Below are positions 1 to 64,000 of a stretch of DNA of 64,000 nucleotides, in pieces. Each line of letters opens with the position of its first letter. The stretch's first letter is position 1. Location: the NCBI RefSeq assembly GCF_030817175.1, contig NZ_JAUSYY010000001.1, positions 3,100,001-3,164,000 of the forward strand, written 5' to 3'. The notes beneath the pieces are model-generated. The model saw only the letters and a program-made list of their open reading frames with translations. It was not told the DNA's origin and made no database searches. A program made the translations under genes and the position numbers. The DNA is from Agromyces ramosus (lineage in GTDB: Bacteria; Actinomycetota; Actinomycetes; Actinomycetales; Microbacteriaceae).

Positions 1-49
1 GCGTGCCACGCCCCATCCCGGCTACCCCCCAAAATGCCCCGGGGCTAGC

Positions 50-67
50 CCTGAGCCGGTTCTCAGG
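50..67 (-). terminator. weak hairpin after ABC exporter
   Basis: CCTGAG and CTCAGG form a 6-bp stem with a 6-base loop just after the stop of the exporter gene. There is no T-tract, so the terminator role is only a possibility. Confidence 0.3.
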
Positions 68-87
68 CGACGTCGATGCAAGTCGGC

Positions 88-1977
88 TCAGACGAGCAGC
101 TGGTGTTGCGCGAGCTCCCGGTAGAGGGGCACGGAGGTCACGAGCTCGTCGTGCGTGCCCTCGCCGATGACCTGGCCGCCGTCGAGCACGATGATGCGGT
201 CGGAGTCGACGACCGTCGACAGCCGGTGCGCGATGACGATGAGCGTGCGTCCGGCGGACACCGCATCGATCGCCTCGCGCATCATGCGCTCGTTCATGCC
301 GTCGAGCGACGAGGTGGACTCGTCGAGCAGCAGGATCGGCGGGGCCGCGAGCAACGCGCGGGCGATCGCGAGTCGCTGGCGCTCGCCGCCCGAGAGCATG
401 ATGCCGTCGTCGCCGACCGCGGCGTCGAGGCCTGCAGGGTCGCGGTCGAGCACGCTGCCGAGGTTCACCGCGCGCAGCACGTGCTCGCACTCGACATCGG
501 TCGCGTCGGGACTGCCGAGCTTCAGGTTGTCGCGAAGCGAACCGGCGAGGACGGGGGCGTCCTGCTCGACGTAGCCGATCTGCGCGCGCAGCTCGGTGCG
601 GTCGAGCGAGCGGATGTCGAGCCCGCCCATGCGCACGGTGCCGACGCTCGGGTCGTAGAACCGCTCGACGAGCGCGAGGATCGTGGACTTGCCGGCGCCC
701 GACGGGCCGACGAGTGCGATGCGCTGCCCGCGCGGCACCTGGAACGAGACGCCCCGCAGCACCGGCTGCCGATCGGTCACCGAGGGTTCGGGCAGGTGCT
801 CGTCGGGCGATTCGTTCGCGGGGTCGGCGGGGTCCGACCGCGTGGTCGCGTAGGCGAAGTGCACATCGTCGAACTCGATTGCGGGGGCATCCGGCAGCAC
901 CGCCTCGTTCGCGTGCCCCACCATGAGCGCGAGGGGAGCGAGTTCGCGGTCGTGGGCGTCTTCGTCGGGCAGGTCGAGGATCTCTTGGATGCGGCCGAGC
1001 GCACCGAGCGCGAGGTTCACCGACGTGATCGCGCCGAACGCCTGGCCGAGCGGCAGGATCATCATGAAGAGGAACAGGATGAACGCGACGAGGTTCGCGA
1101 CCGTGATCGCGCCGCTCGCCACGCGGAACCCGCCGACGCCGAGCACGACGAGGAACGACACCTGCATCGCGATGCCCGCGATCGGCACGATGAGGGCCGA
1201 GATCTTCGCGACCTGCACGCCCATGCGCCAGGCGCCCTCGGCCTCGGCGTCGACGCTCGCGATCTCGCGTTCGGTGGCTCCGGCGGCGCGAATCGTGCGC
1301 ACGGAACTGATGGCGCGTTCGACGGATGCCGCGACGTCGCCGATCTTCTCCTGCGCCTGGTGCGACGCCTCGCGCACTCTGCGGGAGAGCAGCGTGACGG
1401 TGGTGATCGCGATGGCGATGACGAGCACCGTGAGGCCGAGCAGCACGGAGTCGAGGATGAGCATGGCGATGATCGCGCCGACGAACGTGACGGCGCCGCC
1501 GATCGCCTCGACGAGTCCCTGCGTGAGCACCGCACGGAGCATCGTGGTGTCGCTGCCGACCCGGGAGACGAGGTCGCCGGTGCGCCGCGTGTCGAACTCC
1601 GCGATCGGCAGGCGCAGGAGCTTCGCGACCAGCCGGCGGCGACTCGAGAGCACGACGCCCTCGCCGGTGCGCTGGAGGAGGTAGTGCTGGTAGCCGCTGA
1701 TGACGCCGCTCACGATGACGAGCGCCACGAGCAGCCAGACGAGCGCGCCGAGGGGGTCGCTGGCTTCGACGGTGGTGATGACACTGCCCACGAGCAGCGG
1801 CTGCGCGAGGCTCGTGAGGGCGCCGATGACGCTGAGCACGGCGACCCAGATGAGCACCGGGCGGTGCTCGAAGATGAACGGCAGCAACTGCCTGAACGTG
1901 GCGCGCGGCCCGGTGGGCGCCGCACGTCGGGCGAAGGGGCTGCGTCGGGTCTCGGCTCGGGTTTCGGTGTCGCTCAT
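88..1977 (-). CDS. ABC exporter, fused permease and ATPase
   Basis: Type I ABC exporter half-transporter of 629 residues, which should work as a dimer at the cytoplasmic membrane. The N-terminal part (about residues 25-320) holds the six-helix permease domain. The C-terminal ATPase has a Walker A (GPSGAGKST, about 424), a signature (LSGGERQR, about 529), and a Walker B (ILLLDEST, about 548), followed by the switch His in IVIAHRL. An in-frame extension reaches 2034, but the ATG at 1977 has AGGAAGAG just upstream and is preferred. The gene lies 117 bases downstream of a small HTH gene on the same strand, which may control it. The substrate cannot be told from the sequence; drug or lipid export is typical of the family. 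Confidence 0.93.
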   Translation of the reverse strand: MSDTETRAETRRSPFARRAAPTGPRATFRQLLPFIFEHRPVLIWVAVLSVIGALTSLAQPLLVGSVITTVEASDPLGALVWLLVALVIVSGVISGYQHYLLQRTGEGVVLSSRRRLVAKLLRLPIAEFDTRRTGDLVSRVGSDTTMLRAVLTQGLVEAIGGAVTFVGAIIAMLILDSVLLGLTVLVIAIAITTVTLLSRRVREASHQAQEKIGDVAASVERAISSVRTIRAAGATEREIASVDAEAEGAWRMGVQVAKISALIVPIAGIAMQVSFLVVLGVGGFRVASGAITVANLVAFILFLFMMILPLGQAFGAITSVNLALGALGRIQEILDLPDEDAHDRELAPLALMVGHANEAVLPDAPAIEFDDVHFAYATTRSDPADPANESPDEHLPEPSVTDRQPVLRGVSFQVPRGQRIALVGPSGAGKSTILALVERFYDPSVGTVRMGGLDIRSLDRTELRAQIGYVEQDAPVLAGSLRDNLKLGSPDATDVECEHVLRAVNLGSVLDRDPAGLDAAVGDDGIMLSGGERQRLAIARALLAAPPILLLDESTSSLDGMNERMMREAIDAVSAGRTLIVIAHRLSTVVDSDRIIVLDGGQVIGEGTHDELVTSVPLYRELAQHQLLV

Positions 1978-2094
1978 GATCTCTTCCTGGTCGACGCGGT
2001 GAGCGGATGCCGCACCGCTCGAATGCCGCGCCATCGCCGCCTTGCAGCCTACGTGCTCGGGCTGCGTGGGTATTCTCAGCTGCGCTCGTGCGCG

Positions 2095-2322
2095 CTAGCC
2101 GCGCCCGTACTTCTTGTGTACCGCCTGCTTCGACACCTCGAGCGCGAGTGCGATGAGCTGCCAGCTGGAGCCGGCCGCTCGTGCCCGCCGCACGGCGACC
2201 GTCTCGGCGCGGTCGAGCTCGCGGTTGAGCTCGATGCGCGCGCGGTGCAGTTCGCGGAGCGCGCGGTAGGGGTCGTCGCCGTCGGCGGCGGCGATCGCGG
2301 TGCGGAGCGTGCGGTCGTCCAT
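2095..2322 (-). CDS. small helix-turn-helix DNA-binding protein
   Basis: A 75-residue protein. The N-terminal half is a charged helix rich in Arg, Glu and Ala. The C-terminal part reads like a helix-turn-helix (GSSWQLIALALEVSKQAVHKKY, residues about 52-73), so a DNA-binding role is likely. No other domain is visible. The start codon sits directly behind a promoter built on two TTGAC/GTCAA palindromes (2326-2369), which suggests autoregulation and a leaderless mRNA. It is followed on the same strand by the ABC exporter at 88-1977 and may regulate it. The family is recognised only as a small actinobacterial HTH protein; its real target is unknown. Confidence 0.75.
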   Translation of the reverse strand: MDDRTLRTAIAAADGDDPYRALRELHRARIELNRELDRAETVAVRRARAAGSSWQLIALALEVSKQAVHKKYGRG

Positions 2323-2325
2323 GGC

Positions 2326-2369
2326 GTCAACCGTAATTGACGAGCATCACGAAGTCAACTGGGGTTGAC
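2326..2369 (-). promoter_or_regulatory. promoter with two palindromic operators
   Basis: Two inverted repeats, GTCAA-N6-TTGAC (2326-2341) and GTCAAC-N4-GTTGAC (2354-2369), are centred 28 bases apart. Read on the minus strand they supply a -35 TTGACT (2353-2358) and, after exactly 17 bases, a -10 TACGGT (2330-2335). The -10 lies 7 bases before the ATG of the HTH gene, so the transcript would be leaderless or nearly so. The site overlaps the end of the kinase gene at 2355. Operator function is inferred from symmetry and position. Confidence 0.6.
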
Positions 2370-3317
2370 GGTCGGCGCCGTCGTGTGCGCACCCGGGTTC
2401 GTGAGCACGGATGCCGCGGCGGCGTGCCCGGCGAGGCACGCCGCCGCGGCATCCGTACCCCGCAGCGTGGCCGCGAGGAACCCGGCGGCGAACGCGTCGC
2501 CCGCCCCGGTGAGATCGCGAATGCCCGCGACCGGCGCGACATCGACCCGCGCCACCAGCCTGCCCGCCTCGATGACGTCGGTCGGCAGCGGGCCGTGCTT
2601 CACCACCACGGTGGGAGCGACGGATGCCGCCACCTCGCCGCCGCCCGCGAGCCCGAGCAGCTCGGCCTCCGCCTCGTTCGCGAACAGCACGTCGGGCGCG
2701 ACACGGCGCATGAGCGCGAGCGCCGCCTCGACGCCGAGCCCGGCGAGGAGTCCCGTCGATGACGCGTCGAGCGAGACGCCGGCCCCGCCATCCCGCGCGA
2801 GCGCGGTCAGGCGCACGATCTCGGTGCGCATCGGCTCGCGCTCGAACCCGTACCCCGGAGCGTGCAGCCACGTGATGCCGTCGAGCCAGGCGGGGTCGAC
2901 GCCCTCGAGCAGCGCCGATGCGCCGCGGTCGGGGAACATCGTGCGCTCGCCGTCGGCGTCGACGAGGAGCACGACGGTGCCGGTGCGTCCGTCGTGCTGC
3001 ACGCGCACGTCGACCCCGCCGTTCGCCAGCTCGGCCACGAGCACCGCGCCCGCGGCATCCGCGCCCACCCGGCCGATGAACCGGGTCGGCACCCGCGAGG
3101 CCGCGAGCGCCGCGACGTTCGCGCCGCTGCCGCCGCGCGCCCGGAACACCTGCGCGGCCGTGTCGGTGGCCGCACGCACGGGTTCGCCGGCCCACACGAC
3201 GATGTCTTCGACGAGGTCGCCGACCACCGCGAGCACGCCAGGGTTGCTCGCGGATGCGGCTGCGCCGCCCTCGGTCGCGCGTCGCTCAGCCGGCGACGGC
3301 ACGAGCGATCTCCGCAC
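2355..3317 (-). CDS. psuK: PfkB-family kinase, probable pseudouridine kinase
   Basis: A 320-residue PfkB/ribokinase-fold kinase. It has the N-terminal glycine-rich segment (RGGSGANVAALAA, about residues 60-72) and the C-terminal anion-hole motif with the catalytic Asp (LTGAGDAFAAGF, about 266-277), both diagnostic of the family. Its start overlaps the end of the upstream psuG by 32 bases, so the two are translationally coupled. This context makes pseudouridine the likely substrate: the kinase would make pseudouridine 5'-phosphate for PsuG to cleave. Ribokinase or another sugar kinase remains possible, since PfkB specificity cannot be read from motifs alone. The first 25 residues are poorly conserved in character, and a later start is possible. 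Confidence 0.85.
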   Translation of the reverse strand: MRRSLVPSPAERRATEGGAAASASNPGVLAVVGDLVEDIVVWAGEPVRAATDTAAQVFRARGGSGANVAALAASRVPTRFIGRVGADAAGAVLVAELANGGVDVRVQHDGRTGTVVLLVDADGERTMFPDRGASALLEGVDPAWLDGITWLHAPGYGFEREPMRTEIVRLTALARDGGAGVSLDASSTGLLAGLGVEAALALMRRVAPDVLFANEAEAELLGLAGGGEVAASVAPTVVVKHGPLPTDVIEAGRLVARVDVAPVAGIRDLTGAGDAFAAGFLAATLRGTDAAAACLAGHAAAASVLTNPGAHTTAPTVNPS

Positions 3318-4203
3318 CGAGCGCGACGTTGCCGCGGTAGACCTCGAGGTTCACCTCGAGGCTGCGCCCGCCCGTCGCGCGCTGCACGTAGTCGAGGAGG
3401 AACGGCGTCGTGTCGTGACCGGTGATGCCGGCGTCGGATGCCGCGGCGAGCGCCTCGGCCAGCACGCGGTCGTGGAAGGCGGGGTCGAGCTGCTTCGCCT
3501 CGTCGACCGGGTTCGCCACGAGCACGGCCGACGCCAGGCCGAGCTCATCGCGGGCGAGCGCGAGCACCGCGGCATCCGCTGCGCTCTCGATGCGGTAGTC
3601 GAGCGCGAAGCCCGAGTCGGCGATGTAGAAGCCGGGGTAGCGGTTGGTGCGGTAGCCGACCACGGGGATGTTCAACGTCTCGAGGCGCTCGAGCGTCGCG
3701 CCGATGTCGAGGATCGACTTGACGCCCGCGCTCACGAGCGTGATGGGCGTCGTCGCGAGCGTGCCGAGGTCGGCCGACTCGTCGAACGTCTCGCTCGCAC
3801 CTCGATGCACGCCGCCCAGGCCACCGGTCGACATGACCCGGATGCCGGCGCGATGCGCGAGCCAAGCCGTGGCGGCGACGGTCGTGCCGCCGTCGAGCCG
3901 CTTGGCGCGGGCGATCGGGAGATCGCGCACGCTCACCTTCACCACCTCGGCCGCCGTGCAGAGCCGCTCGAGCTCGGCGGGGGAGAGGCCGACCACCGGC
4001 TCGCCGTCGATCACGCCGAGCGTCGCGGGCACGACACCCGCATCGCGCACCTGCTGCTCGGAGGCGAGGCCGACCTCGAGGTTGCGCGGACTCGGCAGCC
4101 CGTGGCTGAGGATCGTGGACTCGAGGGCGAGCACGGGTGCCCCCGCCTCGAGGGCCCGGCGCACGTCGTCGCCGAGGCGGATGCCGCGTGGAGGAGTCTG
4201 CAT
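3286..4203 (-). CDS. psuG: pseudouridine-5'-phosphate glycosidase
   Basis: A 305-residue enzyme of the PsuG family, which reversibly cleaves pseudouridine 5'-phosphate to uracil and ribose 5-phosphate. Family hallmarks are clear: ALESTILSHGLP near residue 30, the MSTGGLGGVHRG segment near 130, and AGVKSILDI near 160, whose lysine matches the Schiff-base lysine of the family. Full length for the family. The ATG at 4203 is preceded at 6 bases by TACGAT (minus strand), a plausible -10 for a leaderless transcript. It forms a two-gene operon with the kinase downstream and is divergent from the ABC-2 exporter. Confidence 0.95.
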   Translation of the reverse strand: MQTPPRGIRLGDDVRRALEAGAPVLALESTILSHGLPSPRNLEVGLASEQQVRDAGVVPATLGVIDGEPVVGLSPAELERLCTAAEVVKVSVRDLPIARAKRLDGGTTVAATAWLAHRAGIRVMSTGGLGGVHRGASETFDESADLGTLATTPITLVSAGVKSILDIGATLERLETLNIPVVGYRTNRYPGFYIADSGFALDYRIESAADAAVLALARDELGLASAVLVANPVDEAKQLDPAFHDRVLAEALAAASDAGITGHDTTPFLLDYVQRATGGRSLEVNLEVYRGNVALGAEIARAVAG

Positions 4204-4227
4204 CCCGCCATCGTAGAAGGAGCGTCC

Positions 4228-4263
4228 GACAGATGTCAGGACCCCGCACTATCGTGGTGGATT
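4228..4263 (+). promoter_or_regulatory. probable promoter of ABC-2 exporter operon
   Basis: TATCGT at 4250-4255 lies 8 bases before the GTG start at 4264, the spacing expected for a leaderless actinobacterial gene. A weak -35 (CCGACA) is 18 bases further up. On the opposite strand ATCGTA at 4210-4215 could serve psuG in the same way. Confidence 0.4.
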
Positions 4264-5186
<923 letters not shown>

Positions 5187-5190
<4 letters not shown>

Positions 5191-6032
5191 GCCAGAGCCT
5201 GTCCGGCACGGTGCGGAGCGACACTGCACGCGCAATGGCCGCCGGAATCAAGCCGCGCCGCTGGGGCGCGTGGTACGTCGCGCTCCATCGCTTCCGGGTG
5301 ATGAAGAGCTATACGGGCACCGTCGTGGTCGCCGGCATCGGCAGCCCGCTCATCTACCTCTACGCGCTCGGCGTCGGCCTCGCGACGATCGTCGACGCCG
5401 GCGGCGCGGGAGTCGGCGGCGTGAGCTACCTCGTGTTCGTCGCGCCCGCGCTGCTCGCGAGTGCCGCGATCACGGTGGCGAGCGAGGAGTTCACCTATCC
5501 CGTCATGCTCGGCTACAAGTGGAACCCGACGTTCACGGGCATGAGCGCCTCCCCGCTGCGGCCCACGCAGATCGCCGACGGGGTCATCATCTCGGTCGCC
5601 ATCCGCATGATCGTGAACCTCGTGCTGTTCTTCGCGCTCATCCTGGTGTTCGGTGCGGCTCCCTCTCCGGCCGCCTCCCTGATGATCCTCGCCGGGCTCC
5701 TCGGCGGCCTCGCGTTCGGCGCGGTGCTCATGGGGTACACCTCGACCCTCGAAGAGGACACCGGCCAGCTGGCGATGGTCATGCGCTTCGTCGTGCTGCC
5801 GATGACGCTCTTCTCCGGTACCTTCTTCCCGCTCTCGACCTTCCCCACCTGGCTGCAGCCGATCGGCTGGATCTCGCCGCTGTGGCACAGCACCGAGCTC
5901 GCGCGGGTGTTCTCCTATGGCTACGCCGAGCCGATCTGGCTCACGGTCGTGCACGTGGCCTATCTCGTGGCGCTCATCGTCATCGGCTGGGTCTGGTCGC
6001 GCCGCATCGCCGTTCGGAGGCTCGGCAAGTGA
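5187..6032 (+). CDS. ABC-2 type permease, first
   Basis: A 281-residue integral membrane protein with about six hydrophobic segments, of the ABC-2 (NodJ/DrrB) family. The start is the ATG at 5187, which overlaps the stop of the ATPase gene (ATGA). The stop in turn overlaps the GTG of the second permease (GTGA), so the three genes form one coupled operon. The segment GTFFPLSTFPTWLQPIGWISP near residues 213-233 is typical of the family. With its ATPase this intact permease may still form a homodimeric exporter, even if the second permease is broken. Confidence 0.9.
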
Positions 6033-6862
6033 GCGGCACGACCGAACGCGACCTCGCGCGGCCGTCGGCACGCCCACGACCCGTGCGCTCGCTCTACGCC
6101 GGCAACGCTCGCGCGGTCATGCTGCGCGGCTGGCGCGCCACGCGCAGCACGAACTGGCTCGTGGTGGTGAGCGGCTTCTTCGAGCCGATCTTCTATTTGC
6201 TCGCCATGGGCATCGGGCTCGGCACGCTCGTGGGCACCATCACGACGGCGAGCGGCAAGGAGGTGCCATACGCCGCGTTCATCGCGCCGGCGCTGCTTGC
6301 CGTGGCGGCGATGAACGGCGCCATCTACGACTCGACGTAGAACGTCTTCTTCAAGATGCAGTTCGCGAAGCTCTACGAGGGCATGCTCGCCACCTCGCTC
6401 GGCCCGCTCGACGTGGCGCTCGGCGAGATCCTGCTCGCCCTGCTCCGCGGCGCGCTCTACGCCGTCGGGTTCCAGCTCGTGATGCAGGTGCTCGGGCTCA
6501 ACCTGTCGTGGTGGGCCCTGCTCGCGCTGCCCGCCGTGCTGCTCATCGCCTTCGGATTCGCGAGCGTCGGCATGGCCATCACGAGCTACATGAAGACGTT
6601 CCAGCAGATGGACTGGATCAACTTCGTGATGCTGCCGATGTTCCTGTTCTCGGCCACGTTCTACCCCATCACGGTCTATCCCGAGTGGCTGCAGCAGGTG
6701 ATCCAGGCGCTTCCGCTCTGGCACGGCGTCGAGCTCGTGCGTGGGCTCACGACCGGCGACGTCGGCTGGGGCCTGCTCTGGCACGTGCTCTACTACGCCG
6801 TGATGATCACGATCGGACTCGTCTTCACGACGAGGCGGCTCCGCACGCTCTTCCTCGACTGA
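6029..6862 (+). pseudogene. ABC-2 permease interrupted by amber codon
   Basis: Second ABC-2 permease of the operon, 277 codons from GTG 6029, with a TAG stop at 6338-6340 (codon 104). The same frame continues without a break to 6862. Residues before (NGAIYDST) and after (NVFFKMQFAKLYEGMLATSLGP) the stop join into the continuous family sequence. The simplest explanation is TGG (Trp) to TAG by one G-to-A change. An internal ATG at 6356 could restart translation but would yield only the last 168 residues. It may be a real nonsense mutation, a suppressed codon or a sequence error; these cannot be separated here. Confidence 0.85.
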
Positions 6863-6925
6863 ACGGGCCCTCGGCGACTGTTTCCGCGTGTGACGCACGC
6901 CCGCGACATCGGGACGGCCCGCGCG

Positions 6926-6931
6926 TATCGT
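6926..6931 (+). promoter_or_regulatory. -10-like element before 117-residue gene
   Basis: TATCGT lies 27 bases before the ATG at 6959. It would give a short leader carrying the GAGGAG ribosome binding site at about 6948. No clear -35 is seen. Confidence 0.3.
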
Positions 6932-6958
6932 GGCCGCAACGAACCCCGAGGAGCCCTC

Positions 6959-7312
6959 ATGTCGAACCGCGAGCCGCACGCCGCCACCGAGCCCCGCCAG
7001 GGCTGGGTCATGGGCATGCGCGGCTGCGAGACGGCCGCGGAGTGCCGGAGCGAGCGGCCCGGCCACGGCCTCCACGCCATGCAGGCGCGGCTCGCCACGG
7101 TGGCCGCGAGCAAGTGGGTCGACGCGATCGTGGTCTCGGTCGATGCCGACGGCTTCGCGACCGTCGCGGAGTTCGCCGGCACCGACTCGCACCGCGTGTG
7201 GCACCACGATGCGTTCGGCGGTGAGCTCGCGGCCGGCGACCCGGTCGCTTTGCACGCGCTCTACAGCGTGCTCGCCAGCGGCGAGCAGCGATTCAGCGTC
7301 GCCCAGGCCTGA
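6959..7312 (+). CDS. hypothetical protein, 117 residues
   Basis: Not recognised. The ATG at 6959 has GAGGAG six bases upstream and is preferred over the GTG at 6890 in the same frame. The protein is soluble, with no signal peptide or membrane segment. Two Cys residues lie in RGCETAAEC (about residues 22-30). The C-terminal half has a beta-rich pattern (WVDAIVVSVDADGFATVAEFAG and a following HRVWHHD stretch), which looks like a small folded domain. Codon use matches the neighbours. It stands alone between the ABC-2 operon and the convergent Csp-like gene. Confidence 0.7.
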   Translation: MSNREPHAATEPRQGWVMGMRGCETAAECRSERPGHGLHAMQARLATVAASKWVDAIVVSVDADGFATVAEFAGTDSHRVWHHDAFGGELAAGDPVALHALYSVLASGEQRFSVAQA

Positions 7313-7357
7313 GCTGCGGCATCCGGCCGCTGGGGCCCATGCCATGGGCATCGCGGC

Positions 7358-7789
7358 TCACGCCATGGGCATCGCCTCGCTCATCGAGCCCATCATCTTC
7401 TCCATCGCCATGACCGCCTGATCGCACGCCATCGCGCACATGCGGCAGTGCTCGCTCATCTCGGCGTGCATCGAGCACTCGGCCGAGCACGCGCGGGCCA
7501 TCATGACCGTTGACTGCATCATCGACATCATCACCTGCATGTCCCAGCCGTTCATGCGGAGCATCATGCGCATCATCGTGTCGCACATGTCGGCGCAGTT
7601 CGCGCACAGTCCTGCGCACCTGGCCATTCCGGCGCCCTCGCCCGCGTCGGCATCGGCGCACATGATGCACGCCTGCATGCACGCGGAGAGCGCCTCCATA
7701 CACTCCTGCATCATCGCCGGGTCCATGTCCTTCATCGGCATGTCCGACGACGACATGGCGCCCTTCATCATGTCCATCGTCATGTTCAT
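7358..7789 (-). CDS. Met/Cys-rich four-helix copper-binding protein (Csp-like)
   Basis: A 143-residue protein with 39 Met and 13 Cys by count. The Cys residues fall in repeated helix-compatible patterns: CMQACIMC (about 37-44), CAGLCANCADMC (about 59-70), CSAEC (about 100-104), and CRMCAMAC (about 115-122). This is the layout of the Csp/DUF326 four-helix bundle proteins that store Cu(I) through cysteines lining the bundle core. The Met excess is unusual and adds further soft-metal ligands, with a Met-rich N-terminus. There is no signal peptide, so a cytosolic store is likely. No copper exporter or CsoR-like regulator is adjacent. The in-frame ATGs clustered at the start leave the exact start uncertain by a few codons. 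Confidence 0.85.
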   Translation of the reverse strand: MNMTMDMMKGAMSSSDMPMKDMDPAMMQECMEALSACMQACIMCADADAGEGAGMARCAGLCANCADMCDTMMRMMLRMNGWDMQVMMSMMQSTVMMARACSAECSMHAEMSEHCRMCAMACDQAVMAMEKMMGSMSEAMPMA

Positions 7790-7920
7790 CTGCGGCTCGC
7801 CATCCAGGGAGGCCGAGTGCCGACGGCGCCGGCGGATGACTCGGCAGCCCTTGCTCGGGTGCCATGCTACGCCGCGAGGGCGAGCGCCAGAAGGGGCCGG
7901 TGCATCGATCTCGGGAACGA

Positions 7921-7956
7921 CGAAGGGGGCGGATGCCGCGACATCCGCCCCCTTCG
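7921..7956 (-). terminator. strong hairpin terminator after MHS transporter
   Basis: A perfect 15-bp inverted repeat (7921-7935 and 7942-7956) with a 6-base loop lies just after the stop of the transporter gene. It contains the recurrent word GGATGCCGC. Confidence 0.8.
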
Positions 7957-7965
7957 CTCACGGCG

Positions 7966-9339
7966 TCAGGCGTCGAGGTCGACGTCCTTCGTCTCCTTCG
8001 AGAGGAGCAGCGCGATGAGGGTCAGCACCGCCATCGCCGAGAGGTAGACGCCGACCCAGAACGGACTGCCGCCTCCCGACTGCCAGAGGGCGACGGCGAT
8101 GAACGGGGCCACCGCCGCGCCGAGGATCGATGACACGTTGTACGAGATGCCGGAGCCCGTGTAGCGGACGTTCGTCGGGAACAGTTCGGGCAGGAGCGCC
8201 CCCATGGGGCCGAAGGTCATGCCCATGAGCGAGAAGCCGACGACGAGCCACAGCATGACACCCCAGAAGCCGGCGCCGAGCAGCGGCACCCAGAGGAGGC
8301 CGAACACGATGATGCCGAGAGTCACCAGGATGAGCGTCTTGCGCCGGCCCCACCGGTCGGCCCAGGGGCCGGAGAGCAGCGTGAAGATGCCGAAGAACAC
8401 GACACCGCCGATGAGCATGAGGACGAAGGTGTTGTACGAGTAGCCGAGGCCGGGCAGCGCGCCCTCGGTTGACTCGACCGGCGCGCGTCCGTAGCTCAGC
8501 GAGAACGTGGTCATCAGGTAGAAGAGCACGTAGGTCGCCAGCATGAAGAAGGTGCCGAGGATGAGCTGCTTCCAGTAGTTCTTGAAGACGCTCGCGAGCG
8601 GCAGCTTCGTGAGCCTGCCCTCCTTCGACGCCTTGGAGAACGTCGTCGACTCGACGAGCCGGAGGCGCACCCACAGGCCGACGATCACCATGACCGCCGA
8701 GAACAGGAACGGGATGCGCCAGCCCCAGTCGAGGAACGCCTGCGACGGCATGGTCGGGTCGTCCGACGGCAGCGCGGCGGCGATGACGAGGAACAGGCCG
8801 TTGGCGATGATGAAGCCGATCGGGGCGCCGAGTTGCGGGAACGTGCCGTACCAGGCGCGCTTGCCCTTCGGGGCGTTCTCGGTCGCGACGAGTGCCGCGC
8901 CCGACCACTCGCCGCCGAGCGCGAATCCCTGCGCGATGCGCAGGATGACGAGCAGCAGCGGTGCGAGCCAGCCGACGACGGCGTAGGTCGGCAGCAGGCC
9001 GATGAGGAAGGTCGCGATGCCCATGGTGAGGAGGGCGCCGACGAGGGTGGCCTTCCGGCCGTGCTTGTCGCCGAGGTGGCCGAAGATGACCGCGCCGAGC
9101 GGGCGGGCGACCATCGCGGCACCGAAGACGGCGAACGACGAGAGCAGTGCCGTGGTCGGGTCACCGGTCGGGAAGAACAGGTGCGGGAAGACGAGCACCG
9201 CGGCCGTCGCGTAGACGTAGAAGTCGTAGAACTCGATCGTCGTGCCGACGAGGCTCGCGAGCACGACGCGGCTGCGTGGATTCGCCGGGGCGGGGACAGG
9301 GGATGCGGCGGCCGTGGCCGCCGTGGTGGATGAGGACAT
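7966..9339 (-). CDS. MFS transporter, metabolite:H+ symporter (MHS) family
   Basis: A 457-residue, twelve-helix major facilitator of the MHS group (ShiA/ProP/KgtP type). It has the loop 2-3 signature (FGHLGDKHGRKATL, about residues 79-92), a repeat of it between helices 8 and 9 (GPWADRWGRRKTL), and the MHS-typical start of helix 1 (GTTIEFYDFYVYATAA). Proton-coupled import of an organic acid, osmolyte or amino acid is expected; the substrate is unknown. The ATG at 9339 is preferred although the ribosome binding site is poor. An in-frame ATG at about 9402 would add a short, non-conserved leader. It is divergent from the iron-boxed fusion gene, and the iron box lies about 170 bases upstream. Confidence 0.9.
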   Translation of the reverse strand: MSSSTTAATAAASPVPAPANPRSRVVLASLVGTTIEFYDFYVYATAAVLVFPHLFFPTGDPTTALLSSFAVFGAAMVARPLGAVIFGHLGDKHGRKATLVGALLTMGIATFLIGLLPTYAVVGWLAPLLLVILRIAQGFALGGEWSGAALVATENAPKGKRAWYGTFPQLGAPIGFIIANGLFLVIAAALPSDDPTMPSQAFLDWGWRIPFLFSAVMVIVGLWVRLRLVESTTFSKASKEGRLTKLPLASVFKNYWKQLILGTFFMLATYVLFYLMTTFSLSYGRAPVESTEGALPGLGYSYNTFVLMLIGGVVFFGIFTLLSGPWADRWGRRKTLILVTLGIIVFGLLWVPLLGAGFWGVMLWLVVGFSLMGMTFGPMGALLPELFPTNVRYTGSGISYNVSSILGAAVAPFIAVALWQSGGGSPFWVGVYLSAMAVLTLIALLLSKETKDVDLDA

Positions 9340-9509
9340 CAGTGGCGAGGACTCCGTGAGGTGAAGGCAGGCCGCAGAGGGCGCGTCGATCTGACGGTTC
9401 ATCGCGGGTGTGGGAATCGTCGCTTGTGGCAACTGGAATACCCTACGTCCGAGCGGATTTCGCGCCGAATCGGCGGCGACGAGCGGTGGCGATCGTGCGA
9501 CGAACGGTA

Positions 9510-9528
9510 TGAGGTTAGACTTACCTAA
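9510..9528 (+). promoter_or_regulatory. DtxR/IdeR-type iron box
   Basis: The 19 bases match the IdeR/DtxR consensus (TTAGGTTAGGCTAACCTAA) at 16 of 19 positions, including both GGTTAG and ACCTAA half-site cores. The box lies 32 bases before the GTG start of the fusion gene and in the divergent region shared with the MHS transporter. Repression by a DtxR-family regulator under iron-replete conditions is the expected effect. Confidence 0.75.
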
Positions 9529-9559
9529 CTTCCCACTCGTTCGACGATCGGCTTCACGC

Positions 9560-12160
9560 GTGCGCGAAACCGCGACCTTCCCCACGCCAGGCGGCACCCT
9601 CGACCTGCTCGGTGGCGACCCAGCCACGCCGGCGCTCGTCACCGCCGACGGCATCGTCGACTACGCGGAGCTCCGCGAGCGCGTCCGCTCGCGTGCGGCG
9701 CAGCTGGGCCCGGAACGCCGGCTCGTGATGATCCATGCCGCCAATGCGATCGAACCGCTCGTCACCTACCTCGCCGCACTCGAGGGCGGCCATGTCGTGC
9801 TCCTCGTCTCAGGCGATGACGACGCCGCCGCGACCCGGCACCGCGACCAGTTCCTCGAACGCCACGACCCCGACGTCGTGTTCAGGGCGGGCGATCACGG
9901 CTGGCTGCTCGATGAGCGGCGCGACGGGACTCGCCACGAGCTGCACCCCGACCTCGCGATGCTCGCCAGCACGTCCGGCTCCACCGGCTCACCGAAGCTC
10001 GTGCGACTCTCGCACGCGAACCTCCTGAGCAACGCGGCGAGCATCGCCGACTACCTCCGCATCGGGCCCGACGACCGCGCCGCGACGACGCTGCCGATGC
10101 ACTACTGCTACGGGCTCTCCGTCGTGAACAGCCACCTGCTCTCCGGCGGGTCGCTGCTGCTCACCGAGCGATCGGTCATCGAGCCGGCGTTCTGGGCCGA
10201 CTTCCGCGACGCCGGCGCCACGTCGTTCGCGGGCGTCCCGTACACGTTCGACCTCCTCGACGGCACGGACTTCGCCGCACGCACGCCGCCGACCCTGCGC
10301 TACGTCACCCAGGCCGGCGGCCGCCTCGGCGCCGATCGCGTCGAGCGCTACGCCCGGCTCGGCCGGGAGCGAGGGTTCGACGTCGTCGTCATGTACGGCC
10401 AGACCGAGGCCACGGCGCGCATGGCCTACCTGCCGCCGGACCTCGCCGAGACCCACCCCGGCTCGATCGGCATCCCGATTCCCGGCGGGGCGTTCCGGAT
10501 CGACGGCGACCCCGTCGGCGAGCTCGTCTACGAGGGCCCGAACGTGATGTTGGGCTACGCAGAGGGCCCGGAGGACTTCGCCGACGGGGCCACGATCGAC
10601 GAACTGCGCACCGGCGACCTGGCTCGCCTCACCGACTCAGGACTCTACGAGATCGTCGGCCGGGTGAGTCGCTTCGTGAAGGTGTTCGGCCTGCGCATCG
10701 ACCTCGACCGAATCGAGGGCTTCCTCCTCGAGGGCGGCATCGAGGGGCGCGCGATCAGCCACGACGAGCGCCTGACGGTCTTCGTCCTGCACGATCGCGA
10801 CGTGGCCGCGACCGCACAGCTCATCGCCGACCGCACCGGGCTTCCTGCCCACGTCGTCCGCGTGCACCCGATCGCCGAGTTCCCCCGCACCTCGAGCGGC
10901 AAGCCCGACCAGGCGGCGCTCGCCCGGCACGTCGAGCTCCTCGAGCGGCGCGAGGCGGAGCGACAGGCCGTGTCCGCCGCCACCGACGGCGCCACCGACG
11001 GGGCGGCGCCGATGCACGACCGTATTCGCGACCTCTACGCCGAGCTCCTGGGGCGGCCCGACACGACCCTCGACGACAGCTTCGTCGCCCTCGACGGCGA
11101 CTCGCTCAGCTACGTCGAGGTGTCCCTGCAACTCGGTCGCCTGCTCGGCACGCTGCCGGCCGACTGGCCCGGCCGCAGCATCCGCGAGCTCGCCGGCGAA
11201 CAGCAGAGCCGCCCGCCGGCCGCCGCGACGCTGCGTCGGCGCTGGGTTCCGCGAGTGCGCCAGGTCGAGACCTCCGTCGTGCTTCGCACCCTCGCGATCG
11301 TGCTCATCGTGGCGACGCACGCCGACCTCATCGCCCTGAAGGGCGGGGCGCACCTGCTGCTCGCCGTCGCGGGCTTCAATCTCGCGCGGTTCAGGCTCGC
11401 GGATGTCCCGCGCCGGGCCCGGCTCGGAGGCCTGCTGCGCAGCGTCACCCAGCTCCTCGTGCCCGCCGTGCTGTGGATCGGGGGCGTCGCCCTCATCGCC
11501 GGCACGTACGACCCGGCCACAGTGCTCCTCATGAACAACGTGGTCTCCGACGACACGGGCTGGACCGAGCAGTGGCACTTCTGGTTCCTCGAAGCGATCG
11601 TCTGGTCGATCGTGGGAGTCGCCGTGCTGCTCCTCGTGCCGGTGTTCGACCGGCTCGAGCGTCGTCGCGGGTTCGCGGTCGCCCTCGCGCTCGTCGCCGC
11701 GACGCTCACCCTGCGCTACGTCGTCGCTGGCGGGATCGTCGCGTCGTCGCCGACGCGGTACGCGATCCCCGGCGTGCTCTGGCTGATCGCGATCGGCTGG
11801 CTCATCGCACGTGCGACGACGACGACGCAGCGCCTCCTGGCCACGGCGATCGTGCTCGCGACGGTGCCCGGGTTCTTCGACGACCCTGCGCGCGAGGCGC
11901 TCATCGTGGTCGGCCTCGTGCTGCTGACCTGGGTCCGGTCGCTGCCGGTGCCGGCCGTGCTCGCCGGACTGGTCGGTGCGATCGCCTCGGCGTCGATGTT
12001 CGTGTACCTCACGCACTGGCAGGTGTACCCGCCCATCGAGGAGGTCTCGCCCGCCCTCGCGGTGGTGGCCTCGTTCGCGGTCGGCCTCCTCGTGTGGCGC
12101 GGCTACGGAACGCTCAGCCGCTCGCTCACCCGTTCGATCAGCGCCAGGCGACCGCGATGA
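9560..12160 (+). CDS. adenylation / carrier / membrane acyltransferase fusion
   Basis: An 866-residue, three-part protein. Residues about 10-460 are an AMP-forming acid-CoA ligase/adenylation domain: P-loop STSGSTGSPK (about 137), YGQTEATAR (about 278), TGD (about 351), and the catalytic Lys in SSGKPD (about 446). Residues about 475-555 are a phosphopantetheine carrier with the attachment Ser in ALDGDSLS (about 514). Residues about 575-860 hold about eight to ten membrane helices beginning RTLAIVLIVATHAD, the Arg/His signature of the acyltransferase-3 (OafA/WecH) family. The logic is that an acid is activated, loaded on the carrier and transferred at the membrane. The GTG at 9560 follows an iron box by 32 bases. 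The in-frame ATG at 9509 overlaps the box and is less likely. The product is unknown; an iron-limited surface or siderophore acylation is an inference. Confidence 0.85.
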   Translation: MRETATFPTPGGTLDLLGGDPATPALVTADGIVDYAELRERVRSRAAQLGPERRLVMIHAANAIEPLVTYLAALEGGHVVLLVSGDDDAAATRHRDQFLERHDPDVVFRAGDHGWLLDERRDGTRHELHPDLAMLASTSGSTGSPKLVRLSHANLLSNAASIADYLRIGPDDRAATTLPMHYCYGLSVVNSHLLSGGSLLLTERSVIEPAFWADFRDAGATSFAGVPYTFDLLDGTDFAARTPPTLRYVTQAGGRLGADRVERYARLGRERGFDVVVMYGQTEATARMAYLPPDLAETHPGSIGIPIPGGAFRIDGDPVGELVYEGPNVMLGYAEGPEDFADGATIDELRTGDLARLTDSGLYEIVGRVSRFVKVFGLRIDLDRIEGFLLEGGIEGRAISHDERLTVFVLHDRDVAATAQLIADRTGLPAHVVRVHPIAEFPRTSSGKPDQAALARHVELLERREAERQAVSAATDGATDGAAPMHDRIRDLYAELLGRPDTTLDDSFVALDGDSLSYVEVSLQLGRLLGTLPADWPGRSIRELAGEQQSRPPAAATLRRRWVPRVRQVETSVVLRTLAIVLIVATHADLIALKGGAHLLLAVAGFNLARFRLADVPRRARLGGLLRSVTQLLVPAVLWIGGVALIAGTYDPATVLLMNNVVSDDTGWTEQWHFWFLEAIVWSIVGVAVLLLVPVFDRLERRRGFAVALALVAATLTLRYVVAGGIVASSPTRYAIPGVLWLIAIGWLIARATTTTQRLLATAIVLATVPGFFDDPAREALIVVGLVLLTWVRSLPVPAVLAGLVGAIASASMFVYLTHWQVYPPIEEVSPALAVVASFAVGLLVWRGYGTLSRSLTRSISARRPR

Positions 12161-12494
12161 CGATGTTCGCGAACGTCAGCGCACCGACCGCCCACAGCGC
12201 CCAGCTGGGTGCAGGCGTCTTCTTGCGGTAGACGAACACGAGCACGGTGATCACGATCGCGATGACGAGCTTCACCGCGATCTTCACGTTGTTCACCTCG
12301 AAGAGGTCGCCCATCTGGATCGTCGCCACGAGCAGCACGCCGGTCACGATCTGCGCAAGCGCCCCGCGCCACATGATCGGAAGCACGCGGCCCTCGCCGG
12401 ATGCGATCGCCTTCTGTTGGACCAGGAATCCGCCGAAGAGCATCGCCAGGCCGACGAAGTGGAGGATGAGCAGGATGATGCGCAGGATGTCCAT
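12138..12494 (-). CDS. small four-helix membrane protein
   Basis: A 118-residue protein with four hydrophobic helices (about residues 3-25, 42-60, 70-90 and 96-116). Charged residues are confined to short loops, with one positively charged loop (YRKKTPAPS). No enzymatic motif is visible, and I recognise it only as a conserved-looking actinobacterial membrane protein. Its 3' end overlaps the convergent fusion gene by 23 bases. It lies downstream of no obvious partner; ribH ends 98 bases upstream behind a terminator. Confidence 0.8.
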   Translation of the reverse strand: MDILRIILLILHFVGLAMLFGGFLVQQKAIASGEGRVLPIMWRGALAQIVTGVLLVATIQMGDLFEVNNVKIAVKLVIAIVITVLVFVYRKKTPAPSWALWAVGALTFANIVIAVAWR

Positions 12495-12565
12495 GGCCCG
12501 AGCCTAGGAGGTCGGCCGAGCACGGCGCCAGCGGACGCGGCCGCCCGCCAGGAACTCCGCCAAGT

Positions 12566-12585
12566 CCGGATGCCGCGGCATCCGG
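12566..12585. terminator. palindromic terminator after ribH
   Basis: A perfect 20-base palindrome (CCGGATGCCG and its complement), 8 bases after the ribH stop on the minus strand. It is made of two face-to-face copies of the recurrent GGATGCCGC word. No T-tract follows. Confidence 0.6.
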
Positions 12586-12592
12586 CGCCCGT

Positions 12593-13062
12593 TCAGGCCG
12601 CGCCGAGCGACTGCAGTGCCCGCACCGTCGCGATCGCGGCCTCGGCCGCCTCGCGCCCCTTGTCCTCCTTCGACCCGGGGAGCCCGGCCCGATCGAGTCC
12701 CTGCTTCTCGTCGTCGAGCGTGAGCACGCCGAAGCCGACGGGTCGGCCGGTGTCGAGTGCGACGCGCGTGAGCCCGTCGGTGGCCGCCGCCGAGACGTAC
12801 TCGAAGTGCGGCGTGCCGCCGCGGATGATCACGCCGAGCGCGACGACCGCGTCGGCACCCTCATCGAGAGCGGCCTTCGCGACGACCGGGAGCTCGAAGC
12901 TGCCGGGCACCCGCACGAGCGAGAAGTCGGCGCCGGATGCCTCGAGCGTGCGGGTCGCTCCGGCGATGAGCCCGTTCGTGATCTCATCGTGCCAGCTTCC
13001 GGCGACGATCACGATCGTGAGTCCCGTGCCGTCGACGTCGAGCTCGGGGGATCCTGCTCCGC

Positions 13063-13066
<4 letters not shown>
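12593..13066 (-). CDS. ribH: lumazine synthase (RibH)
   Basis: 6,7-dimethyl-8-ribityllumazine synthase, 157 residues. It joins 5-amino-6-ribitylaminouracil with dihydroxybutanone phosphate in the penultimate step of riboflavin synthesis. Family motifs include [13 protein letters not shown] (about 52-64), [18 protein letters not shown] with the catalytic His (about 78-95), and [14 protein letters not shown] (about 109-122). The ATG overlaps the ribBA stop (ATGA), so translation is coupled. It is the last gene of the operon and is followed by a palindromic terminator. Confidence 0.97.
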
Positions 13067-14360
<1,294 letters not shown>

Positions 14361-14364
<4 letters not shown>

Positions 14365-15056
14365 GCGGCACCCCCGCTCGTGGACTCGGCGCGTTCGGCT
14401 GCCCACAGCGCGGGCGTCGCGACCCCGGCGACGGATGACGGGAGCGTACGGTGCGCGTCGAAGCGGAGCATCCGCTCGACCTGCCTCGCAAGGATGTCGG
14501 TCTCGATGTTCACGACGTCGCCGACCGCGCGCGCGCCGAGGGTGGTCGCCGTGAGCGTCTCGGGGATCAGCGAGACCTCGAACCAGGAGCCGTCGGGCTC
14601 GTCGCCCACGGCACTCACGGTGAGCGAGACGCCGTCGACCGCGATCGAGCCCTTGTCGACCACGAGCGGTGCGTGGGCGGTGTCGAGCGAGAAGCGGATG
14701 ACCCGCCACGCCTCGCCCGGGCGGATCTCGAGCACTCGGGCCGTGCCGTCGATGTGGCCCTGCACGATGTGCCCGCCGATGCGGTCGCCGACCCGTGCGG
14801 CGCGCTCGAGGTTCACGGCGAGGCCGTCGCGCGCCGCCGCGAGCGTCGACATCGCGAGCGTCTGCGCCATGACGTCGGCGGTGAACGACGCGCCGTCGAA
14901 GTCGACGATCGTGAGGCAGACGCCGGAGACGGCGATCGAGTCGCCGTGCTTCGCCCCCTCGACCGCGAGCGGTCCTCGTACGGTGAGCCGGGCGGCGTCG
15001 CCGGTGCGCTCGATGCGCGTGACGGTGCCGAGCTCCTCGATGATTCCGGTGAACAT
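14361..15056 (-). CDS. ribE: riboflavin synthase alpha chain
   Basis: Riboflavin synthase, 231 residues, dismutates two lumazine molecules to riboflavin. It begins MFTGIIEELGTV, the hallmark N-terminus, and contains two lumazine-binding repeats (about residues 1-95 and 98-195), each with a GDSIAVSGVCLTI-like or GSIAVDGVSLTV segment. The C-terminal tail, about 30 residues rich in Ala and Arg, is longer than usual. The start is 1 base after the ribD stop, with GGAAGGGAA as ribosome binding site. It overlaps ribBA by 4 bases. Confidence 0.97.
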
Positions 15057-15057
15057 G

Positions 15058-16117
15058 TCAGTTCCCTTCCGTGGGCTTGGGGTGGGCGACGAGCAGGAGG
15101 TCGTCGCCGAGCCGTTCGATGACGGCGAAGTCGTAGCGGAGTGCCGCGTCGATCGACTCGATGCCGAGGTCGCCGAGTGCGAGCCGCGGGCCGCCGAGCA
15201 GCACGGGCGCGACGTAGACGAGGAGTTCGTCGGCGAGCCCGGCGGCGATGAACGCGCTCGCGAGCGTGGGGCCGCCTTCGACGAAGAGCGAGCGGATGCC
15301 GCGGTGCGCCAGCTCTGCGAGGTCGGCGGCGAGATCGACGCCCTCGAAGAACATCGGGGCGTGCGGATGCCGCGTGACGGCCGCATCGGACGGCACGGGG
15401 CGGCGACCGAAGACCACGGGCACCGGTTGCGCGTCGAAGAACTGTCCGCCGGGTGCCCGGGCGGTGAGGGCGGGATCGTCGGCGAGCACGGTGCCCGTGC
15501 CCACGGCGATCGCCTCGGCGGCCGAGCGCCTGCGGTGCACGTCGGCGCGAGCTTCGGGACCGGTGATCCACTGGCTCGTGCCGTCGGCCGCCGCCGCGCG
15601 ACCGTCGAGGCTCGACGCCCATTTCACGATGATGCGCGGTCGGCGGTGCCCGGCCGCGAACAGCCAATCGTCGAGGAAGACGCTCACCTCGTCGGCGAGT
15701 ACCCCACCGGTCACCTCGACGCCCGCGGCCCGCAAGCGATCGCCCCCGCCGGCGGAATGGTCGCCGGGGTCGGCGACGGCGTAGACGACGCGGCCGATGC
15801 CGGCGTCGATGAGGGCCACGGCGCACGGACCGGTTCGCCCGACGTGGTTGCACGGCTCGAGGGTGACCACCGCGGTGGCGCCCTCGGCTGCGCCGGGTGC
15901 GAGCTTCGAGAGCGCGTCGACCTCGGCGTGGGCGGTGCCGGCGCCGCGGTGCCAGCCTTCGGCGAGCAGCTCACCATGGGGTGAGAGGATGACGCAGCCG
16001 ACGCGCGGGGTTCACGCCGCGAGCGGGGCCGCGTTCGGCGAGCTCGAGCGCGCGGCGCATCGCCGTGGCATCCGCCATCGTGTGCTCACCGCGCTCAGTG
16101 TGCCCCGCCGTGCTCAT
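15058..16117 (-). pseudogene. ribD: ribD with +1 frameshift
   Basis: Bifunctional diaminohydroxyphosphoribosylaminopyrimidine deaminase / uracil reductase. The N-terminal frame (from ATG 16117 or 16078) reads MRRALELAERGPARGVNP and then shifts at a run of four G on the plus strand (16007-16010). With one base of that run removed, it continues as RVGCVILSPHGELLAEGW, then AHAEVDAL and LEPCNHVGRTGPC (zinc deaminase site), into the reductase half (RIIVKWASSLDGRAA). As given, the first frame stops after about 22 further non-homologous codons. The downstream frame is intact to 15058. It would cost the cell riboflavin synthesis if real, so a sequence error is at least as likely. The FMN riboswitch lies just upstream. 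Confidence 0.9.
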
Positions 16118-16179
16118 CCCGTGTCCCGTCTCAAGGCTCCGGGGGATGCTCGGCGTGCCACGGTGCGATCACCGCGGCA

Positions 16180-16204
16180 GTCGGCTGCGCACAGCGCTGC
16201 CGAC
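16180..16204 (-). promoter_or_regulatory. ribD: hairpin between FMN aptamer and ribD
   Basis: GTCGGC...GCCGAC flanks an inner GCGC-TGT-GCGC stem, giving a 25-base hairpin immediately after the aptamer. No T-tract follows, so it may act as part of a Rho-dependent or translational expression platform rather than a classic intrinsic terminator. Confidence 0.5.
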
Positions 16205-16209
16205 ACGTG

Positions 16210-16346
16210 CCGCCTCCCATCCGGACTTTCACCGTCGGTACCGGAGTTTCACCGGTTCAACCGCTCGCACGCGACCTCTCGGCCTCACGCTCGCAGTTCG
16301 CGGACTGTCACCGCCGGTTCGGACTTACACCGACCCCGGAGCACGT
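16210..16346 (-). ncRNA. FMN riboswitch (RFN element)
   Basis: The minus strand carries the conserved RFN core in order: GGGTCGGTG near the 5' end, GAACCGGCGGTGACAGTCC, a variable arm, then GAACCGGTGAAACTCCGGTACCGACGGTGAAAGTCCGGATGGGAGG closing near 16212 (positions 16257-16212). Paired 5' and 3' ends form the base stem. It precedes ribD by about 95 bases and should lower expression of ribD-ribE-ribBA-ribH when FMN is abundant. Confidence 0.93.
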
Positions 16347-16408
16347 TTGTCATGTCGATTGTAGGTCAACGCCCTGACGCGCGGGCTATTCCCGACTTCG
16401 GTCACTGC

Positions 16409-17626
16409 TCAGCGGCACGCGGCGGCGGCGGCGATCTGCGCGTCCGATGGGCGTCCGTACGCCTCGATGCCGGCTCCGGGGAGGTCGTAGCCCATGCCGA
16501 TCGCCCAGGCCGTCGCCCACATCTCGTGGTCGCTGCTGAAGGGCGCCGCTTCGAAGATGGGGTAGCAGTCGTCGCCGAGCACCTGCGCATGGCCGACTTC
16601 GTGCACCACGAGCGCCTTCGCGTTCTCGTCGGTCGCCCACTCGCGTTCGACGCTCTCCGTCAAGGAGATGAGGCCCCACCCGACGCCCTCCGGCTTGAAC
16701 TCGGTCGTTCCGGAGTACCACTGGTCACTGGCGCGCCCGGCGACCTCGTACGCCCAGGCGAACTCCAGCTCGAGGCCCGACGCGATCGATCGCGCGAAGG
16801 CCTCGATCTCGGCGCGCACCGGGTAGGCGTTGCGATGCTCCTGCTCGGCCGCGTGCGAGGTGCGGACCTCGGACACGGCTGTTGCCAGCGCGGTGAAGCG
16901 ATTGGCATCACCCGACGACATGCTCGGTGAGTGACGGATGCCGTCGATCGCCTGCTCCACCGCCAGCCGAGCTCGGTACGTCGCGAGGGTGCTCTCGGCC
17001 AGCGCGGCCTCGGCGCGCTCCTCGGTACCCGACACGAGTGCCTCCGAGGCGTCGGCGATCGCCTTCGTACCGCCGGCGACCTGCTCGGCGGCGGCGTCGA
17101 ACCGAACGGCGGCCGAGTGGTGGGACGGGACGAGCTCGACGAGGCGCCAGAGGTCTGCATACCGTTCCCAGGCCGGGGCCGGGGCGTCAGGTGCGCCCAG
17201 CTCGACGATTCCGGCTGGAGGCGCGGGCGCGTCGGCGAGGAGCTCGCGTGCCCGCTCGACGTGTTCGGCGAGCGCTGCGTGGTCGTCGGCAGCGACCAGG
17301 TCGCCGGTGGCCATCTCGAGAAGGTACTCGGCACGCGCGACGGCGGAACCGCTGCGCTCGGCGGTGGCCGCGTAGTCGGTGCTCGCGTCGTCGTACCGCG
17401 CATCGGCGGCCGCCCAGGTCGGCCACGCATGGGCATGGATCGTCGTGGCGACGAGGTGATCGCCGAGGAGTGCGAGCGCGACCGCCGCGACGGCGCCGGC
17501 GACGATGATCGGCGCCCGGAGGCGCTGTCGGGGCGTCACGCGGCTCGTGGCGGGCGGCGCGGATTGCGCGGGCTCCGAACTCGTTGGCGTTGCAGGCTCG
17601 ACGGGCTCTGGGTGCGGGTGCTCCAC
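16409..17626 (-). CDS. membrane-anchored protein with HExxH metalloprotease-like motif
   Basis: A 405-residue protein. A Pro/Glu-rich cytoplasmic N-terminus is followed by one membrane helix (about residues 38-60), then an extracytoplasmic Ala/Glu-rich helical region (about 75-300) that looks like a coiled-coil stalk. The C-terminal part has ALVVHEVGHAQVLGDDC (about 335-351). HEVGH fits the zinc-binding HExxH consensus, and a Glu/Asp-rich segment follows as possible third ligand. A secreted-face metalloprotease or a degenerate relative is the best reading. The GTG at 17626 has AGAGAGGA six bases upstream; an upstream TTG (17671) is in frame but has no site. No partner gene is adjacent. Confidence 0.75.
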   Translation of the reverse strand: MEHPHPEPVEPATPTSSEPAQSAPPATSRVTPRQRLRAPIIVAGAVAAVALALLGDHLVATTIHAHAWPTWAAADARYDDASTDYAATAERSGSAVARAEYLLEMATGDLVAADDHAALAEHVERARELLADAPAPPAGIVELGAPDAPAPAWERYADLWRLVELVPSHHSAAVRFDAAAEQVAGGTKAIADASEALVSGTEERAEAALAESTLATYRARLAVEQAIDGIRHSPSMSSGDANRFTALATAVSEVRTSHAAEQEHRNAYPVRAEIEAFARSIASGLELEFAWAYEVAGRASDQWYSGTTEFKPEGVGWGLISLTESVEREWATDENAKALVVHEVGHAQVLGDDCYPIFEAAPFSSDHEMWATAWAIGMGYDLPGAGIEAYGRPSDAQIAAAAACR

Positions 17627-17712
17627 CGGCGTCCTCTCTCGTTGATCGACCGACGGCGACCGCGGCCTCAATACGCTATCCCGCAGCGGTGGCCGACGGG
17701 GTCACGATCCGG

Positions 17713-18705
17713 TCACGCGTCGACGAGCGCGCGGGCCGTCGACTCGTCGACAATGAGGTCGGTGATCAGGCCGGCCGCCAGTGCGCCGCGGAGACTCGCG
17801 AGCTTCGCCCGCCCCGAGACGACGCAGATGCGGCGCGGCGCCCGACGCAGCACGGCGAAGTCGGGGCCGGTCGCCCGTTCGTTCACCGCGATGCCGTCGG
17901 TGGAGCCGTCGGCACGGTAGAACACGGTCGCCACGTCGCCGACGGCACCGTCGCGGCTGAGCGACTCGTAGTCGGCACGTTCGAGGTAGCCGCCCTGGTA
18001 GACGTGGCTCGGCACCTCGGCGAAGGGGGAGCCGACACCGAAGATCGCGACATCCATGCCGCCCTGCAGGTCGAGCAGACGCCGGGTGCCGCGCTCCCGC
18101 CAGAAGGCGCGCTTGGTGGCCGGGTCGTCGAAGAAGGCGGGCACGGGGAACTGCTGCACGCGCGCGCCGAACGCGTCGCCGAATCGACGCAGCAGCTCGC
18201 TCGCGTAGAGGATGCCGGTGGTGCGAACGTTGCCGGCTCCGTTCAGCTGCACGATCTCGGTGTTGTGGGTGGCCTTCGGCACGAGGTGGCGGCTCATCGC
18301 GCTCATGGTGGATCCCCAAGCGACGCCGACCGTCTGGTTGGAGTCGATGAACCGGCCGAGAATTCGTGCAGCCGAGAGCGCGACGCGCTCGAGCCGGTCG
18401 ATGTCGCTGGCGTGGTCGGGCACCGGGATGACGTGTGCGCCGACCTCGAACCGTTCGAGGATCTCCTGTTCGATGCGGCTCGGGAGGTCGAGCGGGGAGT
18501 GGATCGAGATCTCGACGAGCCCGCTGGCCCTGGCGTGGCTCAGCAGGCGGGAGACCGACGAACGCGAGGTGTGCAGCTCGTGTGCGATGGCCTCCATCGT
18601 GAGGTCCTGCAGGTAGTACAGGTGTGCCGCGCGGAGCGCGTCTCGCGTCTTTCCGCGCACCGTTCCGGGTATCTCGGGGTCGATCTCTCGTTCGGCGTCG
18701 ATCAT
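17713..18705 (-). CDS. SorC/DeoR-type transcriptional regulator
   Basis: A 330-residue regulator. The N-terminal helix-turn-helix (TMEAIAHELHTSRSSVSRLL, about residues 36-55) is followed by a sugar-phosphate-binding SorC domain, with VGVAWGSTMSAMSRHLVP (about 127-144) and GVGSPFAEVPSH (about 226-237). ATG 18705 has AAGGAG at ideal spacing. It is divergent from glpD with two palindromes in the 118-base gap, so it most likely controls glpD and itself. The effector is probably a phosphorylated polyol or sugar; glycerol 3-phosphate is an inference from context. Confidence 0.92.
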   Translation of the reverse strand: MIDAEREIDPEIPGTVRGKTRDALRAAHLYYLQDLTMEAIAHELHTSRSSVSRLLSHARASGLVEISIHSPLDLPSRIEQEILERFEVGAHVIPVPDHASDIDRLERVALSAARILGRFIDSNQTVGVAWGSTMSAMSRHLVPKATHNTEIVQLNGAGNVRTTGILYASELLRRFGDAFGARVQQFPVPAFFDDPATKRAFWRERGTRRLLDLQGGMDVAIFGVGSPFAEVPSHVYQGGYLERADYESLSRDGAVGDVATVFYRADGSTDGIAVNERATGPDFAVLRRAPRRICVVSGRAKLASLRGALAAGLITDLIVDESTARALVDA

Positions 18706-18715
18706 CGGAGCTCCT

Positions 18716-18743
18716 TGCACATATGTGCACGCCACTTGCAAGT
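18716..18743. promoter_or_regulatory. two palindromic operators between regulator and glpD
   Basis: TGCACATATGTGCA (18716-18729) is a perfect 14-base palindrome, and ACTTGCAAGT (18734-18743) is a perfect 10-base palindrome. Both carry TTGCA/TGCA half-sites. They lie 11 bases upstream of the regulator start and about 80 upstream of glpD, which fits binding by the SorC-type regulator. Confidence 0.6.
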
Positions 18744-18823
18744 TCGTTCGGGCGCGTTCACCATGTATTCATCCACACCGTGCAGGCTTGCCGCAAGCCG
18801 CCGTTCCGCACCGAGAGGACGCG

Positions 18824-20581
18824 ATGTCTCCGCAGCAGACCACCCCCAAGCGACGTCGGGAGCACGAGCCCGGCCGGAGCACCCGAGCGGATGTCGCGGC
18901 GCTCCGCGACCGGCCGAGTGCCGAGGTGCTCGTGATCGGCGGCGGCATCAACGGCATCGCCACCTTCCGCGACCTCGCGCTGCAGGGTGTCGACGTCGTG
19001 CTCGTCGAGCGCGACGACTTCGTGTCGGGCGCCTCGTCGGCCTCGTCGCACATGATCCACGGCGGCATCCGCTATCTCGAGAACGGCGAGTTCAGGCTCG
19101 TGAAGGAGTCGGTCGAAGAGCGCAACGGCCTGCTTCGCATCGCACCGCACTACGTGAAGCCCCTCGAGACCACGGTGCCGATCTTCTCCACGTTCTCGGG
19201 CATCCTCTCCGCACCGCTGCGGTTCCTCACCCACCAGCCGGGCAAGCCGACCGAGCGTGGCGCCGCGCTCATCAAGACCGGGCTCACGATCTACGACGCG
19301 TTCTCACGCGACGGTGGCCAGGTGCCGCGCCACCGCTTCCACGGGGCGAAGCGTTCGCTGGCCGAGCTGCCCGCACTGAACCCCGACGTGAAGTACACGG
19401 CGACGTACTTCGACGCGAGCATGCACGATCCCGAGCGGCTCGCCCTCGACGTGCTCTTCGACGGCCTCGCCGCTGGTCCGCGCGCGCGGGCCGCCAACCA
19501 CCTCGAAGCGGTGGGCCTGGATGCCGCGGGCGTGCGTCTGCGCGACGCGGTCACCGGTGACGAGTTCGCCATCGCCGCCGACGTGATCGTCAACACGTCA
19601 GGGCCATGGGCCGATGTCACGAACGAGAGCCTCGGCCGGCCGACGAGCTACATGGGAGGAACGAAGGGCTCGCACATCGTGCTCGACCACCCCGAGCTGC
19701 TCGCCGCGACCGGCGGCCGGGAGATCTTCTTCGAGCACGACGACGGCCGCATCGTCCTGATCTACCCGCTCCAGGGCCGCGTGATGGTGGGCACGACGGA
19801 CCTCGAGCACGATATGCGCGAGCCCGCGATCTGCACCGAGGCCGAGGTCGACTACTTCTTCGAGCTCATCGCGCACGTCTTCCCGGCCATCGGCGTCGAC
19901 CGGTCGCAGATCGTGTACCGCTTCGCCGGAGTGCGGCCGCTCCCTCGCCACGACGACACGCAACCCGGGTTCGTCTCCCGCGACTATCGCATCGAGCGGA
20001 GCGAGATCGGGGCCCGCCCGGGCACGACCCTGCTCAGCCTCGTCGGCGGCAAGTGGACGACCTTCCGCGCACTCGCCGAACACCTCGCCGACGAGGTGCT
20101 CGAGCTGCTCGGCCGTGCTCGCACGGTCTCGACGAGGGGACTCGCCATCGGTGGCGGCGCGCGGTACCCCGCGACCGACGACGCCCGCCGCGTCTGGCTC
20201 GCCTCGCACGGTGACGAGGTCGGCCGCGATCGCGCGGCGCAACTGCTCGAGCGGTACGGCACGCGGGCGGAGGTCTTCCTCTCCCAGATCGAGGGCGAGA
20301 CGGATGCCCCGCTCGTGAACCACCACGGCTACAGCGTGCTCGAGGTGCGATGGCTCGCCCGCACCGAGCGTGTCGTGCACCTCGCCGACCTCGTGCTGCG
20401 ACGCACGAGCATGGCGTTCACGGGCAGCATCACGACGCCCCTCCTCGACGAGCTGGCGACGCTCGTGGGCGATGAGCTCGGCTGGGATGCCGAGCGGCGC
20501 CGCGCCGAGGTCGCGGCCACGCGGACCCTCCTTCTCGAGCGTCACGGCGTGGTGCTCGAGGCATCCGCCGCGCTCGTCTGA
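18824..20581 (+). CDS. glpD: aerobic glycerol-3-phosphate dehydrogenase
   Basis: An FAD-dependent, membrane-associated dehydrogenase of 585 residues that oxidises glycerol 3-phosphate to dihydroxyacetone phosphate and feeds electrons to quinone. Residues about 33-60 form the FAD dinucleotide fold (VLVIGGGINGIATFRDLALQG). ASSASSHMIHGGIRYLENGEF (about 68-88) and the GVRPLPRHDD segment are typical of GlpD. The C-terminal helical domain is complete. ATG 18824 has GAGAGGA upstream. No glpF or glpK is adjacent. Regulation by the divergent SorC-type protein rather than a GlpR is suggested by the shared promoter region. Confidence 0.95.
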   Translation: MSPQQTTPKRRREHEPGRSTRADVAALRDRPSAEVLVIGGGINGIATFRDLALQGVDVVLVERDDFVSGASSASSHMIHGGIRYLENGEFRLVKESVEERNGLLRIAPHYVKPLETTVPIFSTFSGILSAPLRFLTHQPGKPTERGAALIKTGLTIYDAFSRDGGQVPRHRFHGAKRSLAELPALNPDVKYTATYFDASMHDPERLALDVLFDGLAAGPRARAANHLEAVGLDAAGVRLRDAVTGDEFAIAADVIVNTSGPWADVTNESLGRPTSYMGGTKGSHIVLDHPELLAATGGREIFFEHDDGRIVLIYPLQGRVMVGTTDLEHDMREPAICTEAEVDYFFELIAHVFPAIGVDRSQIVYRFAGVRPLPRHDDTQPGFVSRDYRIERSEIGARPGTTLLSLVGGKWTTFRALAEHLADEVLELLGRARTVSTRGLAIGGGARYPATDDARRVWLASHGDEVGRDRAAQLLERYGTRAEVFLSQIEGETDAPLVNHHGYSVLEVRWLARTERVVHLADLVLRRTSMAFTGSITTPLLDELATLVGDELGWDAERRRAEVAATRTLLLERHGVVLEASAALV

Positions 20582-20680
20582 CCGCATTCGCGCTGTGGAG
20601 GAGCACGGTCTCGACGACGCTCGACCGGTCGACGGCTTGTCGACGTCGAACGGGGCTCACCGCAGGTACGGTGGGGATCG

Positions 20681-20712
20681 CGAGCCGGGTGCATGGGGGT
20701 GCGCCCGGCTCG
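20681..20712. terminator. bidirectional terminator between glpD and HAD gene
   Basis: CGAGCCGGG and CCCGGCTCG pair in a 9-bp stem, with a short inner stem GCA/TGC, between convergent genes. It can serve both strands. Confidence 0.7.
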
Positions 20713-20721
20713 TTCGGTCGG

Positions 20722-21474
20722 TCAGCGGTCGAGTTGCTCGGCGAGAAGCGGTGCGAGTTCGGCGAGGCCCGCGATCTCGTGCACTCCGGATGCCTCGGCC
20801 TCGCCCGATTCGCCGGCACCGCTCGGCGCACCCGGGCGGTGCAGCCACACGCCGATGAGCCCGGCCGCCGCCGCGCCGACGGCGTCGGTGACGAGCCGGT
20901 CGCCGACGTACGCGGCGGGCGTCGCGTGGGCATCGCCTCCGAAGCGCTCGAGCGCGACCCGGAAGATGCGCTCGTCGGGTTTCGTCACGCCGACCTCACC
21001 GGAGGCGATGACGTGCTCGAACCGGTCGAGGATGCCGAGTCGTTGGAGCTTCGCCGTCTGGTAGTCGAGCTCGCCGTTCGTGATGACGCCGAGCCGGACG
21101 CGGGGGAGCGCGTCGGCGAGTGCGTCGAGCGCCGGGATGGCGTCGTCGTGCAGTGCCCATGACTCGCGGTAGTGCTCGAAGTAGCGGGCGAACCAGGCGC
21201 CCGCCGCCGCCTCGTCGAGCTCGTCGCCGTGTGCGATCGCGAACGCCCGCGCCCGGGCGCGCCGCTGCTGTTCGAACGTCAGGTGACCGGCGAGATAGGC
21301 GTGGTAGTGCTCCTCTTCGAGGTCATACCAGAAGCGCTGCGATGCGAGCGCCTCGCCGCTGTATGCACGTTCACGCATGTGCAGCAGAATACCGCGTTCG
21401 ACCGCCTCGCGATGCGCCAAGAGGGTGTCGTCGAGGTCGAAGAGCACGATCGGTGCCGACTCTCGCATGGTCAT
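20722..21474 (-). CDS. HAD-superfamily phosphatase (YjjG-like)
   Basis: A 250-residue haloacid dehalogenase-like hydrolase. Motif I is FDLDDTLL (about residues 11-18, nucleophile Asp). A helical cap (about 20-100) follows. Motif II is ITNGE (about 131-135), motif III the Lys in GVTKPDERIF (about 161-170), and motif IV YVGDRLVTD (about 187-195). The order and cap type match the YjjG/pyrimidine nucleotidase subgroup; the physiological substrate is uncertain. It stands alone, convergent with glpD and upstream of no obvious partner. Confidence 0.9.
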   Translation of the reverse strand: MTMRESAPIVLFDLDDTLLAHREAVERGILLHMRERAYSGEALASQRFWYDLEEEHYHAYLAGHLTFEQQRRARARAFAIAHGDELDEAAAGAWFARYFEHYRESWALHDDAIPALDALADALPRVRLGVITNGELDYQTAKLQRLGILDRFEHVIASGEVGVTKPDERIFRVALERFGGDAHATPAAYVGDRLVTDAVGAAAAGLIGVWLHRPGAPSGAGESGEAEASGVHEIAGLAELAPLLAEQLDR

Positions 21475-21548
21475 GATGGGCGGCTCACAGGAACATGCGA
21501 CTTCTGGAATGTGAACGGGCGGGGCCGCTGCGCCGGGGGGTGGGCATG

Positions 21549-23448
<1,900 letters not shown>

Positions 23449-23458
23449 GCATCCGATC

Positions 23459-23802
23459 CTACGGGAGCCCTCCGACGTCGGTTCGCGCGGTCGCAGCGGC
23501 GACGGAGGCCTCGAGGAACGCGAGCTCCTGCTCGGCGAGCGCGAGGCGTCGACGGGCCGGAAGCCGCATCATCCAGTTCGAAGCGCCGAGGTCGTCTTGC
23601 GCCTCTCGCACGCGCACCTGCGCAGCCGACACCCGCACGGGAAGAGCGTCATGCTCTTGTGCGTGAGGTCGCTCGCCCGCGCGATGGGCGAACGGACCGC
23701 GCCATCGAGGTCGAGCGGGTCTTCAGGCGGTGGCGGGTGGCGGTCGGGAGCGGCGTCGTTGCGCCTGCTTCCCCGATGCCCAGCGGAGGTGCGCGCGCTC
23801 AC
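23459..23802 (-). pseudogene. small unknown gene, frameshifted
   Basis: The minus strand reads as protein-like, high-GC3 sequence in two frames that join at 23639-23641. Upstream is SARTSAGHRGSRRND...DLDGAVRSPIARASDLTHKSMTLF. Downstream is PVRVSAAQVRVREAQDDLG...LALAEQELAFLEASVAAATARTD, ending at TAG 23459. Adding one C to the CCC run would fuse them into a 114-residue protein with a helical, possibly coiled-coil C-terminus. The GTG at 23802 has GGGTGGA upstream. The family is not recognised. It sits 10 bases before xth, so an operon is likely. A sequence error would explain the break equally well. Confidence 0.55.
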
Positions 23803-23953
23803 GATTCCACCCTGGTGATCGAAGCGAGCGAACGATGGCACGCCGGGCATCGACTTGTCAAGCCGTGGTGCCTGCATTGAGAAGGCTCTTCGTGCGCGAG
23901 CACACTGAAAGTGCTGACCCGGCATACCCGAGCCGGCTCCCAACCCGAAATTT

Positions 23954-23958
23954 GGAGC
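23954..23958 (+). promoter_or_regulatory. RBS paired in a leader hairpin, first surface gene
   Basis: GCTCC at 23936-23940 can pair with GGAGC at 23954-23958, which is the ribosome binding site of the gene starting at 23963. The surrounding 50 bases are nearly identical to the leader of the next surface gene (25729-25777), so the arrangement is conserved between the paralogues. Confidence 0.5.
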
Positions 23959-23962
23959 TGTC

Positions 23963-25543
23963 ATGCATACCCACAACCCTGCCCACCGCGCCGACCCACC
24001 AGACCGGGTTCGCCCACGCGCGGGCGTCATCGCAATGCTCGCCGGCATCGTCGCCGGCGCGCTCGTGCTCTTCGGAGCACCGGCGGTCGTCGCTGCCGAC
24101 GATCTCGCCGCCGTCCCGACCGCCGAGGTCACTGCCGTCGCGCCCGCGGAGGGCGAGGCGACGGAACCCGAGGCGCCGCCGCCGCCCGAGACGGCTCCTG
24201 AGCCGCCTGCCGAGCCGGTAGCCGAACCACCTGCCGAGCCGGTGGCCGAACCACCTGCCGAGCCGGTGGCCGAGCCGCCTGTCGAGCCCGTGCCCGAGCC
24301 GCCTGCCGAGCCGGTCGCCGAATCGGCCGAGCCGATCGAGGCAGTAGCGCCCGAGCCCGAGCCCGCCCTCGCGGCCCAAACGGTTGCCGTCGCGGAGGAC
24401 CCGGGCGGACCGCCGATCCAAACCGGGTTGAACGACCATGTCGCGATCTGTCACGCCACCTCGAGTGAATCGAACCCGTACGTGTTCATCAACCCGAGTG
24501 TGCGTTCGATCATCTCCCCGGTCGGCGACCCGGGTGACCCGTTCCACGGTGGCCAGGCGCACGCCGTGCACCAGGACGCCGGCGACATCATCCCGGCGTT
24601 CGACTACCTCGACTCGGAAGGCAATCCGCAGCACTTCCCGGGGCTGAACCTCGATCTCATCGACATCCTCGAGAACGAGTGCGGGGCTCCTGTGCCGACG
24701 GTGCAGCTCTCGGTCGTGTGCCCGCCTGGGGGCGATCCCACGCCCGCGCTGAACGTCTCGCTCTCGGGTCTGCTCGTCACCTTCGACTATGAGTTGAGGG
24801 TGTTCCGGGTCGGGGACGACGAGGAGGTGGCATCGCTGTCGATCACGCCGACCGGCGCGGTCTTCAACGGTGAGCTCGCAGCACTGCCACCGGGTGAGTA
24901 TCTCGTGCGCCTGGAACGCGAAGGGGTGACCGTTCGCACGGCCGTCGTCACGATCGCGGAGTGCCCGCCGCCGCCGCCTCCAGTCCCCGGGTGGGAGCTC
25001 ATGAAGAGCTCCGTCCCCGCTGACGGGGCGACGGTGATGCCGGGCGACATCGTGAGCTACACCCTCACGGCAGAGAACACGTCGCAGGCGGTCGTCATTG
25101 GCGCGCAGGCGTTCGACGATATCTCCGACGTGCTCGATGACGCCACGTTGCTGCTGCCACTGCCCGCTGGTCTCACCGGCCCGGTCGGCGGCGTGCTCAC
25201 GTGGAGCATCCCCGACCTCGACCCGGGAGAGACCGCCTCGGTCACCTACCAGGTCAGGGTCGACGCGAACTCGGGCGGGCAGCTGCTCCACAACGTGGTC
25301 GTGCCGTCGCAAGGCGGCGAGTGCCCCGTGGGTGGCGCGGATGCGAACGGTCCGTGCGTCGTCGATCACCCGGTGAAGCCGACGCCACCGCCGCCGGCCC
25401 CCGCGAAGGCCGCCCCGGTGACCCCGGTCCGGCTCGCCGAGTCGGGTGTCGAGACCGGTGGGCTGATGCCACTCGGCGCCGCGCTGGTCCTGCTCGGCGC
25501 AGCCGGATCGGCGTTCGCAGCCCGTCGTCGATCGATGGGATGA
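23963..25543 (+). CDS. secreted surface protein, LAxTG-like sorting signal
   Basis: A 526-residue exported protein. Signal peptide: basic N-terminus and hydrophobic core (about residues 21-45). A Pro/Glu-rich spacer (about 70-135) includes five 8-residue repeats of the EPPAEPVA type. Residues about 150-235 form a domain with CHATSSESNPYVFINPSVRS and HQDAGDIIPAFDY. A beta-sandwich region (about 240-335) is followed by a DUF11-type domain (about 345-480, WELMKSSVPADGATVMPGDIVSYTLTAENTS). It ends LAESGVETGG, a hydrophobic helix and ARRRSMG, which resembles a class E sortase signal with Ser in place of Thr. Tandem paralogue of the next gene. The function is probably in the cell envelope and is otherwise unknown. 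Confidence 0.88.
   Translation: MHTHNPAHRADPPDRVRPRAGVIAMLAGIVAGALVLFGAPAVVAADDLAAVPTAEVTAVAPAEGEATEPEAPPPPETAPEPPAEPVAEPPAEPVAEPPAEPVAEPPVEPVPEPPAEPVAESAEPIEAVAPEPEPALAAQTVAVAEDPGGPPIQTGLNDHVAICHATSSESNPYVFINPSVRSIISPVGDPGDPFHGGQAHAVHQDAGDIIPAFDYLDSEGNPQHFPGLNLDLIDILENECGAPVPTVQLSVVCPPGGDPTPALNVSLSGLLVTFDYELRVFRVGDDEEVASLSITPTGAVFNGELAALPPGEYLVRLEREGVTVRTAVVTIAECPPPPPPVPGWELMKSSVPADGATVMPGDIVSYTLTAENTSQAVVIGAQAFDDISDVLDDATLLLPLPAGLTGPVGGVLTWSIPDLDPGETASVTYQVRVDANSGGQLLHNVVVPSQGGECPVGGADANGPCVVDHPVKPTPPPPAPAKAAPVTPVRLAESGVETGGLMPLGAALVLLGAAGSAFAARRRSMG
24200..24319 (+). repeat. five 24-base tandem repeats in coding sequence
   Basis: Five consecutive 24-base units (24200, 24224, 24248, 24272, 24296) encode EPPAEPVA-type octapeptides in the Pro-rich spacer of the surface protein. 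Units 2 and 3 are identical. Such repeats can vary in number. Confidence 0.9.
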
Positions 25544-25555
25544 ACCGCCTGAGAG

Positions 25556-25611
25556 TGCGATGAGGATCGCATGACGGATGCCGCAGCCGAACGTTCGGCT
25601 GCGGCATCCGT
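25556..25611 (+). terminator. tandem hairpins after first surface gene
   Basis: A small hairpin (TGCGAT-GAGG-ATCGCA, 25556-25571) is followed by a perfect 38-base palindrome (25574-25611) built on CGGATGCCGC. The same two-hairpin arrangement recurs after the paralogue at 27811-27866. Confidence 0.75.
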
Positions 25612-25636
25612 GTGTCGTCTCCCAGCGCTGACGAGC

Positions 25637-25712
25637 AGTGGTGGCCCGTCAGAGTGGTGGCCCGTCTTCGGGGGGAAAAACCCGGGGAATTCTTGCCGAT
25701 CGCAGATTCCCC
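25637..25712 (+). repeat. short direct and inverted repeats upstream of second surface gene
   Basis: AGTGGTGGCCCGTC occurs twice with period 16 (25637-25650, 25653-25666). GGGGAAT (25684-25690) is inverted as ATTCCCC (25706-25712). They lie 65-140 bases upstream of the start at 25778 and could be promoter or regulatory elements. Function unknown. Confidence 0.45.
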
Positions 25713-25777
25713 AGCGCACACTGGCACCGCTGACCCGGTTTACCCGAGCCGGCTCCCAACCCGAATTTGGAGCTGTC

Positions 25778-27799
25778 ATGCATCGATACAGTCCTGCCCA
25801 CCACGCCATCCGATCCGAACGGCTTCGTCCGCGAGCGGGCGTCACCGCCACCGTCGCCGGCTTCGTCGTCGGCGCCCTCGTGCTCTTCGGAGCGCCGACG
25901 GTCGCCGCAGCCGACGAGCTCGCCGCTGCCCCCGCCGACACCACCGTCGTCGCACCCGCCGAGGTCGCGACGACGGATCCCGAGGCGCCACCGCCCGCCG
26001 AGCCGGTCGCCGAACCGGTCGTCGAACCGGTCGTCGAGCCGGTCGCGGAACCCGCCGTGGCCGAACCATCGGGCGATCCGCCCGCAGGTCCGCCGGTCGA
26101 TCCGGTCGTGTCCGAGGCTTCCTCGCCGGAGCCCGCACCCGAGCCGGTCACGGCGGCCGCCAGGTTGGCACTCGACACGGCCGACGGGAACGGCGGACCG
26201 CCGGTGACCACGATCCCCGCGTGGAAGGACAAGGTCGCCATCTGCCACGCCACCTCGAGCGAATCGAACCCGTACGTGTCGATCAGTCCGAGCGTGCGCT
26301 CGATCATCGACCCGAACGGTGACCCCGAGGACCCGACCGACCCGTCGCACGCGCACTCGGAGCACCAGGACTTCGGCGACATCATCCCCGCGTTCGACTA
26401 CTTCGACAAAGAGGGTGTCGAGCACCACTTCCCGGGCTTGAACCTCCACCTGCTGCCGATCTTCGAGAACGACTGCGACCTGCCCGAACCGGCGCTGCAG
26501 CTCTCGGTGGTGCCGTGCCCGCCCGCCGGAGCGGTGACGCGCCTGCTGCACGTCACGGTGTCCGGCGTCGTGATCAGCTTCGATTACGAGTTGACGGTCT
26601 ACGTGTCCGGCACGGACGACGTCGTCGCTGAGCTCACATTCGAGGCCGCGACCGGCACGTTCGACGGTGACTTCGAGCCGTTGCCGCCGGGAGCGTACGA
26701 CGTCACACTCCACCGTGTCGGGGCCGATCCCGATGAGGATCGCACCGTCACGATCGTGCTCGAAGCATGCCCCCCGCCCCTTGTGCCGGGATGGGAGCTC
26801 ATCAAGAGCTCCGACCCGACCGACGGCGAGACGGTCGAGGCCGGTGACGTGATCACGTACTACCTCGACGCCGAGAACACCTCGGAGGCGACGGTCACGG
26901 GAGCGCAAGCCTTCGACAACGTCGCCGACGTGCTCGACAACGCAACGCTCCTCGAGCTCGGTCCCGGTCTCACCGGCCCGGTCGGCAACGTGCTGACGTG
27001 GACGCTGCCGACCCTCGAACCGGGTGAGGCGGTGCAGACCTGGTACACCGTCGAGGTCGGCGAGGACGTCGTGGGCGAGCTGCTCCACAACGTGGTCGAG
27101 CCGTCCGAGGGCGGCGAGTGCCCGCCCGGCGGCGAGGATGCGAACGGACCGTGCGTCGTCGACCATCCGGTGAAGTCGATCGCCCTCGACGGCCAGGCGA
27201 TCTGCAAGAACGACACCCCGTTGTTCAGCTACGCCATCACGCCGTTCAACATCGACGACCCCGCCGCCAACCCGATCGTGCTGATCTGGTGGACGCCCGA
27301 GGCCTTCGCCGCTCGTGACCCGTCGCTCCCGGCCGGTGACATCGCGGCGATCCTCGCCGATGGTGCCTCGCAGGTCGATCCGATCGCCTACCCGGCCGGT
27401 TGGTCGAGCGGCGTGACGATCTCCGACGAGCAGCTCTGGCCGGGAGCGGCGGTCGACGCCCAGGGCAACCCGACGGACTGGCCCGGCTGGACGCTGCTGC
27501 CCGACGGCACGTGGATCCTCGACCCCAGTGCGCCGTTCTACGACCTGCGCGCCGAGGCGGTCGTCGAGATCCGCATCAACCCGTCGACCGACGCCATCGC
27601 GGTGTACCCGCCGCCGACGCCCAACTGCAACGCGGCGCCGCCGCCCAACCAGGCGAAGCCCGCCTCGACGCCGACGACGCCGACCGGGCTCGCATCCACG
27701 GGCGTCGAGACCAGTGGGCTGCTGCCGTTCGCCGCGGCGCTGCTGCTGCTGGGAGCTGCCGGGCTGGGCGTCGCAGCCCGTCGTCGATCGATGGGATGA
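25778..27799 (+). CDS. secreted surface protein, LASTG sorting signal
   Basis: A 673-residue paralogue of the preceding gene. It has a signal peptide (hydrophobic core about residues 22-45) and a Pro/Glu spacer with EPVVEPVVEP repeats. The CHATSSESNPYVSISPSVRS domain (about 152-240), a beta region and a DUF11-type domain (about 340-475) follow. An extra C-terminal domain (about 480-620, AICKNDTPLFSYAI to LWPGAAVDAQGNPTDWPGW) is absent from the first paralogue but resembles one in the third surface protein. It ends LASTGVETSG, a hydrophobic helix and ARRRSMG. LASTG fits the LAxTG signal of class E sortases, so covalent attachment to peptidoglycan is expected. The sortase itself is not in the window. 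Confidence 0.9.
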   Translation: MHRYSPAHHAIRSERLRPRAGVTATVAGFVVGALVLFGAPTVAAADELAAAPADTTVVAPAEVATTDPEAPPPAEPVAEPVVEPVVEPVAEPAVAEPSGDPPAGPPVDPVVSEASSPEPAPEPVTAAARLALDTADGNGGPPVTTIPAWKDKVAICHATSSESNPYVSISPSVRSIIDPNGDPEDPTDPSHAHSEHQDFGDIIPAFDYFDKEGVEHHFPGLNLHLLPIFENDCDLPEPALQLSVVPCPPAGAVTRLLHVTVSGVVISFDYELTVYVSGTDDVVAELTFEAATGTFDGDFEPLPPGAYDVTLHRVGADPDEDRTVTIVLEACPPPLVPGWELIKSSDPTDGETVEAGDVITYYLDAENTSEATVTGAQAFDNVADVLDNATLLELGPGLTGPVGNVLTWTLPTLEPGEAVQTWYTVEVGEDVVGELLHNVVEPSEGGECPPGGEDANGPCVVDHPVKSIALDGQAICKNDTPLFSYAITPFNIDDPAANPIVLIWWTPEAFAARDPSLPAGDIAAILADGASQVDPIAYPAGWSSGVTISDEQLWPGAAVDAQGNPTDWPGWTLLPDGTWILDPSAPFYDLRAEAVVEIRINPSTDAIAVYPPPTPNCNAAPPPNQAKPASTPTTPTGLASTGVETSGLLPFAAALLLLGAAGLGVAARRRSMG

Positions 27800-27810
27800 A
27801 CCGCCTGAGC

Positions 27811-27866
27811 GTGCGATGAGGATCGCACGACGGATGCCGCGGCCGCGTGTCGGCCGCGGCATTCGT
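27811..27866 (+). terminator. tandem hairpins after second surface gene
   Basis: GTGCGAT-GAGG-ATCGCAC (27811-27828) is followed by a 15-bp stem with one mismatch and a 5-base loop (27831-27865) made from CGGATGCCGCGGCCG. It mirrors 25556-25611. Confidence 0.75.
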
Positions 27867-28075
27867 GTACCCCATCTGCGGGTCGGCAGGGCTTGAGCGT
27901 GTCGCTTTCGTAACCAAACGACCCCCGTTTTGGGTCCAACGCGAGGGTTCCTCGCATTGGGGTGCCGGTGCAAGTATTCGCTTGAGTCCGTTTACCCGCG
28001 GATTCGAGCCCGCACTACCCGGCGGGCTGAGTACAGCCAGGGCGTTGTTCACGCCCCGTAACCCGAAGGCTGATA

Positions 28076-31000
28076 ATGACTGTTTCGCGACGCCATGCCC
28101 GCACCCTCGACGCACTGACCGGTACCCGGTCGTGGCGGCTGGAGGCCAGACGCGCCAGGCGCAAGCTGCTCAGCTCGGTCGCCATCACGGCGTTGCTCGC
28201 GTCAGGCGGCATCGTCGTCGCGACGCTCGCGCCGGCGCAGTCGGCCTCTGCCGCCACGCTCGGACCGATTCAGACGTCGTTCGAGATCGACGGGAACACC
28301 GCCGGCGCGAACGACTGGCAGGGTGTGATCGGGTCGACCCCGAAGCCGCCCTACGTCACCGCGTCGGGCGACCAGTCGACCGGCATCATCACGGCGCAGC
28401 GCACGTGGGACGACGGCACGACGCAGGGATCACCGGGAGTCTGCGGCGTGAACCTCGGCACCGACGACATCTTCGTCAGCAGCACGAAGCTCGACGATCC
28501 GAGCTGGCCGCAGACGGTCGGGACGGCGAACGACAAGGGCGATGCCTGTACCGGCGGCTCGGCCTACGAAGTCGTCACCGACGACGGCGTGCAGCACACG
28601 ATCTTCTACGCCTACTGGACGCGGTACTCCGGCAGTGGCGACATGACCTCGTACGAGGTATTCGAGGGGCCGGCCGCCGGTCGCGCCGACGACTACCTCA
28701 TCGAGTTCAACTACAACTCCGGCGGCGGCGGGTCGACATCGGTCAGGGTCCTGGGCTGGGACGGCAACTCGTGGGAGCCCACAGGCGCGACGGTGGTCTA
28801 CCAGGCGGCAGTGGGCAAGAACACCGACACGAACACGACCGGCAATGCCGCGACGTTCGGTGAGCTCGCGATCGACCTCACGGCGTCGGGGCTGCTCCCG
28901 AGCGGCGGCGCGTGTCGAACCTTCCTCGACTCGGGGTTCATCACCAAGACCGGTGAGGGCGGACCGGCGACGCTCAAGGACATCCTCGTCGCCGACGCCC
29001 CGATCACCCTCAGCAACTGCGGCGGCCTCGTCGTCAAGAAGGTCGCCAACCCGGCCGACGCCACCTCGGGCGACGTCTTCGACTACACGGTCAACCGCAC
29101 CGGCGGCGGCCTCGTGCACGACGGCACCCTCACCGGCCCCGTGCTCCCGCAGGGGAACAACAACGCGATCGTCGCGCCCATCGGCGTCGGCGACACCCAC
29201 AATTGGGGCAACGTCTTCGCCGGCAATGACTACCAGCTGGCGGAGACCGTCGACGCCGGGCAGCCTTGGGCGCACCAGTCGACCGTGTGCACCGTGACGA
29301 ACCCCTCGACCAACCAGCTCGAGACGTACACGAACCAGCCGTTCAAGCTCTACATCGGCGCGAACACCACGTGTGTGATCACCAACGCCACCTCCGGCGT
29401 CAAGATCACGAAGGTCGCCCAGGGCGACGCGACCGCGTTCGACTTCACCGTGAACGGCACGCCCGTCCAGGTCGCCGGCGGCCAGAGCTCTGCCGTCACG
29501 TACTTCGTGCCCGGATCCAGCGTCACGATCAACGAGATCGCCGAGGCCGGCACGCCGGCCTGGCACCTGACCGGGCTCGTGTGCGACCAGCCTGCGACCA
29601 CCAACCTCGCGACCGGCACCGCCGTCGTGACGACCGTGGCCGGGCAGATCACGAACTGCACGTTCACGAACCAGCAGGACGGCGCGATCAAGATCATCAA
29701 GAATGTCGCGGGTGCGAACGGCACCTTCGACTTCACCACCACCGTCCCCGGCGGCCCGTTCTCGATCACCACGACCGGCGACGGCAAGACCGGCTCGAAG
29801 GATTACACGAGCGTTCCGGCCGGCATCTACACCGTGACCGAGACCACGCCGGCACCGGCATACGACCTCACTGGGCTCAGCTGCACCGACGATGCGACCG
29901 GCGTCGCGTCGACCGGTGACATGGCCACGGGTGTCGCAACGATCAACCTCGAACCGGGCGAGCTCGTCACCTGCACCTACACGAACACGCAACGCGGCAA
30001 CATCATCGTCACGAAGCAGACGAACCCCGACGGGTCGTCGACCGAGTTCGACTTCACGCTGACCGGCCAGCCCGACTTCAACCTCGCCGACGGCGAGTCC
30101 GCTGAGTTCAACCAGGTCAAGCCCGGTGCGTACACCCTGACCGAGGCGGCGCTCGACGGCTGGGATGTCACGAGCATGACCTGCACGGGTGAGACCCCGA
30201 CCACGGATTCGCCGATCAACCTCACCCTCGACCCCGGGGAGACGGTCACCTGCACCGTGCTCAACGCGGCGACCAAGGGACGCGTGACCGTCGAGAAGAA
30301 GGTCACCGGGGTTCCCGCCGGATACGACTGGTCGTTCCCGATCTCGATCACTCCCGTTCCCGGTGGCCAGCAGGGCACCATCGACGCCACGGATGAGCAG
30401 CCGATCGTCGAGTGGAAGGACCTGAACGTCGGCACGCAGTACACCCTCACCGAGGGTGACCTCCACGGCTGGGACGAAGGCACGATCACGTGCACGGGCA
30501 TCCAGGATGAGTCGGATGCCGCGGGCTTCCAGTTCACCGTCACCCCGGGCCTCTCGCTCACATGCGCGGTGACCAACGACGCCGAACCCGGCGAGGTCAG
30601 CGTCACGAAGACCGTCGCGGGCGTCGCCGCCGGCACGGCCTGGGAGTTCGACCTCACGATTGACCCGGCCGACGAAGTCGACCCGAGCGCAACTCAGACG
30701 GTTTCGGGCATCGGTAACGCTAGCGACACCGTGACCTGGTCGAACCTCGTCGTCGGTGAGGAGTACACGATCACCGAAGCCCTCCCGGCCGGCTGGACCG
30801 GCGGAGTCGTCGAGTGCGGACCCGACTCGAATGCGCAGCTGCCCGGCGATCAATTCGTCGTCACGCCCGGTTTCACGCTGAGCTGCACGGTGCTGAACAC
30901 CGCGATCGCCGCATCGGCGAAGATCACGAAGACCTCGGTCGGCGCGAGCGGCTCGTTCACCTTCGTGCTGACGCCGCTCGCACCCGCAGGTCCCGCGGTC

Positions 31001-34000
31001 GAGCAGATCATCCAGACGCCAGTCGGCGGAGGCACGGGTGAGACGACGTTCGCCAACCTCGTGCCCGGCGCGACGTACTCGCTCGCCGAGAAGAACCCTG
31101 GAGACGGATGGATCGCGGGCGACCTCGTCTGCACCGTGAAGCACGCCGGGAGCGATATCGCGCAGGCGGTCACCGAGAGCGGGTTCACCGTGCAGGCCGG
31201 CGACGTGTTCACGTGCGACATCACGAACACCGCCAAGGGCAAGATCGTCATCGTCAAGAACATCGACGGCGCCGACGGCGCCTTCCAGTTCACCGGCACT
31301 TGGCCGTGGGATGGCGATCCGTCGATCGGCAGCTTCGCCGTCTCGACGAGCGGCGGCACTGGAGCCAACACCTACGACAACGTCGTGGCTGGCAGCTACA
31401 GCGTCACCGAGATGCTGACGAACTCCCACATCGGCGAGCTGGTCTCGTGCACCGAGACCCGTCAGGGGGGTGCCGACCACGGCTCCTCGATTGACGCGAA
31501 CACTCCGCTCAAGGGGCTCATCGACCTCGACCCGGGTGAGACCGTCACGTGCGTGTACTCCAACACCGAGCTGTCGTCGATCATCATCGACAAGGTGGTT
31601 CCGGGGGTCGGTTCGATCCCCGGAGGTGCTGGCGTGGCCTTCCCCTTCACCTTCGACAACGGTGACGTGGTGACGCCGTTCACGCTGACCGACGCTGACC
31701 CGTCGAAGGTCTTCGGGCAGCTCGTGCCCGGCACATACACGGTCAACGAGGGGGCGACGGCGAACTGGGAGCTTCAGGGCCTCGTCTGCTCGCCGACCGG
31801 CGGAGTGGAGATCACGGCCGCAACGGCCAAGATCACGCTTGCTGCAGGCCAGACCGTGACCTGCACGTACAGCAACGTGCCAGACGCGGGCGACGTCACC
31901 GTGCGCAAGATCGTCGCGGGGGTGCCGCAGGGCTACCCCTTCGACTTCGCGATCACCATCTCTCCGGCAGTGACCGGACAGGACGCGACCCAGCACGTCA
32001 CGCAGGGTGACGCCAGCGTCAGCTGGACCAACCTCGTCGTCGGCCAGACCTACACGCTCACCGAGGGCGACGTCGGCGGCTGGAACGAGGGTGCGATCAT
32101 CTGCGAGGGCCTCACCGACGCGGGCGCGGCTGCTGGCTTCCAGTTCCTCGTGACGCCGGGCCTCTCGCTGAGCTGCACGGTCACCAACACCGCCGTGCCC
32201 GGCCAGGCCACCGTCACCAAGCACGTGACGGGCGTCCCCGAGGGCTTCGAATGGGACTTCGACCTGACGATCTCGCCGTCGACCGGCGTGCTGCCGTCTG
32301 CTGTGCAGACAGTGAGCGGCATCGGTGACGTCGACGGCAGTGTCACGTGGACGAATCTCCAGATCGACACGGTCTACACCGTGACCGAGGGCGAGCTCCC
32401 CGAGGGCTGGACGGGTGGCCAGGTCGTCTGCACCGACGCCGACCCCGCAACGACGGGCAACCAGTTCGTCGCGACCCCGGGTGCCACCCTCACGTGTGAC
32501 GTGACGAACGACGTGGTGGCGCCCACGGGCCAGATCTCGAAGGACCTCACTTCGATCGAGCAGAACGCCGACGGCACCTGGGACCTCGTCTACGAGGTGA
32601 CGGTCGCCAACCAGAGCCCGGTCGCTCCGCTCGTCTACGACCTCGACGACGAGCCGTTCTTCGGCGTCGGCGTCGTGATCAACGAGTCGTCGGCGACCGG
32701 ACCCTCCGACGAGGCGGCGGACTGGGATGCCGAGGCGGGGAACTTCATCCTGGCGCGCGATGCGTCGGTCCCGGCATCCGAGGCCGACACCTACATCATC
32801 ACCATCAACGCGACGGCTGGTGAAGAGGTCTTCGAGACGAGCCAGCAGCTGTGCCAGGAGGGTGATACTGAGCCGGGCGGATTCCGCAACACCGCGTTCC
32901 TGACGGTCGGAGACGGTGACCCGCAGCCGGCCACCGACTGCGCCGAGCCCGGACGAGCCGTGATCGAGAAGAAGACGATCGGCTCACCCGAGAACCTCGG
33001 TCTCGGCACTTGGGAGGTTGACTACGAAGTCGTGGTGACGAGCGAGAGCGATCTCCCCTTGTTCTACGATCTCGAAGACGAACTCGGGTTCCCGGTCGGA
33101 GTGACGATCGTGAGCGCGGTGGCGACCAACGACGCCGGCGTCGACACGAGCGATTGGGACGGCGATGCCGTCACGGTGCTCGCAGAGGACGAGGTGATCG
33201 CCCCGCTCGACGTGCATACCTACACCATCACGGTGGTCGCGAACGTGGTGAACATCACCACGCTCAACGACGTGACCTGCGTCGCCACGACGAGCGGTAA
33301 GGGCTTCTTCAACGGGGCGACCCTCGAGAACGGCACGATCGTGACCGAGGTGAGCGATTGCGCCACGATCCCGGTCGGGCGCATCCAGCTCCTGAAGACA
33401 GTCGACAACGCGGCACTCGCCGCGATCGCCAGCCAGATCGACCTCGGCAATGTGCCGCCGGGCTCGCTCGCCCTGCTGACGGCAGGCGATTGGAACCTCA
33501 CTGGGAACATCACACAGGTGATGGTCAAGGGTGATGCGGGCCTCGTGTTCACCGTGCCGACGGGCGACTACTCGCTCGCTGAGGCGATCAGCGAGGCGAA
33601 GCAGAACTACCCGCTGCTGGCCTACTACTTCGCCGGCGACTGGATGTGCGGTCTCGACGGCGGACCGAGGTCGATCGCGGTGGGTGACATCGGCACCGTC
33701 GAGCTCGGCCACCTGACGTCGTGCACCATCGAGAACACGGCCGAGTCGGTCGACGTCAGCCTCGAGAAGGAGTACGAGCTCGCCGAGGGTGAGACCTCGG
33801 TCGAGGCCGGCGACGAGTTCGACTACCGGCTCACGGTGCGGAACAACGGTACCCTCGCGGTTCCCGACCTCGACGTGTCCGACGCCATCGACCCGCAGCT
33901 CGAGGTCACCGGTCCGGCGACGTTCGACGGTGATGGCACGTGGACCGAGCAGCCGACGGTCGGCGACAACGCGTTCGCCGCACACGGGGTCGGACCGTTC

Positions 34001-35245
34001 GCCCCCGGGGACGTCACGACGATCACCATCCCGGTCAGGATGCTCCAGCCCGCACCGGTGGAGGCGCCCGATGTGGTCGGTCCGAACGACCCGCCGCCGG
34101 TCATTCCGCCGGTCAACCTCGACGACATCCCGAACGAGGCCTGCGTTGCGATCACTCCGGTGGAGGGGGGCTTGCAGGATCTCATCTCGACCAACAACTG
34201 CGACGAGGTGGAGCTGCCACAGCGGGCCATCGACGCGGGCGCCTACCCGCGTTGCGTGAACGACGTGCCGTGGCTGTACTTCAACGTGCAGGTATCCGAC
34301 AGCGTCGAGCCCGGCCCGATCACGGTCACGTGGACCTCAGCTGATCCCGATGGCGACGGCCCCGCCGTCCCGCTCGTCGAGGTCTACGAGATCCCGTGGG
34401 ATGAGCGGAGCGGGCGGCTGTTGTGGCCAGGTGCCGCAGTCGACGAGAACGGCATCCCGTACCAGTTCCCGGGATGGCGGCCGATCACCGAGCAGGACCT
34501 GATCACGCCCCCGACCCCGGGCACCCGGTACCTCGACCTGATCCTCGACGAGACGGTGCCGACCTACCCGTGGCGCGACATGGTCAACCCGGCGACGGTG
34601 ACATTCTCGGTGAACCCGAGCCAGGAAGTGCTCGTCACGTACCCGCAGGCGCTGCCCACCTGTGCGATCGTCCGTCCGCCGGAGCTCGAGATCGAGAAGA
34701 CCGCGAGCGTGGCGTCCACGGTTCCCGGCGGCGACTACGAGTACACGCTCAGCGTCACCTCGGTCGGTACCGGCGCGGCTGAGCCCGTGGAGGTCTTCGA
34801 CACGATCCCGGCCAACCTCCGGGTCGACTCGATCACCACCGACCCGGCTCCCGCGTTCCCGCGCTGGGAGAACTGCGAGGTCACCGGTGAGAACTCCAGC
34901 GGCTACGGTGGCGTGCTGCACTGCGACCTGCTGGGCGTGCTCGGGCCCAACCTCACGACGGCGCCGGACATCGTGCTCGGCGTGCACGTCAACCCATCGA
35001 GCACCTCGACGCTGATCACGAATGTCGGCGAGGTCTGCTGGTCCGACGCCGATGTCGTCGATGACACGGTCATCGAGTGCGCCGAGGACAAGGTCGACGT
35101 GAAGGTGATCGTGGCAGCTGTCGCGAGGACCGGTGTCGACACGGTTCCGCTGCTCTGGGGCGGCGCAGGCCTCTTGGTGATCGGCGCGATGCTGATCGCC
35201 GGGATGATGATCCGGCGCCGTCGAGCGGGGGACACCGCACAGTAG
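28076..35245 (+). CDS. giant repeat surface protein, 2389 residues
   Basis: A long signal peptide (about residues 1-60, ending near QSASAA) is followed by an N-terminal globular domain (about 60-315). About eleven Cna-B/SpaA-like prealbumin-fold repeats of roughly 105 residues follow (about 315-1480). Each opens with a xxVxKxVxG strand and closes with TCTYTN- or TCxVTN-like residues. Three or four longer DUF11-like repeats (about 1484-2050), a C-terminal domain with LWPGAAVDENGIPYQFPGW (about 2050-2200) and a last DUF11 repeat come next. It ends VARTG, a hydrophobic helix and RRRRAGDTAQ, a sortase-type signal. Such repeats often form internal isopeptide bonds in adhesins and stalks. ATG 28076 has GAAGG upstream. 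Adhesion or an envelope stalk is inferred. Confidence 0.9.
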   Translation: MTVSRRHARTLDALTGTRSWRLEARRARRKLLSSVAITALLASGGIVVATLAPAQSASAATLGPIQTSFEIDGNTAGANDWQGVIGSTPKPPYVTASGDQSTGIITAQRTWDDGTTQGSPGVCGVNLGTDDIFVSSTKLDDPSWPQTVGTANDKGDACTGGSAYEVVTDDGVQHTIFYAYWTRYSGSGDMTSYEVFEGPAAGRADDYLIEFNYNSGGGGSTSVRVLGWDGNSWEPTGATVVYQAAVGKNTDTNTTGNAATFGELAIDLTASGLLPSGGACRTFLDSGFITKTGEGGPATLKDILVADAPITLSNCGGLVVKKVANPADATSGDVFDYTVNRTGGGLVHDGTLTGPVLPQGNNNAIVAPIGVGDTHNWGNVFAGNDYQLAETVDAGQPWAHQSTVCTVTNPSTNQLETYTNQPFKLYIGANTTCVITNATSGVKITKVAQGDATAFDFTVNGTPVQVAGGQSSAVTYFVPGSSVTINEIAEAGTPAWHLTGLVCDQPATTNLATGTAVVTTVAGQITNCTFTNQQDGAIKIIKNVAGANGTFDFTTTVPGGPFSITTTGDGKTGSKDYTSVPAGIYTVTETTPAPAYDLTGLSCTDDATGVASTGDMATGVATINLEPGELVTCTYTNTQRGNIIVTKQTNPDGSSTEFDFTLTGQPDFNLADGESAEFNQVKPGAYTLTEAALDGWDVTSMTCTGETPTTDSPINLTLDPGETVTCTVLNAATKGRVTVEKKVTGVPAGYDWSFPISITPVPGGQQGTIDATDEQPIVEWKDLNVGTQYTLTEGDLHGWDEGTITCTGIQDESDAAGFQFTVTPGLSLTCAVTNDAEPGEVSVTKTVAGVAAGTAWEFDLTIDPADEVDPSATQTVSGIGNASDTVTWSNLVVGEEYTITEALPAGWTGGVVECGPDSNAQLPGDQFVVTPGFTLSCTVLNTAIAASAKITKTSVGASGSFTFVLTPLAPAGPAVEQIIQTPVGGGTGETTFANLVPGATYSLAEKNPGDGWIAGDLVCTVKHAGSDIAQAVTESGFTVQAGDVFTCDITNTAKGKIVIVKNIDGADGAFQFTGTWPWDGDPSIGSFAVSTSGGTGANTYDNVVAGSYSVTEMLTNSHIGELVSCTETRQGGADHGSSIDANTPLKGLIDLDPGETVTCVYSNTELSSIIIDKVVPGVGSIPGGAGVAFPFTFDNGDVVTPFTLTDADPSKVFGQLVPGTYTVNEGATANWELQGLVCSPTGGVEITAATAKITLAAGQTVTCTYSNVPDAGDVTVRKIVAGVPQGYPFDFAITISPAVTGQDATQHVTQGDASVSWTNLVVGQTYTLTEGDVGGWNEGAIICEGLTDAGAAAGFQFLVTPGLSLSCTVTNTAVPGQATVTKHVTGVPEGFEWDFDLTISPSTGVLPSAVQTVSGIGDVDGSVTWTNLQIDTVYTVTEGELPEGWTGGQVVCTDADPATTGNQFVATPGATLTCDVTNDVVAPTGQISKDLTSIEQNADGTWDLVYEVTVANQSPVAPLVYDLDDEPFFGVGVVINESSATGPSDEAADWDAEAGNFILARDASVPASEADTYIITINATAGEEVFETSQQLCQEGDTEPGGFRNTAFLTVGDGDPQPATDCAEPGRAVIEKKTIGSPENLGLGTWEVDYEVVVTSESDLPLFYDLEDELGFPVGVTIVSAVATNDAGVDTSDWDGDAVTVLAEDEVIAPLDVHTYTITVVANVVNITTLNDVTCVATTSGKGFFNGATLENGTIVTEVSDCATIPVGRIQLLKTVDNAALAAIASQIDLGNVPPGSLALLTAGDWNLTGNITQVMVKGDAGLVFTVPTGDYSLAEAISEAKQNYPLLAYYFAGDWMCGLDGGPRSIAVGDIGTVELGHLTSCTIENTAESVDVSLEKEYELAEGETSVEAGDEFDYRLTVRNNGTLAVPDLDVSDAIDPQLEVTGPATFDGDGTWTEQPTVGDNAFAAHGVGPFAPGDVTTITIPVRMLQPAPVEAPDVVGPNDPPPVIPPVNLDDIPNEACVAITPVEGGLQDLISTNNCDEVELPQRAIDAGAYPRCVNDVPWLYFNVQVSDSVEPGPITVTWTSADPDGDGPAVPLVEVYEIPWDERSGRLLWPGAAVDENGIPYQFPGWRPITEQDLITPPTPGTRYLDLILDETVPTYPWRDMVNPATVTFSVNPSQEVLVTYPQALPTCAIVRPPELEIEKTASVASTVPGGDYEYTLSVTSVGTGAAEPVEVFDTIPANLRVDSITTDPAPAFPRWENCEVTGENSSGYGGVLHCDLLGVLGPNLTTAPDIVLGVHVNPSSTSTLITNVGEVCWSDADVVDDTVIECAEDKVDVKVIVAAVARTGVDTVPLLWGGAGLLVIGAMLIAGMMIRRRRAGDTAQ

Positions 35246-35262
35246 GAATCGAGTGCCGTGGG

Positions 35263-35286
35263 GGCCCGGGTCGGTCGACCCGGGCC
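35263..35286 (+). terminator. terminator after giant surface gene
   Basis: GGCCCGGGTCG and CGACCCGGGCC form a perfect 11-bp stem with a 2-base gap, 17 bases after the stop, followed by TTCA. Confidence 0.75.
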
Positions 35287-35340
35287 TTCACCACGCGCTC
35301 GCGATGACGAGCCGAGGCGCCCCTGAACAATGCAGCCCCT

Positions 35341-35380
35341 TAACAATAAGGAAGGGGCCCGTAACAATAAGGAAGGGGCC
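35341..35380. repeat. 19-base direct repeat
   Basis: TAACAATAAGGAAGGGGCC occurs twice (35341-35359, 35362-35380), 2 bases apart. The AT-rich AACAATAA cores stand out in this genome. It lies between the convergent giant surface gene and sdhB. Confidence 0.85.
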
Positions 35381-35399
35381 GATGCATCCGCACCGGCCC
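35376..35399 (-). terminator. terminator after sdhB
   Basis: Read on the minus strand, GGGCCG and CGGCCC pair around a 12-base loop and are followed by the T-rich CCTTCCTTATTGTT of the direct repeat, an intrinsic-terminator-like layout. Confidence 0.55.
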
Positions 35400-35418
35400 T
35401 CCTCATGTCAGCTTCGCG

Positions 35419-36177
35419 TCACGGCTTGCCGCGCATGATCGCCTGCTTCACCTCGGCGATCGCCTTGGTGACCTCGATGCCACGGGGGCACGCGTCGGTG
35501 CAGTTGAAGGTCGTGCGGCAGCGCCAGACGCCCTCCTTGTCGTTCAGGATGTCGAGGCGAACGGATGCCGCATCGTCGCGCGAGTCGAAGATGAACCGGT
35601 GCGCGTTGACGATGGCCGCGGGGCCGAAGTACTGCCCGTCGGTCCAGAACACGGGGCAGCTCGACGTGCACGCGGCGCAGAGGATGCACTTGGTCGTGTC
35701 GTCGAAGCGCGCGCGCTCCGCGACCGACTGCACGCGCTCCTTGCCGGGCTCCGGCTTCGAACCGGGAATGAGGAACGGCTGCACCTCGCGGAAGCTCGCG
35801 AAGAACGGCTCCATGTCGACGATGAGGTCCTTCTCGAGCGGCAGCCCCTTGATGGCCTCCACGTAGATGGGCTTCGAGATGTCGAGGTCCTTGATGAGCG
35901 TCTTGCAGGCCAGGCGGTTGCGGCCGTTGATGCGCATCGCGTCGGACCCGCAGATGCCGTGTGCGCAGGAGCGACGGAACGTGAGCGAGCCGTCCTGCTC
36001 CCACTTGATCTTGTGCAGCGCGTCGAGCACCCGGTCGGTCGGGTACATCTGGACGTCGAAGTCCTGCCAGCGCGGCTCGGTGTCGATGTCGGGATCGAAG
36101 CGGCGGATCAGGAACGTAACGGTGAACGACTGGATGGCGGCATCCGTCGACTGGGCCTCGAGCATGGCGGTGCTCAC
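35419..36177 (-). CDS. sdhB: succinate dehydrogenase iron-sulfur subunit
   Basis: A 252-residue subunit carrying the three Fe-S clusters of complex II. The 2Fe-2S site is CAHGICGSDAMRINGRNRLAC (about residues 71-91). The 4Fe-4S and 3Fe-4S sites are CILCAACTSSCPVF (about 163-176) and CTDACPRGI (about 225-233). The GTG at 36177 follows the sdhA stop by 1 base. Last gene of sdhCDAB. Its length is normal and all cluster cysteines are present. Confidence 0.97.
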   Translation of the reverse strand: MSTAMLEAQSTDAAIQSFTVTFLIRRFDPDIDTEPRWQDFDVQMYPTDRVLDALHKIKWEQDGSLTFRRSCAHGICGSDAMRINGRNRLACKTLIKDLDISKPIYVEAIKGLPLEKDLIVDMEPFFASFREVQPFLIPGSKPEPGKERVQSVAERARFDDTTKCILCAACTSSCPVFWTDGQYFGPAAIVNAHRFIFDSRDDAASVRLDILNDKEGVWRCRTTFNCTDACPRGIEVTKAIAEVKQAIMRGKP

Positions 36178-36178
36178 G

Positions 36179-37987
36179 TCAGTACTTCCTCTCCATCGGC
36201 TGGTAGCGCGTGATCGTGACCGGTTTCCAGTCGAGCCGGATGTGGTCGTCGGCGAGCGAGGAGTGCGGGTCGCCCGACAGGTAGGCCATCGTGTGCTGCA
36301 TGTAGTTCGCGTCGTCGCGGTTGGGGAAGTCGTCGCGCATGTGCCCGCCGCGGCTCTCCTTGCGATTACGCGCGGAGAAGACGACGACCTCGGCGAGGTC
36401 GAGCAGGAAGCCGAGTTCGACCGCCTCGAGCAGGTCGGTGTTGAACCGCTTGCCCTTGTCTTGGACGGCCACGTTGCGGTAGCGCGCGCGCAGCCCGGCG
36501 ATGACGTTCGTGACGTGCTCGAGCGACTCGTCGGTGCGGAACACCTGCGCGTTCTTGTCCATCTCGTCTTGCAGCTCTTTGCGAATGGCGGCGATGCGCT
36601 CGGTGCCGTTCGAGTCGCGCAGCTGCTCGAGCATGCCGCGAACGGCCGCGGCGGGATCGTCGGGCAGGGGCGTGAAGTCGACCGTCTTCACGTATTCGAC
36701 CGCGTTGCGGCCGGCGCGCTTGCCGAAGACGTTGATGTCGAGGAGCGAGTTCGTGCCGAGGCGGTTGGAGCCGTGCACCGAGACGCACGCGCACTCGCCG
36801 GCCGCGTAGAGACCGGGCACGACGGTCGCGTTGTCGCTGAGCACCTCGGCGGCGACGTTGGTGGGGATGCCGCCCATCGCGTAGTGCGCGGTCGGCATCA
36901 CCGGAACGGGCTCGAAGACGGGGTCGACCCCGAGGTAGGTGCGCGCGAACTCGGTGATGTCGGGCAGCTTCGTCTCGAGCACCTCGGCGCCCAAGTGCGT
37001 GCAGTCGAGGAGCACGTAGTCCTTGTGTGGGCCGGCGCCGCGGCCCTCGGCGACCTCCTGCACCATGCATCGGGCGACGATGTCGCGAGGCGCCAGGTCC
37101 TTGATGGTGGGGGCGTAGCGCTCCATGAAGCGCTCTCCGCTCGCGTTTCGGAGAATCGCGCCCTCGCCGCGGGCGCCTTCGGTGAGGAGGATGCCGAGGC
37201 CGGCGAGGCCGGTCGGGTGGAACTGGAAGAACTCCATGTCCTCGAGCGGAAGGCCCTTGCGCCAGATGATGCCGACGCCGTCGCCCGTGAGGGTGTGCGC
37301 ATTCGAGGTGGTCTTGTAGATCTTGCCGAAGCCGCCGGTGGCGAAGATCACGGCCTTCGACTGGAAGACGTGCAGCTCGCCCGAGGCGAGATCGTAGGCG
37401 ACCACACCCGAAGGCTGGTTCACGCCGTCGACCTCGGTCATCACGAGGTCGAGCACGTAGTACTCGTTGAAGAAGTTGATGCCGAGTCGCACGCAGTTCT
37501 GGAACAGTGTCTGCAGGATCATGTGACCCGTGCGGTCGGCCGCGTAGCAGGCCCGGCGAACGGGCGCCTTGCCGTGGTCGCGGGTGTGGCCGCCGAAGCG
37601 GCGCTGGTCGATCTTGCCCTCGGGCGTGCGGTTGAACGGCAGGCCCATGTTCTCGAGGTCGATGACCGCGTCGATGGCCTCCTTCGCGAGGATCTCGGCC
37701 GCGTCCTGGTCGACGAGGTAGTCGCCGCCCTTGACGGTGTCGAAGGTGTGCCACTCCCAGCTGTCTTCCTCGACGTTCGCGAGCGCCGCGGCCATGCCGC
37801 CCTGCGCCGCGCCCGTGTGCGAACGGGTCGGGTAGAGCTTGGAGATGACCGCGGTCTTCGCGCCGGGGCCGGCTTCGATGGCCGCGCGCATGCCGGCGCC
37901 GCCGGCGCCCACGATGACGATGTCGAACTGGTGGTAGTGGACGCCGTCGATGACCGTGGTCTCGGCGTCGGCGTTCTGGGGGTTCAC
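36179..37987 (-). CDS. sdhA: succinate dehydrogenase flavoprotein subunit
   Basis: The 602-residue flavoprotein that oxidises succinate to fumarate. FAD fold: [17 protein letters not shown] (about residues 24-40). The FAD-linking His is in [14 protein letters not shown] (about 56-69). Substrate residues lie in [16 protein letters not shown] (about 130-145), and HPTGL and [10 protein letters not shown] follow. GTG 37987 has GGAGA upstream, and the gap to sdhD is 7 bases. It passes electrons to SdhB at the membrane. Confidence 0.97.
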
Positions 37988-37994
37988 GTATCTC

Positions 37995-38438
37995 CTATGC
38001 GGCGCAGAACGAGGGGAGCAGGTCGGCCGGGGCCCCCGCGGGGCACGGCTCGAAGGTGAAGACGACGAGCGTGCCGAGGATGATGAGCACCGCTGCCGAG
38101 GCGAACAGGGCCCCCTTGAGGATGCGCTGCACGGTGCCGGGGTTCGTGTAGTCGTTGACGATCGTGCGCATGCCGTTGGCGCCGTGGATGAGCGCGAGCC
38201 AGAGCATCAGCACGTCCCACCACTGCCAGAACGGGTCGGCCCACTTACCGCCGACGAAGCCGAAGTCGATGGCCTTCACGCCATCGCCGACCATCAGGTT
38301 CATGAACAGGTGGCCGAAGATGAGCACGATGAGCACGACGCCCGACGCGCGCATGTAGATCCAGCCCCACTTCTCCCAGTTCACACCGCGCTTGCGCGCG
38401 GGGCGGGCCGGGCTGCGAGGCGCCTCGATGACAGTCAT
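37995..38438 (-). CDS. sdhD: succinate dehydrogenase membrane anchor SdhD
   Basis: A 147-residue anchor with three membrane helices (about residues 27-50, 72-92, 105-127). [10 protein letters not shown] (about 42-51) and [15 protein letters not shown] (about 83-97) are typical of actinobacterial SdhD and contain the likely heme and quinone-site residues. It lies 12 bases after sdhC and 7 before sdhA. Confidence 0.93.
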
Positions 38439-38450
38439 GTCCGCGACTCC

Positions 38451-38873
38451 TTAGTGACTGAAGACGTTGATGAGGTGCCGCGGCACGAAGGCGAGCATCG
38501 TGACGATCCAGAGAGCCACGACGATGTAGAACAGCAGCTGCTGGTGGCGCGTGGCCCAGGACCAGAAGTCGACGAGGATGATGCGCAGTCCGTTATATGC
38601 GTGGAACACGATCGCGCCGACGAGGGCGACCTCGCCGAGGCCCATGATCGGGGTCTGGTAGGTGCTGATGACGGCGTTGTAGGCCTCGGGGCTGACCCGC
38701 ACGAGGGCGGTGTCGAGGATGTGCACGAGGAGGAAGAAGAAGATCGCGACACCGGTGATGCGGTGCAGCACCCATGACCACATTCCCTCGCGACCGCGAT
38801 ACAGCGTGCCGCCCGGCCTCTGTCTCGCCGGCTTCTCGGGTGCGGTCAGGGTTCCTGCCGAAGTCTCTGGCAT
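38451..38873 (-). CDS. sdhC: succinate dehydrogenase cytochrome b556 subunit SdhC
   Basis: A 140-residue anchor with three helices. WSWVLHRITGVAIFFFLLVHILDT (about residues 31-54) is the family signature, with Ser, Arg and His of the quinone site and a heme-ligand His. HAYNGLRIILVDF follows at about 91-103. ATG 38873 has GGGAGGG at good spacing; an in-frame TTG two codons upstream is less likely. First gene of sdhCDAB. Confidence 0.93.
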   Translation of the reverse strand: MPETSAGTLTAPEKPARQRPGGTLYRGREGMWSWVLHRITGVAIFFFLLVHILDTALVRVSPEAYNAVISTYQTPIMGLGEVALVGAIVFHAYNGLRIILVDFWSWATRHQQLLFYIVVALWIVTMLAFVPRHLINVFSH

Positions 38874-39041
38874 GAACAACCCTCCCTGGCTGTGTGTATC
38901 GCCCCTGATGACGAGGGCATGACGGGCACACGGCCCGCTGAGAGTCTAGTCCGGCTGCATCGAGGCCGCCGCTCAGGCCTGCCTGAGTCTCTCGATGTCG
39001 AGATACCGGATGCCGCCCGCCTCCGTCGCGGGACGGCCGAG

Positions 39042-39047
39042 TATCCT
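39042..39047 (+). promoter_or_regulatory. -10 element, leaderless manC transcript
   Basis: TATCCT ends 7 bases before the ATG at 39055, and no ribosome binding site is present, which fits leaderless transcription. Confidence 0.4.
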
Positions 39048-39054
39048 CGAACCC

Positions 39055-40179
39055 ATGTCAGTCGCCCAGTTCCCGCTCGAGCGCTTCTACAGCGTGATCC
39101 CCGCCGGTGGCGTGGGATCGCGCCTGTGGCCGCTCTCCCGGGCGGACGCCCCCAAGTTCCTGCACGACCTCACCGGCTCGGGGCAGACGCTCTTGAAGGA
39201 CACCTGGGATCGACTCGCCCCGTTGTCGGGCGACCAGCGCATCATGGTCGTCACCGGTCGGGCGCATCGCGCCGCGGTCGAGGCCCAGCTGCCCGGTCTC
39301 GCCGACGTCAACGTCGTGCTCGAGAGCGAGCCGCGCGACTCGACCGCCGCGATCGGCCTCGCCGCCGCCATCCTCGAGCGGCGCGAGCCGGGCGTCATCA
39401 TCGGCTCCTTCGCGGCCGACCACGTGATCTCGGGCGAGGCGCTTTTCCGACAGGCCGTCGCCCAGGCATTCGCGGCAGCCGAGGCCGGATACATCGCGAC
39501 CATCGGCATCACGCCCACGGAGCCCGCGGTCGGCTTCGGATACATCGAGTGCGGAGCGCCGCTCGAGATCGAGGGGGCCGAGCACGCCGAGGCGGTCTCG
39601 AGCTTCGTCGAGAAGCCCGACCTCGAGACCGCGAAGGCCTACCTCGCGGGCGGCAAGCACCTCTGGAACGCGGGCATGTTCATCGCCCGCGCCGACGAGC
39701 TGCTCGCCGAGATCGCACGCAACAAGCCCGAACTCCACGCGGGCCTCGTCGAGCTGGCCGAGGCATGGGACGACCCGGCGACCCGAGGGCCGGCGGTCGA
39801 CCGCATCTGGCCGAAGCTCGAGAAGATCGCGATCGACTACTCGGTCGCCGAGCCGGCAGCGGCTGCCGGGAGGCTCGCGGTCATCCGCGGCCATTTCGCG
39901 TGGGACGACGTCGGCGACTTCGCGTCCCTGGCCAAGCTCAACACCGCCGGCCGCAGCGGCGAGCTCGCGATCCTCGGCGAGAACGCGCGCGTGCTCGCCG
40001 ACGCCTCGAGCGGCATCGTCGTGAGCCGTTCGAACCGGGTCATCAGTCTCATCGGCGTGCACGATATCGTCGTGGTGGACACTCCCGATGCGCTCCTCGT
40101 GACCACGAGCGAACACGCGCAACGGGTGAAGGCGGTCGTCGACGCCCTCCGGCTCGGCGGCTCGAACGACGTGCTCTGA
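39055..40179 (+). CDS. manC: mannose-1-phosphate guanylyltransferase
   Basis: A 374-residue nucleotidyltransferase that makes GDP-mannose from GTP and mannose 1-phosphate for glycan and lipoglycan synthesis. The N-terminal signature IPAGGVGSRLWPLSRADAPKFL (about residues 15-36) carries the nucleotide-binding loop and the catalytic Arg and Lys. GFGYIECG and FVEKPD (about 160-185) and LWNAGMFI follow, as does the DYSVAE segment. It lacks the C-terminal isomerase domain of bifunctional enzymes. It is divergent from sdhC and 23 bases before the first BMP lipoprotein. Confidence 0.93.
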   Translation: MSVAQFPLERFYSVIPAGGVGSRLWPLSRADAPKFLHDLTGSGQTLLKDTWDRLAPLSGDQRIMVVTGRAHRAAVEAQLPGLADVNVVLESEPRDSTAAIGLAAAILERREPGVIIGSFAADHVISGEALFRQAVAQAFAAAEAGYIATIGITPTEPAVGFGYIECGAPLEIEGAEHAEAVSSFVEKPDLETAKAYLAGGKHLWNAGMFIARADELLAEIARNKPELHAGLVELAEAWDDPATRGPAVDRIWPKLEKIAIDYSVAEPAAAAGRLAVIRGHFAWDDVGDFASLAKLNTAGRSGELAILGENARVLADASSGIVVSRSNRVISLIGVHDIVVVDTPDALLVTTSEHAQRVKAVVDALRLGGSNDVL

Positions 40180-40202
40180 GCGCACGGGGAAGCAGGGTTC
40201 GG

Positions 40203-41264
40203 ATGTCGGTTCGTCGAAGCATCGCGTTCGGAGTCGCGCTCGTCGCGGCATCCGTCGCACTCGCCGCCTGTGCCCCTGCCCCCGACGCCGGCGACGGCGG
40301 CGAGGCGGGCGAGGCCTGCGTGCGTATGGTGACGAACTCGGGCGGGCTCGAAGACCGCTCGTTCAACCAGTCGACCTGGGAGGGCCTGCAGCAGGCCGAG
40401 GAGGAGTACGGGGTCGAGGCCGAGGCGCTCGTTTCGACGGGTGAGACCGACCTCGCGCCGAACGTGCAGCAGGCGGTCGACTCGGGCTGCGAACTCATCG
40501 TCACCGTGGGCTGGGAGCTCGCCGAGGCGACGCTCGATCAGGCCGGCTCGAATCCCGACCTCTCCTTCGCGATCGTCGACGAGACGGTCGACGCCCCGAA
40601 CGTGAAGTCCGTGGTGTTCGACACGGCACAGGCCGCCTACCTCGCCGGCTACCTCGCCGCAGGCGTCTCGAAGACCGGCGTCGTCGCCACCTTCGGCGGC
40701 GGCAACCAGCCGCCGGTGACCCTCTTCATGGACGGCTTCGTCGACGGCGTCGCGAAGTACAACGAGGTGCACGCGGCGCAGGTGCGCGTGCTCGGCTGGG
40801 ACAAGGCGAAGCAAGACGGAGCCTTCACCGGCGACTTCGAGGACATCAACAAGGGCAAGGTCCTCACCGAGGGATTCATCGACCAGGGTGCGGATGTCAT
40901 CCTCCCCGTCGCGGGCCAGGTCGGCGAGGGTGCGGCCTCGGCCGCGCTCGAGCGCGGGGGAGTCTCGGTGATCTGGGTAGACAGCGACGGCTACGACTCG
41001 CTGCCCGCCGAGTTCCGGCCGGTGCTGCTCACGAGCGTGCTGAAGAACACGCAGGACGCCATGATCGGCATCGTCGGCGAGGTGCAGGAGGGCGCGTTCA
41101 CGAACGAGCCCTTCATTGGCACCCTCGAGAACGGCGGGGTCGAGATCGCGCCCTACCACGACCTCGCCGCGCTCGTCACGCCGAGTCTCGACGGTGAGAT
41201 CGAGGGGCTGCGCCAGGCGATCATCGCGAGCGAGATCGTCGTGGAGTCGCCGAGCCGCCCCTGA
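40203..41264 (+). CDS. BMP-family nucleoside-binding lipoprotein, first
   Basis: A 353-residue lipoprotein of the BMP/PnrA family, the substrate-binding part of nucleoside ABC importers. The lipobox LAAC is at about residues 20-23. SGGLEDRSFNQSTWEG (about 44-59) matches the nucleoside-binding loop, and VVFDTAQAAYLAGYLAA (about 139-155) is the next family block. Paralogue of the gene at 41458 and upstream of the same transporter. A terminator-like hairpin separates the two copies, so this one may be expressed with manC or on its own. Confidence 0.92.
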   Translation: MSVRRSIAFGVALVAASVALAACAPAPDAGDGGEAGEACVRMVTNSGGLEDRSFNQSTWEGLQQAEEEYGVEAEALVSTGETDLAPNVQQAVDSGCELIVTVGWELAEATLDQAGSNPDLSFAIVDETVDAPNVKSVVFDTAQAAYLAGYLAAGVSKTGVVATFGGGNQPPVTLFMDGFVDGVAKYNEVHAAQVRVLGWDKAKQDGAFTGDFEDINKGKVLTEGFIDQGADVILPVAGQVGEGAASAALERGGVSVIWVDSDGYDSLPAEFRPVLLTSVLKNTQDAMIGIVGEVQEGAFTNEPFIGTLENGGVEIAPYHDLAALVTPSLDGEIEGLRQAIIASEIVVESPSRP

Positions 41265-41293
41265 CAGCTGCATCCGCCCACCACGGCTGCATC

Positions 41294-41312
41294 CGCCCCC
41301 GTTCGAGGGGCG
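41294..41312 (+). terminator. hairpin between the two BMP genes
   Basis: CGCCCC and GGGGCG pair around a 7-base loop, 30 bases after the first lipoprotein stop. Two copies of GCTGCATCCGCCC precede it. Confidence 0.5.
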
Positions 41313-41457
41313 TCGGGGCTGCTCATATGAGCAGAACATCGCGTCTTGATAACCATTGCCTATCACGGCGCCCTCAGGCGATAGCGCCACTCGCAACATT
41401 GGGTAACGTGACTGAACGGGCCTCGAGACAGTCGGGGCGCAGACTTTGGAGGACACT

Positions 41458-42558
41458 GTGAAGGTCACGACCAGGAAGGCCGCACTCGGCGGTCTCGCGA
41501 TGTTCGGTGCAGCTGCACTGCTCGCCGGATGCGCACAAGCTCCCGAAGACAACGGCGGCGACGGCGGCGGCGAAGCGCTCGACTACCTGCCCTGCATGGT
41601 GTCCGACGCCGGCGGCTTCGACGACAAGTCCTTCAACCAGCTCGGCTTCGAGGGCCTCGTGAAGGCTGCCGACGAGCTCGGCGTCGAGTACAACGAGGTC
41701 GAGTCGGCCGCTGAGACCGACTACGCCTCGAACCTCACGAACCTCGTCGACCAGGGCTGCAACACGATCGTGACGGTCGGCTTCCTGCTCGCTCCCGCCG
41801 CCCTCGAGTCGGCTGAGGCGAACCCCGACCTCGAGTACATCTCGATCGACGACACCGTCGACACCGACTTCGACGGCACCACCGACGCGCCGAACATCAA
41901 GCCGATCATCTTCGACACCGCCCAGGCCGCGTTCCTCGCGGGCTACCTGTCGGCCGGCACCTCGCAGACCGGCGTCGTCGGCACCTTCGGCGGCATCAAC
42001 ATCCCCACCGTCGCCATCTTCATGGACGGCTTCGCCCAGGGCGTCGAGTACTACAACGAGGAGAACGGCACGGCCGTCAAGGTCCTCGGCTGGGACCGCG
42101 CCAACCAAGACGGCTCCTTCACCGGTGGCTTCGAGGCGAACGACACCGCGCGCCAGATCGCCCAGGGCCTCATCGACCAGAACGTCGACGTGCTCCTGCC
42201 TGTCGGCGGCCCGATCTACCAGAGCGCCGCGGCAGCCATCCGCGACTCCGGTCGTGAGATCGCCCTCCTCGGCGTCGACGCCGACGTGTACGAGACCGAC
42301 CCGTCGGTCGGCGACCTGCTCCTCACCTCGATCCGCAAGGGCATCGACGTCGGTACCTACAACGCGATCATCGAGGCCGGCAACGGCGAGTTCGACCCGA
42401 CGCCGTTCGTGGGCACCCTCGAGAACGAGGGCGTGAGCCTGGCTCCGTTCCACGACTGGGAGGACCGCGTCCCGGCTGAGCTCGCTGACAAGCTCACCGA
42501 GCTGCAGGATGCGATCGTCGCCGGCGACATCGTGGTCGAGTCCTACCTCGCCGAATAG
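41458..42558 (+). CDS. BMP-family nucleoside-binding lipoprotein, second
   Basis: A 366-residue lipoprotein. The GTG at 41458 has GGAGG five bases upstream; an in-frame TTG at 41446 lies inside that region and is rejected. The lipobox LAGC is at about residues 20-23. SDAGGFDDKSFNQLGFEG (about 45-62) and IIFDTAQAAFLAGYLSAG (about 151-168) are the BMP nucleoside-binding motifs. It should deliver nucleosides to the ATPase and permeases that follow. Terminator 42574-42603 then gives an abundant binding protein and lower read-through to the transporter, a common arrangement. Confidence 0.94.
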   Translation: MKVTTRKAALGGLAMFGAAALLAGCAQAPEDNGGDGGGEALDYLPCMVSDAGGFDDKSFNQLGFEGLVKAADELGVEYNEVESAAETDYASNLTNLVDQGCNTIVTVGFLLAPAALESAEANPDLEYISIDDTVDTDFDGTTDAPNIKPIIFDTAQAAFLAGYLSAGTSQTGVVGTFGGINIPTVAIFMDGFAQGVEYYNEENGTAVKVLGWDRANQDGSFTGGFEANDTARQIAQGLIDQNVDVLLPVGGPIYQSAAAAIRDSGREIALLGVDADVYETDPSVGDLLLTSIRKGIDVGTYNAIIEAGNGEFDPTPFVGTLENEGVSLAPFHDWEDRVPAELADKLTELQDAIVAGDIVVESYLAE

Positions 42559-42573
42559 TCGTTCAGCATGAAA

Positions 42574-42603
42574 CGGGGAGGTCGGCGCAAGCCGGCCTCC
42601 CCG
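42574..42603 (+). terminator. terminator/attenuator between binding protein and ATPase
   Basis: A 13-bp stem (one G-U pair) closed by a GCAA tetraloop, 15 bases after the lipoprotein stop. It probably limits read-through into the transporter genes. Confidence 0.8.
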
Positions 42604-42714
42604 CTTCGTTCACGGAACGGCATGCCTCGCCGCAGTTGAGCGCGGCGGTCGGCGGACCTCCAACATTCGCGCAGCATCTCCAGCAGATGCAGCCTTCTCA
42701 GTAGGATCGGGAGC

Positions 42715-44229
42715 ATGAAGCTCGAACTTCGCGGCATCACGAAGCGATTCGGCAGCCTCGTCGCCAATGACCACATCGATCTCACCGTCGAGTCCGGTGA
42801 GATCCATTGCCTGCTCGGCGAGAACGGCGCAGGCAAGTCGACGCTGATGAACGTGCTCTACGGCCTGTACCAGGCCGACGAGGGCGAGATCCTGCTCGAC
42901 GACGAGGTGCAGCGCTTCGCCGGCCCGGGCGACGCGATGAACGCGGGCATCGGCATGGTGCACCAGCACTTCATGCTCATCCCCGTCTTCACGGTCGCCG
43001 AGAACGTCATGCTCGGCCACGAGCAGACGACCTTCGGGGGGCGGCTCGACCTCGCGGCCGCGCGCGAGAAGGTGCGCGAGATCTCCGATCGCTTCGGCTT
43101 CCACGTCGACCCCGACGCGCTCGTCGACGACCTGCCGGTCGGCGTGCAGCAGCGGGTCGAGATCATCAAGGCGCTCTCCCGAGATGCGAGGGTGCTCGTC
43201 TTCGACGAGCCGACCGCGGTGCTCACGCCGCAGGAGACCGACGAGCTCATGGCGATCATGCGCCAGTTGAAGCAGTCGGGCACCGCCATCGTCTTCATCA
43301 CGCACAAGCTCCGCGAGGTGCGTGAGGTCGCCGACCGCATCACGGTCGTGCGGCTCGGCAAGGTCGTCGGCGAGGCGGCGCCGACGGCCTCGAACGCGGA
43401 GCTGGCCTCGCTCATGGTCGGGCGCGCCGTCGAGCTCACGGTCCACAAAGACGAGCCGAAGCTCGGCGATCCCGCCCTCGTGGTCGAGCACCTCACGGTC
43501 ATCGACCACACCGGCCACCTCGTCGTCAACGACGTCAGCTTCGAGGTCCGTCGAGGTGAGATCCTCGCGGTGGCGGGGGTGCAGGGCAACGGGCAGACGG
43601 AGCTCACCGAGGCGCTCCTCGGACTCCAGCCCCGCGTCGAGGGCTCGGTCGTCCTCGACGGCGAGCAGCTCACCGGTGCCAGCGTGCGCAAGATCCTGAA
43701 CGCCGGCGTCGGGTTCGTGCCCGAAGACCGCAAGGAAGACGGCCTCGTCGGCGAGTTCTCGGTCGCCGAGAACCTCATGCTCGACCGCGCCGACGGTCCG
43801 CCGTTCGTCAAGGGCGGCAACCTGCAGCGCGGCTTCCTCGAGCAGTTCGCCGAGGAGAAGGTCGCCGAATTCGACGTGCGCACCCCCGGCATCGACACGA
43901 AGGTCGGCCGGCTCTCCGGTGGCAATCAGCAGAAGGTCGTGCTCGCGCGCGAGCTGAGCCGCGATCTTCGCCTGCTCGTCGCCGCCCAGCCCACGCGCGG
44001 CGTCGACGTGGGCTCGATCGAGTTCATCCACAAGCGCATCGTCGAGACTCGCGACTCTGGCGTGCCGGTCGTGGTCGTGTCCACCGAGCTCGACGAGGTC
44101 ACTGCGCTCGCCGACCGAATCATGGTGATGTACCGGGGCCGCATCGTCGGCATCGTGCCCGGCAACACCTCCCGCGACGTGCTCGGCCTCATGATGGCCG
44201 GCGAGACTGCCGAAGGAGCCGCCGCATGA
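42715..44229 (+). CDS. nucleoside ABC importer ATPase (double domain)
   Basis: A 504-residue ATPase with two fused ABC domains, as in NupO/YufO and sugar importers. The first domain has GENGAGKSTLMNVLYG (about residues 35-50) and LVFDEPTAVLTP (about 161-172). The second (about 255-490) has a degenerate P-loop, GVQGNGQTELTEALLG, without the Lys, and LSGGNQQKVVLAREL, as is usual for this family. The stop overlaps the next permease start (ATGA). It energises nucleoside import with the two permeases. Confidence 0.95.
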   Translation: MKLELRGITKRFGSLVANDHIDLTVESGEIHCLLGENGAGKSTLMNVLYGLYQADEGEILLDDEVQRFAGPGDAMNAGIGMVHQHFMLIPVFTVAENVMLGHEQTTFGGRLDLAAAREKVREISDRFGFHVDPDALVDDLPVGVQQRVEIIKALSRDARVLVFDEPTAVLTPQETDELMAIMRQLKQSGTAIVFITHKLREVREVADRITVVRLGKVVGEAAPTASNAELASLMVGRAVELTVHKDEPKLGDPALVVEHLTVIDHTGHLVVNDVSFEVRRGEILAVAGVQGNGQTELTEALLGLQPRVEGSVVLDGEQLTGASVRKILNAGVGFVPEDRKEDGLVGEFSVAENLMLDRADGPPFVKGGNLQRGFLEQFAEEKVAEFDVRTPGIDTKVGRLSGGNQQKVVLARELSRDLRLLVAAQPTRGVDVGSIEFIHKRIVETRDSGVPVVVVSTELDEVTALADRIMVMYRGRIVGIVPGNTSRDVLGLMMAGETAEGAAA

Positions 44230-45605
44230 GCGACCCGAACGATCCCGACGTGAGCCTCGAGCAGCCGGGCGCCATCGACGACGCTTCCGGCACCTCGGCC
44301 GACCGGGCGTCGACCTCGACGGCGACCTCGGTCGAGTCGGAACCCCCGGTCACGACCGCTCCGGGCACGACCGCTCCCGGCGCGACACCCGAAGAGCCGT
44401 CGCGCTGGACCATCGCGTTGCGCGAGATCACCACGGGCAACGCCATCATCTCGGTGCTCGCCGTGGTGCTCGCACTCATCGTGGGTGCGATCATGATCGC
44501 CTTCACCGATGAGCGGGTGCAAGAAGCCGCAGGCTATTTCTTCGCGCGGCCGGGCGACACCTTCATCGCCATCTGGGAGTCGGTCTCCGGCGCGTACGTC
44601 GCCTTCTTCCAGGGCTCGATCTACAATTTCCGCCGCCCCGACTTCGTCGCCGGCATCCGCCCGCTCACCGAGACGCTGACCTTCGCAACACCGCTGATCG
44701 CCGCCGGCCTCGGCGTCGGGCTCGCGTTCCGCGTGGGCATGTTCAACATCGGTGGCCGTGGCCAGATGCTCATCGCGGCATCCGCTGCCGGCTGGGTCGG
44801 CTTCGCCGTCGACCTGCCGATGTACCTGCACATGATCGTCGCGCTCATCGCCGGAATGATCGGCGCGGCGCTCTGGGCGGGCATCGCCGGCCTCCTGAAG
44901 GCGCGCACCGGCGCACACGAGGTGATCGTCACGATCATGCTCAACTACGTGGCCCTCTACCTCGTGTCGTGGATGCTCCGCACGCCGGGCCTGCTCCAGG
45001 CGCCCGGATCGAACAACCCCAAGACCCCGGCCATGAAGGACACGGCGATCTTTCCCGAGCTCCTCGGCCCGCAGTTCAACCTCCACTTCGGCTTCATCCT
45101 CGCGGTCGCCGCGACCGTGCTCGTGTGGTGGATCCTCAATCGCTCGAGCCTCGGCTTCCAGTTCCGCGCCGTGGGCGAGAACCCCAACGCCGCCCGCGTC
45201 TCGGGCATCAACGTCAAGTCGATGTACGTCTACGCGATGCTCATCTCCGGGGCGCTCATCGGTCTCGCCGGCGTGAGCCAGGTGCTCGGCACCGTGACCA
45301 CGGGCTTCTCGAGCGGCATCGATGCCGGCATCGGGTTCGATGCCATCACCGTGGCCCTGCTCGGGCGCTCGACACCGTGGGGCATCTTCGCCGCGGGCAT
45401 CCTGTTCGGCGCGTTCAAGGCCGGCGGTTTCTCGATGCAGGCCGCCGAGGGCGTGCCGATCGACATCGTGCTCGTCGTGCAGTCGCTCATCGTGCTGTTC
45501 ATCGCCGCGCCGCCGCTCGTGCGCGCGATCTTCCGCCTGCCGGCCCCAGGCTCAGCGCCCAAGCGGCAGAGACCGATCGTCACGAAAGAGGTGAAGGCGA
45601 AATGA
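44226..45605 (+). CDS. nucleoside ABC importer permease, first
   Basis: A 459-residue permease of the BPD_transp_2 family. An unusual N-terminal extension of about 60 residues rich in Asp, Ser, Thr and Pro precedes the first helix. About nine or ten helices follow. GLGVGLAFRVGMFNIGGRGQML (about 160-181) and FQFRAVGENPNAARVSGINV (about 310-329) are the family signatures. ATGA overlaps on both sides couple it to the ATPase and to the second permease. Confidence 0.94.
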   Translation: MSDPNDPDVSLEQPGAIDDASGTSADRASTSTATSVESEPPVTTAPGTTAPGATPEEPSRWTIALREITTGNAIISVLAVVLALIVGAIMIAFTDERVQEAAGYFFARPGDTFIAIWESVSGAYVAFFQGSIYNFRRPDFVAGIRPLTETLTFATPLIAAGLGVGLAFRVGMFNIGGRGQMLIAASAAGWVGFAVDLPMYLHMIVALIAGMIGAALWAGIAGLLKARTGAHEVIVTIMLNYVALYLVSWMLRTPGLLQAPGSNNPKTPAMKDTAIFPELLGPQFNLHFGFILAVAATVLVWWILNRSSLGFQFRAVGENPNAARVSGINVKSMYVYAMLISGALIGLAGVSQVLGTVTTGFSSGIDAGIGFDAITVALLGRSTPWGIFAAGILFGAFKAGGFSMQAAEGVPIDIVLVVQSLIVLFIAAPPLVRAIFRLPAPGSAPKRQRPIVTKEVKAK

Positions 45606-46912
45606 CCACCGTGACCGGCACCGCACCCGATGCGCCCGTCTCCCAGTCCCTCGACACGACCGTCGTCGTCAGCTGGAAGGCGCCGATCGCGTTCGCGATC
45701 TTCACGCTCCTCACGATCATCCTGTTCGTCTTCGCCGGACCCGACGCCTCGGCGACGTTCCGCCTGTCCCCGGCGGGCGACGCGTTCCAGCTGCCCGAGG
45801 TCGTGCTGTCGTCGCAGGTGACCGGGTGGGTCGTCATGGCGCTCCTCGCCGCCATCACCGTCGCGAGCGCCCTGCTCATCCGGGCGCGGCGCACGGTGCC
45901 GCTCTGGCTCACGATCGTGTTCGCGGCGGTGTTCCTCGTCGGATTCCTCACGTGGGCGGCCGCCGGCGCGAGCACCCCCGTCATCCCGGTGCCCGGACTC
46001 CTCGCCGGCGCGCTCAGCCTGTCGGTGCCCCTCATCTTCGGCGCGCTCTGCGGCGTCATCTCCGAGCGCGTCGGCGTCGTCAACATCGCGATCGAGGGCC
46101 AGCTCCTCGCCGGGGCGTTCACGTCGGCCGTCGTGGCATCCGCCATCGGGCAGGCGGTCCTCGGCCAGATCGTCGGCATCATCGCTGCCGCCGTCGCCGG
46201 CGTGCTCGTCTCCTTCGTGCTCGCCGCGTTCTCGATCAAGTACTTTGTCGACCAGGTCATCGTCGGTGTCGTACTGAACGTGCTCGTCATCGGCCTCACG
46301 AGCTTCCTGTTCTCGCAGGTGCTCGCGCCGAATGCCTCGACGCTGAACTCGCCGCCTCGCCTCGAGCGGCTGCCGATCCCGCTGCTCGCCGACATCCCGC
46401 TCATCGGCCCGATGTTCTTCCGGCAGACGATCATCGTCTACCTCATGTACATCGCGGTCGCCGCCGTCTACATCGGGCTCTTCCACACGCGCTGGGGCCT
46501 TCGGCTCCGCTCCGTGGGCGAGCACCCGCAGGCCGCAGACACCGTCGGCATCAACGTGAACAGCACCCGATTCTGGAATGTCTCGCTCGCGGGCGCGATC
46601 GCCGGCGTCGGTGGTGCCTTCTTCACGCTCGGCTCGGTCGGTGCCTTCAACAAAGAGATGACGGCAGGCGCCGGCTTCATCGCCCTCGCCGCAGTCATCT
46701 TCGGGCAATGGGACCCGATCAAGGCGACGTTCGCGGCGCTCCTCTTCGGGTTCGCCTCGAACCTGCAGAACACGCTCTCCGTCATCGGCTCACCGGTGCC
46801 GAGCGAGTTCATGCTGATGCTGCCGTACCTCATCACGATCTTCGCCGTGGCCGGATTCGTCGGCAAGGTGCGCGGCCCCGCCGCCGCCGGCAAGCCGTAC
46901 ATCAAGTCCTGA
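45602..46912 (+). CDS. nucleoside ABC importer permease, second
   Basis: A 436-residue permease of the same family. ATG 45602 overlaps the previous stop. About ten helices; SVPLIFGALCGVISERVGVVNIAIEGQLL (about 141-169) and LRLRSVGEHPQAADTVGINV (about 301-320) are the signatures that pair it with NupQ-type subunits. It completes the importer with the ATPase and the BMP lipoproteins. cdd follows 59 bases downstream. Confidence 0.94.
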   Translation: MTTVTGTAPDAPVSQSLDTTVVVSWKAPIAFAIFTLLTIILFVFAGPDASATFRLSPAGDAFQLPEVVLSSQVTGWVVMALLAAITVASALLIRARRTVPLWLTIVFAAVFLVGFLTWAAAGASTPVIPVPGLLAGALSLSVPLIFGALCGVISERVGVVNIAIEGQLLAGAFTSAVVASAIGQAVLGQIVGIIAAAVAGVLVSFVLAAFSIKYFVDQVIVGVVLNVLVIGLTSFLFSQVLAPNASTLNSPPRLERLPIPLLADIPLIGPMFFRQTIIVYLMYIAVAAVYIGLFHTRWGLRLRSVGEHPQAADTVGINVNSTRFWNVSLAGAIAGVGGAFFTLGSVGAFNKEMTAGAGFIALAAVIFGQWDPIKATFAALLFGFASNLQNTLSVIGSPVPSEFMLMLPYLITIFAVAGFVGKVRGPAAAGKPYIKS

Positions 46913-46971
46913 CCAACGCGCGGCGCGACATCCGACCACCTGAACCGCCACGTCCCGAACGGGGGAGCACC

Positions 46972-47391
46972 ATGACCGCAACGGATGCGATCGACTGGAA
47001 CGAGCTTCGGGGCCGCGCCCGCGAAGCCATGGCGAAGGCCTATGCGCCGTACTCCGGGTTCCCAGTGGGCGCCGCGGCGATCGTCGACGACGGTCGCATC
47101 GTGAGCGGATGCAACGTCGAGAACGCGTCGTACGGCGTGACCCTCTGCGCCGAGTGCTCGCTCGTCTCGGCGCTCACGATGTCGGGCGGGGGCAAGCTCG
47201 TCGCGTTCACGTGCGTCGACGGCCACGGCGCCGTGCTCATGCCGTGCGGCCGCTGCCGCCAGCTGCTCTTCGAGCACTCTGCAGAGGGGATGCTCCTCGA
47301 GACGGTCTCCGGCATCAAGACCATCGACGAGGTGCTGCCCGACGCCTTCGGCCCGCGCCAGCTCACCGCGTTCAGCGGAGCCGGCTCATGA
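46972..47391 (+). CDS. cdd: cytidine deaminase
   Basis: A 139-residue zinc enzyme converting (deoxy)cytidine to (deoxy)uridine. NVENASYGVTLCAE (about residues 44-57) carries a zinc Cys and the catalytic Glu, and PCGRCRQLL (about 87-95) carries the other two Cys ligands, as in the homotetrameric class. ATG 46972 has GGGGGAG upstream. The stop overlaps the deoA start (ATGA), coupling the two salvage steps. Confidence 0.96.
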   Translation: MTATDAIDWNELRGRAREAMAKAYAPYSGFPVGAAAIVDDGRIVSGCNVENASYGVTLCAECSLVSALTMSGGGKLVAFTCVDGHGAVLMPCGRCRQLLFEHSAEGMLLETVSGIKTIDEVLPDAFGPRQLTAFSGAGS

Positions 47392-48689
47392 GCGCGGTCG
47401 AGGCGTTCGACGCCGTCGACCTGATCCGGGCCAAGCGCGACGGCCACGAGCTCGACACCGCCGAGATCCGCTGGCTCATCGACGCGTACACGCGCGGCTA
47501 CGTCGCCGACGAGCAGATGTCGGCCATGACCATGGCGATCTTCCTGAACGGCATGTCGCGTCGCGAGATCCGCGACCTGACGATGGCGATGATCGCGTCG
47601 GGCGAGCGCATGGACTTCTCCGGCCTCGGCAAGCCCACGAGCGACAAGCACTCCACGGGCGGCGTCGGCGACAAGATCACCCTGCCGCTCATGCCGCTCG
47701 TCGCGACCTTCGGGGTCGCCGTGCCGCAGCTGTCGGGTCGTGGTCTGGGCCACACGGGTGGCACGCTCGACAAGCTCGAGTCGATCCCCGGGTGGCGCGC
47801 CGACCTCACGAACGACGAGATGTTCGCGCAGCTGCGCGACGTCGGCGGCGTCATCTGCGCGGCGGGCTCCGGCCTCGCCCCGGCCGACAAGAAGCTCTAC
47901 GCGCTGCGTGACATCACCGGCACCGTCGAGGCGATCCCGCTCATCGCCTCGTCGATCATGTCGAAGAAGATCGCCGAGGGCACGGGCGCTCTCGTGCTCG
48001 ACGTCAAGTTCGGCTCCGGCGCCTTCCTCACCGACATCGACCGCTCGCGAGAGCTGGCGCGCACGATGGTCGAGCTCGGCGAAGACGCCGGCGTCGCGAC
48101 CTCCGCCCTCATCACGAACATGAACGTGCCGCTCGGGCTCACCATCGGCAACGCCAACGAGGTGCGCGAATCGGTCGAGGTGCTCGCCGGCGGCGGGCCG
48201 TCGGATGTCCGTGCGCTCACGGTGGCACTCGCCCGCGAGATGCTCGCACTCGCCGGGCGCAGCGACGTCGACGTCGAGGCCGCGCTCGACGATGGTCGCG
48301 CCATGGACACGTGGCGTCGCTTTGTGGTCGCCCAGGGCGGCGATCCCGATGCCGCGCTCCCCGTTGCGAAGGAGCAGCACGTGGTCACCGCCGATCGCGA
48401 CGGCGTGCTCGTCGACCAGCAGGCGCTGCCCTTCGGCATCGCGGCGTGGCGCCTCGGCGCAGGTCGTGCTCGCAAGGAGGACCCGGTGCACCATGCCGCG
48501 GGCATCGAGCTGCACGCGAAGCCCGGCGATGCCGTGCGTGCCGGTGAGCCGCTGTTCACGTTGCACGCCGACGAGCCGGCTCGTTTCGCGCGGGCGCTCG
48601 ACGCGGTCGACGGTGCCTGGCGCATCGGCGACCCCGGCGACGCCATCGAAGACGGCGGACCACTCATCGCCGATCGCATCGGTCGCTAG
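47388..48689 (+). CDS. deoA: thymidine/pyrimidine-nucleoside phosphorylase
   Basis: A 433-residue phosphorylase splitting thymidine and (deoxy)uridine into base and (deoxy)ribose 1-phosphate. The phosphate site KHSTGGVGDK (about residues 84-93), SGRGLGHTGGTLDKLESIPG (about 117-136) and the C-terminal domain (HHAAGIELHAKPGD) are all present. It follows cdd by overlap, so cytidine could be taken through uridine to uracil and ribose 1-phosphate in one operon. Confidence 0.95.
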   Translation: MSAVEAFDAVDLIRAKRDGHELDTAEIRWLIDAYTRGYVADEQMSAMTMAIFLNGMSRREIRDLTMAMIASGERMDFSGLGKPTSDKHSTGGVGDKITLPLMPLVATFGVAVPQLSGRGLGHTGGTLDKLESIPGWRADLTNDEMFAQLRDVGGVICAAGSGLAPADKKLYALRDITGTVEAIPLIASSIMSKKIAEGTGALVLDVKFGSGAFLTDIDRSRELARTMVELGEDAGVATSALITNMNVPLGLTIGNANEVRESVEVLAGGGPSDVRALTVALAREMLALAGRSDVDVEAALDDGRAMDTWRRFVVAQGGDPDAALPVAKEQHVVTADRDGVLVDQQALPFGIAAWRLGAGRARKEDPVHHAAGIELHAKPGDAVRAGEPLFTLHADEPARFARALDAVDGAWRIGDPGDAIEDGGPLIADRIGR

Positions 48690-48798
48690 CCCGCTCGGCC
48701 GGCAACAGTCCCCGAAGCGTGGAACTCACGGCGCGGTGCGCATCGAACGGGGGTGCCCCAGCTTCGAGAATGCCGAGACTTCGCGGGTGGCGCGCCGC

Positions 48799-48804
48799 TA
48801 TCGT
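48799..48804 (+). promoter_or_regulatory. -10 element, leaderless add transcript
   Basis: TATCGT lies 6 bases before the GTG at 48811, with no ribosome binding site, as in other leaderless genes here. Confidence 0.4.
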
Positions 48805-48810
48805 TGACTC

Positions 48811-49932
48811 GTGAACACGATTCCGACGGAGTACCGCCTTGAGGGCGATGGCACGAGCATCCTCGCCCTGCCGAAGATCTCGCTGCACGACCACCTCGAC
48901 GGCGGGCTTCGCCCGCAGACCCTCGTCGAGCTGGCCGACGAGCTCGGCCTCGAGGTGCCGGCATCCGACGCCGAAGCGCTCGGCGCGTGGTTCACCGCTC
49001 AGTCCAACTCGGGCTCACTCGTCGAGTACCTGAAGACCTTCGACCTCACGACGGCGGTCATGCAGACCAGCGCTGGGCTGATCCGCATCGCTCGAGAGTT
49101 CGTGCAGGACCTCGCCGCCGACGGGGTCATCTACGGTGAGATCCGGTGGGCGCCCGAACAGCACCTCACCCGGGGCCTGAGCCTCGACGAGGCCGTCGAG
49201 GCCGTGCAGGCGGGCATCGAGCAGGGCGTCGACGACGCTCGGCACCAGGGCCGCTTCATCCGCGCCGGTCAGCTCGTCACCGCCATGCGCCACGCCGATC
49301 GCGCGCTCGAGATCGCCGAGCTCGCCGTGCGCCACCGCGAGCGCGGTGTGGTGGGCTTCGACATCGCAGGCGCCGAAGCGGGCTTCCTGCCAAGTCGTCA
49401 TCGCACGGCGTTCGACTTCCTTGCGGGCCAGTTCCTTCCCGTCACGATCCACGCGGGCGAGGCCGACGGCCTCGACTCCATCCGCAGCGCCCTGCTCGAC
49501 GGGCGGGCCCTCCGCCTCGGCCACGGGGTGCGCATCGCCGAAGACCTGCTGATCGAGCGCCAAGACGACGAGAACACCTACGTCTCGCTCGGTCCGGTCG
49601 CGCAGTGGGTTCGCGACCGGGAGATCGCCCTCGAGACGAGTCCGTCGTCGAACCTGCAGACCGGCGCGATCGCGGCGTGGGGCGACGAGCTCGTCGACCA
49701 CCCGTTCGACCTGCTCTACCAGCTCGGGTTCCGTGTCACGGTGAACACCGACAACCGCCTGCAGAGCGGCACGTCGCTCAGTCGCGAGCTCGCGCTCCTC
49801 AGCGACGCGTTCGGGTACGACCTCGACGACATCGAGACGTTCCAGCTCAACGCCGCCGCATCGGCCTTCCTGCCGCTCGACGATCGCGAAGAGCTCGCCG
49901 AGCGCATCCAAGACGGCTTCGACGACGCCTGA
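48811..49932 (+). CDS. add: adenosine deaminase
   Basis: A 373-residue TIM-barrel zinc enzyme deaminating (deoxy)adenosine to (deoxy)inosine. SLHDHLDGG (about residues 25-33) gives the first metal His pair, VTIHAGEADG (about 211-220) the third His with the catalytic Glu, and SPSSNLQTGA and VNTDNRLQSGTSLS (about 271-280 and 311-324) the remaining site. Its inosine product is a substrate for the phosphorylase at 52475-53302. It may start its own leaderless transcript. Confidence 0.95.
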   Translation: MNTIPTEYRLEGDGTSILALPKISLHDHLDGGLRPQTLVELADELGLEVPASDAEALGAWFTAQSNSGSLVEYLKTFDLTTAVMQTSAGLIRIAREFVQDLAADGVIYGEIRWAPEQHLTRGLSLDEAVEAVQAGIEQGVDDARHQGRFIRAGQLVTAMRHADRALEIAELAVRHRERGVVGFDIAGAEAGFLPSRHRTAFDFLAGQFLPVTIHAGEADGLDSIRSALLDGRALRLGHGVRIAEDLLIERQDDENTYVSLGPVAQWVRDREIALETSPSSNLQTGAIAAWGDELVDHPFDLLYQLGFRVTVNTDNRLQSGTSLSRELALLSDAFGYDLDDIETFQLNAAASAFLPLDDREELAERIQDGFDDA

Positions 49933-49993
49933 CGCCCGAACGACGACACGCTCGCCGTGCGCCCGACCGCCGCCCCCTGAACGGAACCCGACC

Positions 49994-50470
49994 ATGACCA
50001 CCATCCCGCCGCTGCCGGACACCGCGGTCGTCCTCGGTGCACGAGCCGACGACTGGCGCGGCGCTGTGCGCGAAGCCGGGCGCGCCCTCACACGATCGGG
50101 GGCGACGAGGTCGGAGTACGCCGACCGCATGATCGCCGTCATCGAGGAATTCGGGGCCTACATCGTCATCGCGCCAGGGCTCGCGCTCGCACACGCCCGT
50201 CCGGGTTCCGATGTGCGTCACGAGGGGCTCGCGGTCGTGACCCTCGCCGTCCCGGTGCCGTTCGGGCATCCGCACAACGACCCGGTTCGCGTCGTGGTCG
50301 GACTCGCGGTCGCGAACGCCGAAGAGCACGTGGCATCCGTTGCGAAGCTCGCGAACGCGTTCAACGACGCCGGCATCGTCGGCCGCATCGCCCGGGCGAC
50401 GACGCCCGCCGAGGTTCGCGCACTGCTCGGCATGGAAGCCGCCGCCGCTCCCTCCGAGGTCGAGGCATGA
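49994..50470 (+). CDS. PTS EIIA component, ascorbate (Ula) type
   Basis: A 158-residue EIIA protein of the fructose/mannitol fold, closest in pattern to UlaC. IVIAPGLALAHARPGSDV (about residues 56-73) contains the phospho-accepting His, and PVPFGHPHNDPVRVVVGLA (about 82-100) is typical. It overlaps the EIIB gene (ATGA). No EIIC is encoded in the window, so the pair is either served by a distant IIC or has a regulatory role. It sits between add and the mutase/phosphorylase genes. Confidence 0.9.
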   Translation: MTTIPPLPDTAVVLGARADDWRGAVREAGRALTRSGATRSEYADRMIAVIEEFGAYIVIAPGLALAHARPGSDVRHEGLAVVTLAVPVPFGHPHNDPVRVVVGLAVANAEEHVASVAKLANAFNDAGIVGRIARATTPAEVRALLGMEAAAAPSEVEA

Positions 50471-50751
50471 GAATCGTCGCCGTCTGCGGGGTGGGCATCG
50501 GCACGTCGGCGATCCTCAAGGTCAACGCCGAGCGGGCGCTCGATCGGCTCGGGCTCATCGCCGACGTCGATGCGAGCGACCTCGCCGGAGTGGCGATCGC
50601 GGCTGCCGATGCGCAGGTGATCCTCACGTCGACCGAGCTGTCGGCGGCCGTGCGCCAGGCCATCGGTCGCAGCTTCGCCGAGATCGTCGAGGTCGAGAAC
50701 TTCTTCGACGTCGACGAGATCGGCGCGAAGCTCGAAGCGTCGCTCGGCTGA
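50467..50751 (+). CDS. PTS EIIB component, ascorbate/lactose type
   Basis: A 94-residue EIIB protein. VCGVGIGTSAILKVNAERAL (about residues 6-25) has the phosphocysteine (Cys7) in the glycine-rich loop typical of UlaB and related EIIB domains. It overlaps the EIIA gene by 4 bases. It ends 5 bases before the convergent mutase, with the palindrome GTCGCCTAGGCGAC (50753-50766) at the junction. No IIC partner nearby. Confidence 0.9.
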   Translation: MRIVAVCGVGIGTSAILKVNAERALDRLGLIADVDASDLAGVAIAAADAQVILTSTELSAAVRQAIGRSFAEIVEVENFFDVDEIGAKLEASLG

Positions 50752-50752
50752 G

Positions 50753-50766
50753 TCGCCTAGGCGACC
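50753..50766. terminator. short palindrome between convergent genes
   Basis: GTCGCCTAGGCGAC is a perfect 14-base palindrome covering the stop of the mutase gene and following EIIB. It may be a weak bidirectional terminator. Confidence 0.35.
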
Positions 50767-52466
50767 AGTTCGCGCATGCCCGCCTCGAGGGCCGAGACGG
50801 CGGCGGATGCCGCTGCGCGACGTTCCTCGACCGTGCCGTCGGCCGACATCGCGTCGATGTAGACCTTGAGCTTGGGCTCGGTTCCGCTCGGCCGCACCAT
50901 CACGCGCGCACCGCCCTCGAGCACGATGCGCAGCACGTCGGAGGGCGGAAGCCCGCCGAAGCCGTCGCTGAGATCCTCGATGCGCTCGACCCTGATGCCG
51001 CCCACCGATGCGGGCGGCGCCGCCCGGAGGCGCGCCATGATCTCGCCGATGCGTTCGAGCTCCGTCACGCGGATCGAGACCTGCGCCGAGTCGTGACATC
51101 CGAACCGCTCGACGAACTCGTCGAGGTGGTCGGCGACCGTGCGGCCGGCGGCCTGCAGCTCGGCGACGAGCGAGAGGAACGCGAGCGCCGCAGAGATGCC
51201 GTCTTTGTCGCGCACGGTGCCGGGGTTCACGAGGTAGCCGAGCGCCTCCTCGAAGCCGAACACGAGGCCGGGTGCGCGGGAGATCCACTTGAAGCCGGTG
51301 AGGGTGGCCTCGAAGTCGAGGTCGTAGGCGTCGGCGATCGCCTCGAGCCCGGGCGACGAGACGATGGAGCACGCGAGCGCGCCGTTCGGCCCGGAGTCGC
51401 CCGTGACGGCCGCAGCACGGCGGGCGGCCTGCCAGCCGAGGAGCAGCCCGACCTCGTTGCCGGTGAGCCGCCGGTAGCCGTCGTCCGATGCGGCATCTGG
51501 GATCGCGACCGCGAGCCGGTCGGCGTCGGGGTCATTCGCGACGACGAGCTCGGCGTCGACCTCGCGGGCACGGGCGAAGCTGAGGTCCATCGCGCCGGGC
51601 TCCTCGGGGTTCGGGAAGGCGACGGTCGGGAAGGCCGGATCGGGCGCGATCTGCTCCTCGACGAGGCTCGGCGTCGCGAACCCCGCGGCTTCGAGCACCC
51701 GTGCCATCGTCTCCCAGCCCACGCCGTGCATCGCGGTGTAGACGACCCGGGGCTGCGTAGTGTGCGCGTCGGCCGCGAGCGCGGTCTGCCGGACGTACTC
51801 GTCGACGACCGACTCGGGCGCCGTCTCGTACGAGCCGCGTGGCAGCTCGGGCACGGTGCTCGATTCGGCCACTTGCAGGATGCGTGCTGCGATCTCGGCG
51901 TCGGCGGGCGCCACGATCTGCGAGCCGTGGTCGTCGCCGCCGAGGTAGACCTTGTAGCCGTTGTCGTTGGGCGGGTTGTGCGATGCCGTGACCATCACCC
52001 CGGCCGACACGTCGAGGTGCCGGACCGCGAACGCCAGCACCGGCGTCGGCAGGAGCCGGGGGAGCAGGATCGCCCGCACTCCGGCGCCCGCCATGACCTC
52101 GGCGGAATCGCGAGCGAACACGTCGGAGTTCTTGCGGCCGTCGTAGCCGATCACGACCGAGGGCGTGGTGCCCGGCGCTGCGCGCTCGACGAGGTAGGCG
52201 GCGAGGCCGGCCGCGGCCTGCGCGACGAGCACTCGGTTCATGCGGTTCGGGCCGGCCGCGATCGCCCCGCGCAGGCCCGCGGTGCCGAAGGCGAGCCGTT
52301 CGTCGAAGCGATCGGCGAGCTCAGCGGATGCCGCGGTGTCGCCGGCTCGCACACCCTCGATGAGCGAGGCGAGCTCAGCCCGGGTCTCGGCGTCGGGGTC
52401 TTGGGCGATCCACGCCTCGGCGAGGGCGAGGCGTGCGGCGTCGCTGGGATCGGTGGGCTGCGACAT
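50757..52466 (-). CDS. phosphohexomutase/phosphopentomutase family enzyme
   Basis: A 569-residue alpha-D-phosphohexomutase. The active Ser is in VMVTASHNPPNDNGYKVY (about residues 143-160), the metal loop is NDPDADRLAVA (about 309-319), the sugar loop is GFEEALGYLV, and the phosphate loop is RPSGTEPKLKVY (about 528-539). The length matches the PgcA/PGM2-like group, whose members act on glucose or pentose 1-phosphates. Next to punA and close to deoA, a phosphopentomutase role (ribose 1-phosphate to ribose 5-phosphate) is a good inference, but glucose or mannose phosphates cannot be excluded. It lies 8 bases downstream of punA. Confidence 0.9.
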   Translation of the reverse strand: MSQPTDPSDAARLALAEAWIAQDPDAETRAELASLIEGVRAGDTAASAELADRFDERLAFGTAGLRGAIAAGPNRMNRVLVAQAAAGLAAYLVERAAPGTTPSVVIGYDGRKNSDVFARDSAEVMAGAGVRAILLPRLLPTPVLAFAVRHLDVSAGVMVTASHNPPNDNGYKVYLGGDDHGSQIVAPADAEIAARILQVAESSTVPELPRGSYETAPESVVDEYVRQTALAADAHTTQPRVVYTAMHGVGWETMARVLEAAGFATPSLVEEQIAPDPAFPTVAFPNPEEPGAMDLSFARAREVDAELVVANDPDADRLAVAIPDAASDDGYRRLTGNEVGLLLGWQAARRAAAVTGDSGPNGALACSIVSSPGLEAIADAYDLDFEATLTGFKWISRAPGLVFGFEEALGYLVNPGTVRDKDGISAALAFLSLVAELQAAGRTVADHLDEFVERFGCHDSAQVSIRVTELERIGEIMARLRAAPPASVGGIRVERIEDLSDGFGGLPPSDVLRIVLEGGARVMVRPSGTEPKLKVYIDAMSADGTVEERRAAASAAVSALEAGMRELVA

Positions 52467-52474
52467 GCGTGCTC

Positions 52475-53302
52475 CTAGAGTGCCGCGACGATCTTGGCGA
52501 GCAGGCCGCTGATGACGGGTTCCGCCTCGCGGCCGGCCTCGATGACCTCTGCGTGGCTGAGCGGCGATTCCTGGATGCCGGCGGCGAGGTTCGTGATCAG
52601 CGACATGCCGAGCACCTCCATGCCGGACTGCCGGGCGGCGATCGCCTCGAGCGCCGTCGACATGCCGACGATGTGGCCGCCGATCGTCTTGGCCATCTGC
52701 ACCTCGGCCGGGGTCTCGTAGTGCGGACCACGGAACTGGCAGTAGACGCCTTCGTCGAGGCCGGGCGCGATCGAGTGCGCGAGGTCGCGGAGCCGACGCG
52801 AGTAGAGGTCGGTGAGGTCGATGAACGTGGCGCCCTCGAGCGGCGAGTCGGCGGTGAGGTTGATGTGGTCGCTGATGAGCACGGGAGTACCGGGCGCCCA
52901 GTGCTCCTTGATGCCGCCCGCGCCGTTGGTGAGGACCATCGTCGTGGCGCCGGCCGCCGCCGCCGTGCGCACGGAGTGCACGACCCGCCGAACGCCGTGG
53001 CCCTCGTAGTAGTGCGTGCGGGCGCCGATGACGAGTGCGCGCTTGCCGCTCGGCAGGAGCACCGAGCGGAGGGTGCCGACATGACCTTCGAGCGCGGGCT
53101 TGGAGAAGCCGGGCACGTCGGTCGCCGCGATCGTGTGGGTCGTCTCGCCGATGAGCTCGGCCGCTCGACCCCAGCCGCTGCCGAGCGTGAGGGCGATGTC
53201 GTGGCGTTCGACGCCGGTGAGGTCTGCGATACGCGCGGCCGCTTTGGCAGCGATGGCGAACGGGTCTGCGGTCGGGTCGTCGAGCGGGTTGGCATCGTGC
53301 AT
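52475..53302 (-). CDS. punA: purine nucleoside phosphorylase
   Basis: A 275-residue trimeric-type PNP that phosphorolyses inosine and guanosine. LTLGSGWG (about residues 39-46) and ARTHYYEGHG (about 94-103) contain phosphate-site residues. TNGAGGIKEHW (about 126-136), QFRGPHYETPAEV (about 190-202) and GMSTALEAIAARQSGMEVLGMSLITNLAAG (about 214-243) are family blocks, the last carrying the purine-site Asn. First gene of a two-gene operon with the mutase. Confidence 0.95.
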   Translation of the reverse strand: MHDANPLDDPTADPFAIAAKAAARIADLTGVERHDIALTLGSGWGRAAELIGETTHTIAATDVPGFSKPALEGHVGTLRSVLLPSGKRALVIGARTHYYEGHGVRRVVHSVRTAAAAGATTMVLTNGAGGIKEHWAPGTPVLISDHINLTADSPLEGATFIDLTDLYSRRLRDLAHSIAPGLDEGVYCQFRGPHYETPAEVQMAKTIGGHIVGMSTALEAIAARQSGMEVLGMSLITNLAAGIQESPLSHAEVIEAGREAEPVISGLLAKIVAAL

Positions 53303-53386
53303 CCCACCACTCTAATGATGCGTCCGGATGCCTCGGGCGGTCGTGCTCGTTTGCTGGCCTTTCCCGCCCTAGGCCAGAATGTGAGC

Positions 53387-54817
53387 ATGGCCTACGAGTT
53401 CGAACGCACGCAACGCATTGCAATCCTCGGAGGCGGGCCAGGCGGATATGAGGCGGCGCTTGCCGGCGCGCAACTCGGAGCGGAGGTGACGCTCATCGAA
53501 CGGGCCGGCGTCGGCGGCTCCGCGGTGCTCACCGACGTCGTGCCGTCGAAGTCGCTCATCGCGACCGCCGAGGCGTCGAACGCCGTGAAGGAGGCCGCCG
53601 ACCTCGGCGTGCAGTTCTACGCGAAGGGCCAGGCCGACAAGGCCGTCAAGCCCGAGGTCGCGATCAACCTCGCCGCCGTCAACAAGCGGCTCCTCGGCCT
53701 CGCCGCCCAGCAGTCCGAAGACATGCGCACGAACCTCATCGACGCCGGCGTGCACCTCGTGCAGGGCGAGGGCCGGCTCGACGGGGCGAACGCGATCATC
53801 GTCGCGACCGCGAAGGGCGGCACCGACTTCGACCGCATCGAGGCCGACACCCTCGTGCTCTCGGTGGGCGCGTCGCCGCGGGTGCTGCCGACCGCCGTGC
53901 CCGACGGCGAGCGCATCCTCACGTGGACCCAGCTCTACCACCTCCAGCAGATCCCCGAGCACCTCATCGTCGTCGGATCCGGCGTCACCGGCGCCGAGTT
54001 CGCCTCCGCCTATCGCGCACTCGGTGCGAAGGTCACCCTCATCTCGAGCCGCGACCAGGTGCTTCCGGGTGAAGACGCCGACGCGGCATCCGTCATCGAG
54101 AAGGTCTTCAAGCGCAACGGCATGAAGGTCATGAACAAGTCGCGGGCCGAGTCGGTCGTGCGCGACGGCGACAGTGTCGTCGCGACGCTCACCGACGGCC
54201 GTGAGGTGCGCGGCAGCCACTGCCTCATGGCGGTCGGCTCCGTGCCGAACACGACCGACCTCGGCCTCGAGGAGGCGGGGGTGCAGCTCTCCGACGACGG
54301 CCACATCCGGGTCAACCGCGTCGCGCGCACCTCGATGCCCAACATCTACGCGGCGGGCGATTGCACGACGTTCCTGCCGCTGGCCTCCGTGGCCTCGATG
54401 CAGGGCCGCACCGCCGTCTTCCACGCGATGGGCGACATCGTGAACCCGCCCGAGCTGCGCAACATCACCTCGAACATCTTCACGCAGCCCGAGATCGCCA
54501 CGGTCGGCTGGACCGAGAACGAGATCGAGGACGGCGTCGTGCCCGGCGTGGTCTACAAGCTGCCGCTCTCATCGAACCCGCGCGCGAAGATGATGGGCAT
54601 CCGCGACGGCTTCGTGAAGCTCTTCGCCTCGAGTGGCTCGGGTGCGATCATCGGCGGCGTCATCGTGGCGCCCAAGGCCTCCGAGCTCATCTTCCCGCTC
54701 GCGCTCGCCGTCGAGCACCGCCTCACGGTCGACCAGTTCGCCGAGGCGTTCCCGGTCTACCCGTCGCTCAGCGGTTCATTGACGGATGCCGCGAGGGCGA
54801 TGCACATCGTACGCTGA
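53387..54817 (+). CDS. Lpd-like NAD(P)H-quinone reductase, no redox disulfide
   Basis: A 476-residue flavoprotein of the pyridine nucleotide-disulfide reductase family. The FAD motif is ILGGGPGGYEAALAGAQLG (about residues 14-32), the NAD motif VVGSGVTGAEFASAYRALGAKV (about 191-212), and the second FAD motif NIYAAGDC (about 324-331), followed by the dimerisation domain. Where lipoamide dehydrogenase has the CxxxxC pair, this reads GGSAVLTDVVPSKSLI, with both Cys absent. That is the pattern of mycobacterial LpdA (Rv3303c-type) quinone reductases, so NAD(P)H-dependent quinone reduction is preferred over dithiol chemistry. It is divergent from punA. Confidence 0.9.
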   Translation: MAYEFERTQRIAILGGGPGGYEAALAGAQLGAEVTLIERAGVGGSAVLTDVVPSKSLIATAEASNAVKEAADLGVQFYAKGQADKAVKPEVAINLAAVNKRLLGLAAQQSEDMRTNLIDAGVHLVQGEGRLDGANAIIVATAKGGTDFDRIEADTLVLSVGASPRVLPTAVPDGERILTWTQLYHLQQIPEHLIVVGSGVTGAEFASAYRALGAKVTLISSRDQVLPGEDADAASVIEKVFKRNGMKVMNKSRAESVVRDGDSVVATLTDGREVRGSHCLMAVGSVPNTTDLGLEEAGVQLSDDGHIRVNRVARTSMPNIYAAGDCTTFLPLASVASMQGRTAVFHAMGDIVNPPELRNITSNIFTQPEIATVGWTENEIEDGVVPGVVYKLPLSSNPRAKMMGIRDGFVKLFASSGSGAIIGGVIVAPKASELIFPLALAVEHRLTVDQFAEAFPVYPSLSGSLTDAARAMHIVR

Positions 54818-54861
54818 GGGGACGCAGCGCTGCGTGTCAGCGCCGACATCCTGGGGGACAG

Positions 54862-56376
54862 ATGAATCTGCGCGTGAAATCAGTCGAGGCGTCGATCGCC
54901 GACTCCCACGACGTGGAGCGGAGCCTCAAGCGCTCACTCGGCACCTGGGACCTCGCGCTCATGGGCATCGCCGTCGCGGTCGGTGCCGGCATCTTCTCGG
55001 TCGGCGCCCAGGCGGCGGCGAACTTCGCCGGTCCGAGCGTGACGGTCTCGTTCATCCTCGCCGCGGTCACGTGCGGGCTCGCGATCATGTGCTACGCCGA
55101 GTTCGCGTCGACCGTGCCCGTTGCGGGCAGCGCCTACACCTTCACCTACGCGACCATGGGCGAACTGCTCGCCTGGATCATCGGCTGGGACCTCATCCTC
55201 GAGATGTTCACCGGCGCCGCCGTCATCGCCAAGTACTGGGGCGTCTACCTCGGTGAGGCCCTGCTGGCCTTCGGCCTTCCGTTCCCGGCGGTGCTCGAGA
55301 TCGGTGGCATCGAGGTGAGCTGGCCCGCCTTCCTCATCGTCGCGGTCTTCACTGCGCTGCTCGTCGCCGGCACGAAGCTCACCGCACGCGTCGGCTCGGT
55401 GTTCACGCTCATCAAGGTCGCGATCGTGCTGTTCGTGATCGTCGTGGGCTTCTTCTTCATCAACGCCGCGAACTACGTGCCGTTCATCCCCGAGTCGGTG
55501 CCCACCGAGGGCGGCTCCGGCGACGCATGGGCGCAGTCGCTCTTCTCGTGGGCGACCGGCGCGGCACCGGCGCAATACGGCATCTTCGGCATGCTCGCTG
55601 CGGCGTCGCTCGTGTTCTTCGCGTTCATCGGCTTCGACGTCGTCGCGACCAGTGCCGAAGAGGTGCACGAGCCTCAGAAGCGCCTCCCGCGCGGCATATT
55701 CCTCGGTCTCGGCATCGTCACGGCACTCTACGTGCTCGTCTCGATCGTCATGACCGGCATGGTGTCATACAAGGAGCTCGCGGCTGAAGAGACGCCGTCG
55801 CTCGCGACCGCCTTCCGCCTCATCGGGCAGGACTGGGCGTCGGCGGTGATCTCGGTCGGCGCGTTGGCCGGCCTCACCACCGTCATCATGGTGCTGCTCC
55901 TCGGCCTCTCGCGCATCGTCTTCGCGCTGAGCCGCGACGGCCTCCTGCCGCGGTGGCTGTCGAAGACGACCGAGCACACCAAGACGCCGGCCCGCATCCA
56001 GATCATCGGCGGCACCGTCGTCGCGCTGACTGCCGCGTTCACCGACGTGGGGCTCCTCGAGGAGATGATCAACATCGGCACGCTCTCGGCGTTCGTGCTG
56101 GTGAGCCTCGGCATCGTGGTGCTGCGCCGCACGCGGCCCGATCTGCCGCGCGGGTTCCGCGTTCCGTGGTCGCCCGTGCTGCCGATCCTCTCGGCGGTGC
56201 TGTGCCTGTGGCTGATGCTCAACCTCACGACGCTCACGTGGGTGCGCTTCCTCGTGTGGCTCGCGATCGGCATCGTGATCTACCTCATCTACGGCCGGCG
56301 TCGCTCGCGACTCGGGCTCGAGGGGGTCAGCGAGGTCGAGGTGCCGACGCCGCAGGGTGCGCCGCCGCCGGTCTGA
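54862..56376 (+). CDS. APC-family amino-acid permease
   Basis: A 504-residue permease with about twelve or thirteen helices, of the cationic amino-acid transporter (CAT/YfnA) branch. It begins with LKRSLGTWDLALMGIAVAVGAGIF (about residues 23-46), where the unwound helix 1 GAGIF motif binds substrate. YAEFASTVPVAGSAYTFTYATMGEL (about 78-102) and FFAFIGFDVVATSAEEVHEPQKRLPRGI (about 253-280) are further family blocks. ATG 54862 has GGGGGA upstream. Substrate not assignable. Single gene, convergent with the carboxylase gene with 1 base between stops. Confidence 0.93.
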   Translation: MNLRVKSVEASIADSHDVERSLKRSLGTWDLALMGIAVAVGAGIFSVGAQAAANFAGPSVTVSFILAAVTCGLAIMCYAEFASTVPVAGSAYTFTYATMGELLAWIIGWDLILEMFTGAAVIAKYWGVYLGEALLAFGLPFPAVLEIGGIEVSWPAFLIVAVFTALLVAGTKLTARVGSVFTLIKVAIVLFVIVVGFFFINAANYVPFIPESVPTEGGSGDAWAQSLFSWATGAAPAQYGIFGMLAAASLVFFAFIGFDVVATSAEEVHEPQKRLPRGIFLGLGIVTALYVLVSIVMTGMVSYKELAAEETPSLATAFRLIGQDWASAVISVGALAGLTTVIMVLLLGLSRIVFALSRDGLLPRWLSKTTEHTKTPARIQIIGGTVVALTAAFTDVGLLEEMINIGTLSAFVLVSLGIVVLRRTRPDLPRGFRVPWSPVLPILSAVLCLWLMLNLTTLTWVRFLVWLAIGIVIYLIYGRRRSRLGLEGVSEVEVPTPQGAPPPV

Positions 56377-56377
56377 G

Positions 56378-58147
56378 CTACGCGTCGTTGATCGCGAGGA
56401 GCAGGTGCCCGCTCGAGACGGTGACGCCGGCCTCGGCGTTGATGATGCCGATGACGCCGTCTTTGTGGGCGAGGATCGGCTGCTCCATCTTCATGGCCTC
56501 GAGCACGAGCACCAGGTCGCCCTTGACGACCTTGTCGCCCTCGGCGACGGCCACCTTCACGACGGTCGCCTGCATCGGCGCCTTCACGGCATCGCCGGTG
56601 GCGGTGTCGACCGAGTGCGAGGCCGTGCGCCGGCGGGGCGCGGGACCGGCGGTGTGTGCAGCGGATGCCCCGCCGGCGAGCCGCTTCGGCATCGTCACCT
56701 CCACGCGTCGGCCGGCGACCTCCACGACGACGCTCGTGCGCGCGTCGGGTCCGTTCATCTCGGCGATCTCGCCGGACCACGGCTCGAGCTGGTTGTCGTA
56801 TTCGGTCTCGATCCACCGGGTGTAGATGGAGAACGGCTCGTCGCCGTCGGGCGCGAACGCGGGGTTGTTCACGATGTCGCGATGGAAGGGCAGCACCGTG
56901 GGGAGCCCGGCGACCTCGAACTCGTCGAGGGCGCGGCGGGCACGCTCGAGCGCGTCCTTGCGGCTCGAGCCCGTGACGATGAGCTTCGCGAGGAGCGAGT
57001 CGAACGCGCCCGAGATCTCGTCGCCGGTCGTCACGCCGGAGTCGACGCGCACGCCGGGTCCGCCGGGGAAGCGCAGCACGTGCACCGGTCCGGGCGAGGG
57101 CAGGAAGCCGCGGCCCGGGTCTTCGCCGTTGATGCGGAACTCGATCGAATGGCCGGTCGCGACGGGGTCGGCGTAGTCGAGCGCACCGCCCTCGGCGAGG
57201 CGGAACTGCTCGCGCACGAGGTCGATGCCGGTGACCTCTTCGGAGACGGGATGCTCGACCTGGAGGCGCGTGTTCACCTCGAGGAACGACACGGTGCCGT
57301 CTTGGCCGATGAGGAACTCGCACGTGCCGGCGCCGACGTAGCCCACCTCGCGGAGGATGGCCTTCGACGACTCGTAGAGCGCAGTGTTCTGCTCTTCGGT
57401 GAGGAAGGGCGCGGGCGCCTCCTCGACGAGCTTCTGGTGGCGACGCTGCAGCGAGCAGTCACGCGTCGAAACGACGACGACGTTGCCGTGCTGGTCGGCG
57501 AGGCACTGGGTCTCGACGTGTCGCGGCTTGTCGAGGTACTTCTCGACGAAGCACTCGCCGCGTCCGAAGGCGGTGACCGCCTCACGGGTGGCCGAGTCGA
57601 AGAGCTCGGGCACCTCGTCGCGGGTGCGGGCGACCTTGAGGCCGCGGCCGCCGCCGCCGAACGCCGCCTTGATCGCCACAGGCAGGCCGTGCACGTCGAC
57701 GAATTCGAGCACCTCCGAGGCATCCGCCACCGGGTTCAGGGTGCCGGGGGCGAGCGGCGCGCCGACCTTCTCGGCCACGTGCCGGGCGGAGACCTTGTCG
57801 CCGAGGCGTTCGATGGCCTCGGGCGAGGGGCCGATCCAGATGAGGCCGGCGTCGATCACCGCACGGGCGAAGTCGGAGTTCTCGGCGAGGAAGCCGTAGC
57901 CCGGGTGCACGGCGTCGGCGCCCGAGCGGCGAGCGACCGAGAGGAGCTTGTCGATGACGAGGTAGGTCTCGGCGCTCGTGGTGCCGTCGAGGGCGTACGC
58001 CTCGTCGGCGAGCTTCACGTGGCGCGCGTCGCGGTCTTGATCGGCGTAGACGGCGACGGAGCCGAGGCCGGCGTCACGGGCGGCGCGGATGACGCGAACG
58101 GCGATCTCTCCACGGTTGGCGATGAGGACCTTGGTGATGCGCGGCAT
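56378..58147 (-). CDS. acyl-CoA carboxylase alpha subunit (biotin carboxylase + BCCP)
   Basis: A 589-residue biotinylated subunit of actinobacterial acetyl/propionyl-CoA carboxylase. The biotin carboxylase domain (about residues 1-450) starts [20 protein letters not shown]. It has the ATP-grasp loop [10 protein letters not shown] (about 164-173) and [20 protein letters not shown] (about 286-305). The C-terminal BCCP domain (about 515-589) has the biotin Lys in EAMKMEQP (about 555-562). The ATG at 58147 lies 8 bases after TAGGCT and lacks a ribosome binding site at normal spacing, so leaderless expression is likely. Its carboxyltransferase beta and epsilon partners are at 63568-64000. Confidence 0.95.
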
Positions 58148-58155
58148 AATCCTTA

Positions 58156-58161
58156 AGCCTA
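58156..58161 (-). promoter_or_regulatory. -10 element, leaderless carboxylase alpha transcript
   Basis: TAGGCT on the minus strand lies 8 bases before the ATG at 58147. AAGGA is only 3 bases from the start, too close for a normal ribosome binding site. Confidence 0.35.
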
Positions 58162-58197
58162 TTGGTCGGGCGGGGTCGCCATTTGGGTGCCTTCCAC

Positions 58198-58221
58198 AAA
58201 AAAGCCGCACGACCCTTGCGG
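58198..58221 (-). terminator. maf: intrinsic terminator after maf
   Basis: On the minus strand CCGCA and TGCGG pair around a 7-base loop and are followed by CTTTTTT (58198-58203 are six A on the plus strand). It is the only classic hairpin plus T-run that I see in the window. Confidence 0.7.
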
Positions 58222-58274
58222 GCGTCGACAACAGACCGGACGACGCCGGACCGAGCACTGCCGAGCGGGCGGGT

Positions 58275-58916
58275 TCACCGCCCGCGATTCCAGAGCGACG
58301 GCCAGCCCACGCCGAGCTCGCGCACGAGCTCGCGGAGCGTCGACAGCGAGAGCCCCACGACCGTCGACGGGTCACCCTCGACCGAGCGGATGAACGGGCC
58401 GCCGAGGCTGTCGATCGTGAAGGCGCCGGCGACGAGAAGCGGCTCGCCCGTGGCGATGTAGGCGTCGATCTCCGTGTCGTCGAGGCGCGCGAACCGCACG
58501 GTCGCGACATCCGGGCGTCCGACGGCCGCGCGCACGCGCCCGCCCCGGTGGTCGATCAGCCAGTGACCTGACCACAACTCGCCGGCGCCGCCGTTCTGCG
58601 CGAGCCAGCGCTCCTTCGCGATCTCGGGCCGGTGCGGCTTACCGTGGATCCGGCCGCCGACGAGGAACGCCGAGTCACCGCCGAGGATGAGCCCGTCGAT
58701 GGCTTCGCCGTCGGGAGCGGTGCCCACGATCGACTCGGCCTTCGCCTGCGCGAGGAGCTGCACCAGCTCGCGGGCCTCGAGCGGGCCGGATGCCGCCTCG
58801 TGCGCTGCGACCATCGCGTCCTCGTCGACGCCCGGCGCGACCGCGATGGGCTCGATGCCCGCCGCGCGAAGCGTCTGGAGCCGGGCGGGCGAGGTCGAGG
58901 CGAGATAGAGGCGCAT
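58275..58916 (-). CDS. maf: Maf-like nucleotide pyrophosphatase
   Basis: A 213-residue Maf/HAM1-fold protein that hydrolyses non-canonical or canonical NTPs to NMP and pyrophosphate (house-cleaning). It begins [20 protein letters not shown], where STSPAR is the Maf signature. [19 protein letters not shown] (about residues 78-96) contains the catalytic Asp and Lys. [21 protein letters not shown] (about 156-176) is typical. ATG 58916 matches the family N-terminus. It is followed by an intrinsic terminator before the carboxylase gene. Confidence 0.92.
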
Positions 58917-58962
58917 CCACCCATCCTGCCCCGCCTGGCCGGCGCTGTGGAATGCTCGAACC

Positions 58963-60312
58963 ATGGCTGAATCCCGACGTCCGCGACGTCCCGGTGCGCG
59001 CAGGCCCGCAGGGGCCCGCCGCCCCGCCCCGAAACCGCCCGCCACCGATGGTCCTGTGCTCGAGCTCGAGATCGAGCGCGTGGCGCACGGGGGCGTCTTC
59101 GTCGCCCACCACGAGGGCCGGGTGGTGTTCGTCGCCGATGCGGTTCCCGGCGAGCGGGTCGCGGCACGTGTGGTCGACCAGGGACACGACCGGTTCTGGC
59201 GCGCCGACACGGTCGAGGTGCTGCAGGCGTCGCCCGATCGGCGCGAGCACGTGTGGGCCGAGGCATCCGTCGACCGGGCGCCCGAGCACCGGGCCGGCGG
59301 CGCGGAGTTCGGGCACATCCGCCTCGACCGGCAGCGCGAGCTCAAGGCCGACGTGCTCCGCGATGCGCTCGCACGCATGGGCGGCGTCGAACGCGAGGTG
59401 GAGGTGCATGCCGTCGACTCCGAGCTCGCACCGGGCGCATCCGACACCGACGGCACCGGCTGGCGCACCCGTGTGCGGCTCCACGTGGCCGCTGACGGCA
59501 CGATCGGCCCCTATGCGACCCGCAGCCACACCGTGGTGCCCGTGGCGTCCCTGCCGCTCGCCGTCCCCGAGCTCGGCGCCATCGCGCCGCTCGGCGACCG
59601 GTTCCCCGGAGCGCACGCCGTCGACCTCATCGCCCCGAGCGTCGGCGACGTCGCCGTCGTGGTCGTCGAAGGCGAGCGGATGCCGCAGGCCCCGCGCCCC
59701 ACCATCGAAGAGCGCGTCGGCGACCGACGGTTCCGGCTCGACCGAGACGGGTTCTGGCAGGTGCACCGCGGCGCCGCCGCCACCCTCAGCCGCGCGGTGC
59801 AGGAGCTCATCGACGGCGAGCTGTTCGACCCGCGCGCGGCGAACCACGACCTCTACGGCGGCGTCGGCCTGCTCGCCGCCGCGGTCGGCGACCGCTTCGG
59901 CGATGCCGTGCGCATCACGACCGTGGAATCCGACCCGCGCGCAACCGAGCACGCGGGCGCGAACCTCGCCGAGTGGGTCGGCGCGCGAGCCGTGACGGCC
60001 AGGGTCGACCGCTACCTCGACGAGCTCGCCGCATCCGCCGCATCCGCCGGTGCCGCCGAGCAGGAGCGGATCCGCAGCGCGACGATCGTGCTCGATCCGC
60101 CCCGTTCCGGAGCCGGCCGGGCGGTCGTCGAGCGCCTCGCCGAGCTCCGCCCCCGACAGCTCGTCTACGTGGCGTGCGACCCAATCGCGCTGGCACGTGA
60201 CGTGGGGCTGTTCCGGGAACGCGGCTACGAACTCGATGAGCTGCGCGCGTTCGACCTGTTCCCGAACACGCACCATATCGAGGCGGTCGCGCGTCTGCGC
60301 GCTATCGTGTGA
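58963..60312 (+). CDS. TRAM-domain RNA m5U methyltransferase (TrmA/RlmD family)
   Basis: A 449-residue SAM-dependent RNA uracil-C5 methyltransferase. A basic, Pro/Arg-rich tail (about residues 1-28) leads into a TRAM domain (about 30-90, LELEIERVAHGGVFV). The methyltransferase domain follows, with DLYGGVGLLAAAVGDRFG (about 291-308, SAM loop), TIVLDPPRSGAGR (about 373-385) and VYVACDPIALARD (about 404-416), whose Cys is the catalytic nucleophile. Target (tRNA or 23S rRNA) not determinable. It lacks the four N-terminal Fe-S cysteines of RlmD. Its end overlaps a -10-like TATCGT (60303-60308) for the response regulator. Confidence 0.9.
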   Translation: MAESRRPRRPGARRPAGARRPAPKPPATDGPVLELEIERVAHGGVFVAHHEGRVVFVADAVPGERVAARVVDQGHDRFWRADTVEVLQASPDRREHVWAEASVDRAPEHRAGGAEFGHIRLDRQRELKADVLRDALARMGGVEREVEVHAVDSELAPGASDTDGTGWRTRVRLHVAADGTIGPYATRSHTVVPVASLPLAVPELGAIAPLGDRFPGAHAVDLIAPSVGDVAVVVVEGERMPQAPRPTIEERVGDRRFRLDRDGFWQVHRGAAATLSRAVQELIDGELFDPRAANHDLYGGVGLLAAAVGDRFGDAVRITTVESDPRATEHAGANLAEWVGARAVTARVDRYLDELAASAASAGAAEQERIRSATIVLDPPRSGAGRAVVERLAELRPRQLVYVACDPIALARDVGLFRERGYELDELRAFDLFPNTHHIEAVARLRAIV

Positions 60313-60332
60313 CTGACGAAGAAGGGGGCCAT

Positions 60333-61025
60333 GTGACCGGCGCAACGGCTCGAACCGCGGATGCCCCCGCCACAGTCGCGATCGTCGACGATCACGAGGC
60401 GGTGCGGCTCGGGCTTCGCGCGGCCTGCAGAGACGCGGGGTACGACGTGGTCGCCGAGACCGCGAACGTCCCCGAACTGCTCGACGCGCTCGGCGGGCGG
60501 GCCTGCGACGTCGTCGTGCTCGACCTCTCGCTCGGCGACGGCTCATCGGTGACCGAGAACGTGCGTGCGGTGCTCCGCACCGGCAGCGCGGTACTCGTGC
60601 ACTCGATCGCCGACCGCGTCGCCGCCGTTCGCGAGTCGCTCGCCGCCGGCGCCGCCGGGGTCATCCCGAAGGCGTCGCCGATGGCGGCGGTCATCGGTGC
60701 GATCGCGACGGTCGCGCGGGGCGACGTGCTGAACAACGTCGAATGGGCGAGCGCGATCGAAGCCGACCGGGACTTCGCGAAGGCGCAGCTCGGCCGCCGC
60801 GAACGCGACGTGCTGCACCTGTATGCCTCCGGACTCCCGCTGAAGCTCGTGGCGATGCAGCTCGGCATCGCGCACTCCACCGCCCGTGAGTACCTCGATC
60901 GCATCCGCGCGAAGTACGTCGAGGTGGGCAGGCCCGCGCCGACGAAGGTCGACCTGCTCCGCCGCGCGGTCGAAGACGGGATCCTGCCGGGGCTCGATGC
61001 CGAGGGCGGGGATGCCCGCCGCTGA
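60333..61025 (+). CDS. NarL/LuxR-type response regulator
   Basis: A 230-residue regulator. The receiver domain has the acidic pair in VAIVDDHEAV (about residues 14-23), the phosphorylated Asp in VVVLDLSLGDG (about 58-68), and Lys in VIPKAS (about 112-117). The C-terminal LuxR helix-turn-helix is about 155-220 (LGRRERDVLHLYASGLPLKLVAMQLGIAHSTAREYL). The GTG at 60333 has AAGGGGG upstream and is preferred to a GTG at 60309 that overlaps the previous stop. It overlaps the histidine kinase gene by 14 bases. Regulated genes unknown. Confidence 0.92.
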   Translation: MTGATARTADAPATVAIVDDHEAVRLGLRAACRDAGYDVVAETANVPELLDALGGRACDVVVLDLSLGDGSSVTENVRAVLRTGSAVLVHSIADRVAAVRESLAAGAAGVIPKASPMAAVIGAIATVARGDVLNNVEWASAIEADRDFAKAQLGRRERDVLHLYASGLPLKLVAMQLGIAHSTAREYLDRIRAKYVEVGRPAPTKVDLLRRAVEDGILPGLDAEGGDARR

Positions 61026-62247
61026 CTGGCGGGTGGCGCGCGTTGCGCCGCAGCGCCGCGCCACGGTGACGCGAGCGCAGGTCGAGACGATCACCGCGCG
61101 GGCACTCGGCCTCTTCGGCCTCGTGTTCGGAGCCCAGACCGTCCCGCTCGCGCTCGAGCAGTCCGCGGCCCTCGTCGACGGCACTGGTGCAGCGCTCATG
61201 GCGGTGCTGTACGGCTCGATCGTGGCGCTCGCCGTGGCGACCATCACGAAGGTCGCGGTGCGGGTCGCCTGCCTCGCGTTCGCCGGGCTGTTCGTTGCCG
61301 CGCTGCTCGCGTGGCCGTTCCTCGTCGACGACGCGGCGGCGCTCGCCGACAGCACCCCGTGGCTCTACTACCTCCTCACCGTCGCGACGACCGCAGCGGT
61401 CGTCGCGCTGCGGCCGCTGTGGGCGGCCGCGTACACCTTCGTCGTTCCGGCCGTCTACGGGGTCATCCGCCTGAGCCCCGCGGGCGGCGCCGTCGAGCCG
61501 CTCCTCGCCGTGCTCGATGCGATGTACGCGGTCGTCCTCGGCGTCGTCGTCCTCGCGATCGTCACGATGCTCCGGCAGGCGGCCGAAGCGGTCGACTCCG
61601 CGCAGGAGGCGGCGCTCCAGCGCTACGACGTCGCGGCGCGCCAGCACGCCAACGAGATCGAACGGGTCAAGATCGACGCGCTCGTGCACGACAGCGTGCT
61701 CACGACGCTGTTGTCGGCTGCGGCGGCGGTCACGCCCGAGCAGCAGGCGCTCGCCGCCCGCATGGCGCGCGACGCGGTCAAGCGCCTCGACGAGGCGAGC
61801 GCGAACGGACCGCGAGCATTCGACCGCGTCGGCCTGCCGGTGCTCGTGCGCCGGTTGCGGGCGGCCCTGACGACGTTCAGCACTCCGTTCACCGTGCGCG
61901 TGGTCAATGCCGGTGGTGTCGAGCTGCCCGTCGAGGCCGTCGAGGCGCTGTACACCGCCTCGGTGCAGGCGATGGTCAACAGCCTCCAGCATGCCGATGA
62001 GCCCGGCCGGCAGGCACGGCGCGAACTCCGCATCCGTGGTGTGCGCGCCGGCGGCTGCGTCATCGAGATCGCCGACAACGGCGCCGGTTTCGATCCGGCC
62101 CGGGTCCCCGCCGAGCGGCTCGGGCTCCGCGTCTCGATCGAGGAGCGGATGGCGAATGCCGGCGGCACCGCCGAGGTGACGTCGCGCCCCGGCCACGGCA
62201 CCACCATCACCGTGGCGTGGCCCGCCGGTGCAGGAGGCAGCGCATGA
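61012..62247 (+). CDS. sensor histidine kinase
   Basis: A 411-residue membrane kinase. About five or six hydrophobic helices (residues about 25-180) make an integral sensor without a large extracellular loop. The dimerisation helix has the phospho-His in DALVHDSVLTTLL (about 222-234). The ATPase has N-box VQAMVNSLQHAD (about 320-331), G1 IADNGAGFDP (about 355-364) and GTTITVAW near the end. ATG 61012 has GAGGGCGGGG upstream and overlaps the regulator gene. The stop overlaps the next gene (ATGA). It should phosphorylate the upstream response regulator. Confidence 0.92.
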   Translation: MPAADWRVARVAPQRRATVTRAQVETITARALGLFGLVFGAQTVPLALEQSAALVDGTGAALMAVLYGSIVALAVATITKVAVRVACLAFAGLFVAALLAWPFLVDDAAALADSTPWLYYLLTVATTAAVVALRPLWAAAYTFVVPAVYGVIRLSPAGGAVEPLLAVLDAMYAVVLGVVVLAIVTMLRQAAEAVDSAQEAALQRYDVAARQHANEIERVKIDALVHDSVLTTLLSAAAAVTPEQQALAARMARDAVKRLDEASANGPRAFDRVGLPVLVRRLRAALTTFSTPFTVRVVNAGGVELPVEAVEALYTASVQAMVNSLQHADEPGRQARRELRIRGVRAGGCVIEIADNGAGFDPARVPAERLGLRVSIEERMANAGGTAEVTSRPGHGTTITVAWPAGAGGSA

Positions 62248-63248
62248 TCGCCGTCCCGAGGTGGCTCCTGCTCGTGCTCGGGGCCTTGTTCTCGGCGTAC
62301 CACGTCGTGCTCGGCATCTACTCGCTCGACGTACCGCGGTCGCCGTGGCCGGCCATCGCGGCGCTCGTGCTGTACTCGGCCGCGACGGTGATGAGCCTCT
62401 GGCCGGCCAAGCGCGTGCGCATGCCCGACTGGCTCGTCGCATTCGACCTCGCCGTGTGCATCGTGCTGCCGCTGCTCGTCACGAGCCAGCTCGACCCGGG
62501 CGACGACCTGGGCTACGCCACTTGGTACGTCGCCGCAGTGGGAACGCTGATGACGATCGCCGCGGCCAGGAGACAGCTCGTGGCGGCGTGGCTCGGGGTC
62601 ATCGCGCTCGCGGTGCAGACCGTCATCTGGGCCAGCGTGTTCGCGCTGGGCACGCTCGGCGTGATCGGCAGCATCGTCTGGGTCGGCATCGCGCACATGC
62701 TCACGAGCGCGCTCGCGAGCGCCGCCCGTGAGACTCGCCGCTACGCGCAGGCCGAGCGGGAGGCGGCGGCATGGCAGGCCGCGCAGGACGCGCATCTCTT
62801 CGAGGGCCGCATGCGCCTCGCACAGACGAACCGCATGGCCGCCCCGATGCTCCGCCGCATCTCCGACCGCAACGGTGCCCTCAGTGACACCCAGCGCGGC
62901 GAGTGCCGCATGCTCGAGGCCGCGATCCGCGATGAGATCAGGGGCCGGATGCTCCTCACCGACGCTGTGCGCGCCGAGGTGCAGCGCGCACGCGAGCGCG
63001 GGACCACCGTCACCCTCCTCGACGAGGGAGGCATCGACGACCTCGACGAGGCCACGAGGGACCGCGTGCTCTCCAAGCTCGCCGACGTCGTCGCCGACTC
63101 CCACGCCGACCGCATCATCGCGCGCACCGCGGCGGAGGGCTCTCCGGTCGCGGTCACGGTCGTCGGGCTGATCGACTCCGAGGACGAGGCCGCCGACACC
63201 GACGACGTCGAGGTCGAGCTGTGGCTGGAGATCCCTCGCAGCCTGTGA
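62244..63248 (+). CDS. membrane protein, kinase-like third component
   Basis: A 334-residue protein with five or six N-terminal hydrophobic helices (about residues 5-165), as in the preceding kinase. A helical cytoplasmic part (about 170-330, RETRRYAQAEREAAAWQAAQDAHLFEGRMRLAQTNRMAAPMLRRIS) follows. A histidine kinase-like layout is suggested, but neither a clear H-box nor an ATP-binding N/G1/G2 box is seen. ATG 62244 has GGAGG upstream and overlaps the kinase stop. It is probably a non-catalytic partner or modulator of the two-component pair. No firm family call. Confidence 0.8.
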   Translation: MIAVPRWLLLVLGALFSAYHVVLGIYSLDVPRSPWPAIAALVLYSAATVMSLWPAKRVRMPDWLVAFDLAVCIVLPLLVTSQLDPGDDLGYATWYVAAVGTLMTIAAARRQLVAAWLGVIALAVQTVIWASVFALGTLGVIGSIVWVGIAHMLTSALASAARETRRYAQAEREAAAWQAAQDAHLFEGRMRLAQTNRMAAPMLRRISDRNGALSDTQRGECRMLEAAIRDEIRGRMLLTDAVRAEVQRARERGTTVTLLDEGGIDDLDEATRDRVLSKLADVVADSHADRIIARTAAEGSPVAVTVVGLIDSEDEAADTDDVEVELWLEIPRSL

Positions 63249-63567
63249 GTCCCCGACAACGCGCCGCGCGTACCTGCACCGGACATGAAAGTGGGGGGCC
63301 GATCTGAGATCGGCCCCCCATCAAGCCCGAGTCACGGCGACAACCCGAATATCGCCCTGACTCGCCCCCATCTGTCATCGGTTACCCGACCGATGACGGT
63401 GGCGACTCCAGAGGAGCCTGCATAAGCAATGTTGTCCTACGTCGCGCGATTCGCAAAGTCAGCATTTCGGGGGACAGCGTTGTCCCCCTCGGTGGACGCG
63501 AAGCCGCGCTCTCGCCCGATGCGCTCACACCGCAGGGGTGCGTCCGCATCGAATCGGGGGACAGTCG
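63249..63567. other. intergenic region with hairpins and GGGGGACA repeats
   Basis: This 319-base gap holds a terminator (63292-63320), a 9-bp hairpin with a 6-base loop (63374-63397), and GGGGGACA at 63469-63476, inverted at 63481-63488 and repeated directly at 63556-63563. An ATG at 63429 with GAGGAG 12 bases upstream opens a frame of 96 codons. Its third-position composition and Arg-rich sequence do not look like a real protein, and it runs antisense into the epsilon gene. I do not call it a gene. Confidence 0.6.
63292..63320 (+). terminator. terminator after kinase-like gene
   Basis: TGGGGGGCCGATC and its exact complement form a 13-bp stem with a TGA loop, 43 bases after the stop. Confidence 0.8.
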
Positions 63568-63813
63568 TCAGCGTGCCGCGCGCTGCCAGCGGCCGTGGCC
63601 GACGTCGATCGGGGTGCGAAGCGCGCCGGCGCTGCGCACCCACTGGTCGCGGCCGGGTTCGGCGGCCGATGCCGCCGCCGACAGCTCGTCGTCGACCGCG
63701 CCGAGCAGCACCGCCGTGACGGCCGCCGCATCCTCGGGATCGACGCGTGAGACGAAGCGGAACTGCGATGCGCGTGTCGCCACGGGGTCGGGTGTCGCGG
63801 TGGTGTCGGCCAT
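63568..63813 (-). CDS. accE: acyl-CoA carboxylase epsilon subunit
   Basis: An 81-residue small subunit. The N-terminal FRFVSRVDPEDAAAVTAVLLGAV helix (about residues 19-41) and the C-terminal segment with W, RS, LRTP and GRW (about 58-77) match the epsilon subunits that strengthen the alpha-beta contact in actinobacterial acyl-CoA carboxylases. ATG 63813 uses AGGAGGCGAC, which overlaps the TAG of the beta gene, so the two are coupled. maf normally follows this operon; here the alpha and maf genes are 5 kb away on the same strand. Confidence 0.85.
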   Translation of the reverse strand: MADTTATPDPVATRASQFRFVSRVDPEDAAAVTAVLLGAVDDELSAAASAAEPGRDQWVRSAGALRTPIDVGHGRWQRAAR

Positions 63814-63821
63814 GTCGCCTC

Positions 63822-64000
63822 CTAGAGGGGGATGTTCCCGTGCTTCTTCGGCGGCAGGCTCGCCCGCTTGGTGCGGAGCGCCCGGAGCGCCTTGACGACC
63901 GAGACGCGGGTCGCCGCGGGTTCGATGACGCCGTCGAGCTCACCGCGCTCGGCAGCCAGGAAGGGGGATGCCACGTTGTAGGTGTATTCGTTGGCGAGTC
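63822..64000 (-). CDS. acyl-CoA carboxylase beta subunit, C-terminal part
   Basis: The last 58 codons of a carboxyltransferase beta subunit, which continues past the window end. The visible end reads NEYTYNVASPFLAAERGELD, GVIEPAATR, LRALRTKRASLPPKKHGNIPL. That is the typical C-terminus of AccD/PccB proteins, including the KKHGNIPL tail. It is coupled to the epsilon gene by 8 bases between stop and start. The partner alpha subunit is at 56378-58147. Confidence 0.93.
   Translation of the reverse strand, partial: LANEYTYNVASPFLAAERGELDGVIEPAATRVSVVKALRALRTKRASLPPKKHGNIPL

Follow-up and report, generated by a model that had tools for sequence, protein, structure and literature searches.

What might a single protein that joins an acid-activating ligase, a carrier and a membrane acyltransferase do behind a candidate iron box? 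The gene that raises this question lies in a window of 64,000 nucleotides, positions 3100001–3164000 of the 4.01-Mb, one-contig genome of Agromyces ramosus (Table 1). Its product matched three Pfam families, an AMP-binding ligase (144.2 bits), a carrier (26.5 bits; PF00550 cut-off 20.8) and an acyltransferase-3 or AT3 domain (50.7 bits; PF01757 cut-off 31). Of 396 actinobacterial genomes drawn, 16 matched the fusion at E<=1e-90, the window's own included and one of ligase only (L137/L152). Close homologues with names are largely from Agromyces and Microbacterium, and family members appear in databases as 'AMP-binding protein', 'acyl-coenzyme A synthetase', 'AMP-dependent synthetase' or 'non-ribosomal peptide synthetase'. 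From two sets of genomes we assembled 52 actinobacterial fusion loci (30 and 22), having dropped L063 (an alphaproteobacterium), L154 (on the same contig as L043) and L152 (ligase only, on the L087 contig); residues were compared in a 44-row alignment, made up of P0001 and of the 43 loci whose called ORF exceeds 780 aa. Judged by its sequences, the ligase-carrier-AT3 fusion is a conserved family. One phosphopantetheinyl transferase match was found in the window's genome. Two Nocardioides proteins of about 490 aa, P0177 and P0208, have carrier and AT3 domains and no annotated ligase domain, and may represent split genes or separate ligases.

Table 1. Features of the fusion locus, numbered from the first letter of the window.
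Feature	Position	Strand	Basis
MFS metabolite/H+ symporter (ShiA/ProP-like), divergent	7966..9339	-	PF07690/PF00083; TIGR00883 431.8 bits vs cut-off 443.45
DtxR/IdeR-type iron box (putative), TGAGGTTAGACTTACCTAA	9510..9528	.	16/19 to palindromic consensus; precedes orthologues too
CDS, ligase-carrier-AT3 fusion, 866 aa	9560..12160, GTG start, stop included	+	ORF call, Pfam, full-length homologues
ANL-type adenylate-forming (A) domain, residues ~21-455	9620..10924	+	PF00501 match 21-333; end by homology
A10-type Lys448 of A domain	10901-10903	+	kept in 44/44 fusions, 29/29 A-only relatives
Phosphopantetheine carrier (PCP/ACP) domain, residues 487-531	11018..11152	+	PF00550 over cut-off
Carrier attachment Ser515 in DGDSL	11102-11104	+	Ser515 in 44/44 rows
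Acyltransferase-3 membrane domain, residues 574-839	11279..12076	+	PF01757
R-X10-H of AT3 domain	Arg576 11285-11287, His587 11318-11320	+	motif in 44/44 rows
Riboflavin biosynthesis genes, downstream of fusion	12593-15870	-	lumazine synthase, DHBP synthase/GTP cyclohydrolase II, lumazine-binding riboflavin synthase, RibD C-terminal domain

The 3' edge of the box TGAGGTTAGACTTACCTAA lies 31 bp upstream of the fusion's GTG, and the box has one mismatch to the degenerate pattern TTAGGNNAGNCTNNCCTAA; as close a match occurs at one other site of the genome. Counting iron boxes proves nothing here, because at up to three mismatches the genome held 10 matches, fewer than the 35 of the reversed pattern used as control. 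A second degenerate pattern run over the genome did not have the window's box among its matches, and for both reasons we relied on conservation. Searching from 250 bp upstream to 60 bp inside the extrapolated fusion start, we found a box of at least 14/19 in 37/52 loci; random 310-bp windows of the same loci reached 14 in 52/3180 cases, true sites included. Six further loci (L050, L052, L064, L065, L143 and L145) have the fusion at the end of an operon in which fbpABC comes first and a box precedes fbpA. Among the 15/52 loci without a box at the fusion are L042 and L148, where the sequence upstream is missing, and L055, L140, L144, L146, L149, L151 and L159, where no box of at least 14/19 was found at the fusion start; in L159 that start is poorly placed, and its fbpA is boxed. 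The window's genome has two DtxR-family genes over the cut-off, and the promoter appears to hold a consensus-like, conserved DtxR/IdeR operator. A sequence-only reading of the locus had described one protein with acid-activating, carrier and acyltransferase-3 parts behind a near-consensus box, had called for a search for the same domain order and box in relatives, and had taken absence of the box from orthologues as grounds for giving the idea up; the Pfam matches agree with it, and the domain order and, in most of the 52 loci, the box proved to be conserved. Two genomes outside the window genome's class (L150, L151) have a fusion and FbpABC with a DtxR-like box that is borderline or absent, and iron control may differ in them.

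To what acid the ligase domain is directed may be narrowed from its pocket. Lys448, Arg287, Met278 and Tyr182 are identical in 44/44 fusions and in 29/29 relatives that have the A domain only (the partial ligase loci L083, L084, L088, L095 and L110 being left out), and TQAGG and YGQTEA stretches are common to nearly all members of both groups. In amino-acid-activating domains, an acidic residue (Asp) of core A4 binds the alpha-amino group. None of the 44 fusions has D or E at residues 181-188, and alignment with LgrA places Gly185 opposite the amino-binding Asp. Arg287 occupies what we take to be A-domain specificity position 331 (GrsA numbering) and could bind a second carboxylate. These residues suggest that the activated acid is probably small, not alpha-amino, and a di- or hydroxycarboxylic acid. 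Among the closest solved folds are MatB (malonyl-CoA) and oxalyl-CoA ligase, but also aryl ligases and NRPS A domains or amino-acid ligases, so the fold does not fix the substrate. Malate is a lead, through a supposed parallel with the way tetronate is made at an O-antigen locus, for which PMC3441752 does no more than name a gene that the synthesis requires. AmcH resembles the fusion as an ANL ligase that loads a carrier protein, by profile match only, and differs from it in standing alone and feeding a polyketide-like pathway (PMC10698177). It loads 2-oxoglutarate on its ACP and none of six other acids tested (PMC10698177). The match is distant (63 bits vs a cut-off of 370), and the AmcH profile, NF058661, found nothing in 296 genomes or in any control genome.

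Among the A-only relatives (L085-L114), a recurrent cassette brings the ligase together with a small carrier gene, a FabG-like reductase, LuxE and LuxC. We confirmed LuxE in L085, L099, L102 and L103, LuxC in L085, L102 and L103, and the reductase in L103; the carrier was over cut-off in 2/4 genes tested (L096 and L109), just below it in L099 and unmatched in L087. Glycosyltransferases lie beside the cassettes in L093 and L103. The same carrier-reductase-ligase-LuxE-LuxC order is described for flagellar glycosylation islands of Aeromonas (PMC7874193). Such cassettes share the fusion's ligase pocket residues and have a carrier too, as a separate protein; they differ in that there is no fusion to AT3 and that LuxE and LuxC follow.

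The membrane domain resembles known AT3 acyltransferases (OafB, OatA and others) in its PF01757 match and in an R-X10-H motif of the first membrane helix that no fusion of the 44 lacks. Its model has the ten-helix HGSNAT/GWT1-like fold according to a second aligner; Foldseek with the AT3 domain returned nothing below E 0.001, and the AT3 piece had no match by sequence among solved structures. A protein search with the same piece gave 107 matches, many carrier-bearing and many on short contigs. The fusion departs from other AT3 proteins in two respects, its position behind a ligase and a carrier and its loss of RXXR on the cytoplasmic side of helix 3, which was present in 1/44 fusions versus 23/27 other AT3 proteins of relatives. 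These controls come from 30 loci fetched of 53 AT3 matches, of which 28 gave sequence (L176 and L177 did not) and one, L170, was mis-extracted; R-X10-H was required at extraction, so it is in the controls by construction. RXXR is highly, not absolutely, conserved, and with 4/27 controls also lacking it the AT3 membership of the fusion stands. In OafB the second Arg of RXXR (Arg74) was modelled touching the 3'-phosphate of CoA (PMC9833829), and a review of AT3 proteins favours acyl-CoA over ACP as donor (PMC9558356). An AT3 domain that takes its acyl group from the fused carrier and not from CoA would be expected to lose RXXR, and on this motif evidence the AT3 domain of the fusion is a variant donor site. 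The sequence-only reading would have fallen had the C-terminal helices lacked the AT3 catalytic His and fold; His587 is kept, the model is HGSNAT-like, and its idea of a protein that loads and transfers an acyl group gains support from three apparently intact domains with conserved motifs.

A partner emerged from the neighbours. Neighbour clustering and searches with the window genome's own proteins placed FbpA and FbpB beside the fusion in 28/52 loci, in four arrangements: convergent in 16, fbpABC before the fusion in nine, the fusion before fbpABC in two and divergent in one. In 23 of these 28 loci fbpA is itself boxed (at least 14), and in 24/52 FbpA and FbpB are not adjacent to the fusion. 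Apart from the Fbp genes, no family recurs widely beside the fusion, close relatives excepted. The window's genome carries its fbpABC away from the fusion, at 649210-652814 (L115) with its own box at 649146. The earlier description of a self-contained unit with no other siderophore genes nearby is thus true within the window but misleading for the family. Among 249 genomes of the bacterial family, the fusion (E below 1e-80) occurred in 10 and FbpA (E<=1e-15) in 57; FbpA was present in 10/10 genomes with the fusion versus 47/239 without it (Fisher p 2e-7), and by genus in 8/8 versus 20/77 (p 6e-5), both uncorrected for phylogeny. The FbpA of the window's genome is related to solved ferric-binding proteins (best E 7e-74) and, with a lipobox-like LAAC, looks like a lipoprotein; it also has an HYYW stretch. 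Paired tyrosines act as iron ligands in ferric-binding proteins. The permease is a PF00528 protein and the ATPase an FbpC-like match (PF00005 and TOBE for the ATPase of L054), completing what a ferric importer comprises: an FbpA like the solved ferric-binding proteins, with permease and ATPase.

Conventional siderophore routes were looked for in the same genome. It gave no match to the NRPS condensation domain (PF00668) or to IucA/IucC (PF04183), both of which were found in control genomes. These results speak against NIS siderophore synthesis, for want of an IucA/IucC synthetase match, and against the fusion being an amino-acid-activating NRPS module, for want of an acidic A4 residue and of a condensation-domain match in the genome. 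The iron box sits between the fusion and the symporter gene, which could be a co-regulated partner served by the same box. A symporter of this family lies directly upstream and divergent in three other Agromyces loci (L035, L036 and L037) and was not seen in most other fusion loci. The riboflavin genes downstream are ordinary. Chosen neighbours of alphaproteobacterial-type fusions (L063, L067-L070, L072-L078, L081 and L082) showed no shared pathway, being fatty-acid genes, MFS, SBF, sugar-nucleotide enzymes, integrases and a peroxidase. In Marinibacterium profundimaris (L077, 7485-12460) the genes ahead of a related fusion encode a TonB-dependent receptor and a peptide-type ABC transporter; the receptor gene matches heme/siderophore families below cut-off and is the only such case among the alphaproteobacterial-type neighbours examined. 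The second near-perfect box of the window's genome (L116:5024-5925, 3285023 on) precedes a gene for a FecE-like siderophore-type ABC ATPase, which is below the family cut-offs, and that box is flanked on its other side by an amidase gene.

Together, these observations lead us to give an even chance to the fusion being an acyl relay in one chain, repressed by iron and working for the ferric-iron importer FbpABC. When iron is low, the box would be freed. The ligase domain, its motifs intact, would make the acyl-AMP of a small acid and load its own carrier at Ser515. The carrier would then present an acyl-pantetheine, in place of acyl-CoA, at the cavity on the cytoplasmic side of the AT3 domain, and AT3 would in turn acylate an acceptor on the outer side of the membrane, as suggested by its fold, its R-X10-H and the missing RXXR. 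In the most speculative step, the acylated product, released or held at the surface, would bind or mobilise Fe(III) and feed the FbpA lipoprotein. More tentatively, and at well short of even confidence, the fusion alone may constitute a one-enzyme metallophore system: from a di- or hydroxycarboxylic acid and an acceptor outside the cytoplasm, both of them housekeeping molecules, it would make, at or beyond the membrane, an Fe(III) ligand that FbpABC then uses.

The sequence-only reading named a surface glycan, a lipid and a secreted siderophore as possible targets. The same enzyme might instead remodel the envelope at low iron, acylating a cell-wall glycan or glycolipid so that surface charge or permeability is altered and no iron is bound by the product itself. 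We think this unlikely, though it is the alternative that survives best. For AT3 enzymes that have been characterised, the acceptor is in most cases a sugar outside the cytoplasm (PMC9558356), glycosyltransferase and sugar genes are found close to several of the nearest A-only relatives of the ligase, and with Fbp genes as the sole wide recurrence outside close relatives the acceptor should be a standing component of the cell. Plain remodelling, however, hardly accounts for the company of FbpABC, and we prefer the relay for FbpABC because among the sampled genomes of the bacterial family the fusion was found only in those bearing FbpA and no other neighbour family recurs widely. That the fusion finishes a siderophore, by acylating one that is secreted or imported, or a precursor whose synthesis is encoded at another locus, is improbable: the iron box, the TonB receptor gene of L077 and the boxed FecE-like ATPase gene would suit it, but IucA/C and condensation domains are unmatched in the genome and the recurrent partner is FbpABC. 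We hold it very improbable that a lipid- or sugar-acylating enzyme, iron-repressed by chance, has drifted with iron loci; the window's copy does stand alone, and 24/52 loci have no FbpA and FbpB next to the fusion, but four FbpABC arrangements and co-occurrence in every fusion-bearing genome of the family sample speak against accident. Slightly less probable still is acylation of the FbpA lipoprotein or its lipid anchor, since for all the neighbourhood, the co-occurrence and the lipoprotein-like FbpA, that protein is also present in 47 fusion-less genomes, and a protein acceptor (F-pilin) departs from the superfamily's usual carbohydrate acceptors (PMC12423673).

The relay for FbpABC has a functional analogue in D-alanylation, where a ligase (DltA) loads a carrier (DltC) and a membrane acyltransferase (DltB) passes the group to an extracytoplasmic acceptor. 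The fusion differs from Dlt in being one polypeptide, in having AT3 (PF01757, HGSNAT-like model) and not MBOAT as its membrane part, in its iron box and in a pocket without the amino-binding Asp. The usual view is that FbpABC-type importers take up iron with no siderophore of their own, and we know of no ligand-making enzyme that is part of the FbpABC, SfuABC or HitABC ferric-iron importers, to which kind the partner operon belongs. DltB has served as a structurally distinct MBOAT control (PMC12423673), and the main text of the AT3 review contains no occurrence of iron, siderophore or phosphopantethein (PMC9558356). Among the best matches in the open-licence literature we found neither a description of a ligase-carrier-AT3 fusion nor one of an acyltransferase linked to FbpABC, in keeping with the earlier remark that no described pathway fits. 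What would be new, going by sequence and analogy, is a relay of the Dlt kind that has AT3 as its membrane part and acts in iron uptake.

The fusion offers a testable case of an AT3 enzyme fed by a fused carrier arm, as against the acyl-CoA donors favoured in the review (PMC9558356). If the fusion is indeed a one-enzyme metallophore system, the donor of this AT3 enzyme would be a fused acyl-carrier domain and not acyl-CoA, and some FbpABC importers would have a dedicated ligand synthase without NRPS, NIS enzymes or an exporter. A relay co-regulated and co-inherited with the importer suggests that in some actinobacteria FbpABC is supplied with a ligand or surface group made for it, a minimal and so far undescribed form of help in bacterial iron collection.
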